64,000 nucleotides of DNA from Isoptericola sp. AK164 (lineage in GTDB: Bacteria; Actinomycetota; Actinomycetes; Actinomycetales; Cellulomonadaceae), in contig NZ_CP119106.1 of NCBI RefSeq assembly GCF_029643425.1, forward strand, positions 2,294,001 to 2,358,000, read 5' to 3'. Below are positions 1 to 64,000 of the stretch, piece after piece. A program made the translations under genes and the position numbers. The first letter of the stretch is position 1; the number at the start of each line of letters is the position of its first letter. Under the pieces are notes generated by a model, which saw only the letters and a program-made list of their open reading frames with translations, searched no databases and had not been told where the DNA came from.

Positions 1-528
1 GCCGGCGAGTGGAGCCAGCGGTCGGCCCTGACGACGTTCGCCCTCGTCCCGCGCCGGGGTCGCGTGGTCGGCGCCCAGGCCGTCGCGCTGGTGCTGGTCA
101 CGCTCGCCGCGGCCGCCGCCGTGGTGGTGCTCAGCGCGGTCGGCACCGTCGTGGCGGCGCAGGTCCGCGGGATCGACGCCGTGTGGGACCTGGGCACGGG
201 TCTGACCCTGCGCTCGGTGCTGGCCTACCTCGCGGCCGTGGCCGTCGAGTTCGTCGCCGCGGTGGCGATCCGCAGCACCGCGCCGGCGATGGTGGCCTGC
301 CTCGGCTTCCTGTTCGTGGTGCCGATGATCTCGACCGTCGCCGCCGGGATGTGGTCCTGGTGGGCCGAGCACGGCGCCTGGTTCGACCTGAGCTGGTCGC
401 TGGCCTTCCTCACCGCGCCGCAGATCACCGGCACGCAGTGGACCCAGGTGGGCACCTCGGCGCTGCTCTGGCTCGCGCTGCCGCTGGCACTGGGCCTGCG
501 GCGGCTGCTGCGGGTCGAGATCCGCTGA
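1..528 (+). CDS. ABC-2 type transporter permease, C-terminal part (5' end outside window)
   Basis: The frame is open from the first base and stops with TGA at 526-528, leaving about 175 residues. The visible N-terminal stretch contains EWSQRSALTTFALVPRR, which resembles the loop of ABC-2 family permeases that pair with a separate ATPase. At least four hydrophobic segments follow, and the protein ends in a basic tail (LRRLLRVEIR). Such permeases sit in the cytoplasmic membrane and export drugs, lipids or peptides; the substrate cannot be told. The ATPase would be expected upstream, outside the window. The fragment's ABC-2 membership is fairly secure. The true start is not visible. Confidence 0.75.
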   Translation, partial: AGEWSQRSALTTFALVPRRGRVVGAQAVALVLVTLAAAAAVVVLSAVGTVVAAQVRGIDAVWDLGTGLTLRSVLAYLAAVAVEFVAAVAIRSTAPAMVACLGFLFVVPMISTVAAGMWSWWAEHGAWFDLSWSLAFLTAPQITGTQWTQVGTSALLWLALPLALGLRRLLRVEIR

Positions 529-541
529 GCGGACCGTCGCG

Positions 542-1735
542 TCACGGGGCGGGCGGCGCGACGGTGTCCGTGGTGGCCAGCAGGTAGCCGGAGTAGTCCG
601 ACAGCACGATGCTGCCGGCGTCGGTCACGGCGACGGGCGCCACGAGGTCGCCGGTGCCCTCGGGGTCGTAGGCCTCCGCCACGTTCCCGGTGACGACGTT
701 GTGCGCCCGCAGGGAGTCGCCGACCCGCAGGTAGACCAGCGCGCCGCTGACGCCCTCGATCGTGGTCTCCTGCGCGGTCGAGGTGGTCCACAGCTCGGTG
801 CCCGCGGCGTCGAGCCCGCGCAGCCCGTCGGCGTCGACGGTGACGACGGTGCCGGTGGTCGGGTCGACGCCGACGTCGGTGAACCCGTCCGCCAGGACCG
901 TGCCGTCGTCGAGGTCGACCAGCGCCTCCGAGGCCTCACCGGTGCGCAGCCGCACGGTGCCCGGGCCCGGTGACGGCTCGAGGGACGCCGTCACGGCCCC
1001 GGCCTCCCAGCCCTGGTCGGCGGTGTCGAGGCGCCAGCGGGCCTCGCCGTCCGCGGTGCGGGCGACGACCTCGTCACCGTCCCGGACGAGCACGGTGCCG
1101 CGGTGCTCCCCCAGCACCGACACGTCGGCCTCCAGCGTGACCGGCTCGCCGGTGTCGGCGTCCAGGACGACGCGCGACCCGGCCGCGTCCGCCGGCTCGG
1201 ACCCGCTCTCGGCGAACACCAGCCCCGGCCCGGCCGGCGGTCCGGGGACGTCGACCGGTCCCCAGACCGGCTCGCCGGTGCGCAGGTCGTAGGCCGTCGC
1301 GGTCGTGGACTCGGCCGCGGTGTCGGCCCCGGTGTCGGCCAGGACCGCGAGCGCCCGGCCTGCCGAGGTCGTCGTGACGGCGTGGCCGGTGCCGCTCGCG
1401 GGACGTTCGGCGCTCCACAGCGCCTCGCCGTCGGCCGCGACGGCGGTGAACCGCTGCAGTCCGTCGCGCTCGTCGACGCCCAGGGCGATGCCGTCGGCGG
1501 TCTGCGGGGCGGCGTCCCAGCCGGGGTCGACGAGGCGCACGGTGTCCACCTGCAGCGGGACGCGCAGCCCGTCGGTGTCGACGGCGGGCGGGGCCTCGAC
1601 GGCGGTGTCCGGGGTGCGCTCGATCGGTACCGTTGCGGCGTCGGGCGTCGCGGGGTCGTCGGTGCAGCCGGCGAGCACCAGGGCGGCGGTCAGCGGCCCG
1701 GCGAGCAGAGCGCCACGGCGGATCGGGGGCGTCAC
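542..1735 (-). CDS. Beta-propeller (PQQ-like repeat) lipoprotein
   Basis: This protein of about 397 residues starts with GTG at 1735-1733, overlapping the TGA of the upstream CcdA-like gene by 4 bp (GTGA). The N-terminus has a lipoprotein signal with lipobox LAGC, so the mature protein should be lipid-anchored outside the membrane. The rest is Asp/Thr/Val-rich, with repeated blade-like patterns (ALWSAERPASG, ARWRLDTADQG, ELWTTST, VVTVDADGLRGLDAAG) typical of PQQ-type beta-propellers. No catalytic residues are evident. A binding or scaffolding role is inferred. As third gene of the DsbA-like/CcdA-like operon it may dock the thiol-redox partners, but that is speculation. Confidence 0.75.
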   Translation of the reverse strand: MTPPIRRGALLAGPLTAALVLAGCTDDPATPDAATVPIERTPDTAVEAPPAVDTDGLRVPLQVDTVRLVDPGWDAAPQTADGIALGVDERDGLQRFTAVAADGEALWSAERPASGTGHAVTTTSAGRALAVLADTGADTAAESTTATAYDLRTGEPVWGPVDVPGPPAGPGLVFAESGSEPADAAGSRVVLDADTGEPVTLEADVSVLGEHRGTVLVRDGDEVVARTADGEARWRLDTADQGWEAGAVTASLEPSPGPGTVRLRTGEASEALVDLDDGTVLADGFTDVGVDPTTGTVVTVDADGLRGLDAAGTELWTTSTAQETTIEGVSGALVYLRVGDSLRAHNVVTGNVAEAYDPEGTGDLVAPVAVTDAGSIVLSDYSGYLLATTDTVAPPAP

Positions 1736-2592
1736 GAGGCCTCCTCGGTCTCGGGGGCGGCGGCCCGCTGGGCACGGGCCCGGTGGCGCGTCCAGACGAC
1801 GACCACGACCACGGCGACGACCAGCACGAGGGCGACGTCGAGGACGGGGTGCGCCAGCAGGGCGCCCTGACCCTGCAGCCAGGCCTGCGTGCCGACGGGC
1901 AGGAGCTCGGGCATCCCGACGAGCCCGTTGGTGACCCAGAACAGCACGCCGACCGCGATCAGCAGCAGACCGGTGACGATCGAGGTGGTGTGCAGCTCGC
2001 GACCGAGCACCCGCACCGTCCGGCCGCGCAGCACGGACCGGCCGCGCTCGCCGAGCCGCCCCCAGGCCGCGGCGAGGGCGAGCAGCGGCAGGACCATGCC
2101 GGCCGCGTAGACGGCGAGCAGCAGCCCGGCGCCGACGACGTCGCCCTGCGCGGCGGCGAGGGTGAGCACGGCACCGAGGACGGGCCCGGCGCAGAACCCC
2201 GCCACCCCGCCGGCGGCGCCGAGCAGGAACGTCTTGACCCAGCCGGTGCGCGACGCCGAGGACCGCTGGACCGCCCGGGCGCCGGGCAGCACGCGGGCCG
2301 GGTCGAAGCCGAGGCCGAGCAGCTGCACGACGCCGAGCACGACGAGCAGCACCGCGGCCACGGCGACGACGGTCTCGCGGTGCGTGGCGAACAGCGCCCC
2401 GACCGCCCCGGCGCCGACGCCGAGCGGCACGAGCACGACGACCAGCCCGGCGTAGAAGACGCCGCCGTGGGCCCACAGCCGCGGGCCGGAGCCGACGGTG
2501 GAGGCGAAGAACGCGGGCAGCAGCAGGGCACCGCAGGGGCTCAGCAGCGCCAGCGCTCCCCCGAGGAACGCGGTGAGGAGACCGACGTCCAC
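1732..2592 (-). CDS. CcdA/DsbD-like thiol-disulfide transmembrane transporter
   Basis: The 286-residue polytopic membrane protein has six or more hydrophobic segments. The first helix contains SPCGALLLP (Cys20) and the fourth GFCAGPVLG (Cys134). These are the paired intramembrane cysteines of the CcdA/DsbD transmembrane family, which moves electrons from cytoplasmic thioredoxin to extracytoplasmic thiol proteins. The start lies 1 bp past the stop of the DsbA-like gene and the end overlaps the lipoprotein start, so the three genes form a tight operon. The likely electron acceptor is the upstream CPFC protein. A role in cytochrome c maturation is possible, but no ResB/CcsB or haem-handling gene lies nearby. 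Confidence 0.85.
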   Translation of the reverse strand: MDVGLLTAFLGGALALLSPCGALLLPAFFASTVGSGPRLWAHGGVFYAGLVVVLVPLGVGAGAVGALFATHRETVVAVAAVLLVVLGVVQLLGLGFDPARVLPGARAVQRSSASRTGWVKTFLLGAAGGVAGFCAGPVLGAVLTLAAAQGDVVGAGLLLAVYAAGMVLPLLALAAAWGRLGERGRSVLRGRTVRVLGRELHTTSIVTGLLLIAVGVLFWVTNGLVGMPELLPVGTQAWLQGQGALLAHPVLDVALVLVVAVVVVVVWTRHRARAQRAAAPETEEAS

Positions 2593-2593
2593 G

Positions 2594-3364
2594 TCAGCCC
2601 CTGCTCGCGGCGAGGGCGGTGTCGAAGGCGTCGCGGAAGACCTGGGTCGGCTGGGCGCCCACGATCGGCCGGCCGCCGATCAGGAAGGCGGGCGTGGAGT
2701 AGGCGCCGAGGTCGAGGCCGAGCTGCTCGTTGGCCGCGACGGCGTCGGCGGTCCCGGCCGATCCCAGGTCGCGGGTGAACTGCTCGACGTCCAGCCCCAG
2801 CTCGGCGGCGAGGTCGGTCAGCGCCTCCTCGGAGAGCTCGTCCTCGGAGCGGGTCTCCCCCTCCGGGTACAGGCCCTCGTGGTAGGCCCAGAACTCGTCC
2901 TGCAGCGCGGCGGCGTAGGAGGCGCGGGCGGCGCGCTCGGAGGCCTCGCCGAAGACGTTGACGTCCCGGTACTCGATGCGCAGGTCGCCGGCCGCGGCGT
3001 GCTCGCGCATCTCGGGCAGCGTCTCCTGGCTCCACTGGGCGCAGAACGGGCACTGGTAGTCGGAGAAGACGACCAGCACGACGGGCGCGTCGACCGGGCC
3101 GTCCGTGAGGGGGTCGTCCGGGTCGCGGCGCTCGACCGCGGCGGTGTCGACCTCGGCGGGCCCCTGGACGTCGGTCGGGGCGTCGCCCGGGTCGGCGTCC
3201 TCCGGCGCGGTCGCCGTCGTGCCCGGGCCGGCGCCCGGCGCGGCGGGGGCGTCGCCGTCGGACGACCACACCACGGCGACGAGCAGGACGAGGGTCAGGA
3301 CGGCGACGACGACGGCGGGCAGGACCCACGGCCGCGAGGCGGTCGGGGTGCGGGGGTCGGCCAC
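2594..3364 (-). CDS. Membrane-anchored DsbA-like thioredoxin-fold protein
   Basis: I chose the GTG at 3364-3362 because GGAGG lies 5 nt upstream; an ATG at 3415 exists but lies inside the operator. The 256-residue product has one N-terminal membrane segment (about residues 14-33), an Ala/Asp/Pro-rich linker, and a thioredoxin fold with FSDYQCPFCAQW (Cys105, Cys108). The helical insertion and the late cis-Pro region around YSTPAFLIGG fit the DsbA/BdbD family. It should oxidise, reduce or isomerise disulfides outside the cytoplasm and exchange electrons with the CcdA-like protein encoded next. It is the first gene of the leftward operon driven from the palindromic operator. Confidence 0.88.
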   Translation of the reverse strand: MADPRTPTASRPWVLPAVVVAVLTLVLLVAVVWSSDGDAPAAPGAGPGTTATAPEDADPGDAPTDVQGPAEVDTAAVERRDPDDPLTDGPVDAPVVLVVFSDYQCPFCAQWSQETLPEMREHAAAGDLRIEYRDVNVFGEASERAARASYAAALQDEFWAYHEGLYPEGETRSEDELSEEALTDLAAELGLDVEQFTRDLGSAGTADAVAANEQLGLDLGAYSTPAFLIGGRPIVGAQPTQVFRDAFDTALAASRG

Positions 3365-3397
3365 GGGTTCCTCCGGGGAGATGGTGACGACGTGCGG

Positions 3398-3435
3398 TAG
3401 TCGACTATGCACCATAGTCGACTATGGTGCATAGT
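3398..3435. promoter_or_regulatory. Large palindromic operator between divergent operons, probable BlaI site
   Basis: A perfect 32-bp palindrome spans 3404-3435. It consists of ACTATGCACCATAGT and its reverse complement sharing TAGTCGACTA in the centre (3415-3424), and a second TAGTCGACTA lies at 3398-3407. BlaI-family dimers bind dyads built on TANTA-type half sites, and a blaI-like gene is the second gene of the rightward operon, so this is the expected autoregulatory site. Repeated half sites could load two or more dimers and silence both directions. The ATG at 3424 of the rightward gene lies inside the palindrome. The palindrome is directly visible; the ligand is inferred. Confidence 0.75.
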
Positions 3436-3981
3436 GACCTCGTGACGCTCGAGACACCATCCCGCACCACGTGGCGCGAGACCGCCGGGCTCGCCGTGCT
3501 CGGCCTGCGCGCCTGGACCCCCCGCCAGCGCGTCGTCGCCGTCGTCGCGGCGCTGGCCGTCGGGCTGCTCATCGGGTGGGCGACCGTGCTCCTCCCCAAC
3601 CCGGTCTTCTCCCGCGAGATCCCGCCGGTGTGGTGGAACTACCCCGTGTGGGTCCTCACCTCCGTCCTGTCCGGGATGCTCGTGGCGACCTACGTGCGGT
3701 CCGCCGCACCGTCCGACGACGAGACCCGGACCAGCCGCCTGGGCATGGCCGGCGGGGTCCTCGCCTGGTTCGCCGTCGGCTGCCCGGTGTGCAACAAGCT
3801 GGCGCTGCTCGCCCTCGGCTACAGCGGCGCGATCACCTGGTTCGCGCCGGTCCAGCCGTTCCTGGGCCTGGCCGCGCTCGCGCTGACCGCCGTCGCGCTC
3901 GTGTGGCGGCTGCGCGGACAGGTCGCGTGCCCCACGCCGGCGGCCGCACCGACGTCCGCCCCGGAGGGAGCCGCGCGATGA
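3424..3981 (+). CDS. Four-helix membrane protein with CPVC motif, unknown function
   Basis: The protein of about 185 residues has predicted membrane segments near 36-57, 72-92, 106-134 and 142-163. The third carries AVGCPVCNKLALLALGYSG (Cys120, Cys123), a thioredoxin-like CxxC placed at a membrane boundary; another Cys lies at 169. I do not recognise a characterised family. ATG 3424 lies in the operator without a Shine-Dalgarno sequence, so either translation is leaderless or the GTG at 3442 is used. The stop overlaps the blaI-like ATG (ATGA at 3978-3981). The motif and the divergent DsbA/CcdA operon suggest membrane thiol redox chemistry, which is inference. Confidence 0.7.
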   Translation: MVHSDLVTLETPSRTTWRETAGLAVLGLRAWTPRQRVVAVVAALAVGLLIGWATVLLPNPVFSREIPPVWWNYPVWVLTSVLSGMLVATYVRSAAPSDDETRTSRLGMAGGVLAWFAVGCPVCNKLALLALGYSGAITWFAPVQPFLGLAALALTAVALVWRLRGQVACPTPAAAPTSAPEGAAR

Positions 3982-4370
3982 CCGCACGAGAGACCGACGA
4001 GCCCGCCCGCCTGGGGACCCTGGAGTCCCAGGTCATGGACGTGCTGTGGACCTGCGGCGGCTGCACGATCCGGAACGTCATCGAGCGTCTCGACGGCCGG
4101 CCCGCCTACACCACGATCGCCACCGTGCTCGGCAACCTGGAGCGCAAGGGCTTCGTCGAGCACGTGCGCGAGGGCCGCTCCGCCCGGTACCTGCCCGCCT
4201 CGACCCGGTCCGAGCACGCAGCCGAGGTCATGGAGCACGCGCTCGCCACCAGCGGCGACCGCGCCGCCTCGATCCTGCACTTCGTCGAGGCGATGCCCGA
4301 GAGCGACCGTGCCCTGCTGCGCGACTACCTGGACGGACCGGGCGGACGGTCCGCCCCGGGGACCTCGTGA
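3978..4370 (+). CDS. BlaI/MecI/CopY-family repressor with a CxxC in the DNA-binding domain
   Basis: This 130-residue winged-helix regulator begins in an ATGA overlap and ends in a GTGA overlap with the M56 protease gene. LESQVMDVLW, the recognition region AYTTIATVLGNLERKGFV and the wing EGRSARYLPA match BlaI/MecI. Residues 98-104 (SILHFVE) align with the site where staphylococcal BlaI/MecI are cut (101-102); Phe is conserved here at 102. Unusual is CGGC at 26-29, between helix 1 and the recognition region, where relatives normally have no cysteine pair. It could form a disulfide or bind metal. It likely represses both divergent operons through the 3398-3435 palindrome and is inactivated by M56 cleavage. 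Confidence 0.92.
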   Translation: MTARETDEPARLGTLESQVMDVLWTCGGCTIRNVIERLDGRPAYTTIATVLGNLERKGFVEHVREGRSARYLPASTRSEHAAEVMEHALATSGDRAASILHFVEAMPESDRALLRDYLDGPGGRSAPGTS

Positions 4371-5338
4371 CCCCCGCCGTCGCCGTCCTGGTCGGTCTCG
4401 GCATCGCCCTCGCCGCGCTCGGCGGGCCGTGGCTGGTCCGCCGCGCGGCACCCGCGCTCGTGCGGGCCCCGCTGGTGGCCGCGGTGGCGCTCACCGGCGG
4501 GGTGGTGCTCTGGCTGGCCGCCCTGCTCGCCGTCGGACCGATGCTCGCCTGGACCCTCTCCGGGCCGGCCGTGCTGCCCGGGGCCGCGGGCGCCGTCTGC
4601 CAGCGGTGCCTGGACGCGGCCGACCCGTTCGCCGGCTCCCCCGTCGACACCGCCGTGCCCGTGGTGCTGCTCCTGGTCGGACCGGCTCTGGTGGCTGCCG
4701 TGCTCGCCGCGGTGCTGGGCCGTGAGCTGTGGCACCGGCGGCGGGAGACCGCCCGCACGGCCGCCGCACTCCGGGCCGTCGGCGTCGCCCGCGCCGTGGC
4801 CGGGCACCGGGTGCTGGTCGTGCCCGACGACGCGCCGGCCGCCTTCGCCCTGCCCGCCCGGCACGGCGGCGTCGTCGTGAGCACCGGCGCGCTGGCCTCC
4901 CTGGACGACGCCGGGCTCGCCGCCGTGCTCGCCCACGAGGAGGCCCACCTGCGCCAGCGCCACCACCTCGTGGCCGCGCTCACCGCGGCCCTGGCGACCC
5001 ACCTGCGCTGGGTCCCCGTCGTCGCCGCCGTCGCGGACGCCGTGCCCACCTACCTCGAGATCGCCGCCGACGACGCGGCCCGGCGACGCGTCGGCACCAC
5101 GGCGCTCGCCGGCGCCCTGCTCACGCTCGGCGCCGCGGACCGGTCGACGGTTCCCGCGGCGGCCGGGGCGCTGCACGCGGCCGGCCCGGACCGGATCCGC
5201 CACCTGGTCGCCCCCGGCGCGGGGCGGGCCGGAACCTGGCCCGCCGTCGCCGTCGGGGCCCACCTCGGGGTGCTCGCCGCGGTGTCGCTCGCGGTGCACG
5301 TGCCGTACGTGAGCGCCGTGCTGTCGGGGTGCGCCTGA
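4367..5338 (+). CDS. M56-family membrane metalloprotease (BlaR1-like, no penicillin-binding sensor)
   Basis: The 323-residue protein begins at GTG 4367, overlapping the blaI-like stop. Hydrophobic segments lie near 3-24, 38-65, 97-118 and 294-315. The zinc motif HEEAH is at 190-194, with a likely third ligand Glu231 in EIAADD, as in BlaR1/MecR1 gluzincins. A loop between the second and third segments contains CQRC (Cys78, Cys81), probably extracytoplasmic. There is no C-terminal beta-lactam-binding domain, so the signal is unlikely to be penicillin. Known members cleave their BlaI partner. The CQRC loop and the thiol-redox neighbours suggest oxidation or metal as stimulus, which is inference. 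Confidence 0.9.
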   Translation: MTPAVAVLVGLGIALAALGGPWLVRRAAPALVRAPLVAAVALTGGVVLWLAALLAVGPMLAWTLSGPAVLPGAAGAVCQRCLDAADPFAGSPVDTAVPVVLLLVGPALVAAVLAAVLGRELWHRRRETARTAAALRAVGVARAVAGHRVLVVPDDAPAAFALPARHGGVVVSTGALASLDDAGLAAVLAHEEAHLRQRHHLVAALTAALATHLRWVPVVAAVADAVPTYLEIAADDAARRRVGTTALAGALLTLGAADRSTVPAAAGALHAAGPDRIRHLVAPGAGRAGTWPAVAVGAHLGVLAAVSLAVHVPYVSAVLSGCA

Positions 5339-5339
5339 C

Positions 5340-5735
5340 CTAGGGCCGCGTCCCGGGTCGCGGACCGGCGACCCGCTCGCAGGCGGCCCGGTCCTCCTGC
5401 AGCGCCGCGTGCTGGGCGACGGTATCCGCGCCCGCCTCGAGCGGGTCCTGCGGCCTGGCCTGCGCGCCGGGCCATCCCTGCGCGCGCAGGCACGCCGTCA
5501 CCGTCTCGGCCCACCTCGACTGCGCCGTACGCCGTGCCGCGTGCCGCTCGGCCGGAGCCGCGGCGGACTCGTCCTCCGCCCGGTCCTCGGAACCGGCCAG
5601 CACGAGCCAGGCCGTGGAGACGCGGTCGTCGAGCTCTCGGGGCCGGTCGGCCTCGGACTGCCCGAGCGCTCCGGGCGCGAGACAGGCGCAGGCGGCCAGG
5701 ACACCGGCCAGGACGACGAGGAACCGCCTCTTCAC
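5340..5735 (-). CDS. Small secreted or lipid-anchored protein, unknown
   Basis: The protein of about 131 residues has a clear signal peptide (MKRRFLVVLAGVLAACACLA). LAAC could be a lipobox, but the LAPGALGQ cleavage context also fits ordinary secretion. The mature part is charged, Ala/Glu/Arg-rich and has two late cysteines that may form a disulfide. It stops with TAG immediately beside the convergent M56 gene, leaving a single-base gap. An inverted repeat lies upstream (5777-5789). I recognise no family. The biased sequence makes coding likely because the signal peptide is so well formed. Confidence 0.55.
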   Translation of the reverse strand: MKRRFLVVLAGVLAACACLAPGALGQSEADRPRELDDRVSTAWLVLAGSEDRAEDESAAAPAERHAARRTAQSRWAETVTACLRAQGWPGAQARPQDPLEAGADTVAQHAALQEDRAACERVAGPRPGTRP

Positions 5736-5776
5736 GACGAATCAGACCTTCGTGATGTTCACCACCAGGGACCCGG

Positions 5777-5789
5777 TCAACATAGTTGA
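5777..5789. promoter_or_regulatory. Inverted repeat TCAAC-ATA-GTTGA upstream of the small secreted gene
   Basis: A 13-bp dyad lies about 45 bp before the start at 5735. On the minus strand TATGTT within it resembles a -10 box. It is AT-richer than its surroundings. An operator overlapping the promoter is plausible; no regulator gene is adjacent. Confidence 0.35.
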
Positions 5790-5803
5790 TCCGGGCGCCG
5801 AAG

Positions 5804-7426
5804 TCACCCCTCCAGCAGGGCCATCGCCGCCGCCCGTCCCGGGATGCCGCTGACGCCCCCGCCCCGGCGTGCGCCGGCACCGGCGAGCAGCACCCGCGGG
5901 TGCAGCGTGTCGACGCCCCACGTCCCGGGCCTGTCCAAGCCGTCGTCCTCGGCCCAGGGCCACGACAGGTCGCGGTGGAAGATGTGCCCGCCGGGCAGCC
6001 CGACGCCGCGCTCCAGGTCCACGGGCGTGCGGGCCTCGAGGCAGGGCTCGCCGTCGGGACCCCGCCACAGCACGTCCTCGACCGGTTCGGCGAGCACGGA
6101 GTCCAGGGACCGCAGCGTGGCCGCGAGCGCCGCGTCACGGGCGGCGTCGTGGTCACCGCCCTGGGCACCGTCCCGGAACAGCCGGGCCGGCATGTGCAGA
6201 CCGAACAGGGTGAGGGTCTGGGCACCCGCCGCCCGCAGGTCGGGACCGAGGATCGAGTCGTCGGTCAGGGAGTGGCAGTAGATCTCGCAGGGCGGGGTGT
6301 CGGGGATCCGGCCCGCCGCGGCCTGGGCGTGGGCGGTCTGCAGCTCGTCGAAGGACTCGTGGACGTGGAACGTCCCGCTGAACGCCGCGACGGGGTCGAC
6401 GTCCTCGCGCAGCCGCGGCAGCCGCCGCAGCAGCATGTTGACCTTGAGCTGGGCACCCTCGGGCGCCGTGGCCGTGGCGCGGCCCGACGGCGTCGCCCCA
6501 CCGGCGTCCAGCAGCGCGTCCAGCACGGCGGGAGCCGCCCCGCACACCACCGCACCGGCCCGCACCCCGCGGGCGACGCCGTCGTCGTCGGTCCACGTGA
6601 CCTCGGCGTCGCCGGCGGGCGGCCCCGGGTCGATCGCCGTGACGTCCGCGCCGGTGACGAGGGTGGCCCCGGCGCCGAGCGCCGCGTCGCGCAGTGCCCC
6701 GGAGACGGCGCCCATCCCGCCGACGGGCACGTCCCAGTCCCCCGTGCCGCCGCCGATGACGTGGTAGAGGAAGCAGCGGTTCTGGACCAGCGAGGTCTCG
6801 TCCAGGTCGGCGAAGGTCCCGATGAGCGCGTCGGTGGCGACCACGCCGCGCACCAGGTCCGCGTCGAACCTCTCGCGCAGCATCTCGCCGAGTGGCTGCT
6901 CGACGACGGCGTGCCACAGCGCGTCGTCGCCGGCCCGGGCACGTGCCTCGTCCCGCGAGAGCAGCGGCTCTGTGACCGTGGGAAAGAGCCGGCCCGCGAG
7001 CCGCTCCAGCCCAGCGTACAGCTCCTGCCAGCGCGCGTGGTCCCTCCCGGCGCCGACGGCCTCGAACGCGGCGCGGGTGGCGTCGTCGGACCCGGTGTCC
7101 ACGAGCAGGCCGCGGTCGCCCACCGGCGTGTAGGAGGAGTACCGCCGGCGGGCGAGCCGCAGCGAGAGCCCGAGCTCGTCGACCACCTGCCGCGGCATCA
7201 GCGAGACCAGGTAGGAGTACCGCGAGAGCCGTGCGTCCACGCCGTCGAACACCGGGGCGGACACCGACGCCCCGCCCACGTGGTCGAGGCGTTCCAGCAG
7301 CAGCACCGACCGGCCCGCCCGGGCCAGGTAGGCGGCCGCCGTCAGACCGTTGTGGCCGCCCCCGACGACCACGACGTCGTAGCGGGCGGCGGTGGCGGGG
7401 GTACGCGCGGGTTCCATGCGGGTCAT
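5804..7426 (-). CDS. FAD-dependent phytoene-desaturase-like oxidoreductase (CrtI/PYROXD2 type)
   Basis: The 540-residue protein opens with a dinucleotide-binding motif, [19 protein letters not shown], followed by the acidic end of the second strand ([11 protein letters not shown]), as in the CrtI/amine-oxidase superfamily. The C-terminus ends [19 protein letters not shown], the second FAD-contacting segment of this family. Length and the [11 protein letters not shown] motif fit the PYROXD2-like branch rather than carotenoid desaturases, and no other carotenoid genes are near. The start may be ATG 7426 or ATG 7417; neither has a clear ribosome site. It is divergent from the D-2-hydroxyacid dehydrogenase gene. 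The substrate is unknown. Confidence 0.85.
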
Positions 7427-7457
7427 CGTGGCACGGCGGGACGGCCCGCACGGCAGG

Positions 7458-7463
7458 TAACGT
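7458..7463 (+). promoter_or_regulatory. -10 box TAACGT for a leaderless D-2-hydroxyacid dehydrogenase gene
   Basis: TAACGT ends 7 nt before GTG 7471, so transcription should begin at or next to the start codon. No Shine-Dalgarno sequence intervenes. The same geometry recurs throughout the window. Confidence 0.55.
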
Positions 7464-7470
7464 CACCGGC

Positions 7471-8415
7471 GTGAAGATCCTCGTGCCGAGCAACGTGCCC
7501 TTCGACCTGACCCTCGACGTCGAGGGGGTCGACGTCGCGCCGTACGTCATGCGCGACCCGGTCCCCGACGAGCACCTCGACGCCGAGGCGATCGTCACCT
7601 GGGCCAGCCCGCAACGGGTCATGGACGACGCCGCGCGCCGGCTGACGAACCTGCGCTGGGTGCAGACGCTCAACGCCGGGCCCGACCAGGCGCTCGCCAC
7701 CGGGTTCGCCCCCGAGGTGGTCGTCGCCTCGGGGCGCAGCCTGCACGACGCGACCGTCGCCGAGCACACCCTGGCGCTGCTCCTGGCCTCGGTGCGCCGG
7801 ATCGACCGCACCCTGGACGCCCAGCGCCGCCACGAGTGGGACCGGGACCTGGGCCGCGAGCAGGCACGGGACGAGCAGGCGTTCACGCTGCGCGGCGCGC
7901 ACGTGGTGATCTGGGGGTTCGGCTCCATCGCCGCCCGCCTCGCCCCGCTGCTGGAGGCGCTCGGGGCGCGCGTGTCCGGGGTGGCGTCGTCGGCCGGGCA
8001 GCGGTACGGCTACCCCGTGGTCGGCCAGGACCGGCTGGCCGAGGTGCTGCCGACGACGGACGTGCTCGTCTCGCTGCTGCCCGCCACCGCGGCCACCCGC
8101 CACGCGCTCGACGCCGACGTCCTGGCGCTCCTGCCCGCCCGCGCCCGGTTCGTCAACGCCGGGCGCGGCGCCACGGTCGACGAGACCGCGCTGGTCGCCG
8201 CGCTGCGGTCGGGGTCGATCGCCGGGGCCGCCCTGGACGTGACCGAGACCGAGCCGCTGCCGGCCGACTCGGAGCTGTGGGACGCCCCGGGACTGATCCT
8301 CACGCCGCACGTCGCCGGCGGACGGCCGCAGGGCGCGGCAGCGTTCGTGACCGCCCAGGTGCGGCGCTGGCGCGAGGGCGGGGCGGACGCGCTGGAGAAC
8401 GTCGTCGCGCGCTGA
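7471..8415 (+). CDS. D-2-hydroxyacid dehydrogenase (NAD-dependent)
   Basis: The 314-residue protein starts at GTG 7471 just after the TAACGT box. It has the catalytic-domain entry [12 protein letters not shown], the nucleotide-binding motif [15 protein letters not shown] (a GxGxxA variant), the Arg-containing loop [15 protein letters not shown], the Glu region TETEPLP, and the His loop LTPHVAGG. These are the hallmarks of the 2-hydroxyacid dehydrogenase family, which reduces 2-keto acids with NAD(P)H. The substrate cannot be read from sequence; phosphoglycerate is unlikely because there is no ACT domain. It is a single-gene unit, divergent from the FAD oxidoreductase. Confidence 0.92.
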
Positions 8416-8436
8416 GCCGCCGTGCGGGTGCCGGGG

Positions 8437-8742
8437 TCAGGACTCCGTCGTCCGCGACGGGGCGGGCACGCGCCGCTGCCGCCGCGCGCGGCGCTCCTGC
8501 AGGAACGTCGCGCCGATCGTCACGGCGAAGAAGATCCCGACCGACCGCAGCCGGTCCTCCACCGACGACGTCGCCAGCACCGCCACGAGCAGCGTCAGCA
8601 CGACGGCGAGGTAGAGCGCGAACCAGGCGTGCCGACGCGGGTCGCCGAGGTCGCGGGCCTCCCAGTAGCGGGTCGTGAGGAACGACGCCGCGGTCGGCCC
8701 GGCGACGAGGACGAGCGAGCCGATCATCTGGCCGTCGAGCAC
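8437..8742 (-). CDS. Small integral membrane protein, unknown
   Basis: The 101-residue protein has three hydrophobic segments (about 4-20, 41-58, 66-80) and a strongly basic tail (QERRARRQRRVP) that should remain cytoplasmic. It starts at GTG 8742 with GAGGGAG upstream (8748-8754). A TAGGCT -10 box on the minus strand (8783-8788) would give a short leader. It is convergent with the dehydrogenase gene. I do not recognise a family. Confidence 0.6.
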   Translation of the reverse strand: MLDGQMIGSLVLVAGPTAASFLTTRYWEARDLGDPRRHAWFALYLAVVLTLLVAVLATSSVEDRLRSVGIFFAVTIGATFLQERRARRQRRVPAPSRTTES

Positions 8743-8785
8743 GGGGTACTCCCTCGCAGGTGGGCAGGTCGGGTGCGTGCCGAGC

Positions 8786-9352
8786 CTAGGCCATGCCGTC
8801 GTCGCCGGAGGACCTCGCCGTCCCCGGGGCGGCGAGGTGCTCGCCGAAGAACGCCACGATCCGCTCCCGGGCCTCGGCGGCGGCCTCGGGCCGGTACTCC
8901 GTGGCGACGAACCGCCCCGCGACGACCGCCCAGACAGGCACCTCCTCGCGCGGGTGGTCGTTGAGGAACGAGTGCCCGGCCTCGTCGTAGACGGTGACCT
9001 CGTGCGGGACGCCGGCGGCCTGCAGAGCGTGCTCGAGACGGGCGGGGTCGTCGCGCAGGCTGGGGTCGCGCGCGCCGTAGCTGCCCACGACCGGGCAGGA
9101 CCCGGCGAGCAGCTCGTCCGCGTCCTCGGGCACGCCGCCGTAGTTGACGCTCGCCGCCTGGTACCGGCCGCTGCCGGCCAGGAGGACGGCGAACCCGTGC
9201 CCGGCCAGCCACTCGCACTGCTGGCGCACGTCGGTCGTCCGGCCCAGCGCGTCGTGGATCACCACCACCCCCGGCCAAGGACCCTCGCCGTCGGGGACCG
9301 CCAGGTACACCGGCAGGGGCCCGCGGCTCGTCGGCACGGTCGTCACGGTCAT
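8786..9352 (-). CDS. Dienelactone-hydrolase-like protein with internal deletion of the nucleophile region
   Basis: The 188-residue frame is intact and starts in an ATGA overlap with the DUF488 gene. The N-terminal third (WPGVVVIHDALGRTTD, QCEWLAGHGF) and C-terminal half (ASVNYG, CPVVGSYGARDPSLR, EAGHSFLND) align well with dienelactone hydrolases, which run about 230-250 residues. In relatives some 50-60 residues lie between GxGF and the ALLLAP..ASVNYG stretch, including the nucleophile elbow GFCMGG. Here residues 51-63 read GHGFAVLLAGSGR, joining the two parts directly near residue 54. Asp96 and His127 remain but the catalytic Cys is gone. Either it is a dead remnant or has a new non-hydrolytic role. 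Confidence 0.8.
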   Translation of the reverse strand: MTVTTVPTSRGPLPVYLAVPDGEGPWPGVVVIHDALGRTTDVRQQCEWLAGHGFAVLLAGSGRYQAASVNYGGVPEDADELLAGSCPVVGSYGARDPSLRDDPARLEHALQAAGVPHEVTVYDEAGHSFLNDHPREEVPVWAVVAGRFVATEYRPEAAAEARERIVAFFGEHLAAPGTARSSGDDGMA

Positions 9353-9744
9353 GACAGGCCCTCCTCGGCCGCCGGTCCCTCCTCGCCGGACGGTTCCCGC
9401 AGCAGCCCGGCCAGCACCACCAGGTGGCTGCCGTCGAGCTCACGGGTCGAGGTCACCAGCGTGACCGTCCCCTCCCGCGCCAGGTCACGCAGCTCCGCGA
9501 GAGCGTCGGCCGCCGGTCCCGGCGTCTCCAGCTCGGCCCGGTACCGCTCGCCGAACTCCGCCGTCCGGTCGGGGTCGTGGGCGTACCAGCGGCGCAGCTC
9601 GGTCGACGGCGCCACGTCCCGCAGCCAGACACCCACCCGCGGGTCGTCCTTGCGGACCCCGCGCGGCCAGAGCCGGTCGGCCAGCACCCGACGACCGTCG
9701 TCGGGCCCGGGCTCGGTGTACACGCGTGCCAGGTGCACGGTCAT
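9349..9744 (-). CDS. DUF488-family protein
   Basis: The 131-residue protein carries the family signature RVLADRLWPRGVRKDD, then WLRDVAPSTELRRWY and the late strand VTLVTSTREL. DUF488 proteins are small cytosolic proteins of unproven biochemistry. The ATG at 9744 follows a minus-strand TAGGCT box (9751-9756) by 6 nt, so the mRNA is probably leaderless. It overlaps the hydrolase-like gene by 4 bp (ATGA), so the two are cotranscribed. Confidence 0.9.
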   Translation of the reverse strand: MTVHLARVYTEPGPDDGRRVLADRLWPRGVRKDDPRVGVWLRDVAPSTELRRWYAHDPDRTAEFGERYRAELETPGPAADALAELRDLAREGTVTLVTSTRELDGSHLVVLAGLLREPSGEEGPAAEEGLS

Positions 9745-9809
9745 GCTCCGAGCCTAGGCACGTCGCACGGCGCGCACCCGTCGGGCCCGCGGACCCGACG
9801 GCGAGGTCG

Positions 9810-10742
9810 CTACCAGCGACCGTTCCGTGGACGGGGCTGGCAGCGCGGGCACGTGAACGACGAGCGGTTCATGAACTCGTCGCGGCGCACCGGCGTCGCG
9901 CAGCGGGGGCAGGCCTCGCCGAGCCGGCCGTAGACGGCCAGCGACCGGGAGAAGTACCCGGACTCGCCGTTGACGTTGACGTAGAGGGCGTCGAAGCTCG
10001 TGCCGCCCTGCACCAGCGCCTCGGTCATGACCTCCGTGGCGGCGTCGAGCACCCGGTGCACCACGGGTCGCGTCATCGTGTCCGTGGCGCGGGCGAAGTG
10101 CACCCGGGCCCGCCACAGGGCCTCGTCGGCGTAGATGTTGCCCACCCCGGAGGTGACGGTCTGGTCCAGCAGCGCGCGCTTGATCCCGGTCCGACGACAG
10201 CGCACGCGCTCGACCAGCACGTCCCGGTCGAGCGCGGGGTCGAGCAGGTCGCGGCCGATGTGCGCCACGGGTTCCGGCACGGCGGCCAGGGGGCTGCCGA
10301 ACCCGCCCGGTGCGCCGTCCGGCGTCGGGACGAGGTCGGCCACGGACAGGTGCCCGAAGGTGCGCTGGTCGACGAAGTCCAGGTAGTGGGCGCCGGAGGG
10401 GGCGTCGAGCAGGTGGAGCCGGACCCGCAGGTGGGGGTGCGCCCACTCCCCCGCGACCGCCGGGTCGCGCACGAGCAGCTGGCCGGACATGCCCAGGTGG
10501 GCCAGGAGCGCGGCCGCGGGGTCGGCGGGTGCGGCGTCGGCCAGGGGCAGCCACAGGTACTTGCCGCGGCGGGCGGCGCCGGCGAGCCGGCGGCCGCGGA
10601 CCTGGTCGACGAACCCCGCCGGGCCGCCGTCGTGCCGGCGCACCGAGTAGTCGCGGAAGACCTCGACGTCCCGCACGACGGCGCCGGTCACCAACCGGTC
10701 GAGGCCGTCACGGACGGTCTCGACCTCGGGGAGCTCAGGCAC
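9810..10742 (-). CDS. mutM: Formamidopyrimidine-DNA glycosylase (Fpg/MutM)
   Basis: The 310-residue enzyme begins [14 protein letters not shown], giving the catalytic N-terminal Pro2 and Glu3. It ends with a zinc finger CPRC...CPRC ([25 protein letters not shown]) in the family arrangement. The H2TH region includes the [12 protein letters not shown] loop. It excises oxidised purines such as 8-oxoguanine and nicks the abasic site. The start overlaps the rnc stop by 8 bp. Order DUF177-rpmF-rnc-mutM is the conserved actinobacterial operon. Slightly long for the family because of insertions around residues 90-160. Confidence 0.97.
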
Positions 10743-11493
10743 CGGCGGGCTGCTCCGCGCCGCCGGTGGTGCCGCCCGTGGTGCCGGGCACGGGCAGCGC
10801 GACGACGGCGCGGTAGGCCTGCTCCGCGGCGGCCTGCTCGGCGTGCTTCTTCGCGGTGCCCTCGCCGATCCCGACGACCGGCCCGGCCGTGACGTGCGCC
10901 GAGAAGCGGCGCGCGTGCTCGGGGCCCTCGCCGGTGACCTCGTAGGCGGGGGCGTCGAACCCGCGCTCGGCCGCGGCCTCCTGCAGGGACGTCTTCCAGT
11001 CCAGGCCCGCCCCCAGGTCGGCGGCGGCCTCCATGGTGTCGTCCACGAGCCGGTGCACCAGGTCGCGGGCCGTCTCGAGGCCGTGCGAGAGGTAGGTCGC
11101 GCCCAGCAGCGCCTCGACCGTGTCCGACAGGATCGAGTCCTTGTCGAACCCGCGGGTGCGCTTCTCGCCCTTGCCGAGCAGGACGTAGCTGCCGAGCTCG
11201 AGCCGGCGCGCCACCGCCGCGAGGGACCGCTGCGAGACCGTCGCCGCCCGCATCTTCGCGAGCTCGCCCTCGGGCTTGTCCGGGTGACGCCGGTACAGCG
11301 CCTCGGTGACCACCAGGCCGAGCACGGTGTCCCCGAGGAACTCCAGGCGCTCGTTGGTGGGGATCCCGCCGGCCTCGTGCGCGAACGACCGGTGGGTCAG
11401 GGCAAGCACGAGAAGCTCGGGGTCCAGAGGGACCCCGAGCTTCTCGAGAAGTGCGGTCGGCTCCGGACGTGATCCGTTGCCGCGCGGGTGCAT
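10735..11493 (-). CDS. rnc: Ribonuclease III
   Basis: The 252-residue enzyme starts at ATG 11493, one base after the rpmF stop. An upstream in-frame extension would run into rpmF and is rejected. The catalytic signature [16 protein letters not shown] is present, as is the second acidic motif [12 protein letters not shown], followed by a C-terminal double-stranded-RNA-binding domain ([14 protein letters not shown] to [16 protein letters not shown]). It cleaves double-stranded RNA in rRNA precursors and some mRNAs. The last 20 residues are a Gly/Thr-rich tail. Confidence 0.97.
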
Positions 11494-11494
11494 G

Positions 11495-11689
11495 TCAGCC
11501 CGCGTGCTCGGTGCGCAGCGCCTCGGCGTACTGGCGGTCCTTGTAGGCACCGCAGGTGGGGCACGCGGTGTGGGACAGCTTGTCGCCCTTGCACTTCGGG
11601 CACGTCGCGAGCGGCGCTGCGGTGGTCTTCCACTGCGAGCGGCGCGCGCGGGTGTTGCTGCGCGACATCTTGCGCTTGGGAACAGCCAC
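11495..11689 (-). CDS. rpmF: 50S ribosomal protein L32, zinc-binding form
   Basis: This 64-residue protein starts at GTG 11689, 2 bp after the DUF177 stop. The N-terminus [20 protein letters not shown] is typical of L32. CPKC and CPTC, separated by nine residues, form the zinc ribbon, so this is the Cys-containing form rather than the zinc-independent paralogue. The gene sits between DUF177 and rnc, as in most actinobacteria. A longer frame reading through the DUF177 tail is a shadow. Confidence 0.96.
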
Positions 11690-11691
11690 GG

Positions 11692-12243
11692 TCAGCTCTC
11701 TTTCGTCTCGTCGGACACGCTCGACTCCTCGAGCATGGTCTGCAGCGCCGCCCATCGTGGGTCGACGATGTCGTGGTGGTGCTCGGGATCGTCCTCCAGT
11801 CGTGCTCCGCACTCGGAGCACAGACCGGGGCAGTCCGGCCGGCACAGCGGTTGAAATGGTAATGCAGTGACCAGCGAATCCCGAACCGTGGGCTCGATGT
11901 CCGCCAGGTCGTCGGTCAGGAGGGCCTCGTCCTCGGCCTCCTCGTCACCGGCGTCCTCGGCCGCCTCGGCCCGCTCGGGGTAGACGAACAGCTCCTGGAC
12001 GCGCACGGTCACCTGCTCGGAGACCTCGTCCAGGCACCGCACGCACTCCCCGACCGCGGTGCCGCGCACGACGCCGGAGACCAGCACGCCCTCCATGACG
12101 GCCTCGAGGCGCAGCCCGAGCGTCAGGTCGGCGCCCTCGGGCACACCGATGACCGCCGTGCCCAGGTCTGCGGGCGCGGCGACGACGGTCGCGACCTCCC
12201 GCATGGTCCCGGGACGCCGCGAGAGCTCGTGCGTGTCGAGCAC
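11692..12243 (-). CDS. DUF177 (YceD-family) protein upstream of rpmF
   Basis: The protein of about 183 residues contains LVLDTHELSRRPGTMREV, GECVRCLDEV and the four-Cys cluster CRPDCPGLCSECG, all DUF177 signatures. The family accompanies rpmF and is implicated in 23S rRNA or ribosome maturation in bacteria and plastids. The start is uncertain. GTG 12243 is the first usable start after the promoter at 12345-12373; ATG 12204 is an alternative that would remove 13 conserved-looking residues. Neither has a strong ribosome site. It heads the DUF177-rpmF-rnc-mutM operon. Confidence 0.9.
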   Translation of the reverse strand: MLDTHELSRRPGTMREVATVVAAPADLGTAVIGVPEGADLTLGLRLEAVMEGVLVSGVVRGTAVGECVRCLDEVSEQVTVRVQELFVYPERAEAAEDAGDEEAEDEALLTDDLADIEPTVRDSLVTALPFQPLCRPDCPGLCSECGARLEDDPEHHHDIVDPRWAALQTMLEESSVSDETKES

Positions 12244-12344
12244 GAGCGGCGATCGCTTGGCGGTGGTGATGGTGAGGCTCCAGACGACGGCACCCCGAAG
12301 GGCGCGGTGTGCAGGTGGGACGGTCCGTGACGGACCAACGGTCA

Positions 12345-12373
12345 ATTCTACGCGATCGTCCCGCACGGGCCAA
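12345..12373 (-). promoter_or_regulatory. Promoter of the DUF177-rpmF-rnc-mutM operon
   Basis: On the minus strand TTGGCC (12373-12368) and TAGAAT (12350-12345) are separated by exactly 17 nt. The start site should be near 12338, giving a leader of about 95 nt before GTG 12243. This is one of the best housekeeping-sigma matches in the window. Confidence 0.7.
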
Positions 12374-12422
12374 CGGGCCGACGACGTGACGTGCGCAACG
12401 ACGGCGGCCCCGCGGCCGACGG

Positions 12423-12986
12423 TCAGGCGCTGCGGCGGTCGTCCTCGTCGTCGGCCGGCCACCCGGGGTCCGGGACGGCGTCCCACCGCACCCGGGGCGC
12501 GCCCGAGGACGTCTCCAGGCGTTCGGCGAGCTTGGCCCGCCCGGCCTGCACCTGGGAGGTCAGCCGTCCCAGGTCCGCCTCGAAGTCGGCGAGCCGCCCG
12601 TCGCAGTACTCGTCGGCGTCGGCGCGCAGCCCGGCCGCCCGGCGCTCCGCCTCGGCGACGATGTCCGCCGCGCGGGACTCCGCCTGCACGACGACCTGCT
12701 CGTCCTGCACGAGCTCGATCGCCCGCGCCCGCGCCGTGGCGACGATCTCCTCGGCCCGGCGGTGCGCGTCGGCCAGGGTGCGCTCGGCGTCGGCGAGGAC
12801 GTCGTCGGCGCGCGCGACCTGGGTGGGCAGGTTCTCGCGCAGCTCGGCCACGAGCCCGAGCGCCTGCTCGCGGTCGACCTTGACGTTGGTCGACAGCGGC
12901 GAGGTGCGCGCGTTCTCGACCAGCGCGGCCAGGTCGTCCAAGATCTCGAGCAGCCCGGCGGTCGGGTTCTGGGTGTTGTCGGTCAT
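12423..12986 (-). CDS. SepIVA/DivIVA-like coiled-coil cell division protein
   Basis: The 187-residue protein starts at ATG 12986. Residues 40-140 form a long heptad-rich, Ala/Glu/Arg coiled coil (ADDVLADAERTLADAHRRAEEIV, ESRAADIVAEAERRAAGL) between a short acidic head and a disordered acidic tail. Sequence and position immediately upstream of DUF177-rpmF-rnc match the mycobacterial SepIVA locus (Rv2927c), whose product localises to the division site. Such proteins are often mis-annotated as ATP synthase subunit b because of the coiled coil. The gene follows coaD by about 10 bp, so it may be cotranscribed with it. Confidence 0.82.
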   Translation of the reverse strand: MTDNTQNPTAGLLEILDDLAALVENARTSPLSTNVKVDREQALGLVAELRENLPTQVARADDVLADAERTLADAHRRAEEIVATARARAIELVQDEQVVVQAESRAADIVAEAERRAAGLRADADEYCDGRLADFEADLGRLTSQVQAGRAKLAERLETSSGAPRVRWDAVPDPGWPADDEDDRRSA

Positions 12987-12996
12987 GTCGCGCTCC

Positions 12997-13488
12997 TCAC
13001 GCACGGTGCGCCACGGCGGAGCGCACCGCCTCGGCCGCCGCGGACGGCACGAGGTCGTCGATCGGTCCGCCGTGCCGGGCGATGTCCTTGACCAGCGACG
13101 ACGCCACGTGGGCGTGCTGCTGCTCGGCAGGCAGGAAGACGGTCTCCACACCGCTCAGGTGGCGGTTCATCAGGGCCATCGGTTGCTCGCCGTCGAAGTC
13201 GGCGCCGCCGCGCAGCCCCTTGACCACCGCGAGAGCGCCGACCTCGCGGCAGAAGTCGACCAGCAGGCCGGGCACCACGTCGACCCGGACGTCGGCGGTG
13301 TCCGGGTCGGCGGCGACGGCGGCGCGTGCCACCTCCACCCGCTCGTCGGCGGTGAGCAGGGCGTTCTTGGCGGCGTTGCGGGCCACGCCCACCACGACGA
13401 CGTCGAACAGGCGGTTCGCCCGGCGCACGATGTCGAGGTGCCCGAGCGTGATCGGGTCGAAGGACCCGGGACAGACGGCGATGCTCAC
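12997..13488 (-). CDS. coaD: Phosphopantetheine adenylyltransferase
   Basis: The 163-residue enzyme has the nucleotidyltransferase motif CPGSFDPITLGHLDIV, the GLRGGADF loop, and the late MNRHLSGVETVFLP and SSLVKDIARHGG motifs. It transfers AMP from ATP to 4'-phosphopantetheine, the penultimate step of CoA synthesis. GTG 13488 gives the usual family length; GTG 13515 overlaps the rsmD stop (GTGA) and would add nine residues. Translational coupling with rsmD favours the longer form, and homology favours the shorter. Confidence 0.96.
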   Translation of the reverse strand: MSIAVCPGSFDPITLGHLDIVRRANRLFDVVVVGVARNAAKNALLTADERVEVARAAVAADPDTADVRVDVVPGLLVDFCREVGALAVVKGLRGGADFDGEQPMALMNRHLSGVETVFLPAEQQHAHVASSLVKDIARHGGPIDDLVPSAAAEAVRSAVAHRA

Positions 13489-13511
13489 GCTGCCCACGGT
13501 AGGACGACCGG

Positions 13512-14111
13512 TCACGATTCGCGGGGATCTTCCTCGGCCTGGCGCGGTTCCGCGTAGTGGACGACCGTGTCGCCGTACCGCTTGGCCGACAGCTCGGTGA
13601 GCGCGTCGGGCCAGGTGAACGGAGCGCCGCGGCGGGCCTGCTCGAGGACGACGACGGCGTCCGGCGCCAGCACGCCGGGAGCCGCCAGGTCGGCCAGCAC
13701 CCGGTTCAGGACCGCGGGGTCGAGGTCGTACGGCGGGTCGATGAGCACGAGGTCGAAGCCGCCGGACGGTGCGCCGTCGGCGGCCAGGCGTGCGGCGGCC
13801 CGCTCGGCGGGCTCGGCGAGCACCCGGACCCGGCGGCCGAGCCCGAGGTCGGCGGCGTTGCGGCGGGCGACGTCGGCGGCCTGCCGGGCCGCGTCGACGA
13901 GCACGACCTCGGCCGCGCCCCGGCTGGCGGCCTCGAGGCCGAGCGCACCCGACCCGGCGAACAGGTCCAGCACGCGGGCGCCGTCGACGACGCCGAGGTG
14001 CTCGAGCCGGGAGAACATCGCCTCCCGGACGCGTTCGCTGGTGGGGCGGGTCCCCGACGGCGGCACGGTCAGCGAGCGCCCGCCGACGGTTCCGGCGACG
14101 ATCCTGGTCAT
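13512..14111 (-). CDS. rsmD: 16S rRNA (guanine966-N2)-methyltransferase
   Basis: The 199-residue protein starts MTRIVAGTVGGRSLTVPP and has TRPTSERVREAMFS, the SAM motif VLDLFAGSGALGLEAASRG and the amino-methyltransferase motif LIDPPYD. These identify RsmD, which methylates G966 of 16S rRNA. ATG 14111 follows a minus-strand TAGGCT box (14119-14124) by 7 nt, indicating a leaderless transcript separate from recG. It overlaps or abuts coaD downstream, the standard actinobacterial pairing. Confidence 0.96.
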   Translation of the reverse strand: MTRIVAGTVGGRSLTVPPSGTRPTSERVREAMFSRLEHLGVVDGARVLDLFAGSGALGLEAASRGAAEVVLVDAARQAADVARRNAADLGLGRRVRVLAEPAERAAARLAADGAPSGGFDLVLIDPPYDLDPAVLNRVLADLAAPGVLAPDAVVVLEQARRGAPFTWPDALTELSAKRYGDTVVHYAEPRQAEEDPRES

Positions 14112-14161
14112 GGGCGCGAGCCTACTGGGGCGAGTCCGGTCCCGCGGAACCGGTGGTCCGC

Positions 14162-16441
14162 TCAGGCACGCTCGAGGAACTCCTCCTGCTCGGCGTCGAG
14201 CTGGGCCGCGATCGCGGCGGCCAGCGCGGGGTGCCGCCCGAGGTCCGGGTCGGCCTCGACGACGCCGGTCGACTCGGTGCGCGCGGAGGCGATGAGGTCG
14301 GCGTCCTGCACGACCCGCAGCAGGCGCAGCGAGCTCGCACGGCCCGACTGCGCGGCGCCCAGCACGTCCCCCTCGGACCGCAGCTCCAGGTCGAGGGTGG
14401 CGAGCTCGAAGCCGTCGGTCGTGGCGGCCAGCGCCTCGACCCGCGCCGCCGCCGGGGTACCCGGCCGGGCGGTCGACACGAGCAGGCACAGCCCGGCATC
14501 GGCGCCGCGCCCGACGCGCCCGCGCAGCTGGTGCAGCTGGGAGATGCCGAACCGGTCGGCGTCGAACACCACCATCACCGTGGCCTCGGGGACGTCGACG
14601 CCGACCTCGACGACGGTCGTGGACACCAGGACGGGCGCGTCCCCCGCGGCGAACCGCGCCATCGCGGCGTCCTTGTCCGCGGCGGCCATCTGCCCGTGCA
14701 GCACGCCGACCTCGACGCCGTCGAGCCGGGGCTCGGCCCGCAGCGCCTCGGCGACCTCGAGCACGGCCCGCAGCGGGGCGCGGTCGTCGGCGGCCCCGTC
14801 GGCCCCGCCGGCCCCGCCGGCAGCACCGTCGGCGAGGTCCAGGAACTCCGGGACCTCGTCGAAGTCGCCGGTGCCCCCTCCCCGGCCGGCGGCGCCGTCG
14901 TCGTCGGGATGGATCCGCGGGCACACCACGTAGGCGCGCCGGCCGGCGTCGACCTCCTCGCGGACCTTCTCCCACACGCGCTGCATCCAACGGGGGTTCT
15001 CCGCCGGCACGACGTGGGAGGTGATGCCGGAGCGGCCCGCGGGGATCTCGGTGAGCGTGGAGGTCGTCAGGTCGCCGAACACCGTCATCGCCACGGTGCG
15101 CGGGATCGGCGTCGCGGTCATGACCAGCAGGTGCGGCGCCACGCGGGCCTTGGCGCGCAGGGCGTCGCGCTGCTCGACGCCGAACCGGTGCTGCTCGTCG
15201 ACGACGACGAGACCCAGGTCGGCGAACTGCACCTGGTCGCCCAGCAGGGCGTGGGTGCCGACGACGATCCCCGCCTCGCCGCTCGCGGCGTCCAGCAGCG
15301 CCTCCTTGCGGGCCGCCGCGTTGAGCGAACCGGTGAGCAGGGCGACGCGGGTGCCGTGCGCCGCGCCGCCGAGCAACCCACCCTCGGCCAGCGGGCCCAG
15401 CATCGCGCGCAGCGTGCGGGCGTGCTGGGCGGCGAGCACCTCGGTCGGGGCGAGCAGCGCCGCCTGTCCCCCGGCGTCGATGACCTGCAGCATGGCGCGC
15501 AGGGCGACCACCGTTTTGCCCGAGCCGACCTCGCCCTGCAGCAGCCGCTGCATCGGGCGGGGCCGCGCGAGCTCGTCGGCGATCTCGGCCCCGACCGCGC
15601 GCTGGCCGTCGGTGAGGGTGAAGGGCAGCGCGGCGTCGAAGTCGGCGAGCAGGCCGCCCTCGACCTCGGCGCGCGGCGGCCGCGCGGTGGCCTCCTGGGC
15701 CGCGACCGCGGCGCGGCGCTGGGCGAGCGCCGACTGCAGCACGAACGCCTCCTCGAAGCGGAGCCGGCGGCGCCCGCTCTGCCAGTGCTGGGCCGAGTCC
15801 GGCACGTGCACGGCGCGCAGGGCGTCCAGCCGGGTCGGCAGCCCGAGCCGCGCCCGGACCTCGTCGGGCACCGGGTCCGGGACCTCGTCCTCGGTGAGCG
15901 GGTCCAGCACCGCGCGCACGGCCTTCTGGATCCGCCAGGTCGGCACCGAGGCCGTGGCCGGGTAGATCGGGATCGGCCGCGACGCCTCCATCATGGCGGC
16001 CTCGTCGTCGTCGGCGTCGACCCCGACCAGGACGTAGTCCGGGTGGGTGAGCTGGCGGGTGCCGCGGTACTCGGAGACCACCCCGGTGAACAGACCCGAG
16101 CGGCCGGGCCGCAGCTTGTCCTCGTGCGGTCGCAGCGCCCCGGGACGCTTGGCGAAGAAGGTCAGGGCCAGCTCGTGGCGGCCGTCGGTCACCCGCGCCT
16201 GCAGCAGGGCCCCGCCGCGGCTGCGCATCGGCCGCACCGTGGCGCTGGCGACCCGTGCCATGACCGTGACGTGCTCCCCGAGCTGCAGGCGGTCCATGTC
16301 GGTCAGCGTGCCCGGGTCGCCGTACCGGCGCGGGTAGTGGCGCAGCAGGTCGTCGATGGTGACCAGCCCCATCTTCGCCAGCGGGCCGGCCGCGCGCTTG
16401 CCCAGCGTGGTGGTCAGCGGCTCGGCCAGCCGCGGGCTCAT
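14162..16441 (-). CDS. recG: ATP-dependent DNA helicase RecG
   Basis: The 759-residue helicase has an N-terminal wedge/OB domain, then GEVGSGKTVVALRAM (Walker A), DEQHRFGVEQR (motif II), TATPIPRT (motif III) and QLRGRVGRG (motif VI). It remodels stalled replication forks and branched recombination intermediates. A Gly/Ala/Asp-rich stretch of about 45 residues (roughly 14765-14905) follows YVVCPRIHPDD and interrupts the second RecA-like domain; this is longer than in E. coli RecG. The start ATG overlaps the DAK2 gene stop (ATGA). Confidence 0.97.
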   Translation of the reverse strand: MSPRLAEPLTTTLGKRAAGPLAKMGLVTIDDLLRHYPRRYGDPGTLTDMDRLQLGEHVTVMARVASATVRPMRSRGGALLQARVTDGRHELALTFFAKRPGALRPHEDKLRPGRSGLFTGVVSEYRGTRQLTHPDYVLVGVDADDDEAAMMEASRPIPIYPATASVPTWRIQKAVRAVLDPLTEDEVPDPVPDEVRARLGLPTRLDALRAVHVPDSAQHWQSGRRRLRFEEAFVLQSALAQRRAAVAAQEATARPPRAEVEGGLLADFDAALPFTLTDGQRAVGAEIADELARPRPMQRLLQGEVGSGKTVVALRAMLQVIDAGGQAALLAPTEVLAAQHARTLRAMLGPLAEGGLLGGAAHGTRVALLTGSLNAAARKEALLDAASGEAGIVVGTHALLGDQVQFADLGLVVVDEQHRFGVEQRDALRAKARVAPHLLVMTATPIPRTVAMTVFGDLTTSTLTEIPAGRSGITSHVVPAENPRWMQRVWEKVREEVDAGRRAYVVCPRIHPDDDGAAGRGGGTGDFDEVPEFLDLADGAAGGAGGADGAADDRAPLRAVLEVAEALRAEPRLDGVEVGVLHGQMAAADKDAAMARFAAGDAPVLVSTTVVEVGVDVPEATVMVVFDADRFGISQLHQLRGRVGRGADAGLCLLVSTARPGTPAAARVEALAATTDGFELATLDLELRSEGDVLGAAQSGRASSLRLLRVVQDADLIASARTESTGVVEADPDLGRHPALAAAIAAQLDAEQEEFLERA

Positions 16442-18159
16442 CGGCCCTCTCCGTCCCGCACGGTCAGCAGCGGCAGGTCGACGACGTCCTCGGCGGGCTC
16501 GACACCCAGCCCGATGCGGTCGCCGGGCCGGCCGGTGGCCAGCACGACGACGTCGGCACCCGGGGCGCACGTGCCCGCGCGGGCGACGACCTCCTCCAGG
16601 GCGGAGGCGCCGACGTCGGCGTCGGGCAGCACGGCGACGATGCCGGGGTCGTCCTCGCAGTCGTGGACGAGCCGGGCCACGGCGGTCGCGGCGCTCTGCG
16701 ACGGCACCCGGTCGGCCCGCAGGCGCCGGTGCGCCGAGCGCACCACGCCCGGGACGTCCAGGGAGCCCTGGTCGGCACCGACGGCGTCCAGGGCGCCGGC
16801 CAGGGCGGACACGGCGCTGACGAGATGGACGTCCTGGGGCGCCGGCACGGCGGCGAGCCGGGGCCGTGCCCCGGGTCCCCCGCGGGCGAGGTCGCGGGCG
16901 ACGAGCTCGGCGACGGCGTCGTCCACGTCGGCCAGCACGTCCGGCGGGGCCAGGACCAGCACGTTCGGGGTCCCGGCCGCCAGCGCCGCCTGCGCCAGGT
17001 CCGCCGTCGTCGGAGCCGTGTCGAGGTCGAGCAGCACCGCCGCCCCGCCGGTGGCCAGCTCGGAGGCCAGGGCCGGGGCCGACGTGGTCACCACGACCGC
17101 CCAGTCCGTGGGCGGCACCGCGAGGTGGCGGACGTGCACGTGCGAGATGGCTCCGCGCCGGGACCAGCGCCGCGGGACCGCGAGGGCCGCGTCGAGGTCC
17201 GGGGCGTGCACGTGCGCCTGCCACAGCGAGTCGACGTCGTCGGCGTGCGCCTCGCCCGCGGCGCCGCCGACCACGACCACGGAGTTGCCGACCTGGTCCA
17301 GGTCGGCCCGCAGCGCGTCCGCCACGGCGCCGGGGACGAAGCCCTCGGCATCGGCGGAGCGGTGCAGCACGAACATGAGCTCGACCTCGTCGAGGCTCCC
17401 GGGCTCCGGCTCGGTCGCACCCTCGGGCACCACCGGGGCGTCGTCGTCGTCCGGGTCGTGGCCCCGGAGGTCCAGGTCGAGCCGGACCGGAGCCGTGCTG
17501 CCGGGCACCGGGGACGCGCCGCGCTCCCCGGCGGCCCGCTGGGCGGCCGCCAGCGCGGCCAGCACCAGGACGAGGCCGCAGGCGCCGGCGTCGAGGACGC
17601 CGGCGGCGCGCAGCGGTGCCAGCGACCCGACGCTGCGCAGGGCCGCCTCGCGCGCCCCGCGCCGTGCGGCGTCGATGACGCTGAGCCGTCGCGGCGCGCC
17701 GAGGGGACCGACCATCCCGCCGGCCTCGGCGTGCCGGGCGGCGGCCGCGGCGGCGTCCGCGGCCGTGAGGATGGTGCCGGGCACGGGATGGGCGACGGCG
17801 CGCCGTGCGGAGCGCGCGGCCACGTCGAGCGCGAGGCCGAGCGTGTCCTGCCGGCTCGCGGCGACGGCGAACCCGCGCAGCCACTCGCTGAGGATGATCC
17901 CCGAGTTGCCGCGGGCCCCGAGCAGGGCGGCCCGGGCGGCGACCCGCAGGAGCTTCGCGCCGCCGTCGTCCGCGTTCGCGTCGTGGACGGCGCCCGCCGC
18001 CTCGCGCAGCGTGAGGTACATGTTGGTGCCGGTGTCACCGTCGGCGACCGGGAAGACGTTGACCCCGTCGAGCTCCGAGCGCGCCGCGTCGAGGGCCTCG
18101 ACGACGGTGTGCGCCCAGGTGCGCACCACGGCGGCGTCCAGGAGCTCGGGCTGATCCAC
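16438..18159 (-). CDS. DAK2-domain protein, fatty-acid-kinase FakA-like
   Basis: The protein of about 573 residues has the phosphate-binding NVFPVADGDTGTNMYLT and GARGNSGIILSEWLRGF motifs of DAK2/DhaL-type kinases near its N-terminus. A middle and C-terminal region follows, as in FakA (DegV-partner) proteins. In Firmicutes FakA phosphorylates fatty acids bound by FakB for phospholipid synthesis; no DegV/FakB gene is in the window. I chose GTG 18159 because a minus-strand TACGGT box (18167-18172) ends 7 nt before it. GTG 18168, three codons earlier, overlaps that box. Position next to recG is conserved in actinobacteria. Confidence 0.88.
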   Translation of the reverse strand: MDQPELLDAAVVRTWAHTVVEALDAARSELDGVNVFPVADGDTGTNMYLTLREAAGAVHDANADDGGAKLLRVAARAALLGARGNSGIILSEWLRGFAVAASRQDTLGLALDVAARSARRAVAHPVPGTILTAADAAAAAARHAEAGGMVGPLGAPRRLSVIDAARRGAREAALRSVGSLAPLRAAGVLDAGACGLVLVLAALAAAQRAAGERGASPVPGSTAPVRLDLDLRGHDPDDDDAPVVPEGATEPEPGSLDEVELMFVLHRSADAEGFVPGAVADALRADLDQVGNSVVVVGGAAGEAHADDVDSLWQAHVHAPDLDAALAVPRRWSRRGAISHVHVRHLAVPPTDWAVVVTTSAPALASELATGGAAVLLDLDTAPTTADLAQAALAAGTPNVLVLAPPDVLADVDDAVAELVARDLARGGPGARPRLAAVPAPQDVHLVSAVSALAGALDAVGADQGSLDVPGVVRSAHRRLRADRVPSQSAATAVARLVHDCEDDPGIVAVLPDADVGASALEEVVARAGTCAPGADVVVLATGRPGDRIGLGVEPAEDVVDLPLLTVRDGEGR

Positions 18160-18214
18160 GGTGCCCACCGTAGCGGCCCACCGTCGCGGTGACCCAGGGC
18201 ACGTCGGCGGCGCA

Positions 18215-18244
18215 TTGAGGGTTACGGCGGCGATCCGCTATCAT
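18215..18244 (+). promoter_or_regulatory. Promoter of rpmB
   Basis: TTGAGG (18215-18220) and TATCAT (18239-18244) are separated by 18 nt. Transcription should start near 18251, leaving a leader of about 90 nt before rpmB. It diverges from the leaderless DAK2 promoter. Confidence 0.7.
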
Positions 18245-18341
18245 CGTGTGGTTGCCTGGATCTCCGGGCACCCCCAAGACCACCGACCTTCACGCCCTGC
18301 TGCCCTGGCGCGGGACGTGACACGACGATTCAGGAGACACC

Positions 18342-18533
18342 GTGGCTGCCAACTGCGACGTCTGCGGCAAGGGCCCGGGCTTCGGGCACAGCGTTTCGCA
18401 CTCCCACATCCGGACCAAGCGCCGCTGGAACCCGAACATCCAGCGCGTGCGCGCCGTCGTCGCGGGCACCCCCAAGCGCGTGAACGTGTGCACCTCGTGC
18501 CTCAAGGCCGGCAAGGTGCAGCGCCAGGCCTGA
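18342..18533 (+). CDS. rpmB: 50S ribosomal protein L28, zinc-binding form
   Basis: The 63-residue protein starts with GTG 18342 preceded by AGGAG (18332-18336). [20 protein letters not shown] and the later [11 protein letters not shown] supply two CxxC pairs, the zinc-containing form of L28. It stands alone between the DAK2 gene and the GNAT gene and is followed by a strong hairpin, so it is a monocistronic unit. Confidence 0.97.
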
Positions 18534-18558
18534 GCCTGCGCCATACGGCGACATGATC

Positions 18559-18600
18559 GACGACGCCCGTCGGGTCCGACCCGGCGGGCGTTGCGTCGTC
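18559..18600 (+). terminator. Hairpin terminator after rpmB
   Basis: GACGAC (18559-18564) pairs with GTCGTC (18595-18600), and GCCCG pairs with CGGGC inside it, leaving a 5-nt bulge. An inner stem CGGGT/ACCCG closes on a 3-nt loop. There is no U-tract, which is common for actinobacterial terminators. Confidence 0.6.
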
Positions 18601-18626
18601 TCCTGACGACCCTCCCGAGTGCAAAG

Positions 18627-18682
18627 AGTTCGTGAACTGTTCACCAATACCTCTTGGCGCCCCGGTCGGACCGTGGCAGGCT
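18627..18682 (+). promoter_or_regulatory. Promoter of the GNAT gene with overlapping inverted repeats upstream
   Basis: TTGGCG (18654-18659) and CAGGCT (18677-18682) are 17 nt apart, and the ATG follows 6 nt later, so the transcript is probably leaderless. Just upstream lie two overlapping dyads: AGTTC-GT-GAACT (18627-18638) and GTGAAC-T-GTTCAC (18632-18644). These could be an operator next to the -35 element. Confidence 0.55.
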
Positions 18683-18688
18683 GAGGCC

Positions 18689-19216
18689 ATGATGGTGGAG
18701 ACCGACAACGACGTGGTGATCCGATCGGCGAGCACGTCCGACGCCGGTGCGATCGCTCGGGTGCACCTGACCTCCTGGCGCAGCGCCTACGCGCACGTCC
18801 TGCCGGCGGACTACCTCGAGTCGCTCGACGTCGGTGAGCGCGCCGCCGAGTGGGAGAAGATCCTCCACCAGGGCCGCAGCAGCACGATCGTCGCCGAGGC
18901 CGACGGACGCACCCTCGGCTTCGCCAGCTACGGGCCGTCCCGCGACGAGGACGCCGAGGACGACTGCCTCGAGCTCTACGCCATCTACCTCGACCCCGAG
19001 GCCTGGGGACGCGGCGTCGCCCGCGACCTCATGCGCACGATGCTGGGCGACGTCGGGCCGCGCGCCCGGATCACGCTCTGGGTGCTCTCCGAGAACGAGC
19101 GGGCCCACCACTTCTACCGCCGCCACGGGTTCCAGCCCGACGGGATCGAGCGCATGGAGGACATCGCCGACGTCCCCGTCACCGAGCTGCGCTTCGTCCG
19201 CGAGCCCGAGCGCTGA
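18689..19216 (+). CDS. GNAT-family N-acetyltransferase
   Basis: The 175-residue protein contains the acetyl-CoA pyrophosphate-binding region YLDPEAWGRGVARDLMRTM (R/QxxGxG/A type) and the C-terminal LWVLSENERAHHFYRRHGFQPDG of the RimI-like GNAT fold. It should transfer an acetyl group to an amine on a small molecule or protein; the acceptor is unknown. ATG 18689 is immediately followed by a second in-frame ATG. The gene is convergent with thiL, with a 62-bp palindrome between them. Confidence 0.93.
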   Translation: MMVETDNDVVIRSASTSDAGAIARVHLTSWRSAYAHVLPADYLESLDVGERAAEWEKILHQGRSSTIVAEADGRTLGFASYGPSRDEDAEDDCLELYAIYLDPEAWGRGVARDLMRTMLGDVGPRARITLWVLSENERAHHFYRRHGFQPDGIERMEDIADVPVTELRFVREPER

Positions 19217-19226
19217 CCCCGCCAGA

Positions 19227-19288
19227 GTTGTGGGCATGAAATCTGCAGTCTCGGAACGTTCCGAGACTGCAGATTTCATGCCCACAAC
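19227..19288. repeat. 62-bp perfect palindrome between convergent genes
   Basis: The two 31-nt arms are exact reverse complements with no loop; the centre is AACGTT at 19255-19260. The outer arms begin GTTGTGGGCATGAAATCTGC. It sits 10 bp after the GNAT stop and 39 bp before the thiL stop, where it can act as a terminator for both. Its perfection, with no spacer and moderate GC (about 50%) in a 74% GC genome, goes beyond what termination needs. This suggests a dispersed palindromic element or a protein-binding or cruciform site. Confidence 0.85.
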
Positions 19289-19327
19289 GGTGGGTGGCGC
19301 GGGGCTCGACGCTGGGGTCGGGCAGGA

Positions 19328-20371
19328 TCAGGGCCGGAAGTGGTCCCAGCCGGTCGCCTCGTGCGACGGCTCGCCGTCGAGCAGCACCCGCGGCCCGGCC
19401 TCCCCGGCCTCCCCGGCGTCCCGGACGTCGCCGATCGGGCGGAAGCCCGCCGGCAACCCCTTCTCGGCCACCTCGGGCGGGAACGTCGCGAGCAGCCCGT
19501 GGTCCTCTCCTCCGGACAGCACCCAGGTGCGCGCCCGGTGGGCGCCGTCGGCGTCGTCGGTCGCGACCGCCACGTCGACGGCGGCCGGCACCAGCGCGGT
19601 CACGTCCCGCATCAGCACCCCCTCGGCGAGGTCGACGTCGACGCCGCTGGCGCGGGCGAGCCGACCGGCGTCGCGCAGCAGCCCGTCCGAGACGTCGAGC
19701 ATCGCCGTCGCTCCCGCGCGGGCCGCCGCGGGTCCCGCCGCGAGCGGAGTCTCGGGGCGCAGGAACGCCGTCACGTAGGGGCTGCGGGGGTTCGAGACGC
19801 CCGGTGCGCCGTCCGCAGGGCTCCCCGCCCCGCTGGAGAGCAGGTCGAAGCCGGCCGCCGAGGCACCCAGCGTGCCCGCGTGCGCGACGACGTCACCCGG
19901 CCGGGCCCCCGACCGCAGCACGGGGGCACGACCGTCGAGGTCGCCGTGGACGGTCACCGACACGACCACCGCGTCGCCGCCCGACAGGTCGCCGCCGACG
20001 ACGGTCGCCGGCCCGGACGCGTCGGCCAGCCCCCGGGCGAAGTCCGTCACCCACGCCACCGGCAGGTCGGCGGGCATCACCAGGGAGACCACCATCGACG
20101 TGGGACGGGCGCCCATGGCCGCGACGTCGGCGAGGTTCTGCACCGCCGCCCGGTAGCCGACGTCGTACCCGCTCGACCACGCGCGCCGGAAATGGCGCCC
20201 CTCGACGAGCACGTCGGTGGTCACGACGAAGCGGCCGTCGTCGGCGCGCACCACGGCGGCGTCGTCGCCCGGTCCGACGTCGACGCCCTCACCGATGGGC
20301 AGCAGCGGGAAGATCCGCGCCAGCAGCTCGGTCTCGTCGAGGTCGCGCACGCGCAGGGTGGGGTCGGTCAC
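19328..20371 (-). CDS. thiL: Thiamine-monophosphate kinase
   Basis: The 347-residue enzyme has VGPGDDAAVV and VVTTDVLVEGRHFRRAW (Mg-ATP and substrate binding), AAVQNLADVAAMGARP, MLDVSDGLLRDAGRLA and VLSGGEDHGLLATFP, all ThiL signatures. It phosphorylates TMP to thiamine diphosphate. GTG 20371 follows a minus-strand TAGGGT box (20378-20383) by 6 nt, so the transcript is leaderless. It is divergent from the DUF3515 lipoprotein gene, as in many actinobacteria. Confidence 0.96.
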   Translation of the reverse strand: MTDPTLRVRDLDETELLARIFPLLPIGEGVDVGPGDDAAVVRADDGRFVVTTDVLVEGRHFRRAWSSGYDVGYRAAVQNLADVAAMGARPTSMVVSLVMPADLPVAWVTDFARGLADASGPATVVGGDLSGGDAVVVSVTVHGDLDGRAPVLRSGARPGDVVAHAGTLGASAAGFDLLSSGAGSPADGAPGVSNPRSPYVTAFLRPETPLAAGPAAARAGATAMLDVSDGLLRDAGRLARASGVDVDLAEGVLMRDVTALVPAAVDVAVATDDADGAHRARTWVLSGGEDHGLLATFPPEVAEKGLPAGFRPIGDVRDAGEAGEAGPRVLLDGEPSHEATGWDHFRP

Positions 20372-20423
20372 GACCGCACCCTAACCGTCCGGACGGCGCC
20401 GCCGGGCCGGTTACCGTAGGCAC

Positions 20424-20891
20424 GTGCTGGTCCGTCGTCTCGCCGTGCTGCTTTCCCTGCCGTGCCTCGCGCTGCTCGCCGCCTGCACGCCGACCATCGG
20501 CGTGGAGGCTGCCCCGGACGCCGACGACCCCGACTGCGCGCCCGTCATGCTGGCCCTGCCGGACGTCGTCGCGGGCGACCTCGAGCGCGCGAAGGTCAAC
20601 GCCCAGGCGACGGCGGCGTGGGGCGAGCCCGGCGCGGCGGTGACGCTGCGGTGCGGCGTCGAGCAGCCCGGCCCGTCGCCCGACTGCCAGCGGATCGAGA
20701 CCGCGAACGGGTCGGTGGACTGGATCGTCGAGAGCAACGACACCGGCACGTGGCGGTTCACGACCTACGGACGCAGCCCGGCGATCGAGGTCACGGTGCC
20801 GCCGGCGGTCACCACGGACCACTCCACGTCGTTCATCGCGGACCTGACGGGAGCGATCGGTCAGGTCCCGCAGACGCGGCAGTGCACCTGA
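20424..20891 (+). CDS. DUF3515 lipoprotein
   Basis: The 155-residue protein has a lipoprotein signal ending LLAACTPT, followed by a conserved mature region with paired cysteines (PDCAPV, LRCGV, PDCQRI, RQCT). DUF3515 proteins occur beside thiL and ddl in actinobacteria and have no proven function; a cell-envelope role is inferred from the anchor and the ddl neighbour. GTG 20424 follows TACCGT (20412-20417) by 6 nt, a leaderless layout. Confidence 0.85.
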   Translation: MLVRRLAVLLSLPCLALLAACTPTIGVEAAPDADDPDCAPVMLALPDVVAGDLERAKVNAQATAAWGEPGAAVTLRCGVEQPGPSPDCQRIETANGSVDWIVESNDTGTWRFTTYGRSPAIEVTVPPAVTTDHSTSFIADLTGAIGQVPQTRQCT

Positions 20892-20908
20892 CCCGGCGGG
20901 CCGCCGGG
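20892..20908. terminator. Short GC hairpin between convergent DUF3515 and ddl genes
   Basis: CCCGGC (20892-20897) pairs with GCCGGG (20903-20908) around a 5-nt loop in the 19-bp gap between the two stops. It is small but could terminate both transcripts. Confidence 0.4.
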
Positions 20909-20910
20909 GC

Positions 20911-22047
20911 TCAGCGCAGGCCGGTGGGCCGCTCGAGGGCGAGCCGGATCAGCTCGTCGACGAGCTCGGGGTAGCTCATCCCGGTGGCCTCCCACATGCG
21001 CGGGTACATCGAGAACGGCGTGAACCCCGGCATGGTGTTGATCTCGTTGACGATCACCTGGTGGTCGGGCGTGACGAACACGTCGACCCGCGACAGGCCC
21101 TCGGCCTCCACCGCCTCGAAGGTGCGCACCGCGAGCTCGCGGATCTCCTTGACGACCGGCTCGGGCAGGTCGGCGGGGCAGGCCAGCTCCACGTGCGCCT
21201 CGTCGAGGTACTTGGCCTCGAAGTCGTAGAACGCGTGCGTGCCGTCGACGACGATCTCGCCGGGCAGCGACGCCCGGGGACGCTCGCCCCCGCGACCGCC
21301 GAGGACGGCGCACTCGATCTCGCGGCCGTCGATCGCGGCCTCCACGATCACCTTCGGGTCGTGCTCGCGGGCCTCCTCGACGGCGGCCGGCAGGTCGGCC
21401 AGGTCGTCGACGCGCGTGATGCCGAGCGAGGACCCGGCGCGGGCGGGCTTGACGAACACCGGCAGGCCCAGTCCCTCGACCCGCGCGACGCACGCCTCGG
21501 GGTCGGCCTCCCAGTCCCGCGGCCGGACGACCTCGAACGGACCCACGGGGATGTCGTGGCCGGCGAGCACCAGCTTCATGAAGTGCTTGTCCATACCGAC
21601 GGCGGAGGCCAGCACGCCGGCCCCGACGTAGCGCACGTCGGCCAGCTCGAGCAGACCCTGGACGGTGCCGTCCTCGCCGAAGGGGCCGTGCAGCAGAGGG
21701 AAGACGACGTCGACCTGGCCCAGGACGTCCGGCACCTGGCCGGGCTCCAGGGTGCGCAGCGTCCGCTCCCCCGCCGTCAGCGAGAGCACGACCTCGGCGC
21801 CCTCGTCGGAGGTGACCTCGGGGAGCCGGCCGGCGGTGATCTGCCAGCGCTCGGCGTCGTCCTCGGCGACCACCCAGCGGCCGGCGCGGGTGATGCCGAT
21901 CGGGACGACGTCGTAGACGTCGCGGTCGATGGCGCCGAGCACCCCGGCGGCGGTGGCGGCGGAGATCGCGTGCTCGCCGGAACGCCCCCCGAACAGGAGG
22001 GCGACGCGCGGCTTGCGCTCGGGGGCGGAGGACTGGGTGTCGAGCAT
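20911..22047 (-). CDS. ddl: D-alanine--D-alanine ligase
   Basis: The 378-residue ATP-grasp enzyme has LLFGGRSGEHAISAATA (N-terminal motif), FPLLHGPFGEDGTVQGLLE, VFVKPARAGSSLGITRV (ATP-binding loop) and the metal site VNEINTMPGFT. Tyr follows the D-Ala ligase pattern (the loop has FYDFEAKYLD), as expected for D-Ala-D-Ala rather than D-lactate ligases. It makes the dipeptide for peptidoglycan stem peptides. A minus-strand TAGGGT box (22055-22060) ends 7 nt before ATG 22047. In related genomes ddl adjoins gpsA; here about 7.7 kb of other genes intervenes. Confidence 0.97.
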   Translation of the reverse strand: MLDTQSSAPERKPRVALLFGGRSGEHAISAATAAGVLGAIDRDVYDVVPIGITRAGRWVVAEDDAERWQITAGRLPEVTSDEGAEVVLSLTAGERTLRTLEPGQVPDVLGQVDVVFPLLHGPFGEDGTVQGLLELADVRYVGAGVLASAVGMDKHFMKLVLAGHDIPVGPFEVVRPRDWEADPEACVARVEGLGLPVFVKPARAGSSLGITRVDDLADLPAAVEEAREHDPKVIVEAAIDGREIECAVLGGRGGERPRASLPGEIVVDGTHAFYDFEAKYLDEAHVELACPADLPEPVVKEIRELAVRTFEAVEAEGLSRVDVFVTPDHQVIVNEINTMPGFTPFSMYPRMWEATGMSYPELVDELIRLALERPTGLR

Positions 22048-22175
22048 CGAGGCGACCCTACCGGACCCGTCCCCCGCTCCGGCACGGCGCGGGACGTGTC
22101 GAGGTCGTCACCCGGCGCAGGCTCCGGATGACCGCTGCGCGCCCCGGTCGGCGGGACCGATGTTTGAATCGGGTC

Positions 22176-23327
22176 ATGACGACGCTGCTCTCCGACGACC
22201 TGCTCGCCACGATCCGCGGCCGGGCCGCGATCCACGACCGCGAGAACTCGTTCTTCGCCGACGACCTGGCGGACCTGCGAGCGGCCGGCTACCTCGCGGC
22301 GCTCGTCCCGACGTCGATGGGCGGCGCCGGCCTGACGCTGCGCGAGATCTGCCACGAGCAGGCGGCGCTCGCCGGTGCCGCACCCGCCACGGCGCTGGCC
22401 GTGAACATGCACCACGTGTGGACCGGCGTCGCACGCTACCTGCACGAGCGCGGCGACGACTCGCTGGACTGGCTGCTCGCCGAGGCGGCCGCGGGCGAGG
22501 TCTTCGGGTTCGGGTACTCCGAGGCGGGCAACGACCTGGTGCTGCTCGGCTCGCGCACGGAGGCCCGGCCGGACGGCACGGGCGGCTACACCTTCCACGG
22601 CCGCAAGATCTTCACCTCCAACTCCCCCGGCTGGACCCGTCTGGGGGTGATGGGCCTGGACTCGACCACCGACCCCGAGGACCCGCGCATCGTCCACGCG
22701 TTCGTCGCGCGCGACGCCGGCGGGTTCCAGATCCTCGACGACTGGGACACGGTCGGGATGCGGGCCTCCCAGTCCTGCACCACCGTGCTCGACGGCGCCC
22801 CCGCGCCCGCCGACCGCGTCATGCGCCGGATCGCACCGGGCCCGAGCCTGGACCCGTACGTGCTGGGGATCTTCACCAGCTTCGAGATCCTGCTGGCATC
22901 GGTGTACGCGGGGATCGCGGACCGGGCGCTCGAGCTCGCGGTCGCCGCGGTGGGGCGTCGCACCTCGATGAAGACGGGCAAGGCGTACTCCCAGGACCCG
23001 GACATCCGGTGGCGCATCGCCACGGCGGCCCTCGCCCAGGACGGCATCTGGCCGCAGATCGACCAGATCGCGGGCGGCATCGACGCCCGGGAGGACCGCG
23101 GCGCCGGATGGTTCCGCGCGACGTCGGGCCTCAAGGTGCGCGCCACCGAGACCGCGCGGCAGGTGGTCGACGAGGCGATCCGCTGCTCGGGTGGCTCGAG
23201 CTACTTCAACCGCTCCGAGCTGGGACGCCTGTACCGGGACGTGCTGGCCGGCATCTTCCACCCCAGCGACGACGAGTCGGCCCACTCCCAGGTGGCGCAG
23301 TCCCTCCTCGGCCCGCTGGAGGACTGA
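22176..23327 (+). CDS. Acyl-CoA dehydrogenase family flavoprotein
   Basis: The 383-residue protein has the ACAD N-terminal helices, FGFGYSEAGNDLV (FAD and substrate contact), YTFHGRKIFTSNSPG (the conserved beta-domain strand), DDWDTVGMRASQSCT, and the C-terminal helical domain with CSGGSSYFNRSELGRLYRDV. It probably oxidises a CoA thioester or a similar substrate using FAD, with an electron-transfer flavoprotein as acceptor. The catalytic base could not be assigned. A TTGAAT box (22164-22169) ends 6 nt before ATG 22176, suggesting a leaderless message. It is divergent from ddl and convergent with the TetR gene. Confidence 0.9.
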   Translation: MTTLLSDDLLATIRGRAAIHDRENSFFADDLADLRAAGYLAALVPTSMGGAGLTLREICHEQAALAGAAPATALAVNMHHVWTGVARYLHERGDDSLDWLLAEAAAGEVFGFGYSEAGNDLVLLGSRTEARPDGTGGYTFHGRKIFTSNSPGWTRLGVMGLDSTTDPEDPRIVHAFVARDAGGFQILDDWDTVGMRASQSCTTVLDGAPAPADRVMRRIAPGPSLDPYVLGIFTSFEILLASVYAGIADRALELAVAAVGRRTSMKTGKAYSQDPDIRWRIATAALAQDGIWPQIDQIAGGIDAREDRGAGWFRATSGLKVRATETARQVVDEAIRCSGGSSYFNRSELGRLYRDVLAGIFHPSDDESAHSQVAQSLLGPLED

Positions 23328-23405
23328 GCCGGAGCGAGCTCGCGAGCGCAGGCACAGTCCGACCAGAAGACCCCGGGGACCGAGCCGGAGCGAGCTCGCG
23401 AGCGC
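23326..23405. repeat. Two direct copies of a 24-bp repeat with palindromic core
   Basis: Identical 24-bp copies at 23326-23349 and 23382-23405 read GAGCCGGAGCGAGCTCGC followed by GAGCGC. The core GCGAGCTCGC is a 10-bp palindrome. The first copy overlaps the acyl-CoA dehydrogenase stop codon. Between convergent genes they could fold as a hairpin by pairing of their cores, or belong to a dispersed intergenic repeat family. Confidence 0.8.
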
Positions 23406-23416
23406 GGACCGGGACC

Positions 23417-24088
23417 TCAGACGCCGGCGCGGCGGGACCGTTCGATCCCGTCGAGCAGCAGCCCGAGGGTGAACTCGAACTCGGTCTGGCTGTCGCACCA
23501 GCCGAGCGTCGGGTCGGCCGGGTCGTGCAGCTCGGCGGCGACCATGGCCGTGATGTGCGGCACGGTCTGCGCCATCGCCTCGAGCGCCTCGGGCGTCGCG
23601 TCCTCGTCGCCCGCCTCGGGGCTGAACAGCTCCGAGGTGAACCCCAGCACCATGCTGCCCAGGGCGTGCATGGCGCGGTGCCCGAGCCGGTAGGAGCACC
23701 CGCCGCTGACCATCGCGCCCAGCACCCCGTCGTAGAGCGTGTAGACCCCGGGACGGATCGCGGGGCGCGATCCCAGCAGCGCGGGCAGCCACGGGTGGCG
23801 CAGCACCACCTCGCGGGCCACGAGGCACCGCGACCGGACGTCGGCGACCCAGTCGTCCCGGACGCCGTCGTCGCGGGCGGCCAGGCCGGCGTGGATCTCG
23901 GCGGCGACGACGTCGACGAGGCCGTCGAGCAGCTCGTCCTTCTTGCCGGGCAGGTGGTGGTAGAGCGACATCGCCTCGACCCCGAGCCGCGTCGCGACGC
24001 CGCGCATGGTCACCGCGCCCAGCCCCTCGGCGTCCGCGAGCGCCACGGCGGCCTCCAGCACGCGGTCGCGGTTCAACCCGTTCGACAC
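23417..24088 (-). CDS. TetR-family transcriptional regulator
   Basis: The 223-residue protein starts at GTG 24088 with an AGAGG-type ribosome site. The N-terminal helix-turn-helix is VTMRGVATRLGVEAMSLYHHLPGKKDELLD. The C-terminal domain (VLRHPWLPALLGSRPAIRPG) is of the TetR_C class related to tetracycline-type sensors. Twin operators lie between it and the DUF4386 membrane gene, so autoregulation and control of that gene are likely. The ligand is unknown. Confidence 0.93.
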   Translation of the reverse strand: MSNGLNRDRVLEAAVALADAEGLGAVTMRGVATRLGVEAMSLYHHLPGKKDELLDGLVDVVAAEIHAGLAARDDGVRDDWVADVRSRCLVAREVVLRHPWLPALLGSRPAIRPGVYTLYDGVLGAMVSGGCSYRLGHRAMHALGSMVLGFTSELFSPEAGDEDATPEALEAMAQTVPHITAMVAAELHDPADPTLGWCDSQTEFEFTLGLLLDGIERSRRAGV

Positions 24089-24112
24089 GATCCCACCTCT
24101 TCCCTCTGCCGA

Positions 24113-24145
24113 CCTTACGCCGTATGGTTGCCTTACGCCGTAAGG
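24113..24145. promoter_or_regulatory. Twin TetR operators CCTTACG-C-CGTAAGG
   Basis: A perfect 15-bp dyad CCTTACGCCGTAAGG lies at 24131-24145. A near-copy CCTTACGCCGTATGG at 24113-24127 differs at one base. They are 18 bp apart. The left copy contains the minus-strand TAAGGT (24112-24117), a plausible tetR -10 box, so binding would block tetR transcription and the divergent gene. Confidence 0.8.
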
Positions 24146-24177
24146 ATGCGGCCCGCTTCCTCTGGAGGGAACCCATC

Positions 24178-24897
24178 ATGGACCAGCGCATCGCCCGCCC
24201 GGTGGCCCGTACCACCGGACTGCTCTATCTCGCACTCGGCCTCACCGGCATGGCCGGCTTCCTGCTCGTCCGCCCGCAGGTCTTCGACCCCGCCGACGCC
24301 GCGACCACCGCCGCCCTGCTCGTCGACCACGAGCTGCTGGCCCGCGCCGGCGTCGCCCTCGAGCTCGCGACCGTGGTCACCCAGGCGCTGGCCGCGCTGT
24401 GGTTCGTCCGGCTCTTCCGCCCGGTGGACCCCTTCGCCGCCTCCGCCGTCGGCGCGCTGGGCATGATGAACGCCGTGGCGATCCTCGGCAGCACGGCCGC
24501 CCTCGGCACGGCCCTCGACAGCGCGCTCGCCGGCGGCCAGTCCGCGCCGCAGCTCCTGTACGGGCTGTCGGAGAACCTCTGGGCCGCCGGGGCCGCGTTC
24601 TTCGGGCTGTGGCTGATCCCGATGGGACGGCTGGTGCTGCGCTCCGGCCTGCCGCGCGTGCTCGGCTGGTTCCTCGTCGTCGGTGGAGCCGGGTACCTGC
24701 TGCAGTCCTTCGTGACGTTCCTGGTCCCCGACGCCGGCCCGCTGGCCGAGCTGCTGGTCGTGCCGGCCACGGTCGGCGAGCTGTGGATGATCGGCCTGCT
24801 GCTCGTGATCGGATTCCGGCGCGACCGCACGGACGACACCGCCACCACCGAGCCGGCGCTGCACCCCGGAGACGGGGCGGTCGCACGCGGTCAGTAG
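24178..24897 (+). CDS. DUF4386-like integral membrane protein
   Basis: The 239-residue protein has six hydrophobic segments, starting with ARTTGLLYLALGLTGMAGFLLV. VDHELLARAGVALELATVVTQALAALWF and GLSENLWAAGAAFFGLWLIPMG match the DUF4386 family of unknown function. ATG 24178 has a strong ribosome site GGAGGGA (24164-24170). The divergent TetR gene and twin operators imply inducible expression. The tail is Asp/Thr-rich and cytoplasmic. Confidence 0.8.
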   Translation: MDQRIARPVARTTGLLYLALGLTGMAGFLLVRPQVFDPADAATTAALLVDHELLARAGVALELATVVTQALAALWFVRLFRPVDPFAASAVGALGMMNAVAILGSTAALGTALDSALAGGQSAPQLLYGLSENLWAAGAAFFGLWLIPMGRLVLRSGLPRVLGWFLVVGGAGYLLQSFVTFLVPDAGPLAELLVVPATVGELWMIGLLLVIGFRRDRTDDTATTEPALHPGDGAVARGQ

Positions 24898-24907
24898 GAT
24901 CCCCCGC

Positions 24908-26347
24908 ATGAGTCTGCGCAAGGGCACCGTCGCCCGGTACGCCGTCGGATCCGTCGGCACCGGGGGCTTCGGCACCCTGCCCGGACTCGTGCTGGTCTAC
25001 TACCTCACCGACACCCTCGGGGTGGCGGCGCTGGCCGCCGGGCTCATCGTGACGCTCGCCAAGGTGTGGGACGTCGTCGTCGACCCCGTCATCGGGGCCG
25101 CCAGCGACCGGGACCGCGCCGCGCACGGCACGCGCCGCCGGCTGATGATCGTCGGCGGCTTGCTGCTGCCGGTGTTCTTCCTGCTGACCTTCGCCGTCCC
25201 GCCGACGCTCGGGTCGCTCGCCGGCGCCGTCTGGGTGCTCGTCGCCTTCCTGTGCGCGGCGACGGCGTTCAGCCTGTTCCAGGTCCCCTACATCGCCCTG
25301 CCCGCCGAGCTCACCGGCAGCTACGACGAGCGCACCCGCCTGCTCACGGCCCGCGTCGTGGTGCTGACCGTGGCGATCCTCGCCTTCGGCGGCGGAGCGC
25401 CCGCGCTGCGCGGGCTGGTGCCGGACGAGCACGCCGGGTACCTGCTGATGGGCGCCGTGGCCGGGCTGGTGCTCGGCGCGTCCCTGCTGGTGACGGCAGG
25501 CGTCGAGGGTCGGGCCCGACGGCGCGACGCCGACCCGGCCGCCGACGGCGGTCCGCAGGGCCCGGGCGCCGACGGCACCCCGCAGTCCGCGGAGGTCGCG
25601 ACCCCGGACACGCCGACCCCCGGCGTGCTGGCGCACTACCGCGCGGGCCTCGTCGTGCTGCGCACCAGCCCGCCGTTCCGCGCGCTGCTGTCCGCGTTCG
25701 TCCTGCAGGCGCTGGCCACCGGCACCATGCTCGCCGGCGCCCAGTACGTGGCCACGTGGGTGCTCGACGACGAGGGTGCCGTGACGTTCCTGTTCGCGGC
25801 GCTGGTCGGCCCGGCCGTCGTCTTCGCGCCGGTGTGGGGCCGGGCCGCGCGCCGGATCGGCAAGGAGCGGGCCTTCGCCGTCGCCTCGGGCGTCTTCCTC
25901 GGGGCGGCCGCCGCGCTCGTCGTCATGTACTGGTCCCCCGGCGTCTGGGTGTACGCCGTCGTCGCGGTCGCGGGCGCCGCGTACGCCGGGCTGCAGTCCC
26001 TGCCGATGGCGATGCTGCCCGACGTCGTCAGCCACGACGCCGTCACCCGGGGCCCGGGGCGCGCCGGCACGTTCTCCGGCCTGTGGACCGCCGGGGAGAC
26101 CACGGGTTTCGGACTCGGCACGGCCGTGCTCACCACGGTCCTGGCCACCACGGGCTACGTGGAGTCCCGTGCCGAGGCCGTCGTCGTCCAGCCCGACAGC
26201 GCGGTGCTCGGCATCGTGCTGGCCTTCACCCTGCTGCCGGCCGCCCTGGTCGCCGTCAGCCTCGTCCCCCTGCGCCGCTACCCGCTGCGCCGGACCGACA
26301 TCGAGGCGGCACACACCGCCGCCCGGACCGAGGAGCACCGCGCATGA
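24908..26347 (+). CDS. MFS_2 (GPH/MelB-like) cation-coupled symporter
   Basis: The 479-residue protein has about twelve membrane segments. Family marks are LAKVWDVVVDPVIGAASDRD (the conserved WDxxxDPxxGxxSD-type loop) and FSLFQVPYIALPAELTGSYDERT. GPH transporters usually move sugars with Na+ or H+; animal MFSD2 proteins of the same fold move lysophospholipids or sphingosine-1-phosphate. The 40-residue central loop is Ala/Asp/Pro-rich. Its stop overlaps the start of the PLP lyase-like gene (ATGA at 26344-26347), so the two are translationally coupled and probably handle the same compound. Confidence 0.88.
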   Translation: MSLRKGTVARYAVGSVGTGGFGTLPGLVLVYYLTDTLGVAALAAGLIVTLAKVWDVVVDPVIGAASDRDRAAHGTRRRLMIVGGLLLPVFFLLTFAVPPTLGSLAGAVWVLVAFLCAATAFSLFQVPYIALPAELTGSYDERTRLLTARVVVLTVAILAFGGGAPALRGLVPDEHAGYLLMGAVAGLVLGASLLVTAGVEGRARRRDADPAADGGPQGPGADGTPQSAEVATPDTPTPGVLAHYRAGLVVLRTSPPFRALLSAFVLQALATGTMLAGAQYVATWVLDDEGAVTFLFAALVGPAVVFAPVWGRAARRIGKERAFAVASGVFLGAAAALVVMYWSPGVWVYAVVAVAGAAYAGLQSLPMAMLPDVVSHDAVTRGPGRAGTFSGLWTAGETTGFGLGTAVLTTVLATTGYVESRAEAVVVQPDSAVLGIVLAFTLLPAALVAVSLVPLRRYPLRRTDIEAAHTAARTEEHRA

Positions 26348-27870
26348 AGTTCGCCACCAGCCCCGAGACCGTCCTGGAGCGCCTGACAGCCCTGCGCGCC
26401 CACGACGCGCCCACCCACGGCGGCCACGTGCTCAGCTACGTGTACGACTCCGGGGAGCCCGAGCTCGACCGGCTCGCCGGCGAGGCGATCCGCGCGATGC
26501 AGCCCGTCAACGGCCTCGACCCCACGACGTTCGGGTCCGTGGCCGCCCTGGAGCGGGACCTGGTGGGCTTCACGCGCGACCTGCTCGGCGGGGACGACGA
26601 GGTCGTCGGCACCGTCACCTCCGGCGGCACGGAGAGCTGCCTGCTCGCCGTCAAGACCGCCCGGGACGCCTGGCTCGCCGCCCACGGCCTGCGCCCGGGC
26701 GAGGCCCGGCCGCGGCTGGTGCTGCCGACGACGGCGCACGCCGCCTTCCGCAAGGCCGCGCACTACTTCGGCCTCGAGACCGACCTCGTGCCCGTCACGG
26801 CCACCGGCGAGGTCACCGCGGCGGCCGTGGCCGAGCGCGTGAGCGGGCCGGCCGCGCACGACGTCGCGCTCGTCGTCGTCTCCGCGCCCTCCTACCCGCA
26901 CGCCGCGCTCGACCCCGTCGCCGACGTCGCCGCCGTCGCGGCCGACGCCGGCGTCCCCGTGCACGTGGACGCCTGCATCGGCGGCATGGCGCTGCCGTTC
27001 TGGCCCGACCTGCCCGACTGGGACCTGCGGGTGCCCGGGGTGACGAGCCTGAGCGTCGACCTGCACAAGTACGGCTACGCGCCCAAGGGCGTCTCGGTGC
27101 TGCTGCAGCGCGGTCGTGACCGCCAGCGCGGCCAGTACTTCGCCACCACCCGCTGGCCCGGGTACCCCGTAGTCAACCCGACGCTGCTCGGCTCCCGCTC
27201 CGGCGGGCCGCTGGCCGCCGCCTGGGCGATCGTCCAGGCGCTGGGCCACGAGGGGTTCGCCGAGCTCGCCGGACGGTCGCGCCGCGCCACCGACGCCCTG
27301 CGTGACGCCGTCGGGGCCGTCGAGGGGCTGCGCGTCGTCGGCGACCCCGTCGGCCCGCTGCTCGCCGTCGCCACCGACGACGCCGTCCCCGCCGAGCGTC
27401 GCGTCGACCCGCACCGCTGGGCGGACGCGGCCACGGCGCACGGCTGGGTGCTGCAGGCGCAGCCCGCGTACAGCCAGGAGGACGGCACCCGGCTGCCGCA
27501 CACCACGCACCTGACCGTCACGCCCGTGACCGAGTCCGTCCTCGGCGAGCTCGTGCCCGCCCTGGAGGCCGCCGCCGACGCCGTGCGCGGCGAGCCCCGG
27601 CCGGACGCGACCGCGCTGCTGGCCGCCCTGCCGGCGGCCGGAGCGCCCGCCGACGGCGTCCCGGGGGCGGACCCCGGCACCCTCGACGCGGAGACGGCCG
27701 CCGGGCTCCTGGGGGCGCTGGGGCTGGACGCCTCGCGGCTGGGCGACGACGGCCCGGGCGTGGGACCGATGGCCCCGCTGCTCGCCGCCGTGGAGGCCCT
27801 GCCGGCGCCGATGGCCGAGCGGCTGCTCACCGAGCTGCTCGCGCGCCTGGTCGAGCCGCGCCGCCCGTAG
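26344..27870 (+). CDS. PLP-dependent lyase/decarboxylase, sphingosine-1-phosphate-lyase-like
   Basis: The 508-residue group II PLP enzyme has the cofactor Lys242 in SVDLHKYGYAPKG. It also has GTVTSGGTESCLLAVKTARD (phosphate loop), HVDACIGGMALPF (the Asp that contacts the pyridine nitrogen), and RGQYFATTRWPGYPVVNPTLLGSRSGG, a stretch characteristic of sphingosine-1-phosphate lyases. Plain amino-acid decarboxylases of the family match less well. About 95 Ala/Gly/Pro-rich C-terminal residues are extra. It is coupled by overlap to the MFS_2 transporter. The substrate is unproven: a phosphorylated long-chain base, phosphoethanolamine-type compound or aromatic amino acid are options. Confidence 0.85.
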   Translation: MKFATSPETVLERLTALRAHDAPTHGGHVLSYVYDSGEPELDRLAGEAIRAMQPVNGLDPTTFGSVAALERDLVGFTRDLLGGDDEVVGTVTSGGTESCLLAVKTARDAWLAAHGLRPGEARPRLVLPTTAHAAFRKAAHYFGLETDLVPVTATGEVTAAAVAERVSGPAAHDVALVVVSAPSYPHAALDPVADVAAVAADAGVPVHVDACIGGMALPFWPDLPDWDLRVPGVTSLSVDLHKYGYAPKGVSVLLQRGRDRQRGQYFATTRWPGYPVVNPTLLGSRSGGPLAAAWAIVQALGHEGFAELAGRSRRATDALRDAVGAVEGLRVVGDPVGPLLAVATDDAVPAERRVDPHRWADAATAHGWVLQAQPAYSQEDGTRLPHTTHLTVTPVTESVLGELVPALEAAADAVRGEPRPDATALLAALPAAGAPADGVPGADPGTLDAETAAGLLGALGLDASRLGDDGPGVGPMAPLLAAVEALPAPMAERLLTELLARLVEPRRP

Positions 27871-27881
27871 GCTGTGCTGCC

Positions 27882-29018
27882 ATGACGCACGACCCGCACC
27901 TCGCCCCCGCCACCGTCGCCGTGACCGCCGGCCGGCCCGCCCGGACCCAGGGCGGCCCGGTCAACGCGCCGGTCTCCCTGACCTCCACCTACGTCTCGCG
28001 CGGCGTGCCCGGCGACGAGCTGCTCTACGCCCGCGGCGGCAACGAGACCTGGGAGACCTTCGAGGAGACGCTCGCCGCGCTCGAGGGTGCGGCCCACGGC
28101 GTCGTCCTCGCCTCCGGCATGGCCGCGATCGCCGCGGCCGTCGGCGACCTGCCCCCGGGCAGCGCCGTCGTCGTGCCCCGGCACGCCTACCAGGTCACGC
28201 TCGGCTACCTGGACGACCGGGCCACGCGGTACGACGTCGAGGTGCGGCGCGTGGACGTCGCGGACACCGACGCCGTCGTGGCGGCGCTCGACGGCGCCGC
28301 CCTGCTCGTGCTCGAGTCGCCGACGAACCCGATGCTGGAGGTCGCCGACCTGCCCGCCGTCCTGGCCGCCGCCCGCGAGCGCGGCGTGCGGTCGGTGGTG
28401 GACAACACGTTCGCCACCCCCCTGGGCCAGCAGCCCCTCGCCCTGGGGGCGGACGTCGTCGTGCACTCGGTGACCAAGTACCTCTCCGGCCACTCCGACG
28501 TCGTCCTCGGCGCGGTGCTGACGAACGACGCGCAGCGGGCCGACGAGGTCCGCGCCTACCGGACCCTGCACGGCGCGATCGCGGGCCCGATGGAGGTCTT
28601 CCTGGCGCTGCGCGGGCTGCGCACGCTGCACCTGCGCGTCGAGCGCGCCACCGCCAACGCCGCCGAGATCGCCCGCCGCCTGCGCGAGCACCCGGCCGTG
28701 GCCGAGGTGCGGCACCCCTCCCTGCCCGACGACCCCGGCCACGCGCGGGCGGCGGCGCAGATGGCGCACTTCGGTGCCGTCGTGGGGGTGCGGCCCGTCG
28801 GCGGGCCGGCGGGGGCGGACGCGCTGGTCGACGCGGTGCGGCTGTGGGTGCCGGCGACGTCCCTGGGCGGCGTGGAGTCGATGCTGGAGCGCCGTCGGCG
28901 CCTCGCGACCGAGTCCCCCACGGTGCCCGAGGACCTCGTCCGGCTGTCGGTCGGTGTCGAGGACGTCGAGGACCTGTGGGCGGACCTGGCCCAGGCGCTC
29001 GACCGCGCCGCCTCCTGA
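27882..29018 (+). CDS. Cys/Met-metabolism PLP enzyme (cystathionine gamma-synthase/lyase family)
   Basis: The 378-residue protein carries the PLP Lys199 in HSVTKYLSGHSDVVLGA, plus ESPTNPMLEVADLPA, VVDNTFATPLGQQPL and the active-site loop PVNAPVSLTSTYVSRG. It belongs to the family that makes or splits cystathionine or homocysteine derivatives. Which reaction cannot be decided here. TAGGCT (27868-27873) ends 8 nt before ATG 27882 and overlaps the end of the preceding gene, indicating its own leaderless promoter although it lies just 11 bp downstream. Confidence 0.92.
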   Translation: MTHDPHLAPATVAVTAGRPARTQGGPVNAPVSLTSTYVSRGVPGDELLYARGGNETWETFEETLAALEGAAHGVVLASGMAAIAAAVGDLPPGSAVVVPRHAYQVTLGYLDDRATRYDVEVRRVDVADTDAVVAALDGAALLVLESPTNPMLEVADLPAVLAAARERGVRSVVDNTFATPLGQQPLALGADVVVHSVTKYLSGHSDVVLGAVLTNDAQRADEVRAYRTLHGAIAGPMEVFLALRGLRTLHLRVERATANAAEIARRLREHPAVAEVRHPSLPDDPGHARAAAQMAHFGAVVGVRPVGGPAGADALVDAVRLWVPATSLGGVESMLERRRRLATESPTVPEDLVRLSVGVEDVEDLWADLAQALDRAAS

Positions 29019-29101
29019 CCGGTGGCGGTGCGGGGACACCGTGCCGGACGCCCGGCGCGGCCCTAGGCTCGAGGCAGGGAACCGTCGAGCAGGGAGGCAC
29101 C

Positions 29102-29788
29102 GTGCAGCGCTCACCGCACCGTCGTCGGACCGTGGGCGCCGTCGCGCTCGTGGCGGGCGCCGCCCTGCTCGCCGCGTGCGGGGACGGCGACGGGCTGCCC
29201 GGCTACGGCGGCGGCGCGCCCGCGACGGAGTCGTCGTCGCCCACCGCCGCGTCGAGCGCGCCGGAGGACGAGGAGACGCCGACCGAGGAGCCGACCGACG
29301 AGGCCACCGACGAGCCGACCGACGACGCGACCCCGACCGAGCCCGAGACCCCGTTCGAGGGCGGCACCGCCCTGGACGAGTCCGCCGCGAGCGACGACGC
29401 GCTGCTCACCGTCACGGACGTCCGCGTCGGCTCCCACGACGGCTACGACCGGGTCGTGTTCGACCTGGAGGGCACCGGGACGCCCGGGTGGCGGGCGCAG
29501 TACGTCGAGGCGGCGCTCGAGCCGGGCCGCGGCGAGGAGCTCGACGTCGGCGGGGACTCGGTGCTGGAGGTCGGGATCACCGGGACCGGCTACCCGACGG
29601 ACACCGGCGTCACCGAGTACGACGGCGACCCCGTCGCGGGGCCGGGCGGCTCCGTCGAGGAGGTCGTCTACAGCTTCGTCTTCGAGGGCACGACGACGGC
29701 GTTCGTCGGCGTCGACGGCGAGCCGCGGCCGTTCCGCGTGTTCTCCCTGAAGGACCCCACGCGGGTCGTGGTCGACGTCGGCAGCTGA
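29102..29788 (+). CDS. AMIN-like-domain lipoprotein
   Basis: The 228-residue protein begins at GTG 29102 behind AGGGAGG (29091-29097). A signal with lipobox LAAC is followed by a Thr/Glu/Asp/Pro-rich linker (about residues 40-90). The globular domain contains LTVTDVRVGSHDGYDRVVFD and ends FSLKDPTRVVVDVGS, the AMIN-like fold of actinobacterial envelope proteins. AMIN domains bind cell-wall polymers, so peptidoglycan targeting is inferred. TAGGCT at 29064-29069 gives a short leader. It is convergent with gpsA. Confidence 0.85.
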   Translation: MQRSPHRRRTVGAVALVAGAALLAACGDGDGLPGYGGGAPATESSSPTAASSAPEDEETPTEEPTDEATDEPTDDATPTEPETPFEGGTALDESAASDDALLTVTDVRVGSHDGYDRVVFDLEGTGTPGWRAQYVEAALEPGRGEELDVGGDSVLEVGITGTGYPTDTGVTEYDGDPVAGPGGSVEEVVYSFVFEGTTTAFVGVDGEPRPFRVFSLKDPTRVVVDVGS

Positions 29789-29798
29789 GCGCCGGGCG

Positions 29799-30809
29799 TC
29801 AGTCGGCGACGCTCTCGGACTTCTGCGGGCGCGAGAGCAGCGCGCGGGCCATCTCGTCGACCGAGAGGCCCTCGTGCAGCACCGCCACCACGCCGGCCGT
29901 GATCGGCATGTCCACGTCGTGCTGCTGGGCCAGCTCCAGGACCGAGCGCGAGGACTTCACGCCCTCCGCCGTCGTCCCGGTGGCCTCGAGCGCCTCGTCG
30001 AGCGTCATGCCCTGGCCGACGTACTTGCCCAGCGAGTGGTTGCGGGACAGCGGCGAGGCGCAGGTCGCGACGAGGTCGCCCATGCCCGCCAGCCCGGAGA
30101 AGGTCTCCTGCTCGGCGCCGAGGGCACGTCCCAGCCGGGTGATCTCCACCAGGCCGCGGGTGATGACGGTCGCGGTGGTGTTCCAGCCGAAGCCGCTGCC
30201 CTGCGCCATGCCGACGGCGAGCGCGATGATGTTCTTCACCGCGCCGCACAGCTCGACGCCGACGACGTCGGTGTTGGTGTACGGGCGGAAGTACGAGCTC
30301 GAGCACGCGTCGGCGACCAGCCGGGCGTTGTCCGGGTCGGAGCACGCCACGACGGTCGCGGTGGGCTGCCGGGCGGCGATCTCCTTGGCCAGGTTCGGTC
30401 CGGAGACGACGGCGACGCGCCCGGCCGGGACGTCGAGCGCCTCGGCGACGACCTGGCTCATCCGCTTGTCGGTGCTGAGCTCGACACCCTTCATCAGCGA
30501 GACCACGACGGCGTCGGGCTCGAGGTGCTCGCGCAGCGGCTCCAGCGTGCGGCGGGCCACCTGGGACGGCACGGCGACGACGACGATCTTCGCGCCGGCG
30601 AGGGCGACGGCGGCGTCGGTCGTGGCGGCCATGGCGGGGAGCTCGACGTCGGGCAGGTACTTGCTGTTGCGCCGCTCCTCGGCGACCTGGCGGACCAGGG
30701 CCTCGTCGCGGCCCCACAGCGTCACGTCGCAGCCGGCGTCGGCCATGACCATGGCGAAGGTCGTGCCCCAGGAGCCGGAGCCCAGGACGGCGGTCGTCGG
30801 GCCGCTCAC
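29799..30809 (-). CDS. gpsA: Glycerol-3-phosphate dehydrogenase [NAD(P)+]
   Basis: The 336-residue enzyme starts at GTG 30809 in a GTGA overlap with the acyltransferase gene. AVLGSGSWGTTFAMV is the nucleotide-binding loop; GPNLAKEIA, the catalytic-Lys region CGAVKNIIALAVGMAQGSGFG and NTTATVITRGLVEI define GpsA. It reduces dihydroxyacetone phosphate to sn-glycerol-3-phosphate for phospholipids. Coupling to a PlsC-type acyltransferase places consecutive lipid precursor steps in one operon. Confidence 0.97.
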   Translation of the reverse strand: MSGPTTAVLGSGSWGTTFAMVMADAGCDVTLWGRDEALVRQVAEERRNSKYLPDVELPAMAATTDAAVALAGAKIVVVAVPSQVARRTLEPLREHLEPDAVVVSLMKGVELSTDKRMSQVVAEALDVPAGRVAVVSGPNLAKEIAARQPTATVVACSDPDNARLVADACSSSYFRPYTNTDVVGVELCGAVKNIIALAVGMAQGSGFGWNTTATVITRGLVEITRLGRALGAEQETFSGLAGMGDLVATCASPLSRNHSLGKYVGQGMTLDEALEATGTTAEGVKSSRSVLELAQQHDVDMPITAGVVAVLHEGLSVDEMARALLSRPQKSESVAD

Positions 30810-31561
30810 GGGCGCTCCACCGGCGGGTAGTGCATCTGTCTCGCTTCGTAGTCGGGGTGCTTGCGCAGGTCGAACCGGTGCTCCGGCGGGACCTCGTCCC
30901 GCAGCGTGGCGAGCTGGGCGGTGATGGCGTCCATCACCCGGTCCATCGCCTCGCGCAGGGTGGCCGCGTCCAGCGGCCGGTCGTACAGGTCGGACAGGTC
31001 CACCGGCGGGCCGGCGGTGGTCTGCACCCGCTTGCGCGGGAACGGACGCGGCAGCTTGCCGTACCGCGGCAGGATCTCCGTGGCGCCCCACTGGGCGATC
31101 GGGACGACCGGGAGCCGCGACGCCAGGGCGATCCGGGCCAGGCCCGTCTTCGGCTCCATCGGCCACAGGTCCGGGTCGCGGGTCAAGGTGCCCTCGGGGA
31201 ACACGGCCACGCAGGCCCCCTCGCCGAGCTCGCGGCCGGCGCGCTCGAGCGAGGCGGCGGCCGCCTTGCTGCCGCGGTCGACGGGGATCATGTTCGTCGC
31301 CCGCAGCACCGCGCCCACGACCGGGGTGTCGAACAGGCCGCGCTTGGCGAGCACGCGCGGCTCGACACCGTGGTCGAACAGGTAGTGCACGAAGGTCAGC
31401 GCGTCGAGCTCGGTCGCGTGGTTGGCGGCCGCGATGAAGCCGCCGTCGGTCGGGAAGTTTTCGCTGCCGCTCCACTCGTAGCGGCACATCGAGAACATCA
31501 GCGGCCTCACGACGAGCGCGACGAGGCGGTAGAGCCGTGACTCAGGTCTGGCGATGGGCAC
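30806..31561 (-). CDS. 1-acyl-sn-glycerol-3-phosphate acyltransferase (PlsC family)
   Basis: The 251-residue protein has the acyltransferase motifs NHATELD (HxxxxD), VDRGSKAAAAS, FPEGTLTRD and the late VVPIAQWG. A hydrophobic, basic N-terminus would associate with the membrane. It should acylate lysophosphatidic acid to phosphatidic acid. GTG 31561 follows a minus-strand TAGGCT box (31569-31574) by 7 nt, so it is leaderless and independent of murA. It overlaps gpsA, whose product supplies the glycerol-3-phosphate backbone. Confidence 0.93.
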   Translation of the reverse strand: MPIARPESRLYRLVALVVRPLMFSMCRYEWSGSENFPTDGGFIAAANHATELDALTFVHYLFDHGVEPRVLAKRGLFDTPVVGAVLRATNMIPVDRGSKAAAASLERAGRELGEGACVAVFPEGTLTRDPDLWPMEPKTGLARIALASRLPVVPIAQWGATEILPRYGKLPRPFPRKRVQTTAGPPVDLSDLYDRPLDAATLREAMDRVMDAITAQLATLRDEVPPEHRFDLRKHPDYEARQMHYPPVERP

Positions 31562-31595
31562 GGCGGGAAGCCTACCTGCCGCCCGGCCCGAGGTG

Positions 31596-32912
31596 TCAGC
31601 CGCGGGTGACGTCCGCGCCGAGCGCCTCGAGCTTGTCCTGGAAGGACTCGTAGCCGCGGTCGATGAGGCTGATCCCGCGCACCGTGGAGGAGCCCTTGGC
31701 GGCCAGGGCGGCGATGAGGTGGGAGAACCCGCCGCGCAGGTCCGGCACCTCGATGTCGGCGGCCTCGAGCGTGGTCGGACCGGACACGACGGCGGAGTGC
31801 TGGAAGTTGCGGCGGCCGAACCGGCAGGCGGCACCGCCCAGGCACTCCTTGTAGACCTGGATCGTGGCGCCCATCTGACGCAGCGCCTCGGTGAAGCCGA
31901 AGCGGTTCTCGTACACGGTCTCGTGCACGATCGACAGCCCCGTGGCCTGGGTCAGCGCCACGACCAGCGGCTGCTGCCAGTCGGTCATGAACCCGGGGTG
32001 GACGTCGGTCTCCAGGACGATCGAGCGCAGCTCGCCGCCCGGGTGCCAGAACCGGATGCCGTCGTCCTGGACGTCGAACTGGCCGCCGACCTTGCGGTAG
32101 GTGTTCAGGAACGTCATCATCTCGGGCTGCGAGGCGCCCTTGATCGTCACGTCGCCGCCGGTCGCGAGCGCCGCGGACGCCCAGGAGGCCGCCTCGATGC
32201 GGTCGCCCAGCGCCGTGTGCGAGTAGCCGCACAGCTGGTCGACGCCCTCGATCCGGATCACGCGGTCGGTGTCGACCGAGATGATCGCGCCCATCTTCTG
32301 CAGCACGGCGATGAGGTCCATGATCTCGGGCTCGGTGGCCGCGCCGGTCAGCTCGGTGATGCCCTCGGCGCGCACGGCCGTCAGCAGCAGCTGCTCGGTC
32401 GCCCCCACGGACGGGTAGGGCAGCTCGATCTTGGTGCCCTGCAGACGCCGCGGCGCGCGCAGGTGGATGCCGTTGGGCCGCTTGTCCACGACGGCACCGA
32501 ACTGCCGCAGGATGTCCAGGTGGTAGTTGATCGGCCGGTCGCCGATCCGGCAGCCGCCGAGGTCGGGGATGAACGCCTCGCCCAGGCGGTGCAGCAGCGG
32601 GCCGCAGAACAGGATCGGGATGCGGCTGGAGCCGGCGTGGGCGTCGATGTCCGCGACGTGGGCCGACTCGACGTTCGAGGGGTCCAGGTCGAGGATGCCG
32701 GCGTCGGGGTCGTACTTGACGTTGACCCCGTGCAGCTCGAGCAGACCGGACACGACCGCGACGTCACGGATCTGCGGCACGTTGCGCAGCACGCTCGGCG
32801 ACTCCCCCAGCAGCGACGCCACCATCGCCTTGGACACGAAGTTCTTCGCCCCGCGCACCTCGATGGTGCCCTGCAGCGGCGTGCCGCCGTTGACGTACAG
32901 CAGATCAGTCAT
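31596..32912 (-). CDS. murA: UDP-N-acetylglucosamine 1-carboxyvinyltransferase
   Basis: The 438-residue enzyme starts MTDLLYVNGGTPLQGTIEVRGAKN; the KN pair is the conserved substrate-binding motif. The loop DLGGCRIGDRP keeps the catalytic cysteine that fosfomycin attacks, unlike the Asp variant of mycobacteria. HPGFMTDWQQPLVVALT and the closing RGGFSHLIAALAAKG fit MurA. It adds enolpyruvate to UDP-GlcNAc, the first committed step of peptidoglycan synthesis. A long spacer of about 350 bp precedes it. Confidence 0.95.
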   Translation of the reverse strand: MTDLLYVNGGTPLQGTIEVRGAKNFVSKAMVASLLGESPSVLRNVPQIRDVAVVSGLLELHGVNVKYDPDAGILDLDPSNVESAHVADIDAHAGSSRIPILFCGPLLHRLGEAFIPDLGGCRIGDRPINYHLDILRQFGAVVDKRPNGIHLRAPRRLQGTKIELPYPSVGATEQLLLTAVRAEGITELTGAATEPEIMDLIAVLQKMGAIISVDTDRVIRIEGVDQLCGYSHTALGDRIEAASWASAALATGGDVTIKGASQPEMMTFLNTYRKVGGQFDVQDDGIRFWHPGGELRSIVLETDVHPGFMTDWQQPLVVALTQATGLSIVHETVYENRFGFTEALRQMGATIQVYKECLGGAACRFGRRNFQHSAVVSGPTTLEAADIEVPDLRGGFSHLIAALAAKGSSTVRGISLIDRGYESFQDKLEALGADVTRG

Positions 32913-33266
32913 GGCTCGTCGTTCGTCCTGTCCTCGGGAGTGCACAGCACGGTGGTGCTGCTCGTCGGTGCGGGCCGGCGGCTCGCAGGGCGCGATCGTG
33001 CGCGGTTGCCGCGGTCGTACGCAGCGCGAACGATCCTGCCTCCGCCGACCCGGTGGTGCCAACATCCGGCACGCCCCCAGTATTCACGTTCACCACACCT
33101 TCACGCGGCGGGCGCGGACTCGCGCGGGGGCGCACGCGTCGTGGCCAGATCGTGACGGGGCGGGCCGCCTGCTGACGTCCGGGTGAAGTGTGTCACAAAC
33201 ACATACCCCCCAGGGTGTGAGGAGTAGCCTGGAATCAACGGTAGGTCCGCGATGAAGGAGTCGATC
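32913..33266. other. 354-bp intergenic region between divergent murA and the SQR-like gene
   Basis: No coding frame here looks real. The right part holds the SQR promoter and the CsoR-type dyad. On the minus strand AATACT (33079-33084) is a weak -10 candidate for murA with no good -35. TGTGT-CACAA-ACACA (33189-33203) is a further small inverted repeat beside the CsoR-type site. The region is less GC-rich around 33180-33245. Confidence 0.6.
33202..33230 (+). promoter_or_regulatory. CsoR/CstR-type operator and -10 box upstream of the SQR-like gene
   Basis: CATACCC-CCCA-GGGTGTG (33202-33219) matches the G/C-tract dyad (ATACCCNNNNGGGTAT style) bound by CsoR-family copper or persulfide sensors. 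TAGCCT (33225-33230) is the likely -10 box, so the dyad fills the spacer region, a typical repression geometry. No csoR-like gene lies in the window. Confidence 0.65.
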
Positions 33267-34463
33267 ATGACCGCACGTGTCCTGGTTCTCGGCGGCAGCT
33301 TCGCAGGGATGACAGCCGCCCTGTCCATCAAGTCCGACCTGGGCGAGGAGGCCGAGGTCACGGTCGTGTCGGCCTCCGACCGGTTCGTCTTCAACCCCTC
33401 GCTGATCTGGCTGCCCTTCGGGCGCCGGGGCCGCACCGACATCACGTTCCCGCTGGAGCCGACGTTCACCAAGCAGGGTGTGCGGTTCGTGCACGGGTCC
33501 GCGACGTACGTCGACCCCGACCACCACCGGGTGGAGACCACCGAGGGGTCGTTCGACTACGACTACCTGGTCATCGCCACCGGGTACCACAACGACCTCG
33601 ACGTCGTCCCCGGGATGCGCGACACGCCCACCATCACCACCCTGCACGACGCCGAGCGCACCTACGACGCCTGGCGCCGGTTCCTCGACGACCCGGGCGA
33701 CGTCGTCATCGGCGCGACGCAGCGCGCGAGCTGCTTCGGCGCCGCCTACGAGTTCCTGTTCAACACCTCGTACCAGCTGCGCCGCGCCGGCCTGCACGGC
33801 AAGGTCAAGCTGACGTACGTCACCTCCGAGCCGTTCGCCGGCCACTTCGGGATCGACGGCATGCCCGGGGCGAAGCCGCTGATGAAGATGTTCGCCAAGA
33901 AGGAGGGCATCACCGTCGAGCCGAACCAGTCGATCGCGGAGATCAAGCCCGAGGTCGTCGTGCTGTCCGACGGGCGCGAGCTGCCGTACAAGTTCGCGAT
34001 GATCGTCCCGCCGTTCCGCGGCCAGGACTTCCTCGCCAAGACGCCCGACCTGGTCGACGCCGGCAACTACGTCACGGTCCGCCCGACCTACCAGTCGGAG
34101 AAGTGGGACGACGTCTACGCCGTCGGCATCGCCGCCGCCGTGCCCGTGCCCTGGACCACGCAGGTCGCGACCGGCATCCCGAAGACCGGCTTCCCCAGCG
34201 AGCAGCAGGCGCACGTCGCGGCCAAGAACATCGTCTCCCAGGTGCGCGGCGAGGAGCCGACGGAGGAGAAGGAGTTCTCGAAGATCCCGGCGCTGTGCGT
34301 CATGGACGCCGGCAACAACGGCGTCGCGATGGTCGCCGACCACATGCTGCCCCCGCGCAAGGCCGCCGTCATGGTGCCCGGACCGCAGAACCACGCGTTC
34401 AAGATCGGCTTCGAGAAGTACTCCCTGGCCAAGATGAAGGCCGGCAAGGTCAAGCTGCCGTGA
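33267..34463 (+). CDS. Sulfide:quinone-oxidoreductase-like flavoprotein
   Basis: The 398-residue protein starts at ATG 33267, preceded by AAGGAG with 6-nt spacing; the ATG at 33252 lies upstream of that site. VLVLGGSFAGMTAALSI binds FAD. Only two cysteines occur: Cys156 in TQRASCFGAAYEF and Cys344 in IPALCVMDAGNNG. These align with the redox cysteine pair of SQR (Cys160 and Cys356 in Acidithiobacillus). SQR oxidises sulfide to persulfide or polysulfide and reduces quinone at the membrane. The CsoR-type operator upstream fits persulfide control. No rhodanese or persulfide dioxygenase is adjacent. Confidence 0.85.
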   Translation: MTARVLVLGGSFAGMTAALSIKSDLGEEAEVTVVSASDRFVFNPSLIWLPFGRRGRTDITFPLEPTFTKQGVRFVHGSATYVDPDHHRVETTEGSFDYDYLVIATGYHNDLDVVPGMRDTPTITTLHDAERTYDAWRRFLDDPGDVVIGATQRASCFGAAYEFLFNTSYQLRRAGLHGKVKLTYVTSEPFAGHFGIDGMPGAKPLMKMFAKKEGITVEPNQSIAEIKPEVVVLSDGRELPYKFAMIVPPFRGQDFLAKTPDLVDAGNYVTVRPTYQSEKWDDVYAVGIAAAVPVPWTTQVATGIPKTGFPSEQQAHVAAKNIVSQVRGEEPTEEKEFSKIPALCVMDAGNNGVAMVADHMLPPRKAAVMVPGPQNHAFKIGFEKYSLAKMKAGKVKLP

Positions 34464-34470
34464 CACCGTC

Positions 34471-34518
34471 TGTTCCGGGCCGAAGGTCCCGCCCCCGCGG
34501 GACCGACGGCCCGGGACA
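34471..34518 (+). terminator. Strong hairpin after the SQR-like gene
   Basis: The outer stem TGTTCCGGGCCG / CGGCCCGGGACA has 12 pairs with one G-U. The inner stem GGTCCCGC / GCGGGACC has eight pairs with a CCCC loop. The arms are separated by 2-nt bulges. It begins 8 nt after the stop codon. Confidence 0.8.
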
Positions 34519-34548
34519 GGGCCCGCCCCGGGTCGGCACCATCGAGGT

Positions 34549-34989
34549 ATGACGGGCACGGAGACGACCGCGCGACGCCCCTCCGCCGCCTCGCGGCGGG
34601 TCGGCTACGCCGTCGCCGTGCTCGTGAACGGTCTGCTGCTCGTGCTGATCCACGGCTGGCCGGGCTGGGAGGCGGTGCCGTTCCTGACCCCGCGAACCAC
34701 CGAGGTGCTGACGGCGGTGGACGCCTCGATCGTCGTCGGCATCGTCGCGAACCTGGTCTACCTCGTGGCGGACCCGCCGCGGCTGCGCGCCCTGGGCGAC
34801 GTCGTGACCACGGCGGTGGGACTCGTCGCGGTCGTGGTCGTGTGGCGCGTGTTCCCGTTCGACTTCGCCGGCACCTTCGACTGGGCGCTGGTGGTCCGCA
34901 TCCTGCTGGTCGTCGCGATGGTGGGCAGCGCGATCGGGATCGTCGTCAGCCTCGTCCGGCTGGCGACCGGACGAGGGAGACTCTCATGA
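34549..34989 (+). CDS. Four-helix membrane protein, unknown
   Basis: The 146-residue protein has four hydrophobic segments (about 19-37, 60-77, 85-99, 114-136) and short basic ends. It starts with ATG 34549, about 30 bp after a strong terminator, with no clear -10 or ribosome site. It overlaps the DUF4389 gene (ATGA at 34986-34989) and is coupled to it. I do not recognise the family. Confidence 0.7.
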
Positions 34990-35711
34990 CCGTGATGCCC
35001 GAGAAGCCCCGCAGCGGCTACCCGCTGCGGATGGAGGCCGAACCGCCCGCCGAGCTCTCCCGGGGGCTCTGGCTGGTCAAGTGGCTGCTGATCCTCCCCC
35101 ACGTCGTGGTGCTGATCGGCCTGTGGATCGCCTTCGTCGTGCTGACGATCGTGGCGTTCTTCGCGATCCTGTTCACCGGCCGCTACCCGCAGGGCATCTT
35201 CACCTTCAACGTCGGCGTCCTGCGCTGGTGCTGGCGCGTCGCGTACTACTCCTACGGCGCGCTGGGCACCGACCGCTACCCGCCGTTCACGCTCGACGAG
35301 GTGCCCGACTACCCCACCCACCTGGACGTCACGCCCCCGCAGCGCCTCTCCCGCGGCCTGGTGCTCGTCAAGTGGTGGCTGCTCGCGATCCCGCACTACG
35401 TCGTCGTCGGCATCTTCCTGGGCACCAGCTCCCGGACGACGGAGATCGCCTCCGACGGCACCGTCGTCGTCACCGACTGGCCCCCCGGTGTCGGGCTCGT
35501 CGGCGTGCTCGTCCTGTTCGCCGCCGTGGTGCTCCTCTTCCGCGGCACCTACCCGCGCAGCATGTTCGACCTGGTCCTGGGGCTGCAGCGCTGGGCGCTG
35601 CGCGTGGCCGCCTACGCCGCCCTCATGACGGACGACTACCCGCCGTTCCGCCTCGACCTGGGCACCCACGAACCGGCCGGCACCGTGCCGCGGCAGAGTC
35701 CCCCGGCCTGA
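34986..35711 (+). CDS. DUF4389 membrane protein with two tandem domains
   Basis: The 241-residue protein has two related halves: [24 protein letters not shown]...[10 protein letters not shown] and [24 protein letters not shown]...[10 protein letters not shown]. Each has two hydrophobic segments and a conserved GxYP motif ([18 protein letters not shown]). This duplication is typical of DUF4389. The function is unknown; homologues occur in actinobacterial membrane-stress contexts. It is coupled to the upstream four-helix protein and followed by the DUF1876 gene after 30 bp. Confidence 0.85.
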
Positions 35712-35741
35712 TCGCCGGGGCCGTCCGACAGGAGCAGAACC

Positions 35742-36023
35742 ATGGCGCACACCTGGACGATCACCGTCCACCTCGTCGAGACCGAGGACCTCGATCCCGA
35801 CCGGGGCATCACCTCCGCCCACGCGGTGCTGGCCACGTCGAGCGGCACGACGCTCGAGGGCCGCGGCACGGCGCGTCGCAACCCCGACGACGTCGAGGTC
35901 GAGGCGATCGGCGAGGAGCTCGCGACCGCGCGGGCGCTCCGCGACCTCTCGGACCGGCTGCTGCAGGAGACGTCGGACGACCTCGCCGAGATCGAGCAGC
36001 ACCCGGTGCACCTGCGCTCGTGA
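35742..36023 (+). CDS. DUF1876 protein (Rv1738/Rv2632c-like)
   Basis: The 93-residue cytosolic protein begins MAHTWTITVHLVETED and contains LEGRGTARRNPDD and IGEELATARALRDLSDRLL, the DUF1876 pattern. Mycobacterial relatives Rv1738 and Rv2632c are strongly induced by hypoxia and NO. Rv1738 resembles ribosome-hibernation factors in fold. A ribosome site AGGAG precedes ATG 35742. Here it trails two membrane-protein genes and the SQR-like gene, consistent with a low-oxygen or sulfide-stress set, which is inference. Confidence 0.88.
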   Translation: MAHTWTITVHLVETEDLDPDRGITSAHAVLATSSGTTLEGRGTARRNPDDVEVEAIGEELATARALRDLSDRLLQETSDDLAEIEQHPVHLRS

Positions 36024-36026
36024 GCG

Positions 36027-37598
36027 TCAGCGCGCCGCCGGTCGCGCCCCGACGCGGCCCAGCCAGTCGCTGAGCCCCCGCGGGGCGCCGCCGGCGTCCG
36101 TGTACCCGACGAACCCGTCGGGGCGCACGGCGACGACACCCCGCCCCGGGCTGCTCGCGAGGCGGTGGACGGCCACGTGCGGGCCGAGGTCGCCGGGGTC
36201 GAGCGCCGGGGCGTCGCGGTCGAGCAGGACGTGGACGCCCGGGCTCGCGGTGAGCTCGTGCAGGCGGCGGGTGCGCCCGGCACAGGTGACGTCCTGGTCC
36301 CGCAGTCGGTGCCCCGGTCGGGGTGCCGCCCGGGCGGGGCGTCCCGCGACCGTCAGGGGGCTGTGCCGGTAGGCGACCCAGTCCTGCGACAGCAGCCGGA
36401 CGACCAGTCCCATGAGCCGACGTCGGCGCACCGCCAGCGGGACCACCGGAGCCGCGAGGGGCAGCACCGTCCCGCGCAGCAGGGCGGGCAGCGGGTGCGT
36501 GGACGCCTCGCCGAAGAACACGAGGTGGGTCAGGGCGAGGACCTGACGGGCCACCGAGCGCCGCTCGGCGTCGTAGGAGGCCAGCAGGGGGCTGTCGGTG
36601 TCACGGGAGGGGTCCGCCGTCCCGGCGGCGAGGGCGAGCTTCCACCCGAGGTTGACGGCGTCGAGGAGGCCGGAGTTCATGCCCTGCGCCGCTGCCGGCG
36701 AGTGGGTGTGGGCGGCGTCCCCGGCGAGGAAGATCCGGCCCTGGCGGAACGACCCGGCGACCCGGTGCTGCAGCCGCACCCGTGCCGACCAGCGCAGGCC
36801 GGCGAGCGTGGCGCCCAGCCCCGCGTCGTCGAGGAGCGCCGCGACCTCGTCTGCCGGGACCGGCGCACCGGGCTGCCCGACGGGTGCGCCGCCGTCGGAC
36901 GCCGGACGGGTCGCGAGCAGCCGCCACGGGGCGCCCTCCCCCAGCGCGAAGAGGAACACCAGGCCCCGGCGGGCGACGACGGCGTGCAGCACGCCCGGGG
37001 CGAGGTCGCCGTCGAGCTCGAGGTCGGCCAGCAGGACCTCCACCGGGTACGGGCCGCCGCGCCAGGCGGTCCCGGCGCCGCGCCGCACGGTGCTCTCCGG
37101 GCCGTCGCAGCCGGCGAGGAAGCGGGCCGTGGCCTCCTCGTCGCCGCCCTCGGCGCGCAGCACGGCACGGACGGCGCCGGCGTCCGTGCCGGCCGTGCCG
37201 CCGTCCCGGGCCGCGACGCACTCGGTGCCCCGTTCCACCGTGACGCCCCGGGCCGCGAGCGCCTGCGCGAGCACGTCCTCGACGTCGGCCTGGCGCACCA
37301 TCGTCAGGTGCGGGTACGGGGTGGCGGGCCAGTCGACGTCGGCCAGCCGGACGTCGACCAGGCGCCGCCCGAGGTGCACCTGCGCGCGGGGCGAGCGGTC
37401 GGCACGGTCCAGCAGGGCCTCGGCCACGCCGAGGGGGCGCAGCGACTCCAGCGTGTGGGGGTGGACGATCATCGCGCGCGACGGACGCCACGCCGTCGGG
37501 CGCCGCTCGACGACGCGCACCGCGGCGCCGTGGTCGTGCGCCTGCAGGGCCGTCGCCAGCCCGGTGGGTCCGGCGCCCACGACCAGGACGTCGGTCAC
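36027..37598 (-). CDS. FAD-dependent aromatic monooxygenase (PheA/TfdB type)
   Basis: The 523-residue class A flavoprotein monooxygenase starts at GTG 37598, overlapping the upstream partner gene (GTGA). VLVVGAGPTGLATALQ is the FAD motif, ATARFLAGCDGPESTVRRGAG the DG motif, and RIFLAGDAAHTHSPAAAQGMNSGL the GD motif. The C-terminal thioredoxin-like domain (GVHVLLDRDAPAL...VAVRPDGFVGY) is typical of the phenol-hydroxylase/TfdB group. It should hydroxylate an aromatic or polyketide-like ring with NAD(P)H and oxygen. No ring-cleavage genes are adjacent, so catabolism is not evident. Confidence 0.92.
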   Translation of the reverse strand: MTDVLVVGAGPTGLATALQAHDHGAAVRVVERRPTAWRPSRAMIVHPHTLESLRPLGVAEALLDRADRSPRAQVHLGRRLVDVRLADVDWPATPYPHLTMVRQADVEDVLAQALAARGVTVERGTECVAARDGGTAGTDAGAVRAVLRAEGGDEEATARFLAGCDGPESTVRRGAGTAWRGGPYPVEVLLADLELDGDLAPGVLHAVVARRGLVFLFALGEGAPWRLLATRPASDGGAPVGQPGAPVPADEVAALLDDAGLGATLAGLRWSARVRLQHRVAGSFRQGRIFLAGDAAHTHSPAAAQGMNSGLLDAVNLGWKLALAAGTADPSRDTDSPLLASYDAERRSVARQVLALTHLVFFGEASTHPLPALLRGTVLPLAAPVVPLAVRRRRLMGLVVRLLSQDWVAYRHSPLTVAGRPARAAPRPGHRLRDQDVTCAGRTRRLHELTASPGVHVLLDRDAPALDPGDLGPHVAVHRLASSPGRGVVAVRPDGFVGYTDAGGAPRGLSDWLGRVGARPAAR

Positions 37599-38188
37599 GG
37601 GACCACCCGCCACCAGCCGTCGTCCGGCGCGGCGTCGCCGGTGCCCGTCGGCACGAGCCGCGCCAACGCCTCCTCGCGGGTCAGACCGGGCACGACCCGG
37701 TAGTCGATCGAGCCGCGCTCGCTGACGAGCTCGAGCACCCGCCACAGGGAGCGGGCGTAGCCCTCGGCGCGCCCGGCACCGTCCCACTCGTACAGGCCCC
37801 GGTAGACGTGCCGCTCGTCGGCAGCCAGCCACAGCTTGGACACGAACCCGGGGAACCCGACGAACAGCGGGGTGTTGAGCAGGCTCTCGGCGCGGAACAC
37901 CGCGTGTCCCCGGGGGCCGTGGACCCACCGCAGCCGGAAGGCGACGGCCAGGAAGCAGGGCTCGGCGGGCACCCGGGCGACGACCGTCTCCCGGTAGACA
38001 CGGCCCTGCGTGCCGTCGGCGAACCGCACGACCCGTCCGACGCGGGACCGCGGCTGGCGCACCCGACCCCGCACGAGCAGGGACGTGCTGGCGACGGCAC
38101 AGCGCCCGACGGCGCGCCATGCTTCGGGGCGGGCGGCCGGGCGGGGGGCAGGTCGGGGGGCGGGGCGGGATGCGCTGGTCGGGCTCAT
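37595..38188 (-). CDS. Conserved protein coupled to the monooxygenase, unknown
   Basis: The 197-residue protein has an Ala/Pro/Arg-rich first 25 residues and then a compact domain with FADGTQGRVYRETVV, FRAESLLNTPLFVGFPGFVSKLW, YRGLYEWDGAGRAEGYARSLW and GSIDYRVVPGL. No signal peptide or membrane segment is seen. The aromatic-rich core and coupling to a class A monooxygenase suggest a substrate-handling partner. I do not recognise a characterised family. ATG 38188 has GAAGGGAG upstream, preceded by a perfect inverted repeat. Confidence 0.75.
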   Translation of the reverse strand: MSPTSASRPAPRPAPRPAARPEAWRAVGRCAVASTSLLVRGRVRQPRSRVGRVVRFADGTQGRVYRETVVARVPAEPCFLAVAFRLRWVHGPRGHAVFRAESLLNTPLFVGFPGFVSKLWLAADERHVYRGLYEWDGAGRAEGYARSLWRVLELVSERGSIDYRVVPGLTREEALARLVPTGTGDAAPDDGWWRVVP

Positions 38189-38199
38189 GACGGCTCCCT

Positions 38200-38216
38200 T
38201 CCACCTCCAGGGTGGA
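38200..38216. promoter_or_regulatory. Inverted repeat TCCACC-TCCAG-GGTGGA before the monooxygenase operon
   Basis: This perfect 17-bp dyad abuts the ribosome site of the 38188 start. On the mRNA it forms a 6-bp hairpin whose 3' arm ends at the AGGGAG site. It could be an operator or limit ribosome access. Confidence 0.45.
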
Positions 38217-38284
38217 CGCGGCGGCCCCCGGCGGACAGGGCCGAACGGCCCGAGAAGGTGGCCCGTCCGGTCGTCCCGGGAGGA

Positions 38285-39457
38285 TCAGGCGGCGCAGCGC
38301 CCCGGCGCGACCGCGTCGTCCAGGTCGGCGAGCCGGGCCGCCACGGGCATCAGCTCGGTGGACGTCACGCCGTAGGCCAGCTCGTCGTCCGACTGGGACT
38401 GACCGAAGATCACGCCGACGACCTCGCCGTCGGGCGAGAGCACGGGGCCGCCCGAGCTCCCGCCGTGCACGGTCGCGGCGAGGGCGTAGACGTCGCGCTC
38501 GACGGTGCCCGTCCCGTCGGACGCCGGGATCCGCACTCCCCCGGCGTCGAGCACCTCCGCGCCGGTCGAGGTGAACGGTCCCCCGTACGGATAGCCCTGC
38601 ACGACCGCCGCGTCGCCGCGCTCGAGCGCGGGCGCGATGGTCAGCGGGGTGGCGTCCAGCCCGTCGACCGCCACGACGGCGAGGTCGGCCTCCGGGTCGT
38701 AGTAGACGACCCGCCCCTCCTCGGCCGTCCGCCCGGGCAGCTCGACGAGCGGCCGCTCCACGCCGGCCACGACGTGCGCGTTGGTCACGACGCGGTCCGG
38801 CGCCGCGACGAAGCCGGACCCGGTCACGCCCGTGCCGCACTCGTAGGCGGTGCCCCAGACGCGGGCGACGGACTGCGCGGAGGCCTCCAGCGCCGGGTCC
38901 GCGAGGTCGACAGCGGGGGCCGTCCTGCTCCGGCGCGGGTCGAGCAGCCCGTCCAGCTGCGGCAGACCGTCGTCGAGCACCGCGGCCCGCGCCTGGGCCA
39001 GGGTCCGCGTCACCGGTGCCGGCGTGTACGCGTCGATGGCGCGCAGGACCGCCGACGACGACACGGCCGGGGCCAGGACCGGAGTCCCCGTGGCCTTGAT
39101 CGTCGAGCCGATGAACGAGAGCGCGACGGCGGCCACCAGCAGGCTCGCGACCCCGCCGAGGAGACGCTCGAGCGGGACGGCGCGGGTGCGGTCGACCTGC
39201 TGGCGCAGGCGGCGTCCCACCCCGGCGCCGAGCGACAGGCACAGCAGCGGGACGGCCACCGCCAGGAGCACCGTGGCCGCCCCGCGCCACTCGGACACGG
39301 GCAGCGCGTCGACCACGACAGGCACCGCCAGGAACGCCACCGCGCCGCCGAGGACGAGGCCGACGAGCCCGCCGACCGTGGACAGCACGCCACGCGTCAG
39401 CCCGGTCGCGAGCGCGGCGACGAGGAGGACGACGAGCACGACGTCGAGGGGGGTCAC
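38285..39457 (-). CDS. MarP-like membrane serine protease (CvpA domain plus trypsin fold)
   Basis: The 390-residue protein has four N-terminal membrane segments of the CvpA type (about residues 3-125), then a chymotrypsin-fold protease domain. Catalytic residues are His in VTNAHVVAG, Asp in DPEADLAVVAV and Ser in HGGSSGGPVLS. This architecture is that of mycobacterial MarP, a periplasmic protease needed for acid and oxidative stress survival and peptidoglycan hydrolase activation. Cysteines flank the domain (YECGTGV, GRCAA), possibly a redox-sensitive disulfide as in MarP. GTG 39457 has GGAGGA upstream. Confidence 0.93.
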   Translation of the reverse strand: MTPLDVVLVVLLVAALATGLTRGVLSTVGGLVGLVLGGAVAFLAVPVVVDALPVSEWRGAATVLLAVAVPLLCLSLGAGVGRRLRQQVDRTRAVPLERLLGGVASLLVAAVALSFIGSTIKATGTPVLAPAVSSSAVLRAIDAYTPAPVTRTLAQARAAVLDDGLPQLDGLLDPRRSRTAPAVDLADPALEASAQSVARVWGTAYECGTGVTGSGFVAAPDRVVTNAHVVAGVERPLVELPGRTAEEGRVVYYDPEADLAVVAVDGLDATPLTIAPALERGDAAVVQGYPYGGPFTSTGAEVLDAGGVRIPASDGTGTVERDVYALAATVHGGSSGGPVLSPDGEVVGVIFGQSQSDDELAYGVTSTELMPVAARLADLDDAVAPGRCAA

Positions 39458-39556
39458 CGGAGTCCTCCGCGGGGCTGGGCAGCGAGGACCACCGAGCGTA
39501 CGCGGTCAGGCTGGGCGCAGCCTGGGAACCGTGACGGCCAGGTGGCAAGCACGCAC

Positions 39557-39594
39557 GAGGCCCGGTCCCGCGGCGTACCGCAGGACCGGGCCTC
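39557..39594. terminator. Hairpin terminator downstream of lpdA
   Basis: GAGGCCCGGTCC (39557-39568) and GGACCGGGCCTC (39583-39594) form a perfect 12-bp stem. After one C/A mismatch the stem continues as GCGG/CCGC with a CGTA loop. It lies 40 bp past the lpdA stop on the minus strand. Confidence 0.8.
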
Positions 39595-39633
39595 GTCCGG
39601 GGCGACCGCCGTCGTGCGGCCGCGACGGGTCGA

Positions 39634-41037
<1,404 letters not shown>

Positions 41038-41116
41038 GGGCCCCAGCCTATGGGTGCGCGCGAGTGCGTGCGTTGTGACGTCTGTCGCAACGGCGCGTCC
41101 GGCTGCCGGACGCCCC

Positions 41117-41560
41117 TCAGCGCACGGAGTCGACGCCGGCGTTGGCGAGCTGGTCGGCGCGCTCGTTGCCGGGGTCGCCCGCGTGGCCCTTGACCCAGAC
41201 CCAGCGCACGTCGTGCTCGGCGACCTCGGCGTCCAGGGCCTGCCACAGGTCGACGTTCTTGACGGGCTTCTTGGCCGACGTCTGCCAGCCGTTGCGCTTC
41301 CAGCCGGCGATCCACGACTTCATGCCGTTCATGACGTACTGGGAGTCGACGTGCAGCGTGACCTCGCTGGGTCCCTTGAGCGCCCGCAGGGCCTCGACGA
41401 CGGCCGTCAGCTCCATGCGGTTGTTCGTGGTGACCTTCTCGCCGCCGAACAGCTCCTTGCTGTGCTCCCCGGAACGCAGCAGGGCGCCCCATCCCCCGAG
41501 ACCGGGGTTGCCCTTGCAGGCGCCGTCGGTCCAGATCTCCACGGTCGGCTTGTCGCTCAC
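41117..41560 (-). CDS. rnhA: Ribonuclease HI
   Basis: The 147-residue enzyme has the four acidic catalytic residues in [36 protein letters not shown] and [15 protein letters not shown]. The basic handle region [17 protein letters not shown] is present, as in E. coli RnhA. It removes the RNA strand of RNA-DNA hybrids. GTG 41560 follows a minus-strand TAGGGT box (41567-41572) by 6 nt, a leaderless layout. Confidence 0.97.
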
Positions 41561-41683
41561 CGGGTCACCCTACGTCCCGGCCCCCCGCCGCCGTCACCGA
41601 CGAGCATGTGCATCCGGCCCTCGTCGGGCCGGACGGTGTGGGGGGCGCGCCCGGTGTCGGAGGGCGTGCCTACCGTGACGGGC

Positions 41684-42547
41684 ATGAGGTTCGGGTTCGT
41701 CAGCAGCTTCGGCACACCGGTCCAGCACGTGGAGCTCGCCCGCGCGTGCGAGGAGCACGGCTGGGACGGCTTCTTCACCTGGGACGGCGTCAGCCTGGGC
41801 GAGCTCGGCGAGGGCGCCGTGGCGACGTGGGACCCGTTCGGGATCCTCGCTGCCGCGGCGGCGGTCACCGAACGCGTCACGCTGGGGGCGATGGTCTTCG
41901 CGCTTCCCCGGCACCGACCGTGGGAGCTGGCCCAGCGGGCGCTGACGGTCGACCACCTGTCCGGGGGCCGTCTCGTGCTGCCCGTGGGCGTGGGTGTCAC
42001 CGACGACCGCGGCTTCAGCTCGGTGCCGGGGCAGCCGCTCGCCCTGAGGGACCGCGCCGCCGCCCTCGACGAGACGCTGGCCTGGCTCGAGCGCTCCTGG
42101 ACGGGAGAGCCCTTCGCCGCCGAGGGCGAGCACGTCCGCACCGGTGAGTTCCAGTTCCCCCAGCGGCCCGTCGCGGGCCGCATCCCCGTGTGGCCGGTCG
42201 GCGTCTGGGACGCCGCCCGGCCACCGGTGGCGAACCTGCGCCGCGCGCTGCGCTGGGACGGCGTCGTCCCCCAGCTGCGCGGCACGGCCGAGGTGCCGGG
42301 GCCCGACGACGTCGAGGGGCTCGTCGCCTGGATCGAGGCGGAGCGGTCCCGGCAGGACGACGCCGGGCGTCCGTTCGACGTCGTGGTGCAGGGTCGCCTG
42401 CCCGACGACGGCACCGCAGCCGCGGAGCTCGTCGCGGCCCTGCGGGAGGCGGGCGCGACGTGGTGGGTCGAGTCGCGCTGGGACCCGGCCGAGGCCACGC
42501 CGGAGTCGCTCCTGGCCCGCGTGCGTCAGGGGCCACCGGCGTCGTGA
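41684..42547 (+). CDS. LLM-class (luciferase-like) flavin-dependent oxidoreductase
   Basis: The 287-residue protein begins MRFGFVSSFGTPVQHVELARACEEHGWDGFFTWD and has the TIM-barrel LLM features AAVTERVTLGAMVFALPRHRP and LSGGRLVLPVGVG. It is likely an F420- or FMN-dependent oxidoreductase; the cofactor cannot be decided. TACCGT (41671-41676) ends 7 nt before ATG 41684. It is divergent from rnhA and convergent with leuD, separated by a bidirectional hairpin. Confidence 0.9.
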   Translation: MRFGFVSSFGTPVQHVELARACEEHGWDGFFTWDGVSLGELGEGAVATWDPFGILAAAAAVTERVTLGAMVFALPRHRPWELAQRALTVDHLSGGRLVLPVGVGVTDDRGFSSVPGQPLALRDRAAALDETLAWLERSWTGEPFAAEGEHVRTGEFQFPQRPVAGRIPVWPVGVWDAARPPVANLRRALRWDGVVPQLRGTAEVPGPDDVEGLVAWIEAERSRQDDAGRPFDVVVQGRLPDDGTAAAELVAALREAGATWWVESRWDPAEATPESLLARVRQGPPAS

Positions 42548-42552
42548 CACGA

Positions 42553-42612
42553 ACGAGCGTGCTGCGGGGCCACGTCATCACGTCGGACGACGCACCCCCG
42601 CAGCACGCTCGT
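42553..42612. terminator. Bidirectional 17-bp-stem hairpin between the LLM gene and leuD
   Basis: ACGAGCGTGCTGCGGGG (42553-42569) pairs exactly with its complement at 42596-42612. The 26-nt loop holds a small stem CGTC/GACG. It starts 5 nt after one stop and ends 14 nt before the other, serving both convergent transcripts. Confidence 0.8.
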
Positions 42613-42626
42613 GGCGCTCGGAGCGG

Positions 42627-43265
42627 TCAGGCCACCGGACGCGCCGGCTCGATCTCGACCTTCGGCAGGTGCTTGGCCGGCAGCGTCGTCGGGCGCCAGG
42701 ACGACCGCGACGCCTCGTAGGCGGAGATGTCCTCCTCGTGCTGCAGGGTGAGGCCGATGTCGTCGAGCCCCTCCATCAGCCGCCAACGGGTGTAGTCGTC
42801 GATCTGGAACGGCACGGTGACGTCGTCGGCGTGCACGGTGCGCTGCTCCAGGTCGACCGTGACCTCGGTGCCCGGCTTGGTCTCGAGGATCTTCCAGAGC
42901 AGCTCGATGTCGTCCTGGTCGACCATGCCGGCCACGAGGCCCTGCTTGCCCGAGTTGCCGCGGAAGATGTCGGCGAACCGGGAGGCCAGCACGACGCGGA
43001 AGCCGTAGTCCTTCAGCGCCCACACGGCGTGCTCGCGCGAGGAGCCCGTGCCGAAGTCCGGACCGGCCACGAGCACCGAGCCGTTGCGGTAGGCGTCCTG
43101 GTTGAGGACGAACGACTCGTCGCCGCGCCAGGCGGCGAACAGCGCGTCCTCGAAGCCCGTGCGCGTGACCCGCTTGAGGTACACGGCGGGGATGATCTGG
43201 TCGGTGTCGACGTTGCTGCGGCGCAGCGGGACCCCGACGCCGGTGTGGGTGACGATCTTCTCCAT
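42627..43265 (-). CDS. leuD: 3-isopropylmalate dehydratase small subunit
   Basis: The 212-residue protein has [20 protein letters not shown] and [20 protein letters not shown], the swivelling domain signatures of LeuD. It joins LeuC to isomerise 2- to 3-isopropylmalate in leucine synthesis. It lies 34 bp after leuC in one operon that is controlled from the IclR intergenic region. Confidence 0.97.
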
Positions 43266-43299
43266 GAGGGTTCTCCTGTCGGAAGGGCGCGGGGCGGGC

Positions 43300-44775
43300 T
43301 CAGACGAACGACGGCGCGTTCAGCGGCGCCAGCGGGGACCCGTCGAACGTGGTCAGGTCGACGTCCTCGCCCAGGTCGAGGTCGGCCACGGAGGACAGCG
43401 TGCCGCGCACGGCGGTCGCGGCCGCCACCAGCGGCGAGACCAGGTGCGTGCGGCCGCCCTTGCCCTGGCGGCCCTCGAAGTTGCGGTTCGACGTCGAGGC
43501 GGCCCGCTCCCCCGGCTGCAGCTGGTCGGGGTTCATGCCGAGGCACATCGAGCACCCGGCGTTGCGCCACTCGGCGCCGAAGTCCTTGAAGACGACGTCC
43601 AGGCCCTCGGCCTCGGCCTGCAGGCGCACGCGAGCCGACGCCGGCACGACGAGCACGCGGACGTCGTCGGCCTTGGTGCGGCCCTGGAGGACCTTGGCGA
43701 CAGACCGCAGGTCCTCGATGCGCCCGTTGGTGCACGAGCCGATGAACACCGTGTCCACGGCGATGTCGCGCAGCGGGGTGCCGGGCTCGAGGCCCATGTA
43801 CTCCAGGGACCGCTCGGCGGCGACGCGCTCGCCCTCCTCGGCGATCTCGGCGGGCACGGGCACCGAGGCGGACAGCGGCAGGCCCTGACCAGGGTTGGTG
43901 CCCCAGGTGACGAACGGCTCGAGGTCGGCGGCCTCGAGGACCACCTCGGCGTCGAACTCGGCGTCGTCGTCGCTGCGCAGCGTGCTCCAGTACTCGACCG
44001 CGGCGTCCCAGTCCTCCCCCTCGGGGGCGTGCGGGCGGCCCTCGAGGTACTCGAAGGTCGTCTCGTCCGGGGCGATCATGCCGGCGCGGGCCCCGGCCTC
44101 GATGGACATGTTGCAGATGGTCATCCGCGCCTCCATCGAGAGCTGCCGGATGGCCTCGCCGCGGTACTCGAGCACGTAGCCCTGGCCGCCGCCGGTGCCG
44201 ATCTTGGCGATGATCGCCAGGATGATGTCCTTGGAGGTGGTGCCGGGCGGCAGGTCGCCGTTGACGGTGATCGCCATCGTCTTGAACGGGGCGAGCGGCA
44301 GCGTCTGGGTCGCCAGGACGTGCTCGACCTCGGAGGTGCCGATGCCGAAGGCGAGAGCACCGAAGGCGCCGTGGGTCGAGGTGTGCGAGTCGCCGCAGAC
44401 CACGGTCAGCCCCGGCATCGTCAGGCCGAGCTGCGGGCCCACCTGGTGGACGATGCCCTGGTCGGCGTCGCCGAGGGAGTGGATGCGCACGCCGAACTCG
44501 GCGGCGTTGTTGCGCAGCGTGTCGATCTGGGTCCGGCTCGTCGGGTCGGCGATCGGCAGGTCGATGTCGAGGGTGGGGGTGTTGTGGTCCTCGGTCGCGA
44601 TCGTCAGGTCGGGCCGGCGCACGGGCCGCCCGGCCAGGCGCAGACCTTCGAAGGCCTGCGGGCTGGTGACCTCGTGCACCAGGTGCAGGTCGATGTAGAG
44701 CAGGTCCGGTGCCCCGTCGGTGCCCTGGCGCACCAGGTGCGCATCCCAGACCTTCTCTGCCAGCGTGCCGGCCAT
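43300..44775 (-). CDS. leuC: 3-isopropylmalate dehydratase large subunit
   Basis: The 491-residue aconitase-family subunit has [47 protein letters not shown] and [11 protein letters not shown]. The last two supply the three cysteines that bind the 4Fe-4S cluster. I chose ATG 44775 because GAGGAG lies 9 nt upstream; ATG 44817 would add 14 atypical residues. It forms an operon with leuD and is divergent from the IclR-type regulator, the NdgR/LtbR arrangement of actinobacteria. Confidence 0.96.
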
Positions 44776-44859
44776 GGCGAGCTCCTCGTCCGCCGCCCCG
44801 GGGCGGCTGTCGTTCATTCCATCGTCCGCGATCTGACGTCCTGGCGGGAGGCCCCGGAC

Positions 44860-44897
44860 CTGAGAACTTGCAATCTCAGTACGCGAGACGTCAGTAT
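44860..44897. promoter_or_regulatory. Operator and promoter between leuCD and the IclR gene
   Basis: CTGAGA-ACTTGCAA-TCTCAG (44860-44879) is a perfect 6+6 dyad. It contains TTGCAA (44868-44873), which with CAGTAT (44892-44897) at 18-nt spacing forms the iclR promoter. ATG 44904 follows 6 nt later, so the message is leaderless. Binding here would control both directions. Confidence 0.65.
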
Positions 44898-44903
44898 CGA
44901 CCT

Positions 44904-45623
44904 ATGGACGATACTAGCGGAGTCGGCGTACTGGACAAGGCCGCGTCCGTACTGGGCGCACTGGAGGCCGGTCCGGCCACCCTCGCGCAGCTGGTCACCT
45001 CGACCGGCCTGGCGCGTCCGACCGCGCACCGCCTCGCGGTCGCGCTCGAGCACCATCGGTTCGTGGCGCGCGACATGCAGGGCCGTTTCGTGCTCGGCCC
45101 CCGGCTCAACGAGCTGGCGACCGCGGCCGGGGAGGACCGGCTGCTCGCGGCGGCGAACCCCGTGCTCACGGCGCTGCGGGACCACACCGGGGAGAGCGCT
45201 CAGCTCTATCGCCGCCAGGGTGACCACCGCGTGTGCGTGGCCGCCGCCGAGCGGCCGGTCGGCCTGCGCGACTCCATCCCGGTCGGGGCCACGCTGACGA
45301 TGCACGCGGGCTCCGCCGCGCAGATCCTGCTCGCCTGGGAGGAGCCGGACCGCCTGCACCGCGGGCTGCGGGAGGCCGTGTTCACCGCGACCATCCTGTC
45401 AGGCGTCCGACGCCGCGGCTGGGCCCAGTCGGTCTCCGAGCGCGAGCTCGGTGTGGCGTCGGTCTCGGCACCCGTGCGCGGGCCGTCCGGGCGGATCGTC
45501 GCGGCGGTCTCGGTCTCCGGCCCGGTCGAGCGGCTGACCCGTCAGCCGGGCCGGCTGCACTCGGCCTCCGTGGTCGCGGCCGCGAACCGGCTCACCGAGG
45601 TCCTGCAGCGCGCCGGCGACTGA
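44904..45623 (+). CDS. IclR-family regulator of leucine genes (NdgR/LtbR-like)
   Basis: The 239-residue protein has the winged helix LAQLVTSTGLARPTAHRLAVALEHHRFVARD and the effector domain with LRDSIPVGATLTMHAGSAAQILLAW and VASVSAPVRGPSGRIVAAVSVSGP. Position divergent from leuCD matches NdgR of Streptomyces and LtbR of Corynebacterium, which regulate leuCD and related amino-acid genes. The start at ATG 44904 is set by the -10 box and the family N-terminus (GVLDKAASVLGAL). Confidence 0.92.
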   Translation: MDDTSGVGVLDKAASVLGALEAGPATLAQLVTSTGLARPTAHRLAVALEHHRFVARDMQGRFVLGPRLNELATAAGEDRLLAAANPVLTALRDHTGESAQLYRRQGDHRVCVAAAERPVGLRDSIPVGATLTMHAGSAAQILLAWEEPDRLHRGLREAVFTATILSGVRRRGWAQSVSERELGVASVSAPVRGPSGRIVAAVSVSGPVERLTRQPGRLHSASVVAAANRLTEVLQRAGD

Positions 45624-45723
45624 CGGCGCGCCGACCCGATTGTCGCAAACATCACGTCGCGATCAGTAGGCTCATCCCGAGCGGGGCACCAACGTCCCGT
45701 CACCCGAGAGGCGTGAGGACCCG

Positions 45724-45891
45724 ATGCCGGCCAAGGCCAAGACCCTGCTGATCTGGCTCGTCGTGATCTTCCTGATCTACGCGATCGTGACGAGCCCCGA
45801 GCGTGCTGCCGACATCGTCCAGGCCCTCTGGGACGTCATCGCGGGAGCCTTCGCCAGCTTCGGGGAGTTCCTCGCGAACCTGACGTCATGA
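45724..45891 (+). CDS. 55-residue single-span membrane protein
   Basis: The small protein MPAKAKTLLIWLVVIFLIYA continues with a loop and a second amphipathic, hydrophobic stretch (DVIAGAFASFGEFLANL). GAGG lies 5 nt upstream of ATG 45724, and TAGGCT (45667-45672) is a -10 candidate. Its stop overlaps the PH-domain gene start (ATGA at 45888-45891), which supports real translation. Function unknown; it probably partners the next protein in the membrane. Confidence 0.75.
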   Translation: MPAKAKTLLIWLVVIFLIYAIVTSPERAADIVQALWDVIAGAFASFGEFLANLTS

Positions 45892-46697
45892 ACGGCGCGG
45901 ACCCCGACCTCGCGGTCCGTCGACACAGCCACCTGCGGCGCTACGTGCTGGCCGGCGAACGGGTGTCGGTGGCCACACGGCTGCACTGGGCCAAGCTGGT
46001 CGAGCCGATCGCGACGACGCTGGCCGCGACGGTGCTCGTGGCCTGGTTGCACTCCACGAGCGGGTCCGGACTCGTCTGGGTGCTGTGGCTGCTGCCCGCC
46101 GGGCGCCTCTTCGTCCGGTGGGCGGAGTGGCACTACGAGTGGTTCGTCGCGACCGACAAGCGCCTGCTCCTCACCTACGGGTTCATCATCCACAAGGTCG
46201 CGATGATGCCGCTGGCCAAGGTCACCGACATGGGCTACACCCGCACCCCGGTGGGCCAGGTGCTCGGCTACGGGCGCTTCGTCATGGAGTCCGCGGGCCA
46301 GGACCAGGCGCTGCGCCAGATCGACCACGTCCCCGACCCGGACCAGACCTATCGCACGCTGTGCGACACGATCTTCGCGCCGAAGCCGCCCCCGGGGGAC
46401 GGCGGTAGTCCCTCACCGCCGCCGGCGATCGCCCCGAGCGGCCGCGCCGCGCCGCGCCCGACGACGGCGGAGATCCCCGTCGTGCCCGTCGGGACGCCCG
46501 ACCCCGCACCGGCGCCCCCGGCGGCGGCCACCGGTCGTGCCAGGCCGCTCGACGGCGGGGCGGACCCGCGGCCGACGACGGCGGACACCCGGCACCCGGG
46601 TCGCCGCGGCTGGATCCCGGCCCGGCGTCGGCCCGTGCACGACACCCCGCCGGACGCCGGAGACGGCGGACCGATCGTCCCGGACCCGTTCCTCTAG
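45888..46697 (+). CDS. Bacterial PH-domain (bPH2) membrane protein
   Basis: The 269-residue protein has two hydrophobic segments (about 39-55 and 60-74) and then the bPH2 core YEWFVATDKRLLLTYGFIIHKVAMMPLAKVTDMGYTRTPVGQVLGYGRFVMES. A C-terminal tail of about 110 residues is Pro/Ala/Arg-rich and probably disordered. Bacterial PH domains are linked to the envelope and stress, with unknown ligands. It is coupled to the 55-residue membrane protein and ends before a strong hairpin. Confidence 0.88.
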   Translation: MNGADPDLAVRRHSHLRRYVLAGERVSVATRLHWAKLVEPIATTLAATVLVAWLHSTSGSGLVWVLWLLPAGRLFVRWAEWHYEWFVATDKRLLLTYGFIIHKVAMMPLAKVTDMGYTRTPVGQVLGYGRFVMESAGQDQALRQIDHVPDPDQTYRTLCDTIFAPKPPPGDGGSPSPPPAIAPSGRAAPRPTTAEIPVVPVGTPDPAPAPPAAATGRARPLDGGADPRPTTADTRHPGRRGWIPARRRPVHDTPPDAGDGGPIVPDPFL

Positions 46698-46793
46698 CTC
46701 GGTCCGGACCTGTTCCTCCAGCTCCGCCCGCCGGCCCTGTCCGCCGGCCCTGTCCACCGTCGTCCCGTCGTCGTCGACACCGCTCCGGGAACG

Positions 46794-46829
46794 ACGAAGG
46801 CCCGGTCCGCGAACGGACCGGGCCTTCGT
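46794..46829. terminator. Bidirectional terminator between the PH-domain gene and the tRNA cluster
   Basis: A perfect 16-bp stem (arms 46794-46809 and 46814-46829) closes on a CGAA tetraloop. The arms contain GAAGGCCCGGTCC and its complement. It lies 3 nt from the CCA end of the last tRNA. Confidence 0.85.
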
Positions 46830-46831
46830 GC

Positions 46832-46907
46832 TGGTACCCCCAGCGGGATTTGAACCCGCGTTACCGCCGTGAGAGGGCGGCGTCCTAGGCCGCTAGACGA
46901 TGGGGGC
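46832..46907 (-). tRNA. tRNA-Glu (CUC), CCA encoded
   Basis: Read on the minus strand, acceptor GCCCCCA pairs with TGGGGGT, the T-loop GGTTTGAATCC is present, and the anticodon loop CTCTCAC gives CUC. A73 is followed by an encoded CCA (46834-46832). The 73-nt body is identical to the second copy upstream. Confidence 0.95.
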
Positions 46908-46934
46908 TGGACGATGCTCCGCAAGGGAGCCTGC

Positions 46935-46957
46935 TCACCATCCGTCACGGATGGTGA
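46935..46957. other. Hairpin between the two tRNA-Glu genes
   Basis: TCACCATCCG and CGGATGGTGA form a perfect 10-bp stem with a TCA loop in the 54-nt spacer. It may guide processing of the polycistronic tRNA precursor or partially terminate transcription. Confidence 0.5.
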
Positions 46958-46961
46958 TGCG

Positions 46962-47034
46962 TACCCCCAGCGGGATTTGAACCCGCGTTACCGCCGTGAG
47001 AGGGCGGCGTCCTAGGCCGCTAGACGATGGGGGC
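46962..47034 (-). tRNA. tRNA-Glu (CUC), CCA not encoded
   Basis: The 73-nt body is identical to the copy at 46835-46907, with anticodon CUC. After A73 the sequence reads CGC, so CCA must be added enzymatically. It lies between the other tRNA-Glu and tRNA-Gln. Confidence 0.95.
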
Positions 47035-47129
47035 CTATGGTTCGTCGACCAGGGCCGACTCGCCGGTGAGAACTCTAGCGCACCGCGGAGCCGGATCCGA
47101 CCTCGCGAGATGTGAGATAGAGCGCTGCG

Positions 47130-47201
47130 CTGGGGTACCAGGACTCGAACCTAGACTAAGTGGACCAGAACCACTCGTGCTGCCAATTACACCATACCCC
47201 A
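47130..47201 (-). tRNA. tRNA-Gln (CUG)
   Basis: On the minus strand TGGGGTA pairs with TACCCCA. The anticodon stem-loop AGTGG-TTCTGGT-CCACT gives CUG, and the T-loop is GGTTCGAGTCC. CCA is not encoded. It is first in the Gln-Glu-Glu cluster, which lies near gltX as in mycobacteria. Confidence 0.95.
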
Positions 47202-47227
47202 TGGTGTCCGGACCAAGCCTGACATAT

Positions 47228-47241
47228 CCGACAATTGTCGG
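47228..47241. promoter_or_regulatory. 14-bp palindrome upstream of the tRNA cluster
   Basis: CCGACAATTGTCGG is a perfect palindrome 27 bp before tRNA-Gln. On the minus strand it is followed by ATATGTC, a possible -10 box, so it would occupy the promoter's upstream half. The bound factor, if any, is unknown. Confidence 0.45.
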
Positions 47242-47426
47242 CGTGCCCTGCGTGGCCCAACGACCGGAAACATTACCCGACGGGGGCGCTGGAACCAAAC
47301 CGGCCGGCGGGTGCCCTTCGTCACGTCGACCGACCGTCCGGCGGCCCGTCCGGCCGGTCGTCCGGAGGGCGCCGACGGAGGCGGTCCGGAGGCAGCCGGA
47401 GGGTGATCCCTGGCAGGCTGTCCGCC

Positions 47427-48191
47427 ATGACCCCCCACCCGGACCCCACGTCCCGCGCCGACCGAGCCGCCTCCTTCACCCGGGGCGCCGACGTCTACGC
47501 CCGTGTCCGTCCCGGATACCCCGCCGAGGCCGTGTCCTGGCTGCTGGAGGGGACGACCGGCCCCGTCCTCGACCTCGCCGCCGGCACCGGGCTCCTCACG
47601 CGCCGCCTCGTCGAGCTCGGGGCCGACGTCGTCGCCGTCGACCCGGCCGCCGCGATGCTCGAGGAGCTCTCGGCGGCACTGCCGGGCGTGGACACCCGGA
47701 CGGGGACCGCCGAGCGGATCCCGCTGGCCGACGCCGGCGTCGGGGCCGTCGTGGTCGGGCAGGCCTGGCACTGGTTCGACCCGCCGCGCGCCGCGGCGGA
47801 GATCGCCCGCGTCCTGCGCCCCGGCGGCACGCTCGGCGTGCTGACCAACGACCGCGACGAGCGGGTCGACTGGGTCGCCCGCTTCGGCGAGATCCTGCAC
47901 GAGGGCGACTCCCTCGCCCCGGACTCCGCGCAGAGCGCGGCCCCGCCCGCGCTGGACGAGAGCTTCGGTCCGGCGGAGCGCTTCGAGCACTCCTGGCACC
48001 ACCACCTGCCGACGGCGGAGCTCGGCCCGCTGGCCGCCTCGCGCAGCTACGCCCTGACGCTGTCCCCGGAGGACCGCGAGCACCTCGTGCAGCGCGTCGA
48101 GGACCTCGCCGCGACCCACGCCGACCTGTCGGGCACCACCGAGGTGGCCCTGCCCTACGTCACGACGGCGTACCGAGCGCGACGGCGCTGA
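47427..48191 (+). CDS. Class I SAM-dependent methyltransferase
   Basis: The 254-residue protein has motif I VLDLAAGTGLLTRRLVELGADVVAVD, then MLEELSAALPG, AWHWFDPPRAAAEIARVLRPGG. This is the group of UbiE-like methyltransferases often annotated as trans-aconitate-type. The substrate is unknown. CAGGCT (47414-47419) ends 7 nt before ATG 47427. Its 3' end overlaps the convergent LysR gene by 32 bp. Confidence 0.88.
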   Translation: MTPHPDPTSRADRAASFTRGADVYARVRPGYPAEAVSWLLEGTTGPVLDLAAGTGLLTRRLVELGADVVAVDPAAAMLEELSAALPGVDTRTGTAERIPLADAGVGAVVVGQAWHWFDPPRAAAEIARVLRPGGTLGVLTNDRDERVDWVARFGEILHEGDSLAPDSAQSAAPPALDESFGPAERFEHSWHHHLPTAELGPLAASRSYALTLSPEDREHLVQRVEDLAATHADLSGTTEVALPYVTTAYRARRR

Positions 48192-49059
48192 GCCGGCGGG
48201 CCGCCGCCGACAGCGGCGCGTCGGTGCGCCAGACCACCCGGAGCCGTCGGGTCAGGTCGAGCCCGTCGATCGGCACGGCGGCCAGACGGCCCGCCGCGAC
48301 GTCCTCCGCCACCGTCAGGGCCGAAAGCACCGCGACCGACCCGCCGTGCTGCACGGCGGCCTTCAGCGCTGCCGTGGAGCCCAGGGCGGGCAGGTGCTCG
48401 GGCAGATCGCTCCCGGCACCCGCCAGGGCCTGCTCGAGGATCTCGCGGGTGCCGGACCCGGTCTCGCGCAGCACGAGCCGGGCCGCGGCCAGCTCCTCGG
48501 GGCCCACGCCGGCCCGGCCGGCCCACGGGTGGGCGCGGGCGACGACGGCGACCAGCTCGTCGTGCGCGATCGTCCGGCTGCGCAGCCCCGGGGCCACCGC
48601 GGGGCTCTCGACGAAGCCGAGCTCGGCGTCCCCGGCGAGCACCCGCGTGGTGACGTCCTGGGAGTTGCGCACCGTCAGCTCGATCTCCGGGGCGTCGGCG
48701 TCACCGGTCAGGAGTCCCAGCCAGCGCGGCACGAGGTACTCCGCGATCGTCAGGCTGGCCGCGACCCGCAGCGCCGAGGCCGCACCCGCCCGCATGCCCG
48801 CGACCGCCGTCTGGAAGCGGTCCGACGCCTCCACCACCTCGCGCGCCCAGCCTGCCGCGGCGCGGCCCGACGGGGTGAGCACCGTGCCCCGCGCCCCGCG
48901 GCTCAGCAGCTCCAGGCCCAGGCGCTGCTCCAGCCGGCGCAGACCGGCCGACGCGGTGGGCTGGGCGACGCCGAGGGACCGCGCGGCGGCGCTGATCGAG
49001 CCGTGGGTGTCGACGGCCACGAGCAGCTCGAGGGCCGCCATCGAGATGCGCTCTGCCAT
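48160..49059 (-). CDS. LysR-family regulator of the YeiH-like transporter
   Basis: The 299-residue protein has the N-terminal helix-turn-helix LLVAVDTHGSISAAARSLGVAQPTASAGLRRLEQ and a type 2 periplasmic-binding-fold effector domain. A minus-strand TAGACT box (49066-49071) ends 6 nt before ATG 49059. The dyad at 49056-49074 overlaps both. It is divergent from a YeiH-family gene, as YeiE is from yeiH in E. coli, where YeiE responds to sulfite. Sulfite or sulfonate sensing is inference. Confidence 0.92.
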   Translation of the reverse strand: MAERISMAALELLVAVDTHGSISAAARSLGVAQPTASAGLRRLEQRLGLELLSRGARGTVLTPSGRAAAGWAREVVEASDRFQTAVAGMRAGAASALRVAASLTIAEYLVPRWLGLLTGDADAPEIELTVRNSQDVTTRVLAGDAELGFVESPAVAPGLRSRTIAHDELVAVVARAHPWAGRAGVGPEELAAARLVLRETGSGTREILEQALAGAGSDLPEHLPALGSTAALKAAVQHGGSVAVLSALTVAEDVAAGRLAAVPIDGLDLTRRLRVVWRTDAPLSAAARRLSAVALGTPS

Positions 49060-49074
49060 AGCGGCAGTCTATGG
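49056..49074. promoter_or_regulatory. LysR-type operator CCATAG-N7-CTATGG over the lysR start
   Basis: This perfect 6+6 dyad with a 7-nt spacer covers the LysR start codon (49057-49059) and its -10 box. It fits LysR autorepression. A second activation site towards the YeiH-like gene is not obvious. Confidence 0.65.
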
Positions 49075-49128
49075 ATGGATCAGCATCTGGGCCTACCGCG
49101 ACCGAGGCCCTCCCCGCAGGCTGGGCCC

Positions 49129-50289
49129 ATGACGCGACTCCTGCCCGGCCTCGCCCTGGCCGCCGCGGCGACCGCCGCGCTACTGGGCCTGACCCCGGTC
49201 CTGGCGACCGCCGCCCCGTCGCTGTCACCCCTCGTGCTCGCCCTGCTCGCAGGTGCCGCCGCCGGGTCGGTGCTCGGCGTGCTGGCCCGGCGCGCCCCGG
49301 GCGGCGCCACCGCCCGCGTGCGCGACGCCGTCGGCCCCGGCACCGCCTGGACGGCGCGGCACCTCCTGCGCGCCGGGGTGGTGCTGCTCGGGCTGCAGCT
49401 GTCCGTCGCGAACGTGCTCGGCCTGGGCTGGCGCGGGCTGGTGGTCGTGGCGGTCACGGTGGCCACGACGTTCGCCGGCACGCTCGCGATCGGACGGCGG
49501 CTGCGCGTCCCCCGGGACACCGCCCTGCTGCTGGCCACGGGGTTCTCCATCTGCGGCGCGGCGGCCGTCTCTGCCGTCAGCGGGGTGCTCGACCGGGCCC
49601 CGGCCCGCCCCGACCGCGCACACCGGCACACCGGTGCGGACCGGCCCGAGGACGGCCCCGTCGAGGACCTCGCCGGGTCGACCGGCGCCGCGCTGGCGAT
49701 GGTCGCCCTGTTCGGGACCGCCGCCGTGCTGGTGCTCCCGCCGCTCGCCGACGCGCTGGGCCTGCGGGCGGAGCAGGCCGGTCTGTGGATCGGCGCGGGC
49801 GTCCAGGAGGTCGCCCAGGTCGTCGCCGCGGCCGGCGCGCTGCCGCTGGCCCCCGCGGCGGTGGCCACGGCCCTGGCCACCGCGACCGTCGCCAAGCTGG
49901 CGCGGGTCGTGCTGCTGGCACCGCTGGTGGCCGGCGTCGGCGCCGTGCGCGGCCGTCGGGTCGCCCTCGCGGCACCCGTCGGCGCCGCGGGCCCCGCGGT
50001 ACGGACCCGCACGGCACGGCGCGGTGGCCCGGCCCTGGTCCCGGGGTTCGTCGTCGGCTTCCTCGTCGCCGTCGGCCTGCGCAGCCTCGGCGTCGTGCCG
50101 GACGCGGTCCTGACCGCCGCCGGTCCTCTCGGCACGGGCCTGTTCGTGGCCGCGATGTTCTCCCTCGGGCTGGGTGTCGACGTGCCGCGGCTCGTGCGCA
50201 GCGGCAGCCGGACGCTGCTGCTCGGCGCGGCCTCCGCCGTCGTGGTCACCGGGACGTCGCTGGCCGCCGTCCTGCTCCTGGTCCCGTGA
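49129..50289 (+). CDS. YeiH-family (UPF0324) putative sulfate/sulfite exporter
   Basis: The 386-residue protein has about ten membrane segments with the family stretches LRAGVVLLGLQLSVANV, TGFSICGAAAVSAV and GLWIGAGVQEVAQVVAAAG. A polar loop around residues 155-180 is His/Asp/Arg-rich. YeiH proteins are annotated as putative sulfate exporters from limited evidence. CAGGCT (49117-49122) ends 6 nt before ATG 49129. The last 44 bp overlap the convergent HAD gene. Confidence 0.88.
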   Translation: MTRLLPGLALAAAATAALLGLTPVLATAAPSLSPLVLALLAGAAAGSVLGVLARRAPGGATARVRDAVGPGTAWTARHLLRAGVVLLGLQLSVANVLGLGWRGLVVVAVTVATTFAGTLAIGRRLRVPRDTALLLATGFSICGAAAVSAVSGVLDRAPARPDRAHRHTGADRPEDGPVEDLAGSTGAALAMVALFGTAAVLVLPPLADALGLRAEQAGLWIGAGVQEVAQVVAAAGALPLAPAAVATALATATVAKLARVVLLAPLVAGVGAVRGRRVALAAPVGAAGPAVRTRTARRGGPALVPGFVVGFLVAVGLRSLGVVPDAVLTAAGPLGTGLFVAAMFSLGLGVDVPRLVRSGSRTLLLGAASAVVVTGTSLAAVLLLVP

Positions 50290-51028
50290 GCTCCGCGAAC
50301 GCCTCGGCCAGCCCGGGCACGACGACGATGCCCGCGGCCCGCATCGCCGCGACGTCGGCGTCGTGCTCGTCGGCACGCCGGGCACCGGGCCGGTCCAGCC
50401 AGACGCCCACCAGGCCCGCCTCGTGCGCCCCCGTGGCGTCGACGCGCGGCTCGTCGCCCACGTAGGCGGTCCGCGGCGGGATCGTGCCGAGCCGCCGCGC
50501 ACCCTCGACGAAGACGTCCGGGTGCGGCTTGCCGTAGCCCAGCGTGTCGACACCCACCAGCACGGGCAGGTCGAGCCCGACGACGGCGAGCTTGCGCTCC
50601 TGGAGCGCCACGCCCGCGTTCGTCACCACGCCGGTGGCCAGGCCCTGCGCGCGCAGCCGGTCGAGGAACGCCGCGGCGTCGTCGAACGCGCGCCACGACC
50701 GCTCGAAGGTGCCCCAGAACAGCTCGTCCCAGGCGTCGAAGGCGTCCTCCCCCACCGGGGCCCCGCCGAAGGTGCGGTGCAGCAGGTCGGCGCGCAGCCG
50801 ACGCTGGGTTCGGTGGTCGGTCTCGCCCCGGGTGTACCGGCGGTAGTGCCCGGCCGGGTCGGAGCGCCAGTGGTCCAGCACCGCCGCGTGGTCGACGTCC
50901 TCGGGCAGGTGCGCCTCGGCGACGGCACGCAGCGCCGCGGCGAACGCCCCCTTGGTGTCCACGAGGGTGTCGTCGATGTCTAGCAGCACGCCGTCGACAC
51001 GACCGGCGGCGACGCCGAACGCGGTCAC
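50246..51028 (-). CDS. HAD-family hydrolase
   Basis: The 260-residue protein has motif [16 protein letters not shown], the helical cap, motif II GVVTNAG, motif III Lys in [10 protein letters not shown] and motif [19 protein letters not shown]. It is a haloacid-dehalogenase-superfamily phosphatase of unknown substrate. It starts at GTG 51028 in a GTGA overlap with gltX and is therefore cotranscribed with it. Its 3' end overlaps the YeiH-like gene on the other strand. Confidence 0.93.
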
Positions 51029-52476
51029 TGCGCCGGCGCCTGGGGCGGGTTCTCGGCGAGGGTGGCCAGGGCGGCGTCGATCCGGCCGAGGGTCCGCTCG
51101 CGCCCGAGCACCTCGAGCGACTCGAACAGCGGCAGCCCGATCGTGCGCCCGGTGACGGCCACCCGCACGGGAGCCTGCGCCTTGCCGAGCTTGAGGCCGT
51201 GCCACTCCCCCGCCGTCGCCACGGCGTTCTTCAGCGGCTCCGCCTCCCACGGCTCCAGCGTGGACAGCGTCGTGCGCACGTCCGTCAGGAGCTCGACGGC
51301 ACCGGGCTTCATCGCCTTCTTCCAGGACCGCTCGTCCTCGACGGGCCGGTCGAGGAACAGGAAGTCGACGTTGTCGGTGATGTCGCTGAGCAGCGCCACG
51401 CGGGACTGGGCCAGCGGCGCCACGGCGGCGAACGCGGCGGGGTCGAACTGCTCCTCGGCCCAGGGGGCGTGCGGGGCCCGCAGCCAGGGCCCGACGGCGG
51501 CGACGAACTCGTCGACGCTCAGCGCCCGGATGTACTCGCCGTTGAACGCCGCGAGCTTCTTGAGGTCGAAGAACGACGCGGCGCTGTTCACGTCCTCGAT
51601 GCGGAACCGCTCGATCATCTCGTCGAACGGCAGGATCTCCTCGTCGTTGCCGGGCGCCCAGCCCAGCAGCATGAGGTAGTTGACCATCGCGGCCGGCAGG
51701 TAGCCCTCGGCGAGGTAGTCCTCGAGGGCCACCTTGTCCCGACGCTTGGAGAGCTTCTGGCGCTTCTCGTTGACGATGACGGGCAGGTGCGCCCACACGG
51801 GCGGCTCGGCGCCCAGCGCCTCCCAGAGCAGCTGCTGCTTGGGCGTGTTGGACAGGTGCTCCTCGCCGCGGATGACGTGGGTGATGCCCTCGTCCAGGTC
51901 GTCCACGACGTTCGCGAGCAGGAAGACCGGCGAGCCGTCCCCCCGGGCCACGACGAAGTCCTCCATCGCGTCGTTGGGGAAGACCGGGTTGCCGCGGATC
52001 AGGTCTACGACCCGCGTCTCACCGGTGTCCGGGGTGCGGAACCGCAGGGCGCGGCCGGGCGCCTCGGTCAGGCCGCGGTCGCGGCAGTACGCGTCGTAGC
52101 CCGAGTGCGGGTTGCCGGTCCGGGCGGCGACGTCGTCGCGGGTGCAGTCGCAGTAGTACGCGCTGCCGGACTCCAGCAGGCGAGCGAGTGCTTCGCGGTG
52201 CTTGTCGACGTTCGCGGACTGGAAGTACGGGCCCTCGAACGTCGGGTCGTCGGCGTGCATGCCGAGCGCCGCGTGGGCGGCGAGGATGCCGTCGACCCAC
52301 TCGGGCTTGTTGCGCGAGGCGTCGGTGTCCTCGATGCGCAGCACGAACGTCCCGCCGGTCTGCTTGGCGACGGCCCAGTTGAACAGCGCGGAGCGCGCGC
52401 CGCCGACGTGGAACATGCCGGTCGGGGACGGGGCGAAGCGGACACGGACGGAGGAGGTACCTGCTGCGGGGATCAC
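51025..52476 (-). CDS. gltX: Glutamate--tRNA ligase
   Basis: The 483-residue class I synthetase has [22 protein letters not shown] (HIGH-type motif HVGG) and [16 protein letters not shown] (KLSKR). I set the start at GTG 52476: the minus-strand TAGGCT box (52483-52488) ends 6 nt before it, whereas GTG 52482 directly abuts the box. It charges tRNA-Glu, whose two genes lie about 4 kb away. The downstream HAD gene overlaps its stop. Confidence 0.97.
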
Positions 52477-52523
52477 GCGCACAGCCTAGTTGGCCGACGG
52501 CGCCGGGTCGCCCGGGGTCCGCC

Positions 52524-53165
52524 TCAGCGGGCGAAGACCCAGTGGTGGTCGAACGCGAACCGCTCGGTGCGCACCCGCCGCAGCCCGGCGTCCGTGGCCG
52601 CGCGCGCGACCTCGGCCGGTTCGTGGACGCGGAACCGCCAGTCGCTGCCCCGCAGGCGCGGGTACACGTTGAGCACGCGTGCCGCGGCCCGCATCCACCA
52701 CGTGCGCCGCGGGAACGCGAGCACCAGGTAGCGCCCGGTCCGGTCCGCGGCCGCGGTGACCAGCGCCCGGGCGTCCGGGTAGCAGCAGACCACGCTGTGC
52801 AGCGCGACGACGTCGGCCGGGCCGGCCAGGTCCGGGTGCGTGACCAGGTCGCCGGTGCGGCGGCGCACCCGGTCCGCCAGCCCGGCGTCCGCCAGCAGCC
52901 GGGCCGCGACGGCGTCGTACCCGGTCGACATGTCCACGCAGGTGGCACGCTCGACGCCGGCCCGCAGCATCTCCAGCGAGAAGTCCCCGACCCCGCTCCC
53001 GACCTCCAGGAGCGTCGCCCCGCCGATCACGCCGGAGCGGTAGAGCTCCACGGTGCGCCGGGGCAGCGTGGTCAGCCCCGAGCGCGCGTACCGCGCCGCG
53101 GCGCGCCGGGCCTCCCGGTCGTCGAAGACCTTCTCGTAGCCCTGCGGCTCGCAGCACGCCGACAT
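52524..53165 (-). CDS. SAM-dependent methyltransferase
   Basis: The 213-residue protein starts MSACCEPQGYEKVFDDREARR and has motif I TLLEVGSGVGDFSLEMLRAG, then ATCVDMS and VVALHSVVCCYPD. The pattern resembles Mg-protoporphyrin O-methyltransferase-like proteins, but the chlorophyll function is not expected here. The substrate is unknown. It lies 14 bp downstream of the FAH-family gene and is probably cotranscribed. Confidence 0.87.
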   Translation of the reverse strand: MSACCEPQGYEKVFDDREARRAAARYARSGLTTLPRRTVELYRSGVIGGATLLEVGSGVGDFSLEMLRAGVERATCVDMSTGYDAVAARLLADAGLADRVRRRTGDLVTHPDLAGPADVVALHSVVCCYPDARALVTAAADRTGRYLVLAFPRRTWWMRAAARVLNVYPRLRGSDWRFRVHEPAEVARAATDAGLRRVRTERFAFDHHWVFAR

Positions 53166-53179
53166 CGCGGACCCCCGGG

Positions 53180-53965
53180 TCAGTCCTCGCGCCGGACCAC
53201 GGGGTTGGCCAGGACGCCGATCTCCTCGACCTCGCACTCGACGCGGTCGCCGGACTCGATCCGGCCCACCCCGGCCGGCGTACCGGTCAGCAGCACGTCC
53301 CCGGGCAGCAGCGTCATGGCCTTGGAGGCGTAGGAGATCAGGTAGTCGACGTCGAAGATCATCTCGGCGGTGCGGCCGTCCTGCTTGGTCTCGCCGTTGA
53401 CGCGGGAGACGACGCCGACGTCCTCGGGGTTCAGGTCGGTCTCGATCCACGGCCCCAGCGGGCAGGCGGTGTCGAAGCCCTTGGCCCGCGCCCACTGGTC
53501 GTCGGTGCGCTGGGCGTCGCGCGCCGTGACGTCGTTGGCGACGGTGTACCCCAGCACGTAGGCGCGGGCGTTCTCCGGCTCGACGTCCTTGCACGGCTTG
53601 GAGATGACGACGGCGAGCTCGGCCTCGTAGGAGACCTCGGAGGTCCACTCCGGCAGCACGATCGGGTCGTCCGGGCCCACCACCGAGGTGTTGGGCTTGA
53701 AGAACAGCAGCGGCGACGTCGGCGGCTCGCCGCCCATCTCCCGCACGTGGTCCAGGTAGTTGCGCCCGACGGCGACCACCTTCGAGCGCGGGATCACGGG
53801 CGACAGCAGGCGCACCCCGTCGCCGAGCTCGATCCGCTCGCCGGTCGGCATGGCGGGCATGGACAGCGGGTCGCCGCTGAGGACGGCCAGGTAGGTCCTG
53901 TCGCCCTCGGTCTGGACAAATCCGAAGCGGGGGTCGTCACCGGTGGTGAATCTCGCGATACGCAC
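53180..53965 (-). CDS. Fumarylacetoacetate-hydrolase (FAH) family protein
   Basis: The 261-residue protein has VVAVGRNYLDHVREMG, the metal-binding acidic residues in WTSEVSYEAELAVVISKPCKDV, and LLPGDVLLTGTPAGVGRIESGD. FAH-family enzymes cleave or decarboxylate 2-oxo acids or beta-diketones using a divalent metal. An FAH gene next to gltX is conserved from mycobacteria. A minus-strand TAGCCT box (53972-53977) ends 6 nt before GTG 53965, so it is leaderless. Confidence 0.94.
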   Translation of the reverse strand: MRIARFTTGDDPRFGFVQTEGDRTYLAVLSGDPLSMPAMPTGERIELGDGVRLLSPVIPRSKVVAVGRNYLDHVREMGGEPPTSPLLFFKPNTSVVGPDDPIVLPEWTSEVSYEAELAVVISKPCKDVEPENARAYVLGYTVANDVTARDAQRTDDQWARAKGFDTACPLGPWIETDLNPEDVGVVSRVNGETKQDGRTAEMIFDVDYLISYASKAMTLLPGDVLLTGTPAGVGRIESGDRVECEVEEIGVLANPVVRRED

Positions 53966-54084
53966 GGCTCCAGGCTAGCGGGCGCGGCGAGCCGGGACCT
54001 GCCGCCACACCCCCGCAGGGGGAGGCGACGAGACCGCGACGCCGCTAGCCTGCTGTGATCGGACCCTGCGACCGGAGGACGACG

Positions 54085-54804
54085 ATGAGCACGCCGCACG
54101 ATCCCCCCGAACCGCACCAGCCCGGGACGCCGCAGCAGCCCTCGTCGTCCGGTGGCGCGTCCGACCCGTACGGCGCGCCGCCCCCGCCCGGTGGCACCCC
54201 CGCGCAGGGCCCCTCCGGACCCGGCCAGGCGCCGGGCCGGCAGCCGACCTACCCCGGACAGGCGCCCGGCGGTACCAGCGGCGCCCAGGGCGACGGCGGT
54301 GCGCCGGGCTACTCCGGGTACGGCGGTGCACAGGGGTACGGCGGTGCACAGGGGTACGGCGGTGCCCAGGGCTACGGCGGCGCGCAGGGCTACGGCGGTG
54401 GATACGGCGGCGCGCAGGGCTACTCCGGGTACGGCGCCGCGCCGCCGCGCCCGCCCTCGGAGCGCAAGGGGCTCGCGATCGCCGCGCTGGTGCTGGGCAT
54501 CCTGGCGCTGCTCGGCAGCTGGATCCCGTTCGTCAACATCGGCGCGATCCTGCTCGGCGTCATCGGTCTGGTGCTGGGCATCGTCGCCCTGGTCCAGGTG
54601 TCGAAGGGGACGGCCGGCGGCAAGGCCATGGCGATCGTCGGCGCGGCCCTGTCGACGCTCGCGATCGTCGTGTCGATCGTCGTCACCGTGTTCGTCGTGC
54701 TGGCCATCGAGGAGCAGGCGCCCGCGATCCAGCAGGAGCTGGAGCGTCAGCTCGAGGAGCAGGGCTTGTCGGACGAGGAGATCGACGAGCTCCTGGGCGA
54801 GTGA
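54085..54804 (+). CDS. DUF4190 membrane protein with Gly/Tyr/Gln-rich N-terminus
   Basis: The 239-residue protein starts at ATG 54085 with GGAGGA (54074-54079). Residues 1-130 are Pro/Gly/Gln/Tyr-rich and disordered, including repeated GYGGAQ units. Two membrane segments follow (about 137-157 and 160-172 onward to 205), then a Glu/Gln-rich C-terminal tail with coiled-coil character (QQELERQLEEQG). This is the DUF4190 layout. TAGCCT (54046-54051) is a likely -10 box. Function unknown; the low-complexity part suggests condensation or protein recruitment at the membrane. Confidence 0.85.
   Translation: MSTPHDPPEPHQPGTPQQPSSSGGASDPYGAPPPPGGTPAQGPSGPGQAPGRQPTYPGQAPGGTSGAQGDGGAPGYSGYGGAQGYGGAQGYGGAQGYGGAQGYGGGYGGAQGYSGYGAAPPRPPSERKGLAIAALVLGILALLGSWIPFVNIGAILLGVIGLVLGIVALVQVSKGTAGGKAMAIVGAALSTLAIVVSIVVTVFVVLAIEEQAPAIQQELERQLEEQGLSDEEIDELLGE
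54316..54420 (+). repeat. In-frame 18-bp tandem repeats encoding GYGGAQ
   Basis: Four consecutive 18-bp units run from 54316 to 54387, followed by a partial unit and another full copy to about 54417. Variation is mostly at third positions. The array may expand or contract without frameshift. Confidence 0.85.
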
Positions 54805-54820
54805 CCCCGGGCCGGAGCGC

Positions 54821-55789
54821 TCAGGCCCGGGCCAGCACCTCGCCGTGCAGCACGGCGAACCAGCCGTCCGGCGCCTGGGCCCAGGTCCGCCAGTCGTGGG
54901 CGAGCTGCTCGAGCGCGACGTCGTCGGCCAGGTTCGACTCCTGGGCCTGGCGCGCGAAGTTCGACTCCACGCACCGCTCGGCCCAGACCTGCCCCCACCA
55001 CTCGCGGTCGGTGGGCGTGGCGTAGCACCACGACGACGCGCTGGGCACCGTGCCGGCCACGTCGAACCCGGCCTGCAGAACCCACGAGAAGAGCCGGCGC
55101 CCGGCGTCCGGCTCGAAGCCGTAGGCGCGCGTGACCTCGTGGTAGAGCGTGTTCCACTCCGTCAGTCCCGGCGACTCCGGGTACCAGGCCATCGCCGCGT
55201 AGTCGGCGTCGCGCGCCGCGACGAGGCCGCCCGGCTTGGTGACGCGCTTCATCTCGCGCAGCGCGGCGACGGGGTCGGACAGGTGCTGCAGCAGCTGGTG
55301 GGCGTAGACGACGTCGAAGGTGTCGTCGTCGAACGGCAGCTCGTAGGCGTTGGCCTGCTCGAACCGGACGTTCGACGCCCCGAGAGCGTCGGCGTGCGCC
55401 TGGGCCGCCTCGAGCACCGTCGCCGAGGCGTCGACGCCCACGACCTTGCCCCCGGCGAGCACCCGCCCCAGGTCCGTCGTCACGGTCCCGGGGCCGCAGC
55501 CGACGTCGAGCAGGTGCATGTCGTCCTTCAGGTGCGGCAGCAGGAAGCCGGCGGAGTTCTGCGCCGTCCGCGCACGGTGGGCGCGCAGCACGGACTCGTG
55601 GTGGCCGTGCGTGTACGACTCGGACTCCTGGCTGGGCACGGTCTGGTGGAAGCTCGGCGCCTCGATGGCGTCGGACAACGCCGCCCCGGACGGCTCGTCG
55701 GAGGCGTTCCCGTTCGGGCCGTCGGCCGGGCTACCCAGGCTCGGGGGCTCCGGGAAGTCGGGCTCGGCACCGTGCGGCAGATCGCTCAT
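54821..55789 (-). CDS. SAM-dependent methyltransferase (UbiE-like) with acidic N-terminal extension
   Basis: The 322-residue protein has a polar N-terminal extension of about 70 residues, then LLDVGCGPGTVTTDLGRVL (motif I), VVGVDASATVLEAAQ, FDVVYAHQLLQHLSDP and MKRVTKPGGLVAARD. The C-terminal half has EWWGQVWAERCVESNFARQA. A small-molecule methyltransferase is likely, substrate unknown. A minus-strand TAGGTT box (55796-55801) ends 6 nt before ATG 55789. Confidence 0.88.
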   Translation of the reverse strand: MSDLPHGAEPDFPEPPSLGSPADGPNGNASDEPSGAALSDAIEAPSFHQTVPSQESESYTHGHHESVLRAHRARTAQNSAGFLLPHLKDDMHLLDVGCGPGTVTTDLGRVLAGGKVVGVDASATVLEAAQAHADALGASNVRFEQANAYELPFDDDTFDVVYAHQLLQHLSDPVAALREMKRVTKPGGLVAARDADYAAMAWYPESPGLTEWNTLYHEVTRAYGFEPDAGRRLFSWVLQAGFDVAGTVPSASSWCYATPTDREWWGQVWAERCVESNFARQAQESNLADDVALEQLAHDWRTWAQAPDGWFAVLHGEVLARA

Positions 55790-55865
55790 GACGCCAACCT
55801 AGTGACAACACCGTGTCAGGACATCCCGTTTCTCACGAGGCGGGACGACTGGCAGGATCGCTGCC

Positions 55866-57005
55866 ATGGCCACGGTGCGCGAACGTCTTCTCGGCGGTCC
55901 GGCGCGCGTGGTCGGGCTCGACGTGGCCCGCGGGCTGGCCGTGCTCGGCATGTTCACGGCGCACGTCGGTGTGATCGACGACTCGACGCTGTGGCTCACC
56001 ATCGCCGACGGCCGCTCGTCGGTGCTGTTCGCGCTGGTCGCCGGGGTGTCGCTCGCCCTCGTCACCGGGGGTCCCCGCCCGTTGGCCGGCGACGCGCTGG
56101 TCCACGCCCGGGCGCGGCTGCTGGTTCGCGCGGTCCTGCTCCTGGCCCTCGTGGCGCTGCTGGACCTGCTGGGCACCCGCGTCCTGCTCATCCTCGGCTT
56201 CTACGCGACCTACTTCGTCCTGGCGCTGCCGTTCGTGACGTGGGGGCCGCGGCGGCTGGCCCTGGCCGCGGTCGTGGTGGCCGTCGTCGGGCCTCCGCTG
56301 GCCCACTGGGGCCCGGTGGCCCTGACCCGGGCCGGGCTGCACCTGCCCGACGACGGCTCGGGCGCGGTGACGGACTTCCTGCTCACCGGCCACTACCCCG
56401 CCGTGGTGTGGATGGCGTACGTGTTCGCCGGCATGGCCGTGGGGCGGTGCGACCTGTCCTCGGCCGGGCTGCGCCGCGGGCTGGTGCTCGGAGGTCTGGG
56501 GGCGGTGGTCGTGGGCAGCCTGCTGTCCGCGGAGGTCGTGGACCGCTTCGGCGGTCCGACCGCGGTGCGCGCGCAGGTCGAGTCGACCGTCACGCCCGGG
56601 TGGGCGTGGAGCGACCCCTGGCCGACGGCGGCCTACCTGGCCCTGCCCGGCCCGCACGAGGAGAGCTGGCTCGAGGTGCTGGCCACCGGCGGGTTCGCGC
56701 TGGCCGTGCTGGGGCTGTGCCTGGCCGTGACGGGCGTCGGGGCGCGGGTGCTGTCCCCGCTCGCGGCCGTGGGGGCCTTGGCGCTGACGGTCTACTCGCT
56801 GCAGATCGTGGCGATCTGGCACGGGGACCTGATCGACGCCGAGACCAACGGGCCGCTGCTGGCGATGATCGGGGTCTCGCTGCTCGCGGCCACCCTGTGG
56901 CGGCTGTGGCTCGGGCGCGGACCCCTGGAGCGGTTGTTCACCGCGGTGGCGCGACGCACCGCTCCCCCGCCGCCGCGCCAGGCCGCCGTCGGACCGGAGG
57001 AGTGA
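55866..57005 (+). CDS. DUF1624/DUF418-type polytopic membrane protein
   Basis: The 379-residue protein has about ten membrane segments and opens VVGLDVARGLAVLGMFTAH, the signature of the heparan-alpha-glucosaminide N-acetyltransferase-like/DUF418 group, followed by ADGRSSVLFALVAGVSLAL. Members are suspected membrane acyltransferases acting on envelope glycans. CAGGAT (55853-55858) ends 7 nt before ATG 55866. It is divergent from a methyltransferase gene. A function in capsule or lipid modification is inference. Confidence 0.87.
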   Translation: MATVRERLLGGPARVVGLDVARGLAVLGMFTAHVGVIDDSTLWLTIADGRSSVLFALVAGVSLALVTGGPRPLAGDALVHARARLLVRAVLLLALVALLDLLGTRVLLILGFYATYFVLALPFVTWGPRRLALAAVVVAVVGPPLAHWGPVALTRAGLHLPDDGSGAVTDFLLTGHYPAVVWMAYVFAGMAVGRCDLSSAGLRRGLVLGGLGAVVVGSLLSAEVVDRFGGPTAVRAQVESTVTPGWAWSDPWPTAAYLALPGPHEESWLEVLATGGFALAVLGLCLAVTGVGARVLSPLAAVGALALTVYSLQIVAIWHGDLIDAETNGPLLAMIGVSLLAATLWRLWLGRGPLERLFTAVARRTAPPPPRQAAVGPEE

Positions 57006-57091
57006 CCGTTCGACCCGCCGTAAGGGGCCGAAGGGCCCTGTTCCGCGGAACGGCGTCGGCCTAGCCTAGGGTCAGGACGGGGGTGGGCGTC

Positions 57092-57355
57092 ATGAAGAAC
57101 GGTGCGGAGCAGGACCCGGCGCGACGCCGGGCGAAGGCGGCGACCGGCCTGATGTGGCACGCCGGGGTGTTCGTCATCGTCAACGGTTTCCTCTGGGCCA
57201 TCGACCTGGCCATGGATCCCGGGGTGAACTGGGCCTACTGGACCACGCTGCCCTGGGCGGTCGGTCTGGCCTTCCACGCGCTCGCGTACTTCATCGACGG
57301 CCGGCAGGTCGAGGACCGTCTCACACGGAAGTACGAGCAGCGCCAGGACCGGTGA
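57092..57355 (+). CDS. 2TM-domain small membrane protein
   Basis: The protein of about 87 residues contains RRRAKAATGLMWHAGVFVIVNGFLWAIDL and PWAVGLAFHALAYFIDG, two membrane segments with short charged ends, matching the 2TM family of unknown function. ATG 57092 is preferred; GTG 57083 in frame would add three residues. TAGCCT (57062-57067) is a -10 candidate. It is convergent with the PhzF gene, 6 bp away. Confidence 0.78.
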   Translation: MKNGAEQDPARRRAKAATGLMWHAGVFVIVNGFLWAIDLAMDPGVNWAYWTTLPWAVGLAFHALAYFIDGRQVEDRLTRKYEQRQDR

Positions 57356-57361
57356 CACGGC

Positions 57362-58198
57362 TCAGAGCGTGACCTCGCCGTGCACGGTCGTGACCGTGGA
57401 CCCGCCGACCCAGACGACGCCGTCGTCGGCGCGACGCACGCGCACCCGGCCGCGCCGGCCGAGCACCGTGCCCTGCGAGGCCACGTAGCCCGCGGGCAGC
57501 ACGGAACCGGCGAGCCACTGGCCGAGCCCGGCGTTCAGGGACCCCGTGACAGGGTCCTCGGGGACGCCGATGTCCGGCACGAACGCGCGCACCTCGACGT
57601 CGGCGTCGGACTCCCCGGGCGTGTACGACCCGACCAGCCCCACGTGGAGCCCCTCGAAGGCGGCGAGGTCGGGCTCGACGGCGAGGACCGTTGCGGCGTC
57701 GGCAAGCCGCACGCCGACCCAGCCCGGCCCGTTGTCCACCCAGGCGGCGTCGACGACGTCGTCCGCCCCGATCCGCAGGCCGCGCACGATGCGGCCGAGG
57801 TCGTCGTCGGACACGGGACCGGACCGGCGCAGCGGCGGGCCCGCGAACGCGAGCCCGTCGGCGGTCCGTGCGACGGTCACCAGCCCGACCCCGCACTCCT
57901 GGACGACGTCCTCGCCGGCCGGCACGCCACCGGCCTCCAGCCAGGCGTGCGCGGTCCCCAGCGTCGGGTGGCCCGCGAACGGGAGCTCACCGCCCGGGGT
58001 CCAGATGCGCACCCGGTAGTCCGCGTCCGGGTCGGTGGCGGGCAGCAGGAACGTGGTCTCGGACAGGTTGGTCCAGCGCGCGAAGGCCGCCATCTGCGCC
58101 TCGCCCCAGGCGTCGGCGTCGTGCACCACGGCCACCGGGTTGCCGGCCAGCGGGCCGGCCCCGAAGACGTCGACCTGGCGGAAGGGGAACGTCGTCAT
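57362..58198 (-). CDS. PhzF-family isomerase
   Basis: The 278-residue protein has FRQVDVFGAGPLAGNPVAVV, MAAFARWTNLSETTFLLP (with the conserved catalytic-type Glu), TPGGELPFAGHPTLGTAHAWL and EDPVTGSLNAGLGQWL. PhzF-fold enzymes are cofactor-independent isomerases or epimerases. Phenazine genes are absent, so the reaction is unknown. I set the start at ATG 58198: the minus-strand TAGCGT box (58206-58211) ends 7 nt before it, whereas GTG 58207 overlaps the box. Confidence 0.92.
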   Translation of the reverse strand: MTTFPFRQVDVFGAGPLAGNPVAVVHDADAWGEAQMAAFARWTNLSETTFLLPATDPDADYRVRIWTPGGELPFAGHPTLGTAHAWLEAGGVPAGEDVVQECGVGLVTVARTADGLAFAGPPLRRSGPVSDDDLGRIVRGLRIGADDVVDAAWVDNGPGWVGVRLADAATVLAVEPDLAAFEGLHVGLVGSYTPGESDADVEVRAFVPDIGVPEDPVTGSLNAGLGQWLAGSVLPAGYVASQGTVLGRRGRVRVRRADDGVVWVGGSTVTTVHGEVTL

Positions 58199-58238
58199 GG
58201 ACCGCACGCTACCGCTGGACGTCCCGGCACGACGGCCG

Positions 58239-58403
58239 TCAGTCCATGTACCGCAGCAGCGTCATGACCACGGCCCCGGCCCCGAGGATCAGACCGATCG
58301 TGGTGCCGTGCCGTTCGATCCAGGTGTCCAGGGGAACGTGCGGTGTGGGTTCGACCTCGTCCTGGTGCGGGTCGAAGTCCGACTGCGTCCCGACGGTGGC
58401 CAT
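58239..58403 (-). CDS. 54-residue tail-anchored small membrane protein
   Basis: The product has an acidic N-terminal half (DFDPHQDEVEPTPHVPLD) and one C-terminal membrane segment (TIGLILGAGAVVMTLLRYMD). ATG 58403 is preceded by a good GGAGG. It stands alone between the PhzF gene and the divergent 3-methyladenine-glycosylase-like gene. Function unknown. The ribosome site and orderly topology support coding. Confidence 0.65.
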   Translation of the reverse strand: MATVGTQSDFDPHQDEVEPTPHVPLDTWIERHGTTIGLILGAGAVVMTLLRYMD

Positions 58404-58457
58404 CGTCACCACCTCCCGTCTGCTTCCACGATACGCCCGGCGACGTACCCTGGCAGC

Positions 58458-59399
58458 GTGACAGCGCCCTCCGCACTCGCCGCTCACGGGCACCGTCCCG
58501 GCGCCGCGGACGACGCCGTCCCGGGCGTCGTCGTGGACGGTTGGCGCGCGCTCGACGCGGCGCACGCACGACGTGCCGACGCCCTGACCGCCGTGTGGCG
58601 CGCGGCGCGCGACCGCGGCGAGAAGCACGCGATCGAGGACTTCCTGTTCACCTACTACCCCACCCGGGCCAGCCACCTGCGCCGGTGGCACCCCGGCGTC
58701 GGGCAGGTGCTGCCCGACGCCCCGGACCACGCCGCCCGACGCTGGTACCGCACGGTCGCGCTGCCGGACGGCACCACCGGCGCCGTGCTCGACGTCCCCG
58801 TGTTCCGGGCCGACCGGGGCGACACCGTGCGGTACGTCCGCTCGCTGGTGGGCGCGACGGCGGGACGGCCGGGCACCTTCGGCTGCTTCGGGCTGCACGA
58901 GTGGGCCATGGTCTACCGCGACGCCGAGTCCGGCCGGGACCACCGGCACCCGCTGCCGCTGCGGCTCGGGGGTGCCGGCACCGACGCGGTCGTCGAGTCG
59001 CACCGGGTGGGCTGCTCGCACTACGACGCCTTCCGGTTCTTCACCCCGGAGGCGCGGGACGCCAACCAGCTGCGCCCGACCCGCGAGCGCCAGGTCGCGA
59101 TGGAGCAGCCGGGGTGCCTGCACGCGAACATGGACCTGTACAAGTGGTGCCAGAAGCTCGGCCCTGCCGTGCCCGGCGAGCTGCTGCTGGACGCCTTCGA
59201 GCTGGCCCGCGACATCCGGTACACCGACATGGCGGCCTCGCCCTACGACGTCTCGTCCTACGGCGTCGAGGCGGTCGAGATCGAGACGGCGGCCGGCAAG
59301 GCCGAGTACGTGCAGCGTCAGCGCGCGTTCGCCGAGCGGGCGCAGGCGCTGCGCGGCCGGCTGCTGGACGTGTGCGACGCCGTGCTCGCCGCGGGGTGA
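58458..59399 (+). CDS. Conserved actinobacterial protein commonly labelled 3-methyladenine DNA glycosylase
   Basis: The 313-residue protein contains DFLFTYYPTRASHLRRWHPG, FGCFGLHEWAMVYR, QPGCLHANMDLYKWCQKLGP and ARDIRYTDMAASPYDVSSYGVE. Strongly conserved homologues exist in actinobacteria and are often labelled 3-methyladenine DNA glycosylase. I see neither the AlkA/Tag helix-hairpin-helix nor the AAG fold motifs, so that label is unsupported from sequence. The many His, Cys and Asp residues would suit a metalloenzyme. TACCCT (58446-58451) ends 6 nt before GTG 58458. Confidence 0.85.
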   Translation: MTAPSALAAHGHRPGAADDAVPGVVVDGWRALDAAHARRADALTAVWRAARDRGEKHAIEDFLFTYYPTRASHLRRWHPGVGQVLPDAPDHAARRWYRTVALPDGTTGAVLDVPVFRADRGDTVRYVRSLVGATAGRPGTFGCFGLHEWAMVYRDAESGRDHRHPLPLRLGGAGTDAVVESHRVGCSHYDAFRFFTPEARDANQLRPTRERQVAMEQPGCLHANMDLYKWCQKLGPAVPGELLLDAFELARDIRYTDMAASPYDVSSYGVEAVEIETAAGKAEYVQRQRAFAERAQALRGRLLDVCDAVLAAG

Positions 59400-59433
59400 C
59401 CCCGGGGCCGGGCCGGGGGGCCGGGCGGACGGC

Positions 59434-59805
59434 TCACCGCGCGCCCAGGACGCAGAACGCGTTCCCCTCCGGGTCGGCCATCACCACCCAGGGAACCTTG
59501 CCCTGGCCGACGTCGAGCGGTGTCGCGCCGAGGCCCCGCAGCCGGGCGACCAGCTCGGCCTCGTGCTCGACGGAGGTGGTGGCGAGGTCGACGTGGGTGC
59601 GGTACCGCACCCGGGCGGTGTCCGGGATCCGCACGAGGTCGACGGTGAGGGCCGCCGGGTCCGGCCAGTCGAACCCTCGGGGTTCGAGGTTGATCACCCC
59701 GGGGGCCTCGCTGGACGTCGCCCAGTCCAGGGCGTCGGCCCAGAACCGGCCCAGGGCCGCCTCGTCGCGCGCCTTGATGTTCACCTGGACCGGTCGCAGC
59801 GTCAT
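59434..59805 (-). CDS. VOC (glyoxalase/bleomycin-resistance fold) family protein
   Basis: The 123-residue protein contains PVQVNIKARDEAALGRFWADALDW, THVDLAT and VVMADPEGNAFCVLG, the VOC/DUF4331-like single-domain pattern with His and Glu metal-ligand positions partly present. The substrate is unknown. A minus-strand TAGCGT box (59814-59819) ends 8 nt before ATG 59805. It is convergent with the preceding gene. Confidence 0.88.
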   Translation of the reverse strand: MTLRPVQVNIKARDEAALGRFWADALDWATSSEAPGVINLEPRGFDWPDPAALTVDLVRIPDTARVRYRTHVDLATTSVEHEAELVARLRGLGATPLDVGQGKVPWVVMADPEGNAFCVLGAR

Positions 59806-59847
59806 ACCGTCGGACGCTACGGCGTCCCGGCCGAGCGGGCCCAGGGT

Positions 59848-60399
59848 TTATCGCGGGCGCGGGGACGGGTCGGTGGCCCGGGCACGGTGCGCGGCCTGGG
59901 CGTTGCGGTTGGTGCAGGCGGTCGAGCAGTACCGCCGGGACCGGTTGCGGGACAGGTCGAGGACGACGCCGGCGCAGTCGTCGTCGGCGCACACGCCGAG
60001 CCGGGAGCTCTCGCCGGAGCGCACGACGTCGATCATCGCCAGGGCGGTCTCGACGGCGATGCGGTCGGCCAGGGGCGCGTCGTCGGCGATGGCGTGCAGG
60101 TGCCAGTCCTCGTGCTCGTGCCGCACGAGCCGCGGGACGGCGCCGGCCTCGGCGAGCATCGCGTTGACGATCGGGGCGACGTCGTCGCGCGCGGCCAGCA
60201 GCAGGGTGCGCAGGCGCGGGGCGAGGGCCAGCACCTCGGCCAGCTCGGTCTCGGTGCCGTCGCGCCGCCCCGTGTAGCCGTGGCGCCGGTAGAACGCGGC
60301 CAGGTCCGCCTCGGTGGCCAGCGTGACCGGCGGCTCGACGCCGTTGACGAGCTCCACGGCCGATCGCAGGGCACCGGCGGTGTCATGAGCGAAAACCAC
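59848..60399 (-). CDS. CGNR zinc-finger regulator
   Basis: The 183-residue protein has an ABATE-type N-terminal domain (AVELVNGVEPPVTLATEADLAAFYRR) and a C-terminal zinc finger CADDDCAGVVLDLSRNRSRRYCSTACTNRNAQAAHR. The usual CGNR tetrapeptide reads CTNR here. Such proteins are stress-linked regulators, probably DNA-binding. A minus-strand TAACGT box (60406-60411) ends 6 nt before GTG 60399 and overlaps the -35 of the divergent exporter gene, so mutual interference and regulation are likely. Confidence 0.92.
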   Translation of the reverse strand: MVFAHDTAGALRSAVELVNGVEPPVTLATEADLAAFYRRHGYTGRRDGTETELAEVLALAPRLRTLLLAARDDVAPIVNAMLAEAGAVPRLVRHEHEDWHLHAIADDAPLADRIAVETALAMIDVVRSGESSRLGVCADDDCAGVVLDLSRNRSRRYCSTACTNRNAQAAHRARATDPSPRPR

Positions 60400-60400
60400 G

Positions 60401-60430
60401 TTGACACGTTATCACCGCGCACCGTAGCGT
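60401..60430. promoter_or_regulatory. Overlapping divergent promoters of the CGNR and EamA genes
   Basis: On the plus strand TTGACA (60401-60406) and TAGCGT (60425-60430) are 18 nt apart; ATG 60439 follows after 8 nt. On the minus strand TAACGT (60411-60406) serves the CGNR gene. The two elements share one base and physically exclude each other. A dyad-like ACGT-GTCA-ACGT lies at the same place. Confidence 0.75.
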
Positions 60431-60438
60431 CATGAGCC

Positions 60439-61431
60439 ATGAGCACAGTGGCACCTGACGACCTCGTCGCGACCGACACCGGCCGGCGAGCGGGGCTGGT
60501 CCTGGCCGTCGTGTCGGCGGTGAGCTTCAGCCTCTCCGGACCGCTCGCCGCCGGGATGTTCGCCACGGGCTGGAGCCCCGGCGCGGTCGTGCTCGTCCGG
60601 GTGGCGGTCGGCGCGCTCGTGGTCCTCCCCGTCGGTCTGGTCGCCCTGCGGGGACGCTGGACGCTCGTGCGCCGCAACCTGCGGCTGATCGTCGTCTACG
60701 GCGCGCTCGGCGTCGCCGCCACGCAGTTCTGCTACTTCGCGGCCGTGCAGCACATGCAGGTCGGGTCGGCGCTGCTCATCGAGTACTCGGCGCCCGCCGC
60801 CGTGGTCGTGTGGCTGTGGCTGCGGCACGGTCAGCGGCCCGCCCGCGCGACGCTCGGCGGGATCGCGCTCGCCGCCGTCGGCCTCGTGCTGGTCCTCGAC
60901 CTCACCGGGGTCAGCGTCGACCCCGTCGGTACCGCCTGGGCCCTGGGCGCGATGGTGGGCGCCTCCGCCTACTTCCTCATCAACGCCCGCCTGGACACCG
61001 GGCTGCCGCCGATGACGCTGGCCGCCGGCGGGCTCGTCGTCGGCGCGGGGCTGCTCGGTGCCCTGGCCGCCGTCGGGCTGCTGCCCCTGTCCGCCTCCAC
61101 CGACGCGGTCCCGCTCGCCGGCTCCACCCTGCCCTGGTGGGCCGTGCTGGCGCTGCTGGGACTCGTCACCGCCGGGGTCGCGTACACCACCGGCGTCGCG
61201 GCCGGACGGCGGCTCGGCGCCCGGGCCGGCGCGTTCGCCGGTCTCCTCGAGGTCGTCAGCGCCGTCCTGCTCGCCTGGCTCCTCCTGGGCGAGCTGCCGA
61301 GCGGCGTCCAGCTCACCGGCGGCGTGCTGGTGCTCGCCGGCGTCGTCGCCGTCCAGCTCGCCGAGGCCGCGACCGCGCGGCGGCTCGCGACGGCCTCGCC
61401 CGCCGCCCGGGCGCGAGACCTGCCAGCATGA
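60439..61431 (+). CDS. EamA/DMT-superfamily transporter
   Basis: The 330-residue protein has ten membrane segments as two five-helix EamA repeats (VLAVVSAVSFSLSGPLAAGM and WALGAMVGASAYFLINARLD open each half). It is probably an exporter of amino acids, nucleotides or drugs. ATG 60439 lies just downstream of a consensus TTGACA promoter. A kinase gene follows after 4 bp, so export and phosphorylation may target the same compound. The CGNR regulator is divergent. Confidence 0.92.
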   Translation: MSTVAPDDLVATDTGRRAGLVLAVVSAVSFSLSGPLAAGMFATGWSPGAVVLVRVAVGALVVLPVGLVALRGRWTLVRRNLRLIVVYGALGVAATQFCYFAAVQHMQVGSALLIEYSAPAAVVVWLWLRHGQRPARATLGGIALAAVGLVLVLDLTGVSVDPVGTAWALGAMVGASAYFLINARLDTGLPPMTLAAGGLVVGAGLLGALAAVGLLPLSASTDAVPLAGSTLPWWAVLALLGLVTAGVAYTTGVAAGRRLGARAGAFAGLLEVVSAVLLAWLLLGELPSGVQLTGGVLVLAGVVAVQLAEAATARRLATASPAARARDLPA

Positions 61432-61435
61432 GGGG

Positions 61436-62179
61436 ATGGCCCGTGACCTCGCCGCCCCGCCGCGCGGACCTGTCGTCGTCCCGGAGGCCGTGGCCGCGCT
61501 GGCCGGCGCCGACGCCGTCACCCCGGTGTGGCGCAACACCCTGGGCGGCCTGACCTTCCGGCTCTCCGGCGACCGGGGCGACCGGTACGTCAAGTGGGTG
61601 CCCGCCGGGACACCGGAGCTCGACCCGGGCGCCGAGGCGGACCGTCTCGCCTGGGCCGGCCGGTACGCCCGGGTGCCGCGCGTGCTCGACCGTGGCGCGG
61701 ACGCCGCCGGGAGCTGGCTGGTGACGGCCGCGCTGCCGGGCCGGTCCGCCGTCGACCCGTCCTGGCCGGCCCACCCGGAGACCGCCGTCCGCGCGATCGG
61801 GACCGGGCTGCGCGCGCTGCACGACGCCCTGCCCGTCGCGGACTGCCCGTTCTCCTGGAGCGCGGCGGACCGCATCGCGCGACTCTCGCCCGCCGGACGT
61901 GCCGACGTCGGGGGCGAACCGCCCGTCGACCGGCTCGTGGTCTGCCACGGGGATGCCTGCGCCCCCAACACCCTGGTCGCCGACGACGGCACCTGGGCCG
62001 GGCACGTCGACCTGGGCACCCTCGGGGTCGCGGACCGGTGGGCGGATCTCGCCGTGGCGAGCATGAGCCTGGGGTGGAACTTCGGCGAGGGGTACGAGCC
62101 GCTCTTCTTCGCGGCCTACGGCATCGAGCCCGACGCCGGGCGGCTCGCCTTCTACCACCGCCTGTGGGACGCGGCGTAG
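61436..62179 (+). CDS. Aminoglycoside-phosphotransferase-like kinase, APH(3') group
   Basis: The 247-residue protein has the catalytic loop VVCHGDACAPNTLV (HGDxxxxN) and HVDLGTLGVADRWADLA (the DxG-type metal site), with GRSAVDPSWPAHPETAVRAIGTGLRALH in the core. The order and ending (GYEPLFFAAYGIEPDAGRLAFYHRLWD) resemble APH(3') kinases. It may inactivate an aminoglycoside or phosphorylate a cellular metabolite. It is cotranscribed with the EamA exporter. Resistance cannot be concluded from sequence alone. Confidence 0.88.
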   Translation: MARDLAAPPRGPVVVPEAVAALAGADAVTPVWRNTLGGLTFRLSGDRGDRYVKWVPAGTPELDPGAEADRLAWAGRYARVPRVLDRGADAAGSWLVTAALPGRSAVDPSWPAHPETAVRAIGTGLRALHDALPVADCPFSWSAADRIARLSPAGRADVGGEPPVDRLVVCHGDACAPNTLVADDGTWAGHVDLGTLGVADRWADLAVASMSLGWNFGEGYEPLFFAAYGIEPDAGRLAFYHRLWDAA

Positions 62180-62208
62180 CGGCGGCGGGCTGACACAATG
62201 ACGGCACG

Positions 62209-64000
62209 ATGACTGCCACCGACACCGCCGCCTCGTCCGTCGCCTCCGTCCCGCGCCCTGCCGGCACCCTGCTGCCGCACCTGCCCGCGCCCACCGGGCA
62301 GGCCCCGGACCCGGACGCGCTGTTCGAGGGGTTCAGCGAGTGGGCGGCCTCGACCGGTCGTCCGCTGTACCCGCACCAGGAGGAGGCGCTGCTCGAGCTC
62401 ATGACGGGCTCGCACGTCGTGCTGGCCACGCCGACCGGGTCGGGCAAGTCGATGGTGGCGATGGGCGCGCAGTTCGCGGCCCTGGCGGCGCGCCGGTCCG
62501 GGATGGGCGGGCGCACCTACTACACGGCCCCGCTCAAGGCCCTGGTCAGCGAGAAGTTCTTCGACCTCGTGGCGGCGTTCGGGTCGCGCAACGTCGGGAT
62601 GATGACCGGCGACAGCGCCGTGAACCCCGACGCCCCGATCATCTGCTGCACCGCCGAGATCCTCGCGAACCTCGCGCTGCGCAACGGCGCGGGCAGCCCG
62701 GGCCAGGACCAGTTCATCGGCCAGGTCGTCATGGACGAGTTCCACTTCTACGGCGACCCGCAGCGCGGCTGGGCCTGGCAGGTGCCGCTGCTGGAGCTGC
62801 CGCACACCCAGTTCCTGCTGATGTCCGGCACCCTCGGCGACACCAGCCGCCTGCGCGAGGACCTCACCGAGCGCACCGGCCGGGACGTCGCCGAGGTCAC
62901 CGGCGCCGAACGACCGGTCCCGCTGGAGTTCTCCTACGTCCAGGACCCGCTGCCCGAGGTCATCGAGGAGCTGGTACACACCCACCGCGCCCCGGTGTAC
63001 GTCGTGCACTTCACGCAGAAGGACGCCGTCGACCGCGCCCAGGCGCTGCTCAGCACCAAGCTCGCCTCCAAGGAGGAGAAGCAGGCGATCGTCGACGAGA
63101 TCGGCGCGTTCCGGTTCGGCACCGGGTTCGGCAAGATCCTGTCCAAGTACCTGCGCGCCGGCGTCGGCGTGCACCACGCCGGGATGCTGCCCAAGTACCG
63201 CCGGCTCGTCGAGCGGCTCACGCAGAAGGGGCTGCTCAAGGTCGTCTGCGGCACCGACACCCTGGGCGTGGGCATCAACGTCCCGATCCGCACGGTGCTC
63301 ATGACCTCGCTGGTGAAGTTCGACGGCGAGCGCATGCGGCACCTGACCGCCCGCGAGTTCCACCAGATCGCCGGCCGGGCCGGTCGCGCGGGCTACGACA
63401 CCCTCGGCGAGGTGCTCGTCATGGCGCCGGAGCACGTCATCGAGAACCGCAAGGCGCTCGCCAAGGCCGGTGACGACCCCAAGAAGAAGAGGAAGATCGT
63501 CCGCAAGAAGGCGCCGTCGGGTGCGGTCAACTGGACCGAGTCGACCTTCGAGCGCCTGCGCGACGCCCCGCCGGAGCCGCTGGCCAGCCAGTTCCACGTC
63601 AACCACGCGATGGTGCTCAACGTGCTGGCCCGCACGCGGCCCGACGGCGGGTCGGGCCACGACGGCGGCACGTCCGGCCCCGCTGTCGACCCCGTCGAGG
63701 CGATGCGCCACCTGCTCACCGCCAACCACGACACCGCCGCCCAGCAGGCCGGGCACGTGCGCCAGGCGCTGCGGATCTACCGCTCCCTGCGCGTGGCCGG
63801 CGTCGTGGAGAAGGTGCGCGTCCCCGACGACTCCCGCCCCGCGGGCTACCGCCCCAGCGTGCGGCTCGAGGTCGACCTGCCGCGCGACTTCGCGCTCAAC
63901 GCTCCCCTGTCGCCGTTCGCGCTGGCGGCCATGGACCTGCTCGACGTCGAGTCGCCCACGCACGCCCTCGACGTCGTCTCCGTCATCGAGGCCACCCTCG
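62209..64000 (+). CDS. DUF3516-type DExH helicase, N-terminal 597 residues (3' end outside window)
   Basis: The frame opens at ATG 62209 and is still open at the window edge. Motif I is LATPTGSGKSMVA, motif II VVMDEFHFYGD, motif III LMSGTLGD and motif VI HQIAGRAGRAGYD. The region after residue 400 matches the start of DUF3516. This places it among Ski2-like RNA/DNA helicases of actinobacteria with unproven substrate. A basic stretch PKKKRKIVRKK (about residues 424-434) may contact nucleic acid. The ATG at 62198 stops after four codons and is not used. Confidence 0.93.
   Translation, partial: MTATDTAASSVASVPRPAGTLLPHLPAPTGQAPDPDALFEGFSEWAASTGRPLYPHQEEALLELMTGSHVVLATPTGSGKSMVAMGAQFAALAARRSGMGGRTYYTAPLKALVSEKFFDLVAAFGSRNVGMMTGDSAVNPDAPIICCTAEILANLALRNGAGSPGQDQFIGQVVMDEFHFYGDPQRGWAWQVPLLELPHTQFLLMSGTLGDTSRLREDLTERTGRDVAEVTGAERPVPLEFSYVQDPLPEVIEELVHTHRAPVYVVHFTQKDAVDRAQALLSTKLASKEEKQAIVDEIGAFRFGTGFGKILSKYLRAGVGVHHAGMLPKYRRLVERLTQKGLLKVVCGTDTLGVGINVPIRTVLMTSLVKFDGERMRHLTAREFHQIAGRAGRAGYDTLGEVLVMAPEHVIENRKALAKAGDDPKKKRKIVRKKAPSGAVNWTESTFERLRDAPPEPLASQFHVNHAMVLNVLARTRPDGGSGHDGGTSGPAVDPVEAMRHLLTANHDTAAQQAGHVRQALRIYRSLRVAGVVEKVRVPDDSRPAGYRPSVRLEVDLPRDFALNAPLSPFALAAMDLLDVESPTHALDVVSVIEATL

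Follow-up and report, generated by a model that had tools for sequence, protein, structure and literature searches.

A conserved actinobacterial gene cluster combines a BlaI/M56 protease switch with a thiol-disulfide relay and may respond to reactive sulfur outside the cytoplasm

In the staphylococcal BlaR1 and MecR1 systems, a dyad operator lies between divergent operons. To our knowledge, little has been described of the signals to which BlaR1-like proteases lacking a penicillin-binding domain respond. Such proteins are common among actinobacteria: 274 of 396 genomes had a match to the M56 model at E values up to 1e-5, the weaker matches possibly including HtpX-type M48 proteases. The persulfide sensors CstR, BigR, and SoxR act inside the cell. 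For the BlaR1 system, cleavage of BlaI at Asn101/Phe102 has been described, together with a displaced signalling loop, EL1, formed by residues 56 to 96 between helices 2 and 3 (PMC9834060). A related set of genes was described in 2018 as the CYT module of the Antarctic Arthrobacter plasmids pA40H2 and pA58H2, composed of a BlaI-type (COG3682) regulator, CcdA, CPVC, DsbA, and DsrE genes without a protease (the second CcdA of that report is apparently the CPVC protein), and it adjoins a CsoR/sulfur dioxygenase/rhodanese/TauE module whose link to sulfur was then proposed as energy gain (PMC6305408). The initial annotation of the locus analyzed here had stated that no described system of this composition was known, a claim that has to be corrected in view of the CYT module.

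All six open reading frames of that annotation, and the cysteines it named, were found where it had placed them in the window (the whole stretch of DNA that was analyzed, 64 kb). Three genes lie on the minus strand. A lipoprotein of 397 amino acids with a lipobox (542 to 1735) had no Pfam match, although its repeated W/DG pattern looks like that of a beta-propeller. It is followed by a CcdA/DsbD-TM electron transporter (1732 to 2592; PF02683, 1e-11), similar to the solved CcdA structure 5vkv (1.1e-11), with Cys20 kept in 84/86 orthologues and Cys134 in 85/86. The third is a DsbA-like thioredoxin-fold protein (2594 to 3364; PF01323, 5e-18) with an N-terminal hydrophobic segment and a CPFC motif, each cysteine of which was kept in 96/98 orthologues; its closest solved chains were DsbA 4pwo/4pwp and 7unn, and it likely starts at the GTG at 3364, according to a codon-usage gene caller. 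On the plus strand, a multi-helix membrane protein with GCPVCNK and a third cysteine (3442 to 3981; AlphaFold pLDDT of 84) belongs to no named family; the Pfam search gave no family above the cut-off. The same caller puts its likely start at the GTG at 3442. Among its relatives, C120 and C123 were each present in 105/106 and C169 in 106/106 (numbered from 3424). Downstream are a BlaI/MecI/CopY-family repressor (3978 to 4370; PF03965, 1.4e-24; nearest solved chain, 2g9w) with CGGC at residues 26 to 29 and a putative cleavage site at H101-F102, and an M56 (BlaR1-type) membrane metalloprotease (4367 to 5338). Cysteine pairs do occur in five of the six proteins of the window, as first noted, but orthologues keep only four of these five pairs. 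A third conserved cysteine had been overlooked in each of two proteins, namely C322 in the protease and C169 in the CPVC protein.

To evaluate the conservation of the cluster, we located 105 loci via the CPVC protein, 79 of which encode BlaI (BlaI+) and 26 of which do not (BlaI-). The M56 protease was present in 73/79 BlaI+ loci and in 0/26 BlaI- loci, DsbA and CcdA together in 75/79 versus 4/26, and a relative of the lipoprotein in 52/79 versus 1/26. Comparison across these loci shows that BlaI, DsbA, CcdA, the CPVC protein, and the M56 protease are conserved together as one unit, with an operator of the BlaI type in common. The cluster is real, and many actinobacteria share the six-gene set. 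Several loci represent a single mobile island in nearly identical copies.

The protease carries HEEAH at residues 190 to 194 and matches PF05569 with 31.3 bits (cut-off, 31; E value, 1.6e-7) and PF01435 (2.3e-10), i.e., it is of the M56/M48 type, with an AlphaFold pLDDT of 91. H190, E191, H194, and E231 were invariant in 47 aligned cluster proteases, and HExxH was not detected in 2/74 sequences. As the initial annotation had stated, it has no penicillin-binding sensor; the Pfam search of the 323-residue protein found no such domain, and the chain ends after the last helix. Its CQRC motif (4598 to 4609, plus strand) falls in the predicted extracytoplasmic loop between TM2 and TM3, a position that by helix order matches the extracellular signalling loop of BlaR1. 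The conservation expected of this motif was borne out, with C78 in 73/74 and C81 in 72/74 cluster proteases. Cys322, at the predicted extracytoplasmic C terminus (5330 to 5332, plus strand), was kept in 69/74, with four gaps and one Ala. We compared them with 67 control proteases, the best-scoring non-cluster matches to the M56 model rather than a randomly chosen set (27 came in as loci, and the other 40 were taken from the match list by rank, skipping eight partial matches), whose loops were located by a hydropathy rule. A loop CxxC was found in 71/74 cluster proteases (two of the other three were unscored) versus 0/67 controls. Among the controls, 20 had both a loop and a tail cysteine, 10 the loop cysteine only, 3 the tail cysteine only, and 34 neither (p = 5e-7, a value that, like the other p values here, disregards shared descent); this covariation suggests that the two pair with each other.

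The shared operator (3398 to 3439, strandless) consists of two TAGTCGACTA cores (3398 to 3407 and 3415 to 3424) and a 32-bp perfect palindrome (3404 to 3435). Neither the TAGTCGACTA 10-mer nor even the shorter TAGTNNACTA had another copy in the 3.58-Mb genome, in which the BlaI-type operator occupies a single place and this BlaI is the only PF03965 match. The pattern TAGT-N1-2-ACTA was found in the CPVC promoter region of 59/79 BlaI+ loci, 1/26 BlaI- loci, and 22/3,569 background windows drawn from BlaI+ loci. The contrasts persisted when CPVC proteins were collapsed at 80% identity, the BlaI site being present in 43/60 BlaI+ versus 0/22 BlaI- loci. BlaI-type sites were present at both divergent arms, and 14 of 23 further sites lie 23 to 245 bp upstream of a dsbA gene, in 14 loci with a displaced dsbA. 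We infer that BlaI represses both divergent operons from the shared operator. An ordinary cell-wall or beta-lactam-type BlaI regulon, in which the cysteines would be structural, could be argued from the homology to BlaR1/BlaI and from the paired loop and tail cysteines of 20/67 other M56-like proteins, but with a protease devoid of the penicillin-binding domain, an operator at one place in the genome, and thiol-relay genes as its targets, we consider it very improbable.

In the repressor, Phe102 was conserved in 75/79 BlaI orthologues, and residue 101 was His in 55, with Asn outside the five commonest residues. A role of the CGGC motif as a conserved sensor is not supported by the orthologues, as two cysteines in that turn were present in only 5/73 BlaI proteins adjoining an M56 gene. 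Where the protease is missing, 4/6 BlaI proteins have a CPx3C pair at the same turn, and in these lines the repressor may have taken over the sensing, judging from the motif. The proposed tie between the BlaI/M56 switch and the thiol relay is supported, as are the cluster-specific M56 loop cysteines and the BlaI-type sites at both arms; a conserved BlaI CGGC sensor is not.

To narrow down the signal, we analyzed neighbor genes, predicted with a simple codon-usage caller, at the 58 BlaI+ loci among the 70 loci that remained once 10 near-identical ones had been removed. Rhodanese was the commonest Pfam family among the scanned neighbors (20/420; the scans covered the first three of four batches, 420 of 474 proteins, and each listed the 25 commonest families). 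A persulfide-dioxygenase-like MBL-rhodanese was found within the fetched stretch in 16/80 named loci, and 42 matches were found in 99 whole genomes at a threshold stricter than that of the locus search. In genome sets compiled by hand, co-occurrence with a close MBL-rhodanese was 6/10 versus 22/188 genomes (p = 7e-4), or 28/188 in the comparison set when six weaker matches were added (p = 0.002). In 13 BlaI-free CPVC genomes of the order, it was not enriched (close matches in 1/13, 3/13 with weaker ones). The 64-kb window has none of the panel sulfur genes, including CstR-type repressor, MBL-rhodanese, rhodanese, and TauE, and a separate CstR-type persulfide dioxygenase/rhodanese/TauE operon is found approximately 510 kb from the cluster in the same genome.

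The BlaI- loci show a swap of regulator. A CstR/CsoR-type operator was found at the CPVC gene in 12/26 BlaI- versus 0/79 BlaI+ loci (10/22 versus 0/60 after the 80%-identity collapse). All 12 genomes encode a CsoR-family protein without the copper His; in six it is the sole member of the family, and in the other six copper-type CsoR proteins are also present, whose operators, like those of RicR, resemble the CstR-type ones (PMC7533328). By analogy, the His-less proteins would be persulfide sensors. Besides, in locus L064 and in the L079-L082/L164 island, a BlaI-type site precedes a CstR-type gene or the short operon to which that gene belongs.

A more general explanation, the one favored by the initial annotation, is an extracytoplasmic disulfide-stress response, in which the protease responds to disulfide state by inducing a reductive Dsb relay, sulfur genes being mere frequent neighbors. 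The DsbA and CcdA composition and the conserved sensor cysteines would fit it, and in 56/79 BlaI+ loci the fetched stretch lacks panel sulfur genes (such a gene, or a CstR-like one, occurs in only 23/79, but some contigs are short). However, the regulator swap, the rank of rhodanese among neighbor families, and the BlaI-type sites upstream of CstR-type genes make this explanation unlikely, if still a serious contender. We think it more doubtful still that the signal is copper or another thiol-binding metal, with the cysteines binding Cu(I) and the relay mending copper-made disulfides, as in the Scs proteins of Proteobacteria, which are reported to link a DsbA-like isomerase with copper (PMC8900818, PMC5524982). 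Ten plasmid loci of CPVC relatives include five beside sulfur genes, one beside neither, and four beside metal genes (such as P-type ATPases, DUF305, or a copper-binding protein). Two of these four have BlaI and M56, and in another of the four a rhodanese also adjoins the CPVC gene. The CPVC protein also has a weak MerT-like match (PF02411, 15 bits, below the cut-off of 32.9), as do 3/58 of its relatives at E values up to 0.01 (best, 0.0062). Against a metal, E1-E2 ATPase accounted for 2/140 proteins in the third neighbor batch and was not among the 25 families listed for the first two, and the copper His is absent from the six sole CsoR-family proteins and from those beside named loci, where the His-less query would under-detect copper-type CsoR. 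Taken together, gene context and regulator swap point towards sulfane sulfur as the signal, and away from a metal or disulfide stress in general.

On balance, we lean slightly towards the cluster being a transmembrane thiol-sensing switch for the extracytoplasmic arm of a reactive-sulfur (sulfane-sulfur) response. Polysulfides are known to drive protein disulfide formation (PMC11921322). In this scheme, with the zinc site of the protease in the cytoplasm, and Cys78/Cys81 (loop 2) and Cys322 (C terminus) exposed on the outer face, a thiol oxidant such as polysulfide or persulfide would form or rearrange a disulfide among the three, shifting the protease loop as beta-lactam binding shifts EL1 of BlaR1. 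The protease would then cut BlaI before Phe102, and both operons would be expressed. Electrons of cytoplasmic thioredoxin would reach the DsbA-like protein via CcdA. The DsbA-like protein would use them on persulfides or incorrect disulfides outside, and could also close the circuit by returning the sensor loop to its reduced state. The CPVC protein would take either electrons or a sulfur atom through the membrane, towards the cytoplasmic persulfide dioxygenase/rhodanese/TauE pathway. More tentatively, the M56 proteases of this subfamily could be transmembrane reactive-sulfur/redox receptors. Their three extracytoplasmic cysteines (the loop CxxC and the C-terminal Cys) would then serve as a switch in place of the BlaR1 penicillin sensor, signalling polysulfide or disulfide on the outer side of the membrane through destruction of a repressor on the inner side. 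If so, bacteria would gain an extracytoplasmic reactive-sulfur sensor, the outward-facing counterpart to the cytoplasmic persulfide sensor CstR. Since likely candidates can be named here for the sensing residues, the targets, the operator, and the chemistry, the question of what such proteases sense becomes directly testable.

Among known systems, the ScsABCD copper-sensitivity suppressors also combine a DsbA-like protein with a DsbD-like partner, although with other proteins and other regulation. The cluster seems to put the penicillin-sensing switch of staphylococci to a new use. It shares with Staphylococcus BlaR1/BlaI and MecR1/MecI an M56 protease with a PF03965 repressor, an extracytoplasmic loop before TM3, and a Phe at the cleavage position (loop and cleavage, PMC9834060), but has a CxxC and a C-terminal Cys instead of the C-terminal penicillin-binding domain, and DsbA, CcdA, CPVC, and lipoprotein genes rather than beta-lactamase flanking the operator. 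The sulfane-sulfur circuit of Streptomyces coelicolor and the CstR/CST operon of Staphylococcus aureus have gene kinds matching the sulfur neighbors of the cluster, and their ATACC-N6-GGTAT operator is found at the CPVC gene of BlaI-less relatives, but their sensor and enzymes are cytoplasmic (PMC7533328, PMC5480029); neither main text mentions CcdA, and that of PMC7533328 does not mention BlaI. The SoxS/SoxV/SoxW relay of sulfur oxidizers likewise uses CcdA-type and Dsb-type proteins for extracytoplasmic sulfur chemistry, but serves the SoxYZ carrier, with SoxR regulating sulfur oxidation (PMC10451225). With the CYT module, whose description, in the parts available, includes no operator, cysteine sensor, or switch (PMC6305408), the window shares BlaI, CcdA, CPVC, and DsbA; it differs in having the M56 protease and, in place of the DsrE gene (no DsrE match was found in the window), the lipoprotein.

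All six genes of the cluster (542..5338) lie where the initial annotation had placed them and carry the domains it claimed: a lipoprotein, CcdA and a DsbA-like protein on the reverse strand, and a membrane protein with a CPVC motif, a BlaI repressor and an M56 protease on the forward strand. The divergent arms are separated by a perfect 32-bp palindrome (3404-3435) with two TAGTCGACTA cores. In an exact search of the 3,576,703-bp genome, this 10-mer had no second place, and TAGTNNACTA was likewise confined to the palindrome region. PF03965 matched no protein of the genome other than BlaI, so the circuit looks local in Isoptericola sp. AK164. Directly downstream of the protease gene, the reverse strand (5340-5735) encodes a small, exported-looking protein of 131 amino acids with no family over the cut-off and no tblastn match in the other 104 loci of the joint set (see below).

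Of 198 genomes in the order, 23 encode a relative of the CPVC protein, Isoptericola sp. AK164 among them. Neighborhoods were fetched for the other 22, and nine contained all six genes (10 of 198 genomes when the window is counted). Scanning of named genomes yielded 189 confirmed CPVC relatives; the best 80 of these, the 22 unnamed loci, two plasmid loci and the window formed a joint set of 105 loci, 79 of them with BlaI. The predicted co-occurrence of the genes was borne out at these BlaI-containing loci, where M56 was found at 73, DsbA and CcdA at 75 and the lipoprotein at 52; at the 26 BlaI-less loci, M56 was found at none and DsbA and CcdA at four. The CPVC gene was absent from the four other sampled genomes of the window's genus. 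Isoptericola sediminis does possess the cluster, with proteins 67 to 91% identical and eight further flanking genes in common, on both sides. A near-identical (97 to 99%) stretch of at least ~7.4 kb spanning the cluster was found in Thermocrispum, Cellulosimicrobium, Microlunatus, Haematomicrobium and a Microbacterium MAG, indicating that the cluster moves between distant actinobacteria. In loci L072, L079, L080, L081 and L082, from five genera, this likeness extends over ~7.4 to 16.5 kb and marks recent horizontal transfer; four of the five have sulfur genes beyond a CsoR-type gene. In three other loci (L050, L051 and L052), the usual dsbA-ccdA-lipoprotein run is separated from the CPVC gene by an additional DsbA gene and an additional lipoprotein gene.

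The BlaI-type site TAGT-N1-2-ACTA, searched for in a 310-base window at the CPVC start, was found at 59/79 loci with BlaI, 1/26 without it and in 22/3,569 other windows of the BlaI-containing loci. All six BlaI loci without M56 are among the 20 BlaI-containing loci that lack the site. Among 23 further sites, 14 stand 23 to 245 bp before a displaced dsbA gene, two before a BlaI or lipoprotein gene and one (L064) before a CstR-type gene; five, in the island of L079-L082 and L164, are upstream of a short operon whose last gene is CstR-type by the L164 annotation, and the last (L085) has none of the queried genes behind it. At L064, L080 and L164, the promoter region with the BlaI-type site also holds a CsoR/CstR-type site.

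In some of the BlaI-less relatives the regulator is swapped. ATACC-N6-GGTAT (at most one mismatch) was found at the CPVC gene in 12/26 BlaI-less loci, in 0/79 loci with BlaI and in 36/4,587 background windows. This is the reported site of the Streptomyces coelicolor sulfane-sulfur sensor, and copper CsoR sites resemble it (PMC7533328). Because of this resemblance, CsoR-family proteins were listed for the 12 genomes and the window's genome. Copper CsoR proteins have a His at position -4 relative to their second Cys. Exactly one CsoR-family protein was found in six of the 12 genomes (completeness given for four of the six), lacking the His in 6/6, and the other six had proteins both with and without it. 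His-less proteins beside the named loci say less because the query itself is His-less.

Cysteines were scored per alignment column over all sequences found. Conservation was nearly complete in DsbA (C122 and C125, 96/98 each), CcdA (C20, 84/86; C134, 85/86), the CPVC protein (C120 and C123, 105/106 each; C169, 106/106) and the protease (n = 74; C78 in 73, C81 in 72 and the C-terminal C322 in 69). Of the two motifs assigned to the switch in the initial annotation, the protease CQRC (C78/C81) held, but the BlaI CGGC did not, its turn having two cysteines in only 5/73 BlaI proteins adjoining an M56 gene (window, L053, L036, L099 and L102). Among the six BlaI without a neighboring M56 gene, four have two cysteines in this turn and three lack the cleavage-site Phe. 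In L091, L103, L108 and L112, where the BlaI gene follows the CPVC gene with no M56 neighbor, the turn that follows helix 1 holds a CPx3C pair, the Phe is lost in three, and the CPVC promoters lack the usual operator. These sequences, small in number, suggest that direct sensing of thiol agents may fall to the repressor where the protease is missing; the window's CGGC might serve as an additional sensor particular to its lineage.

The loop preceding TM3 contained a CxxC in 71/74 cluster proteases (two unscorable) versus 0/67 M56-like proteins outside the cluster. Among these 67, loop and tail cysteines covary (both in 20, loop only in 10, tail only in 3, neither in 34). The 20 proteins with both (within L136-L162 and L178-L217) might represent a wider class of disulfide-linked M56 receptors. 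Lys+Arg counts were higher in the TM1-TM2 loop (mean 3.5) and beyond TM3 (6.2) than in the TM2-TM3 loop (1.5) and the tail (0.04), and the positive-inside rule therefore predicts that the loop and tail cysteines are outside. BlaR1 likewise has both ends outside, and its EL1 loop (residues 56 to 96, between helices 2 and 3) is displaced by beta-lactam (PMC9834060). The AlphaFold model of the protease (pLDDT 91) has the helix order of BlaR1, with Cys78-Cys81 within a short helix (72 to 85). Sequence similarity to BlaR1 chains was weak (E 0.25, protease domain only), and the loop correspondence therefore stands on helix order and not on an aligned loop.

Plasmid and island copies adjoin MBL-rhodanese, rhodanese, TauE, DsrE, DUF302 or CsoR-family genes. 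Ten plasmid loci with CPVC relatives were inspected out of 79 matched records, with such sulfur genes at five, metal genes at four and neither at one. At the named loci (best 80 of 189; tblastn), we found MBL-rhodanese at 16, TauE at 13, a rhodanese/DUF2892 protein at 10 and a CsoR-family gene at 17; genome-wide, MBL-rhodanese gave 42 matches in 99 genomes. When 420 of the 474 neighbor proteins of BlaI-containing loci were scanned for families not chosen beforehand, rhodanese (20/420) was the top family across the three lists, and thioredoxin appeared 10 times in the first two batches; the genome-wide figure for rhodanese was 289 matches in 39 genomes (~7 per genome). Close MBL-rhodanese occurred in 6/10 genomes with the BlaI cluster versus 22/188 others (28/188 with six weaker matches added). 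In the window's genome, a CsoR-type/TauE/rhodanese/MBL-rhodanese operon lies ~510 kb from the cluster and is preceded by two CsoR/CstR-type sites, one mismatched; its close MBL-rhodanese, like the CPVC gene, is missing from the four other sampled genomes of the genus. A second His-less CsoR-family protein (L240, G000:C1:3377910-3378137) is encoded away from this operon.

The most economical reading is that the cluster is an extracytoplasmic thiol relay handling sulfane sulfur, or disulfides derived from it, switched by either a cytoplasmic CstR-type sensor or an outward-facing BlaI/M56 sensor. The comparisons show that the genes are conserved together, along with their operator, that the protease cysteines are specific to the cluster, that sulfur genes are among the neighbors and that the regulator is swapped. 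We infer that the protease cysteines act as the sensor and that the switch cleaves BlaI, as well as the direction of electron flow in the relay and the roles of the CPVC protein and lipoprotein. The initial annotation knew of no described system of this composition; for the protease-containing set, our literature search, which reached few subscription journals, likewise found no published account. A version lacking the protease has been described on two Arthrobacter plasmids, with energy gain from sulfur oxidation proposed (PMC6305408).
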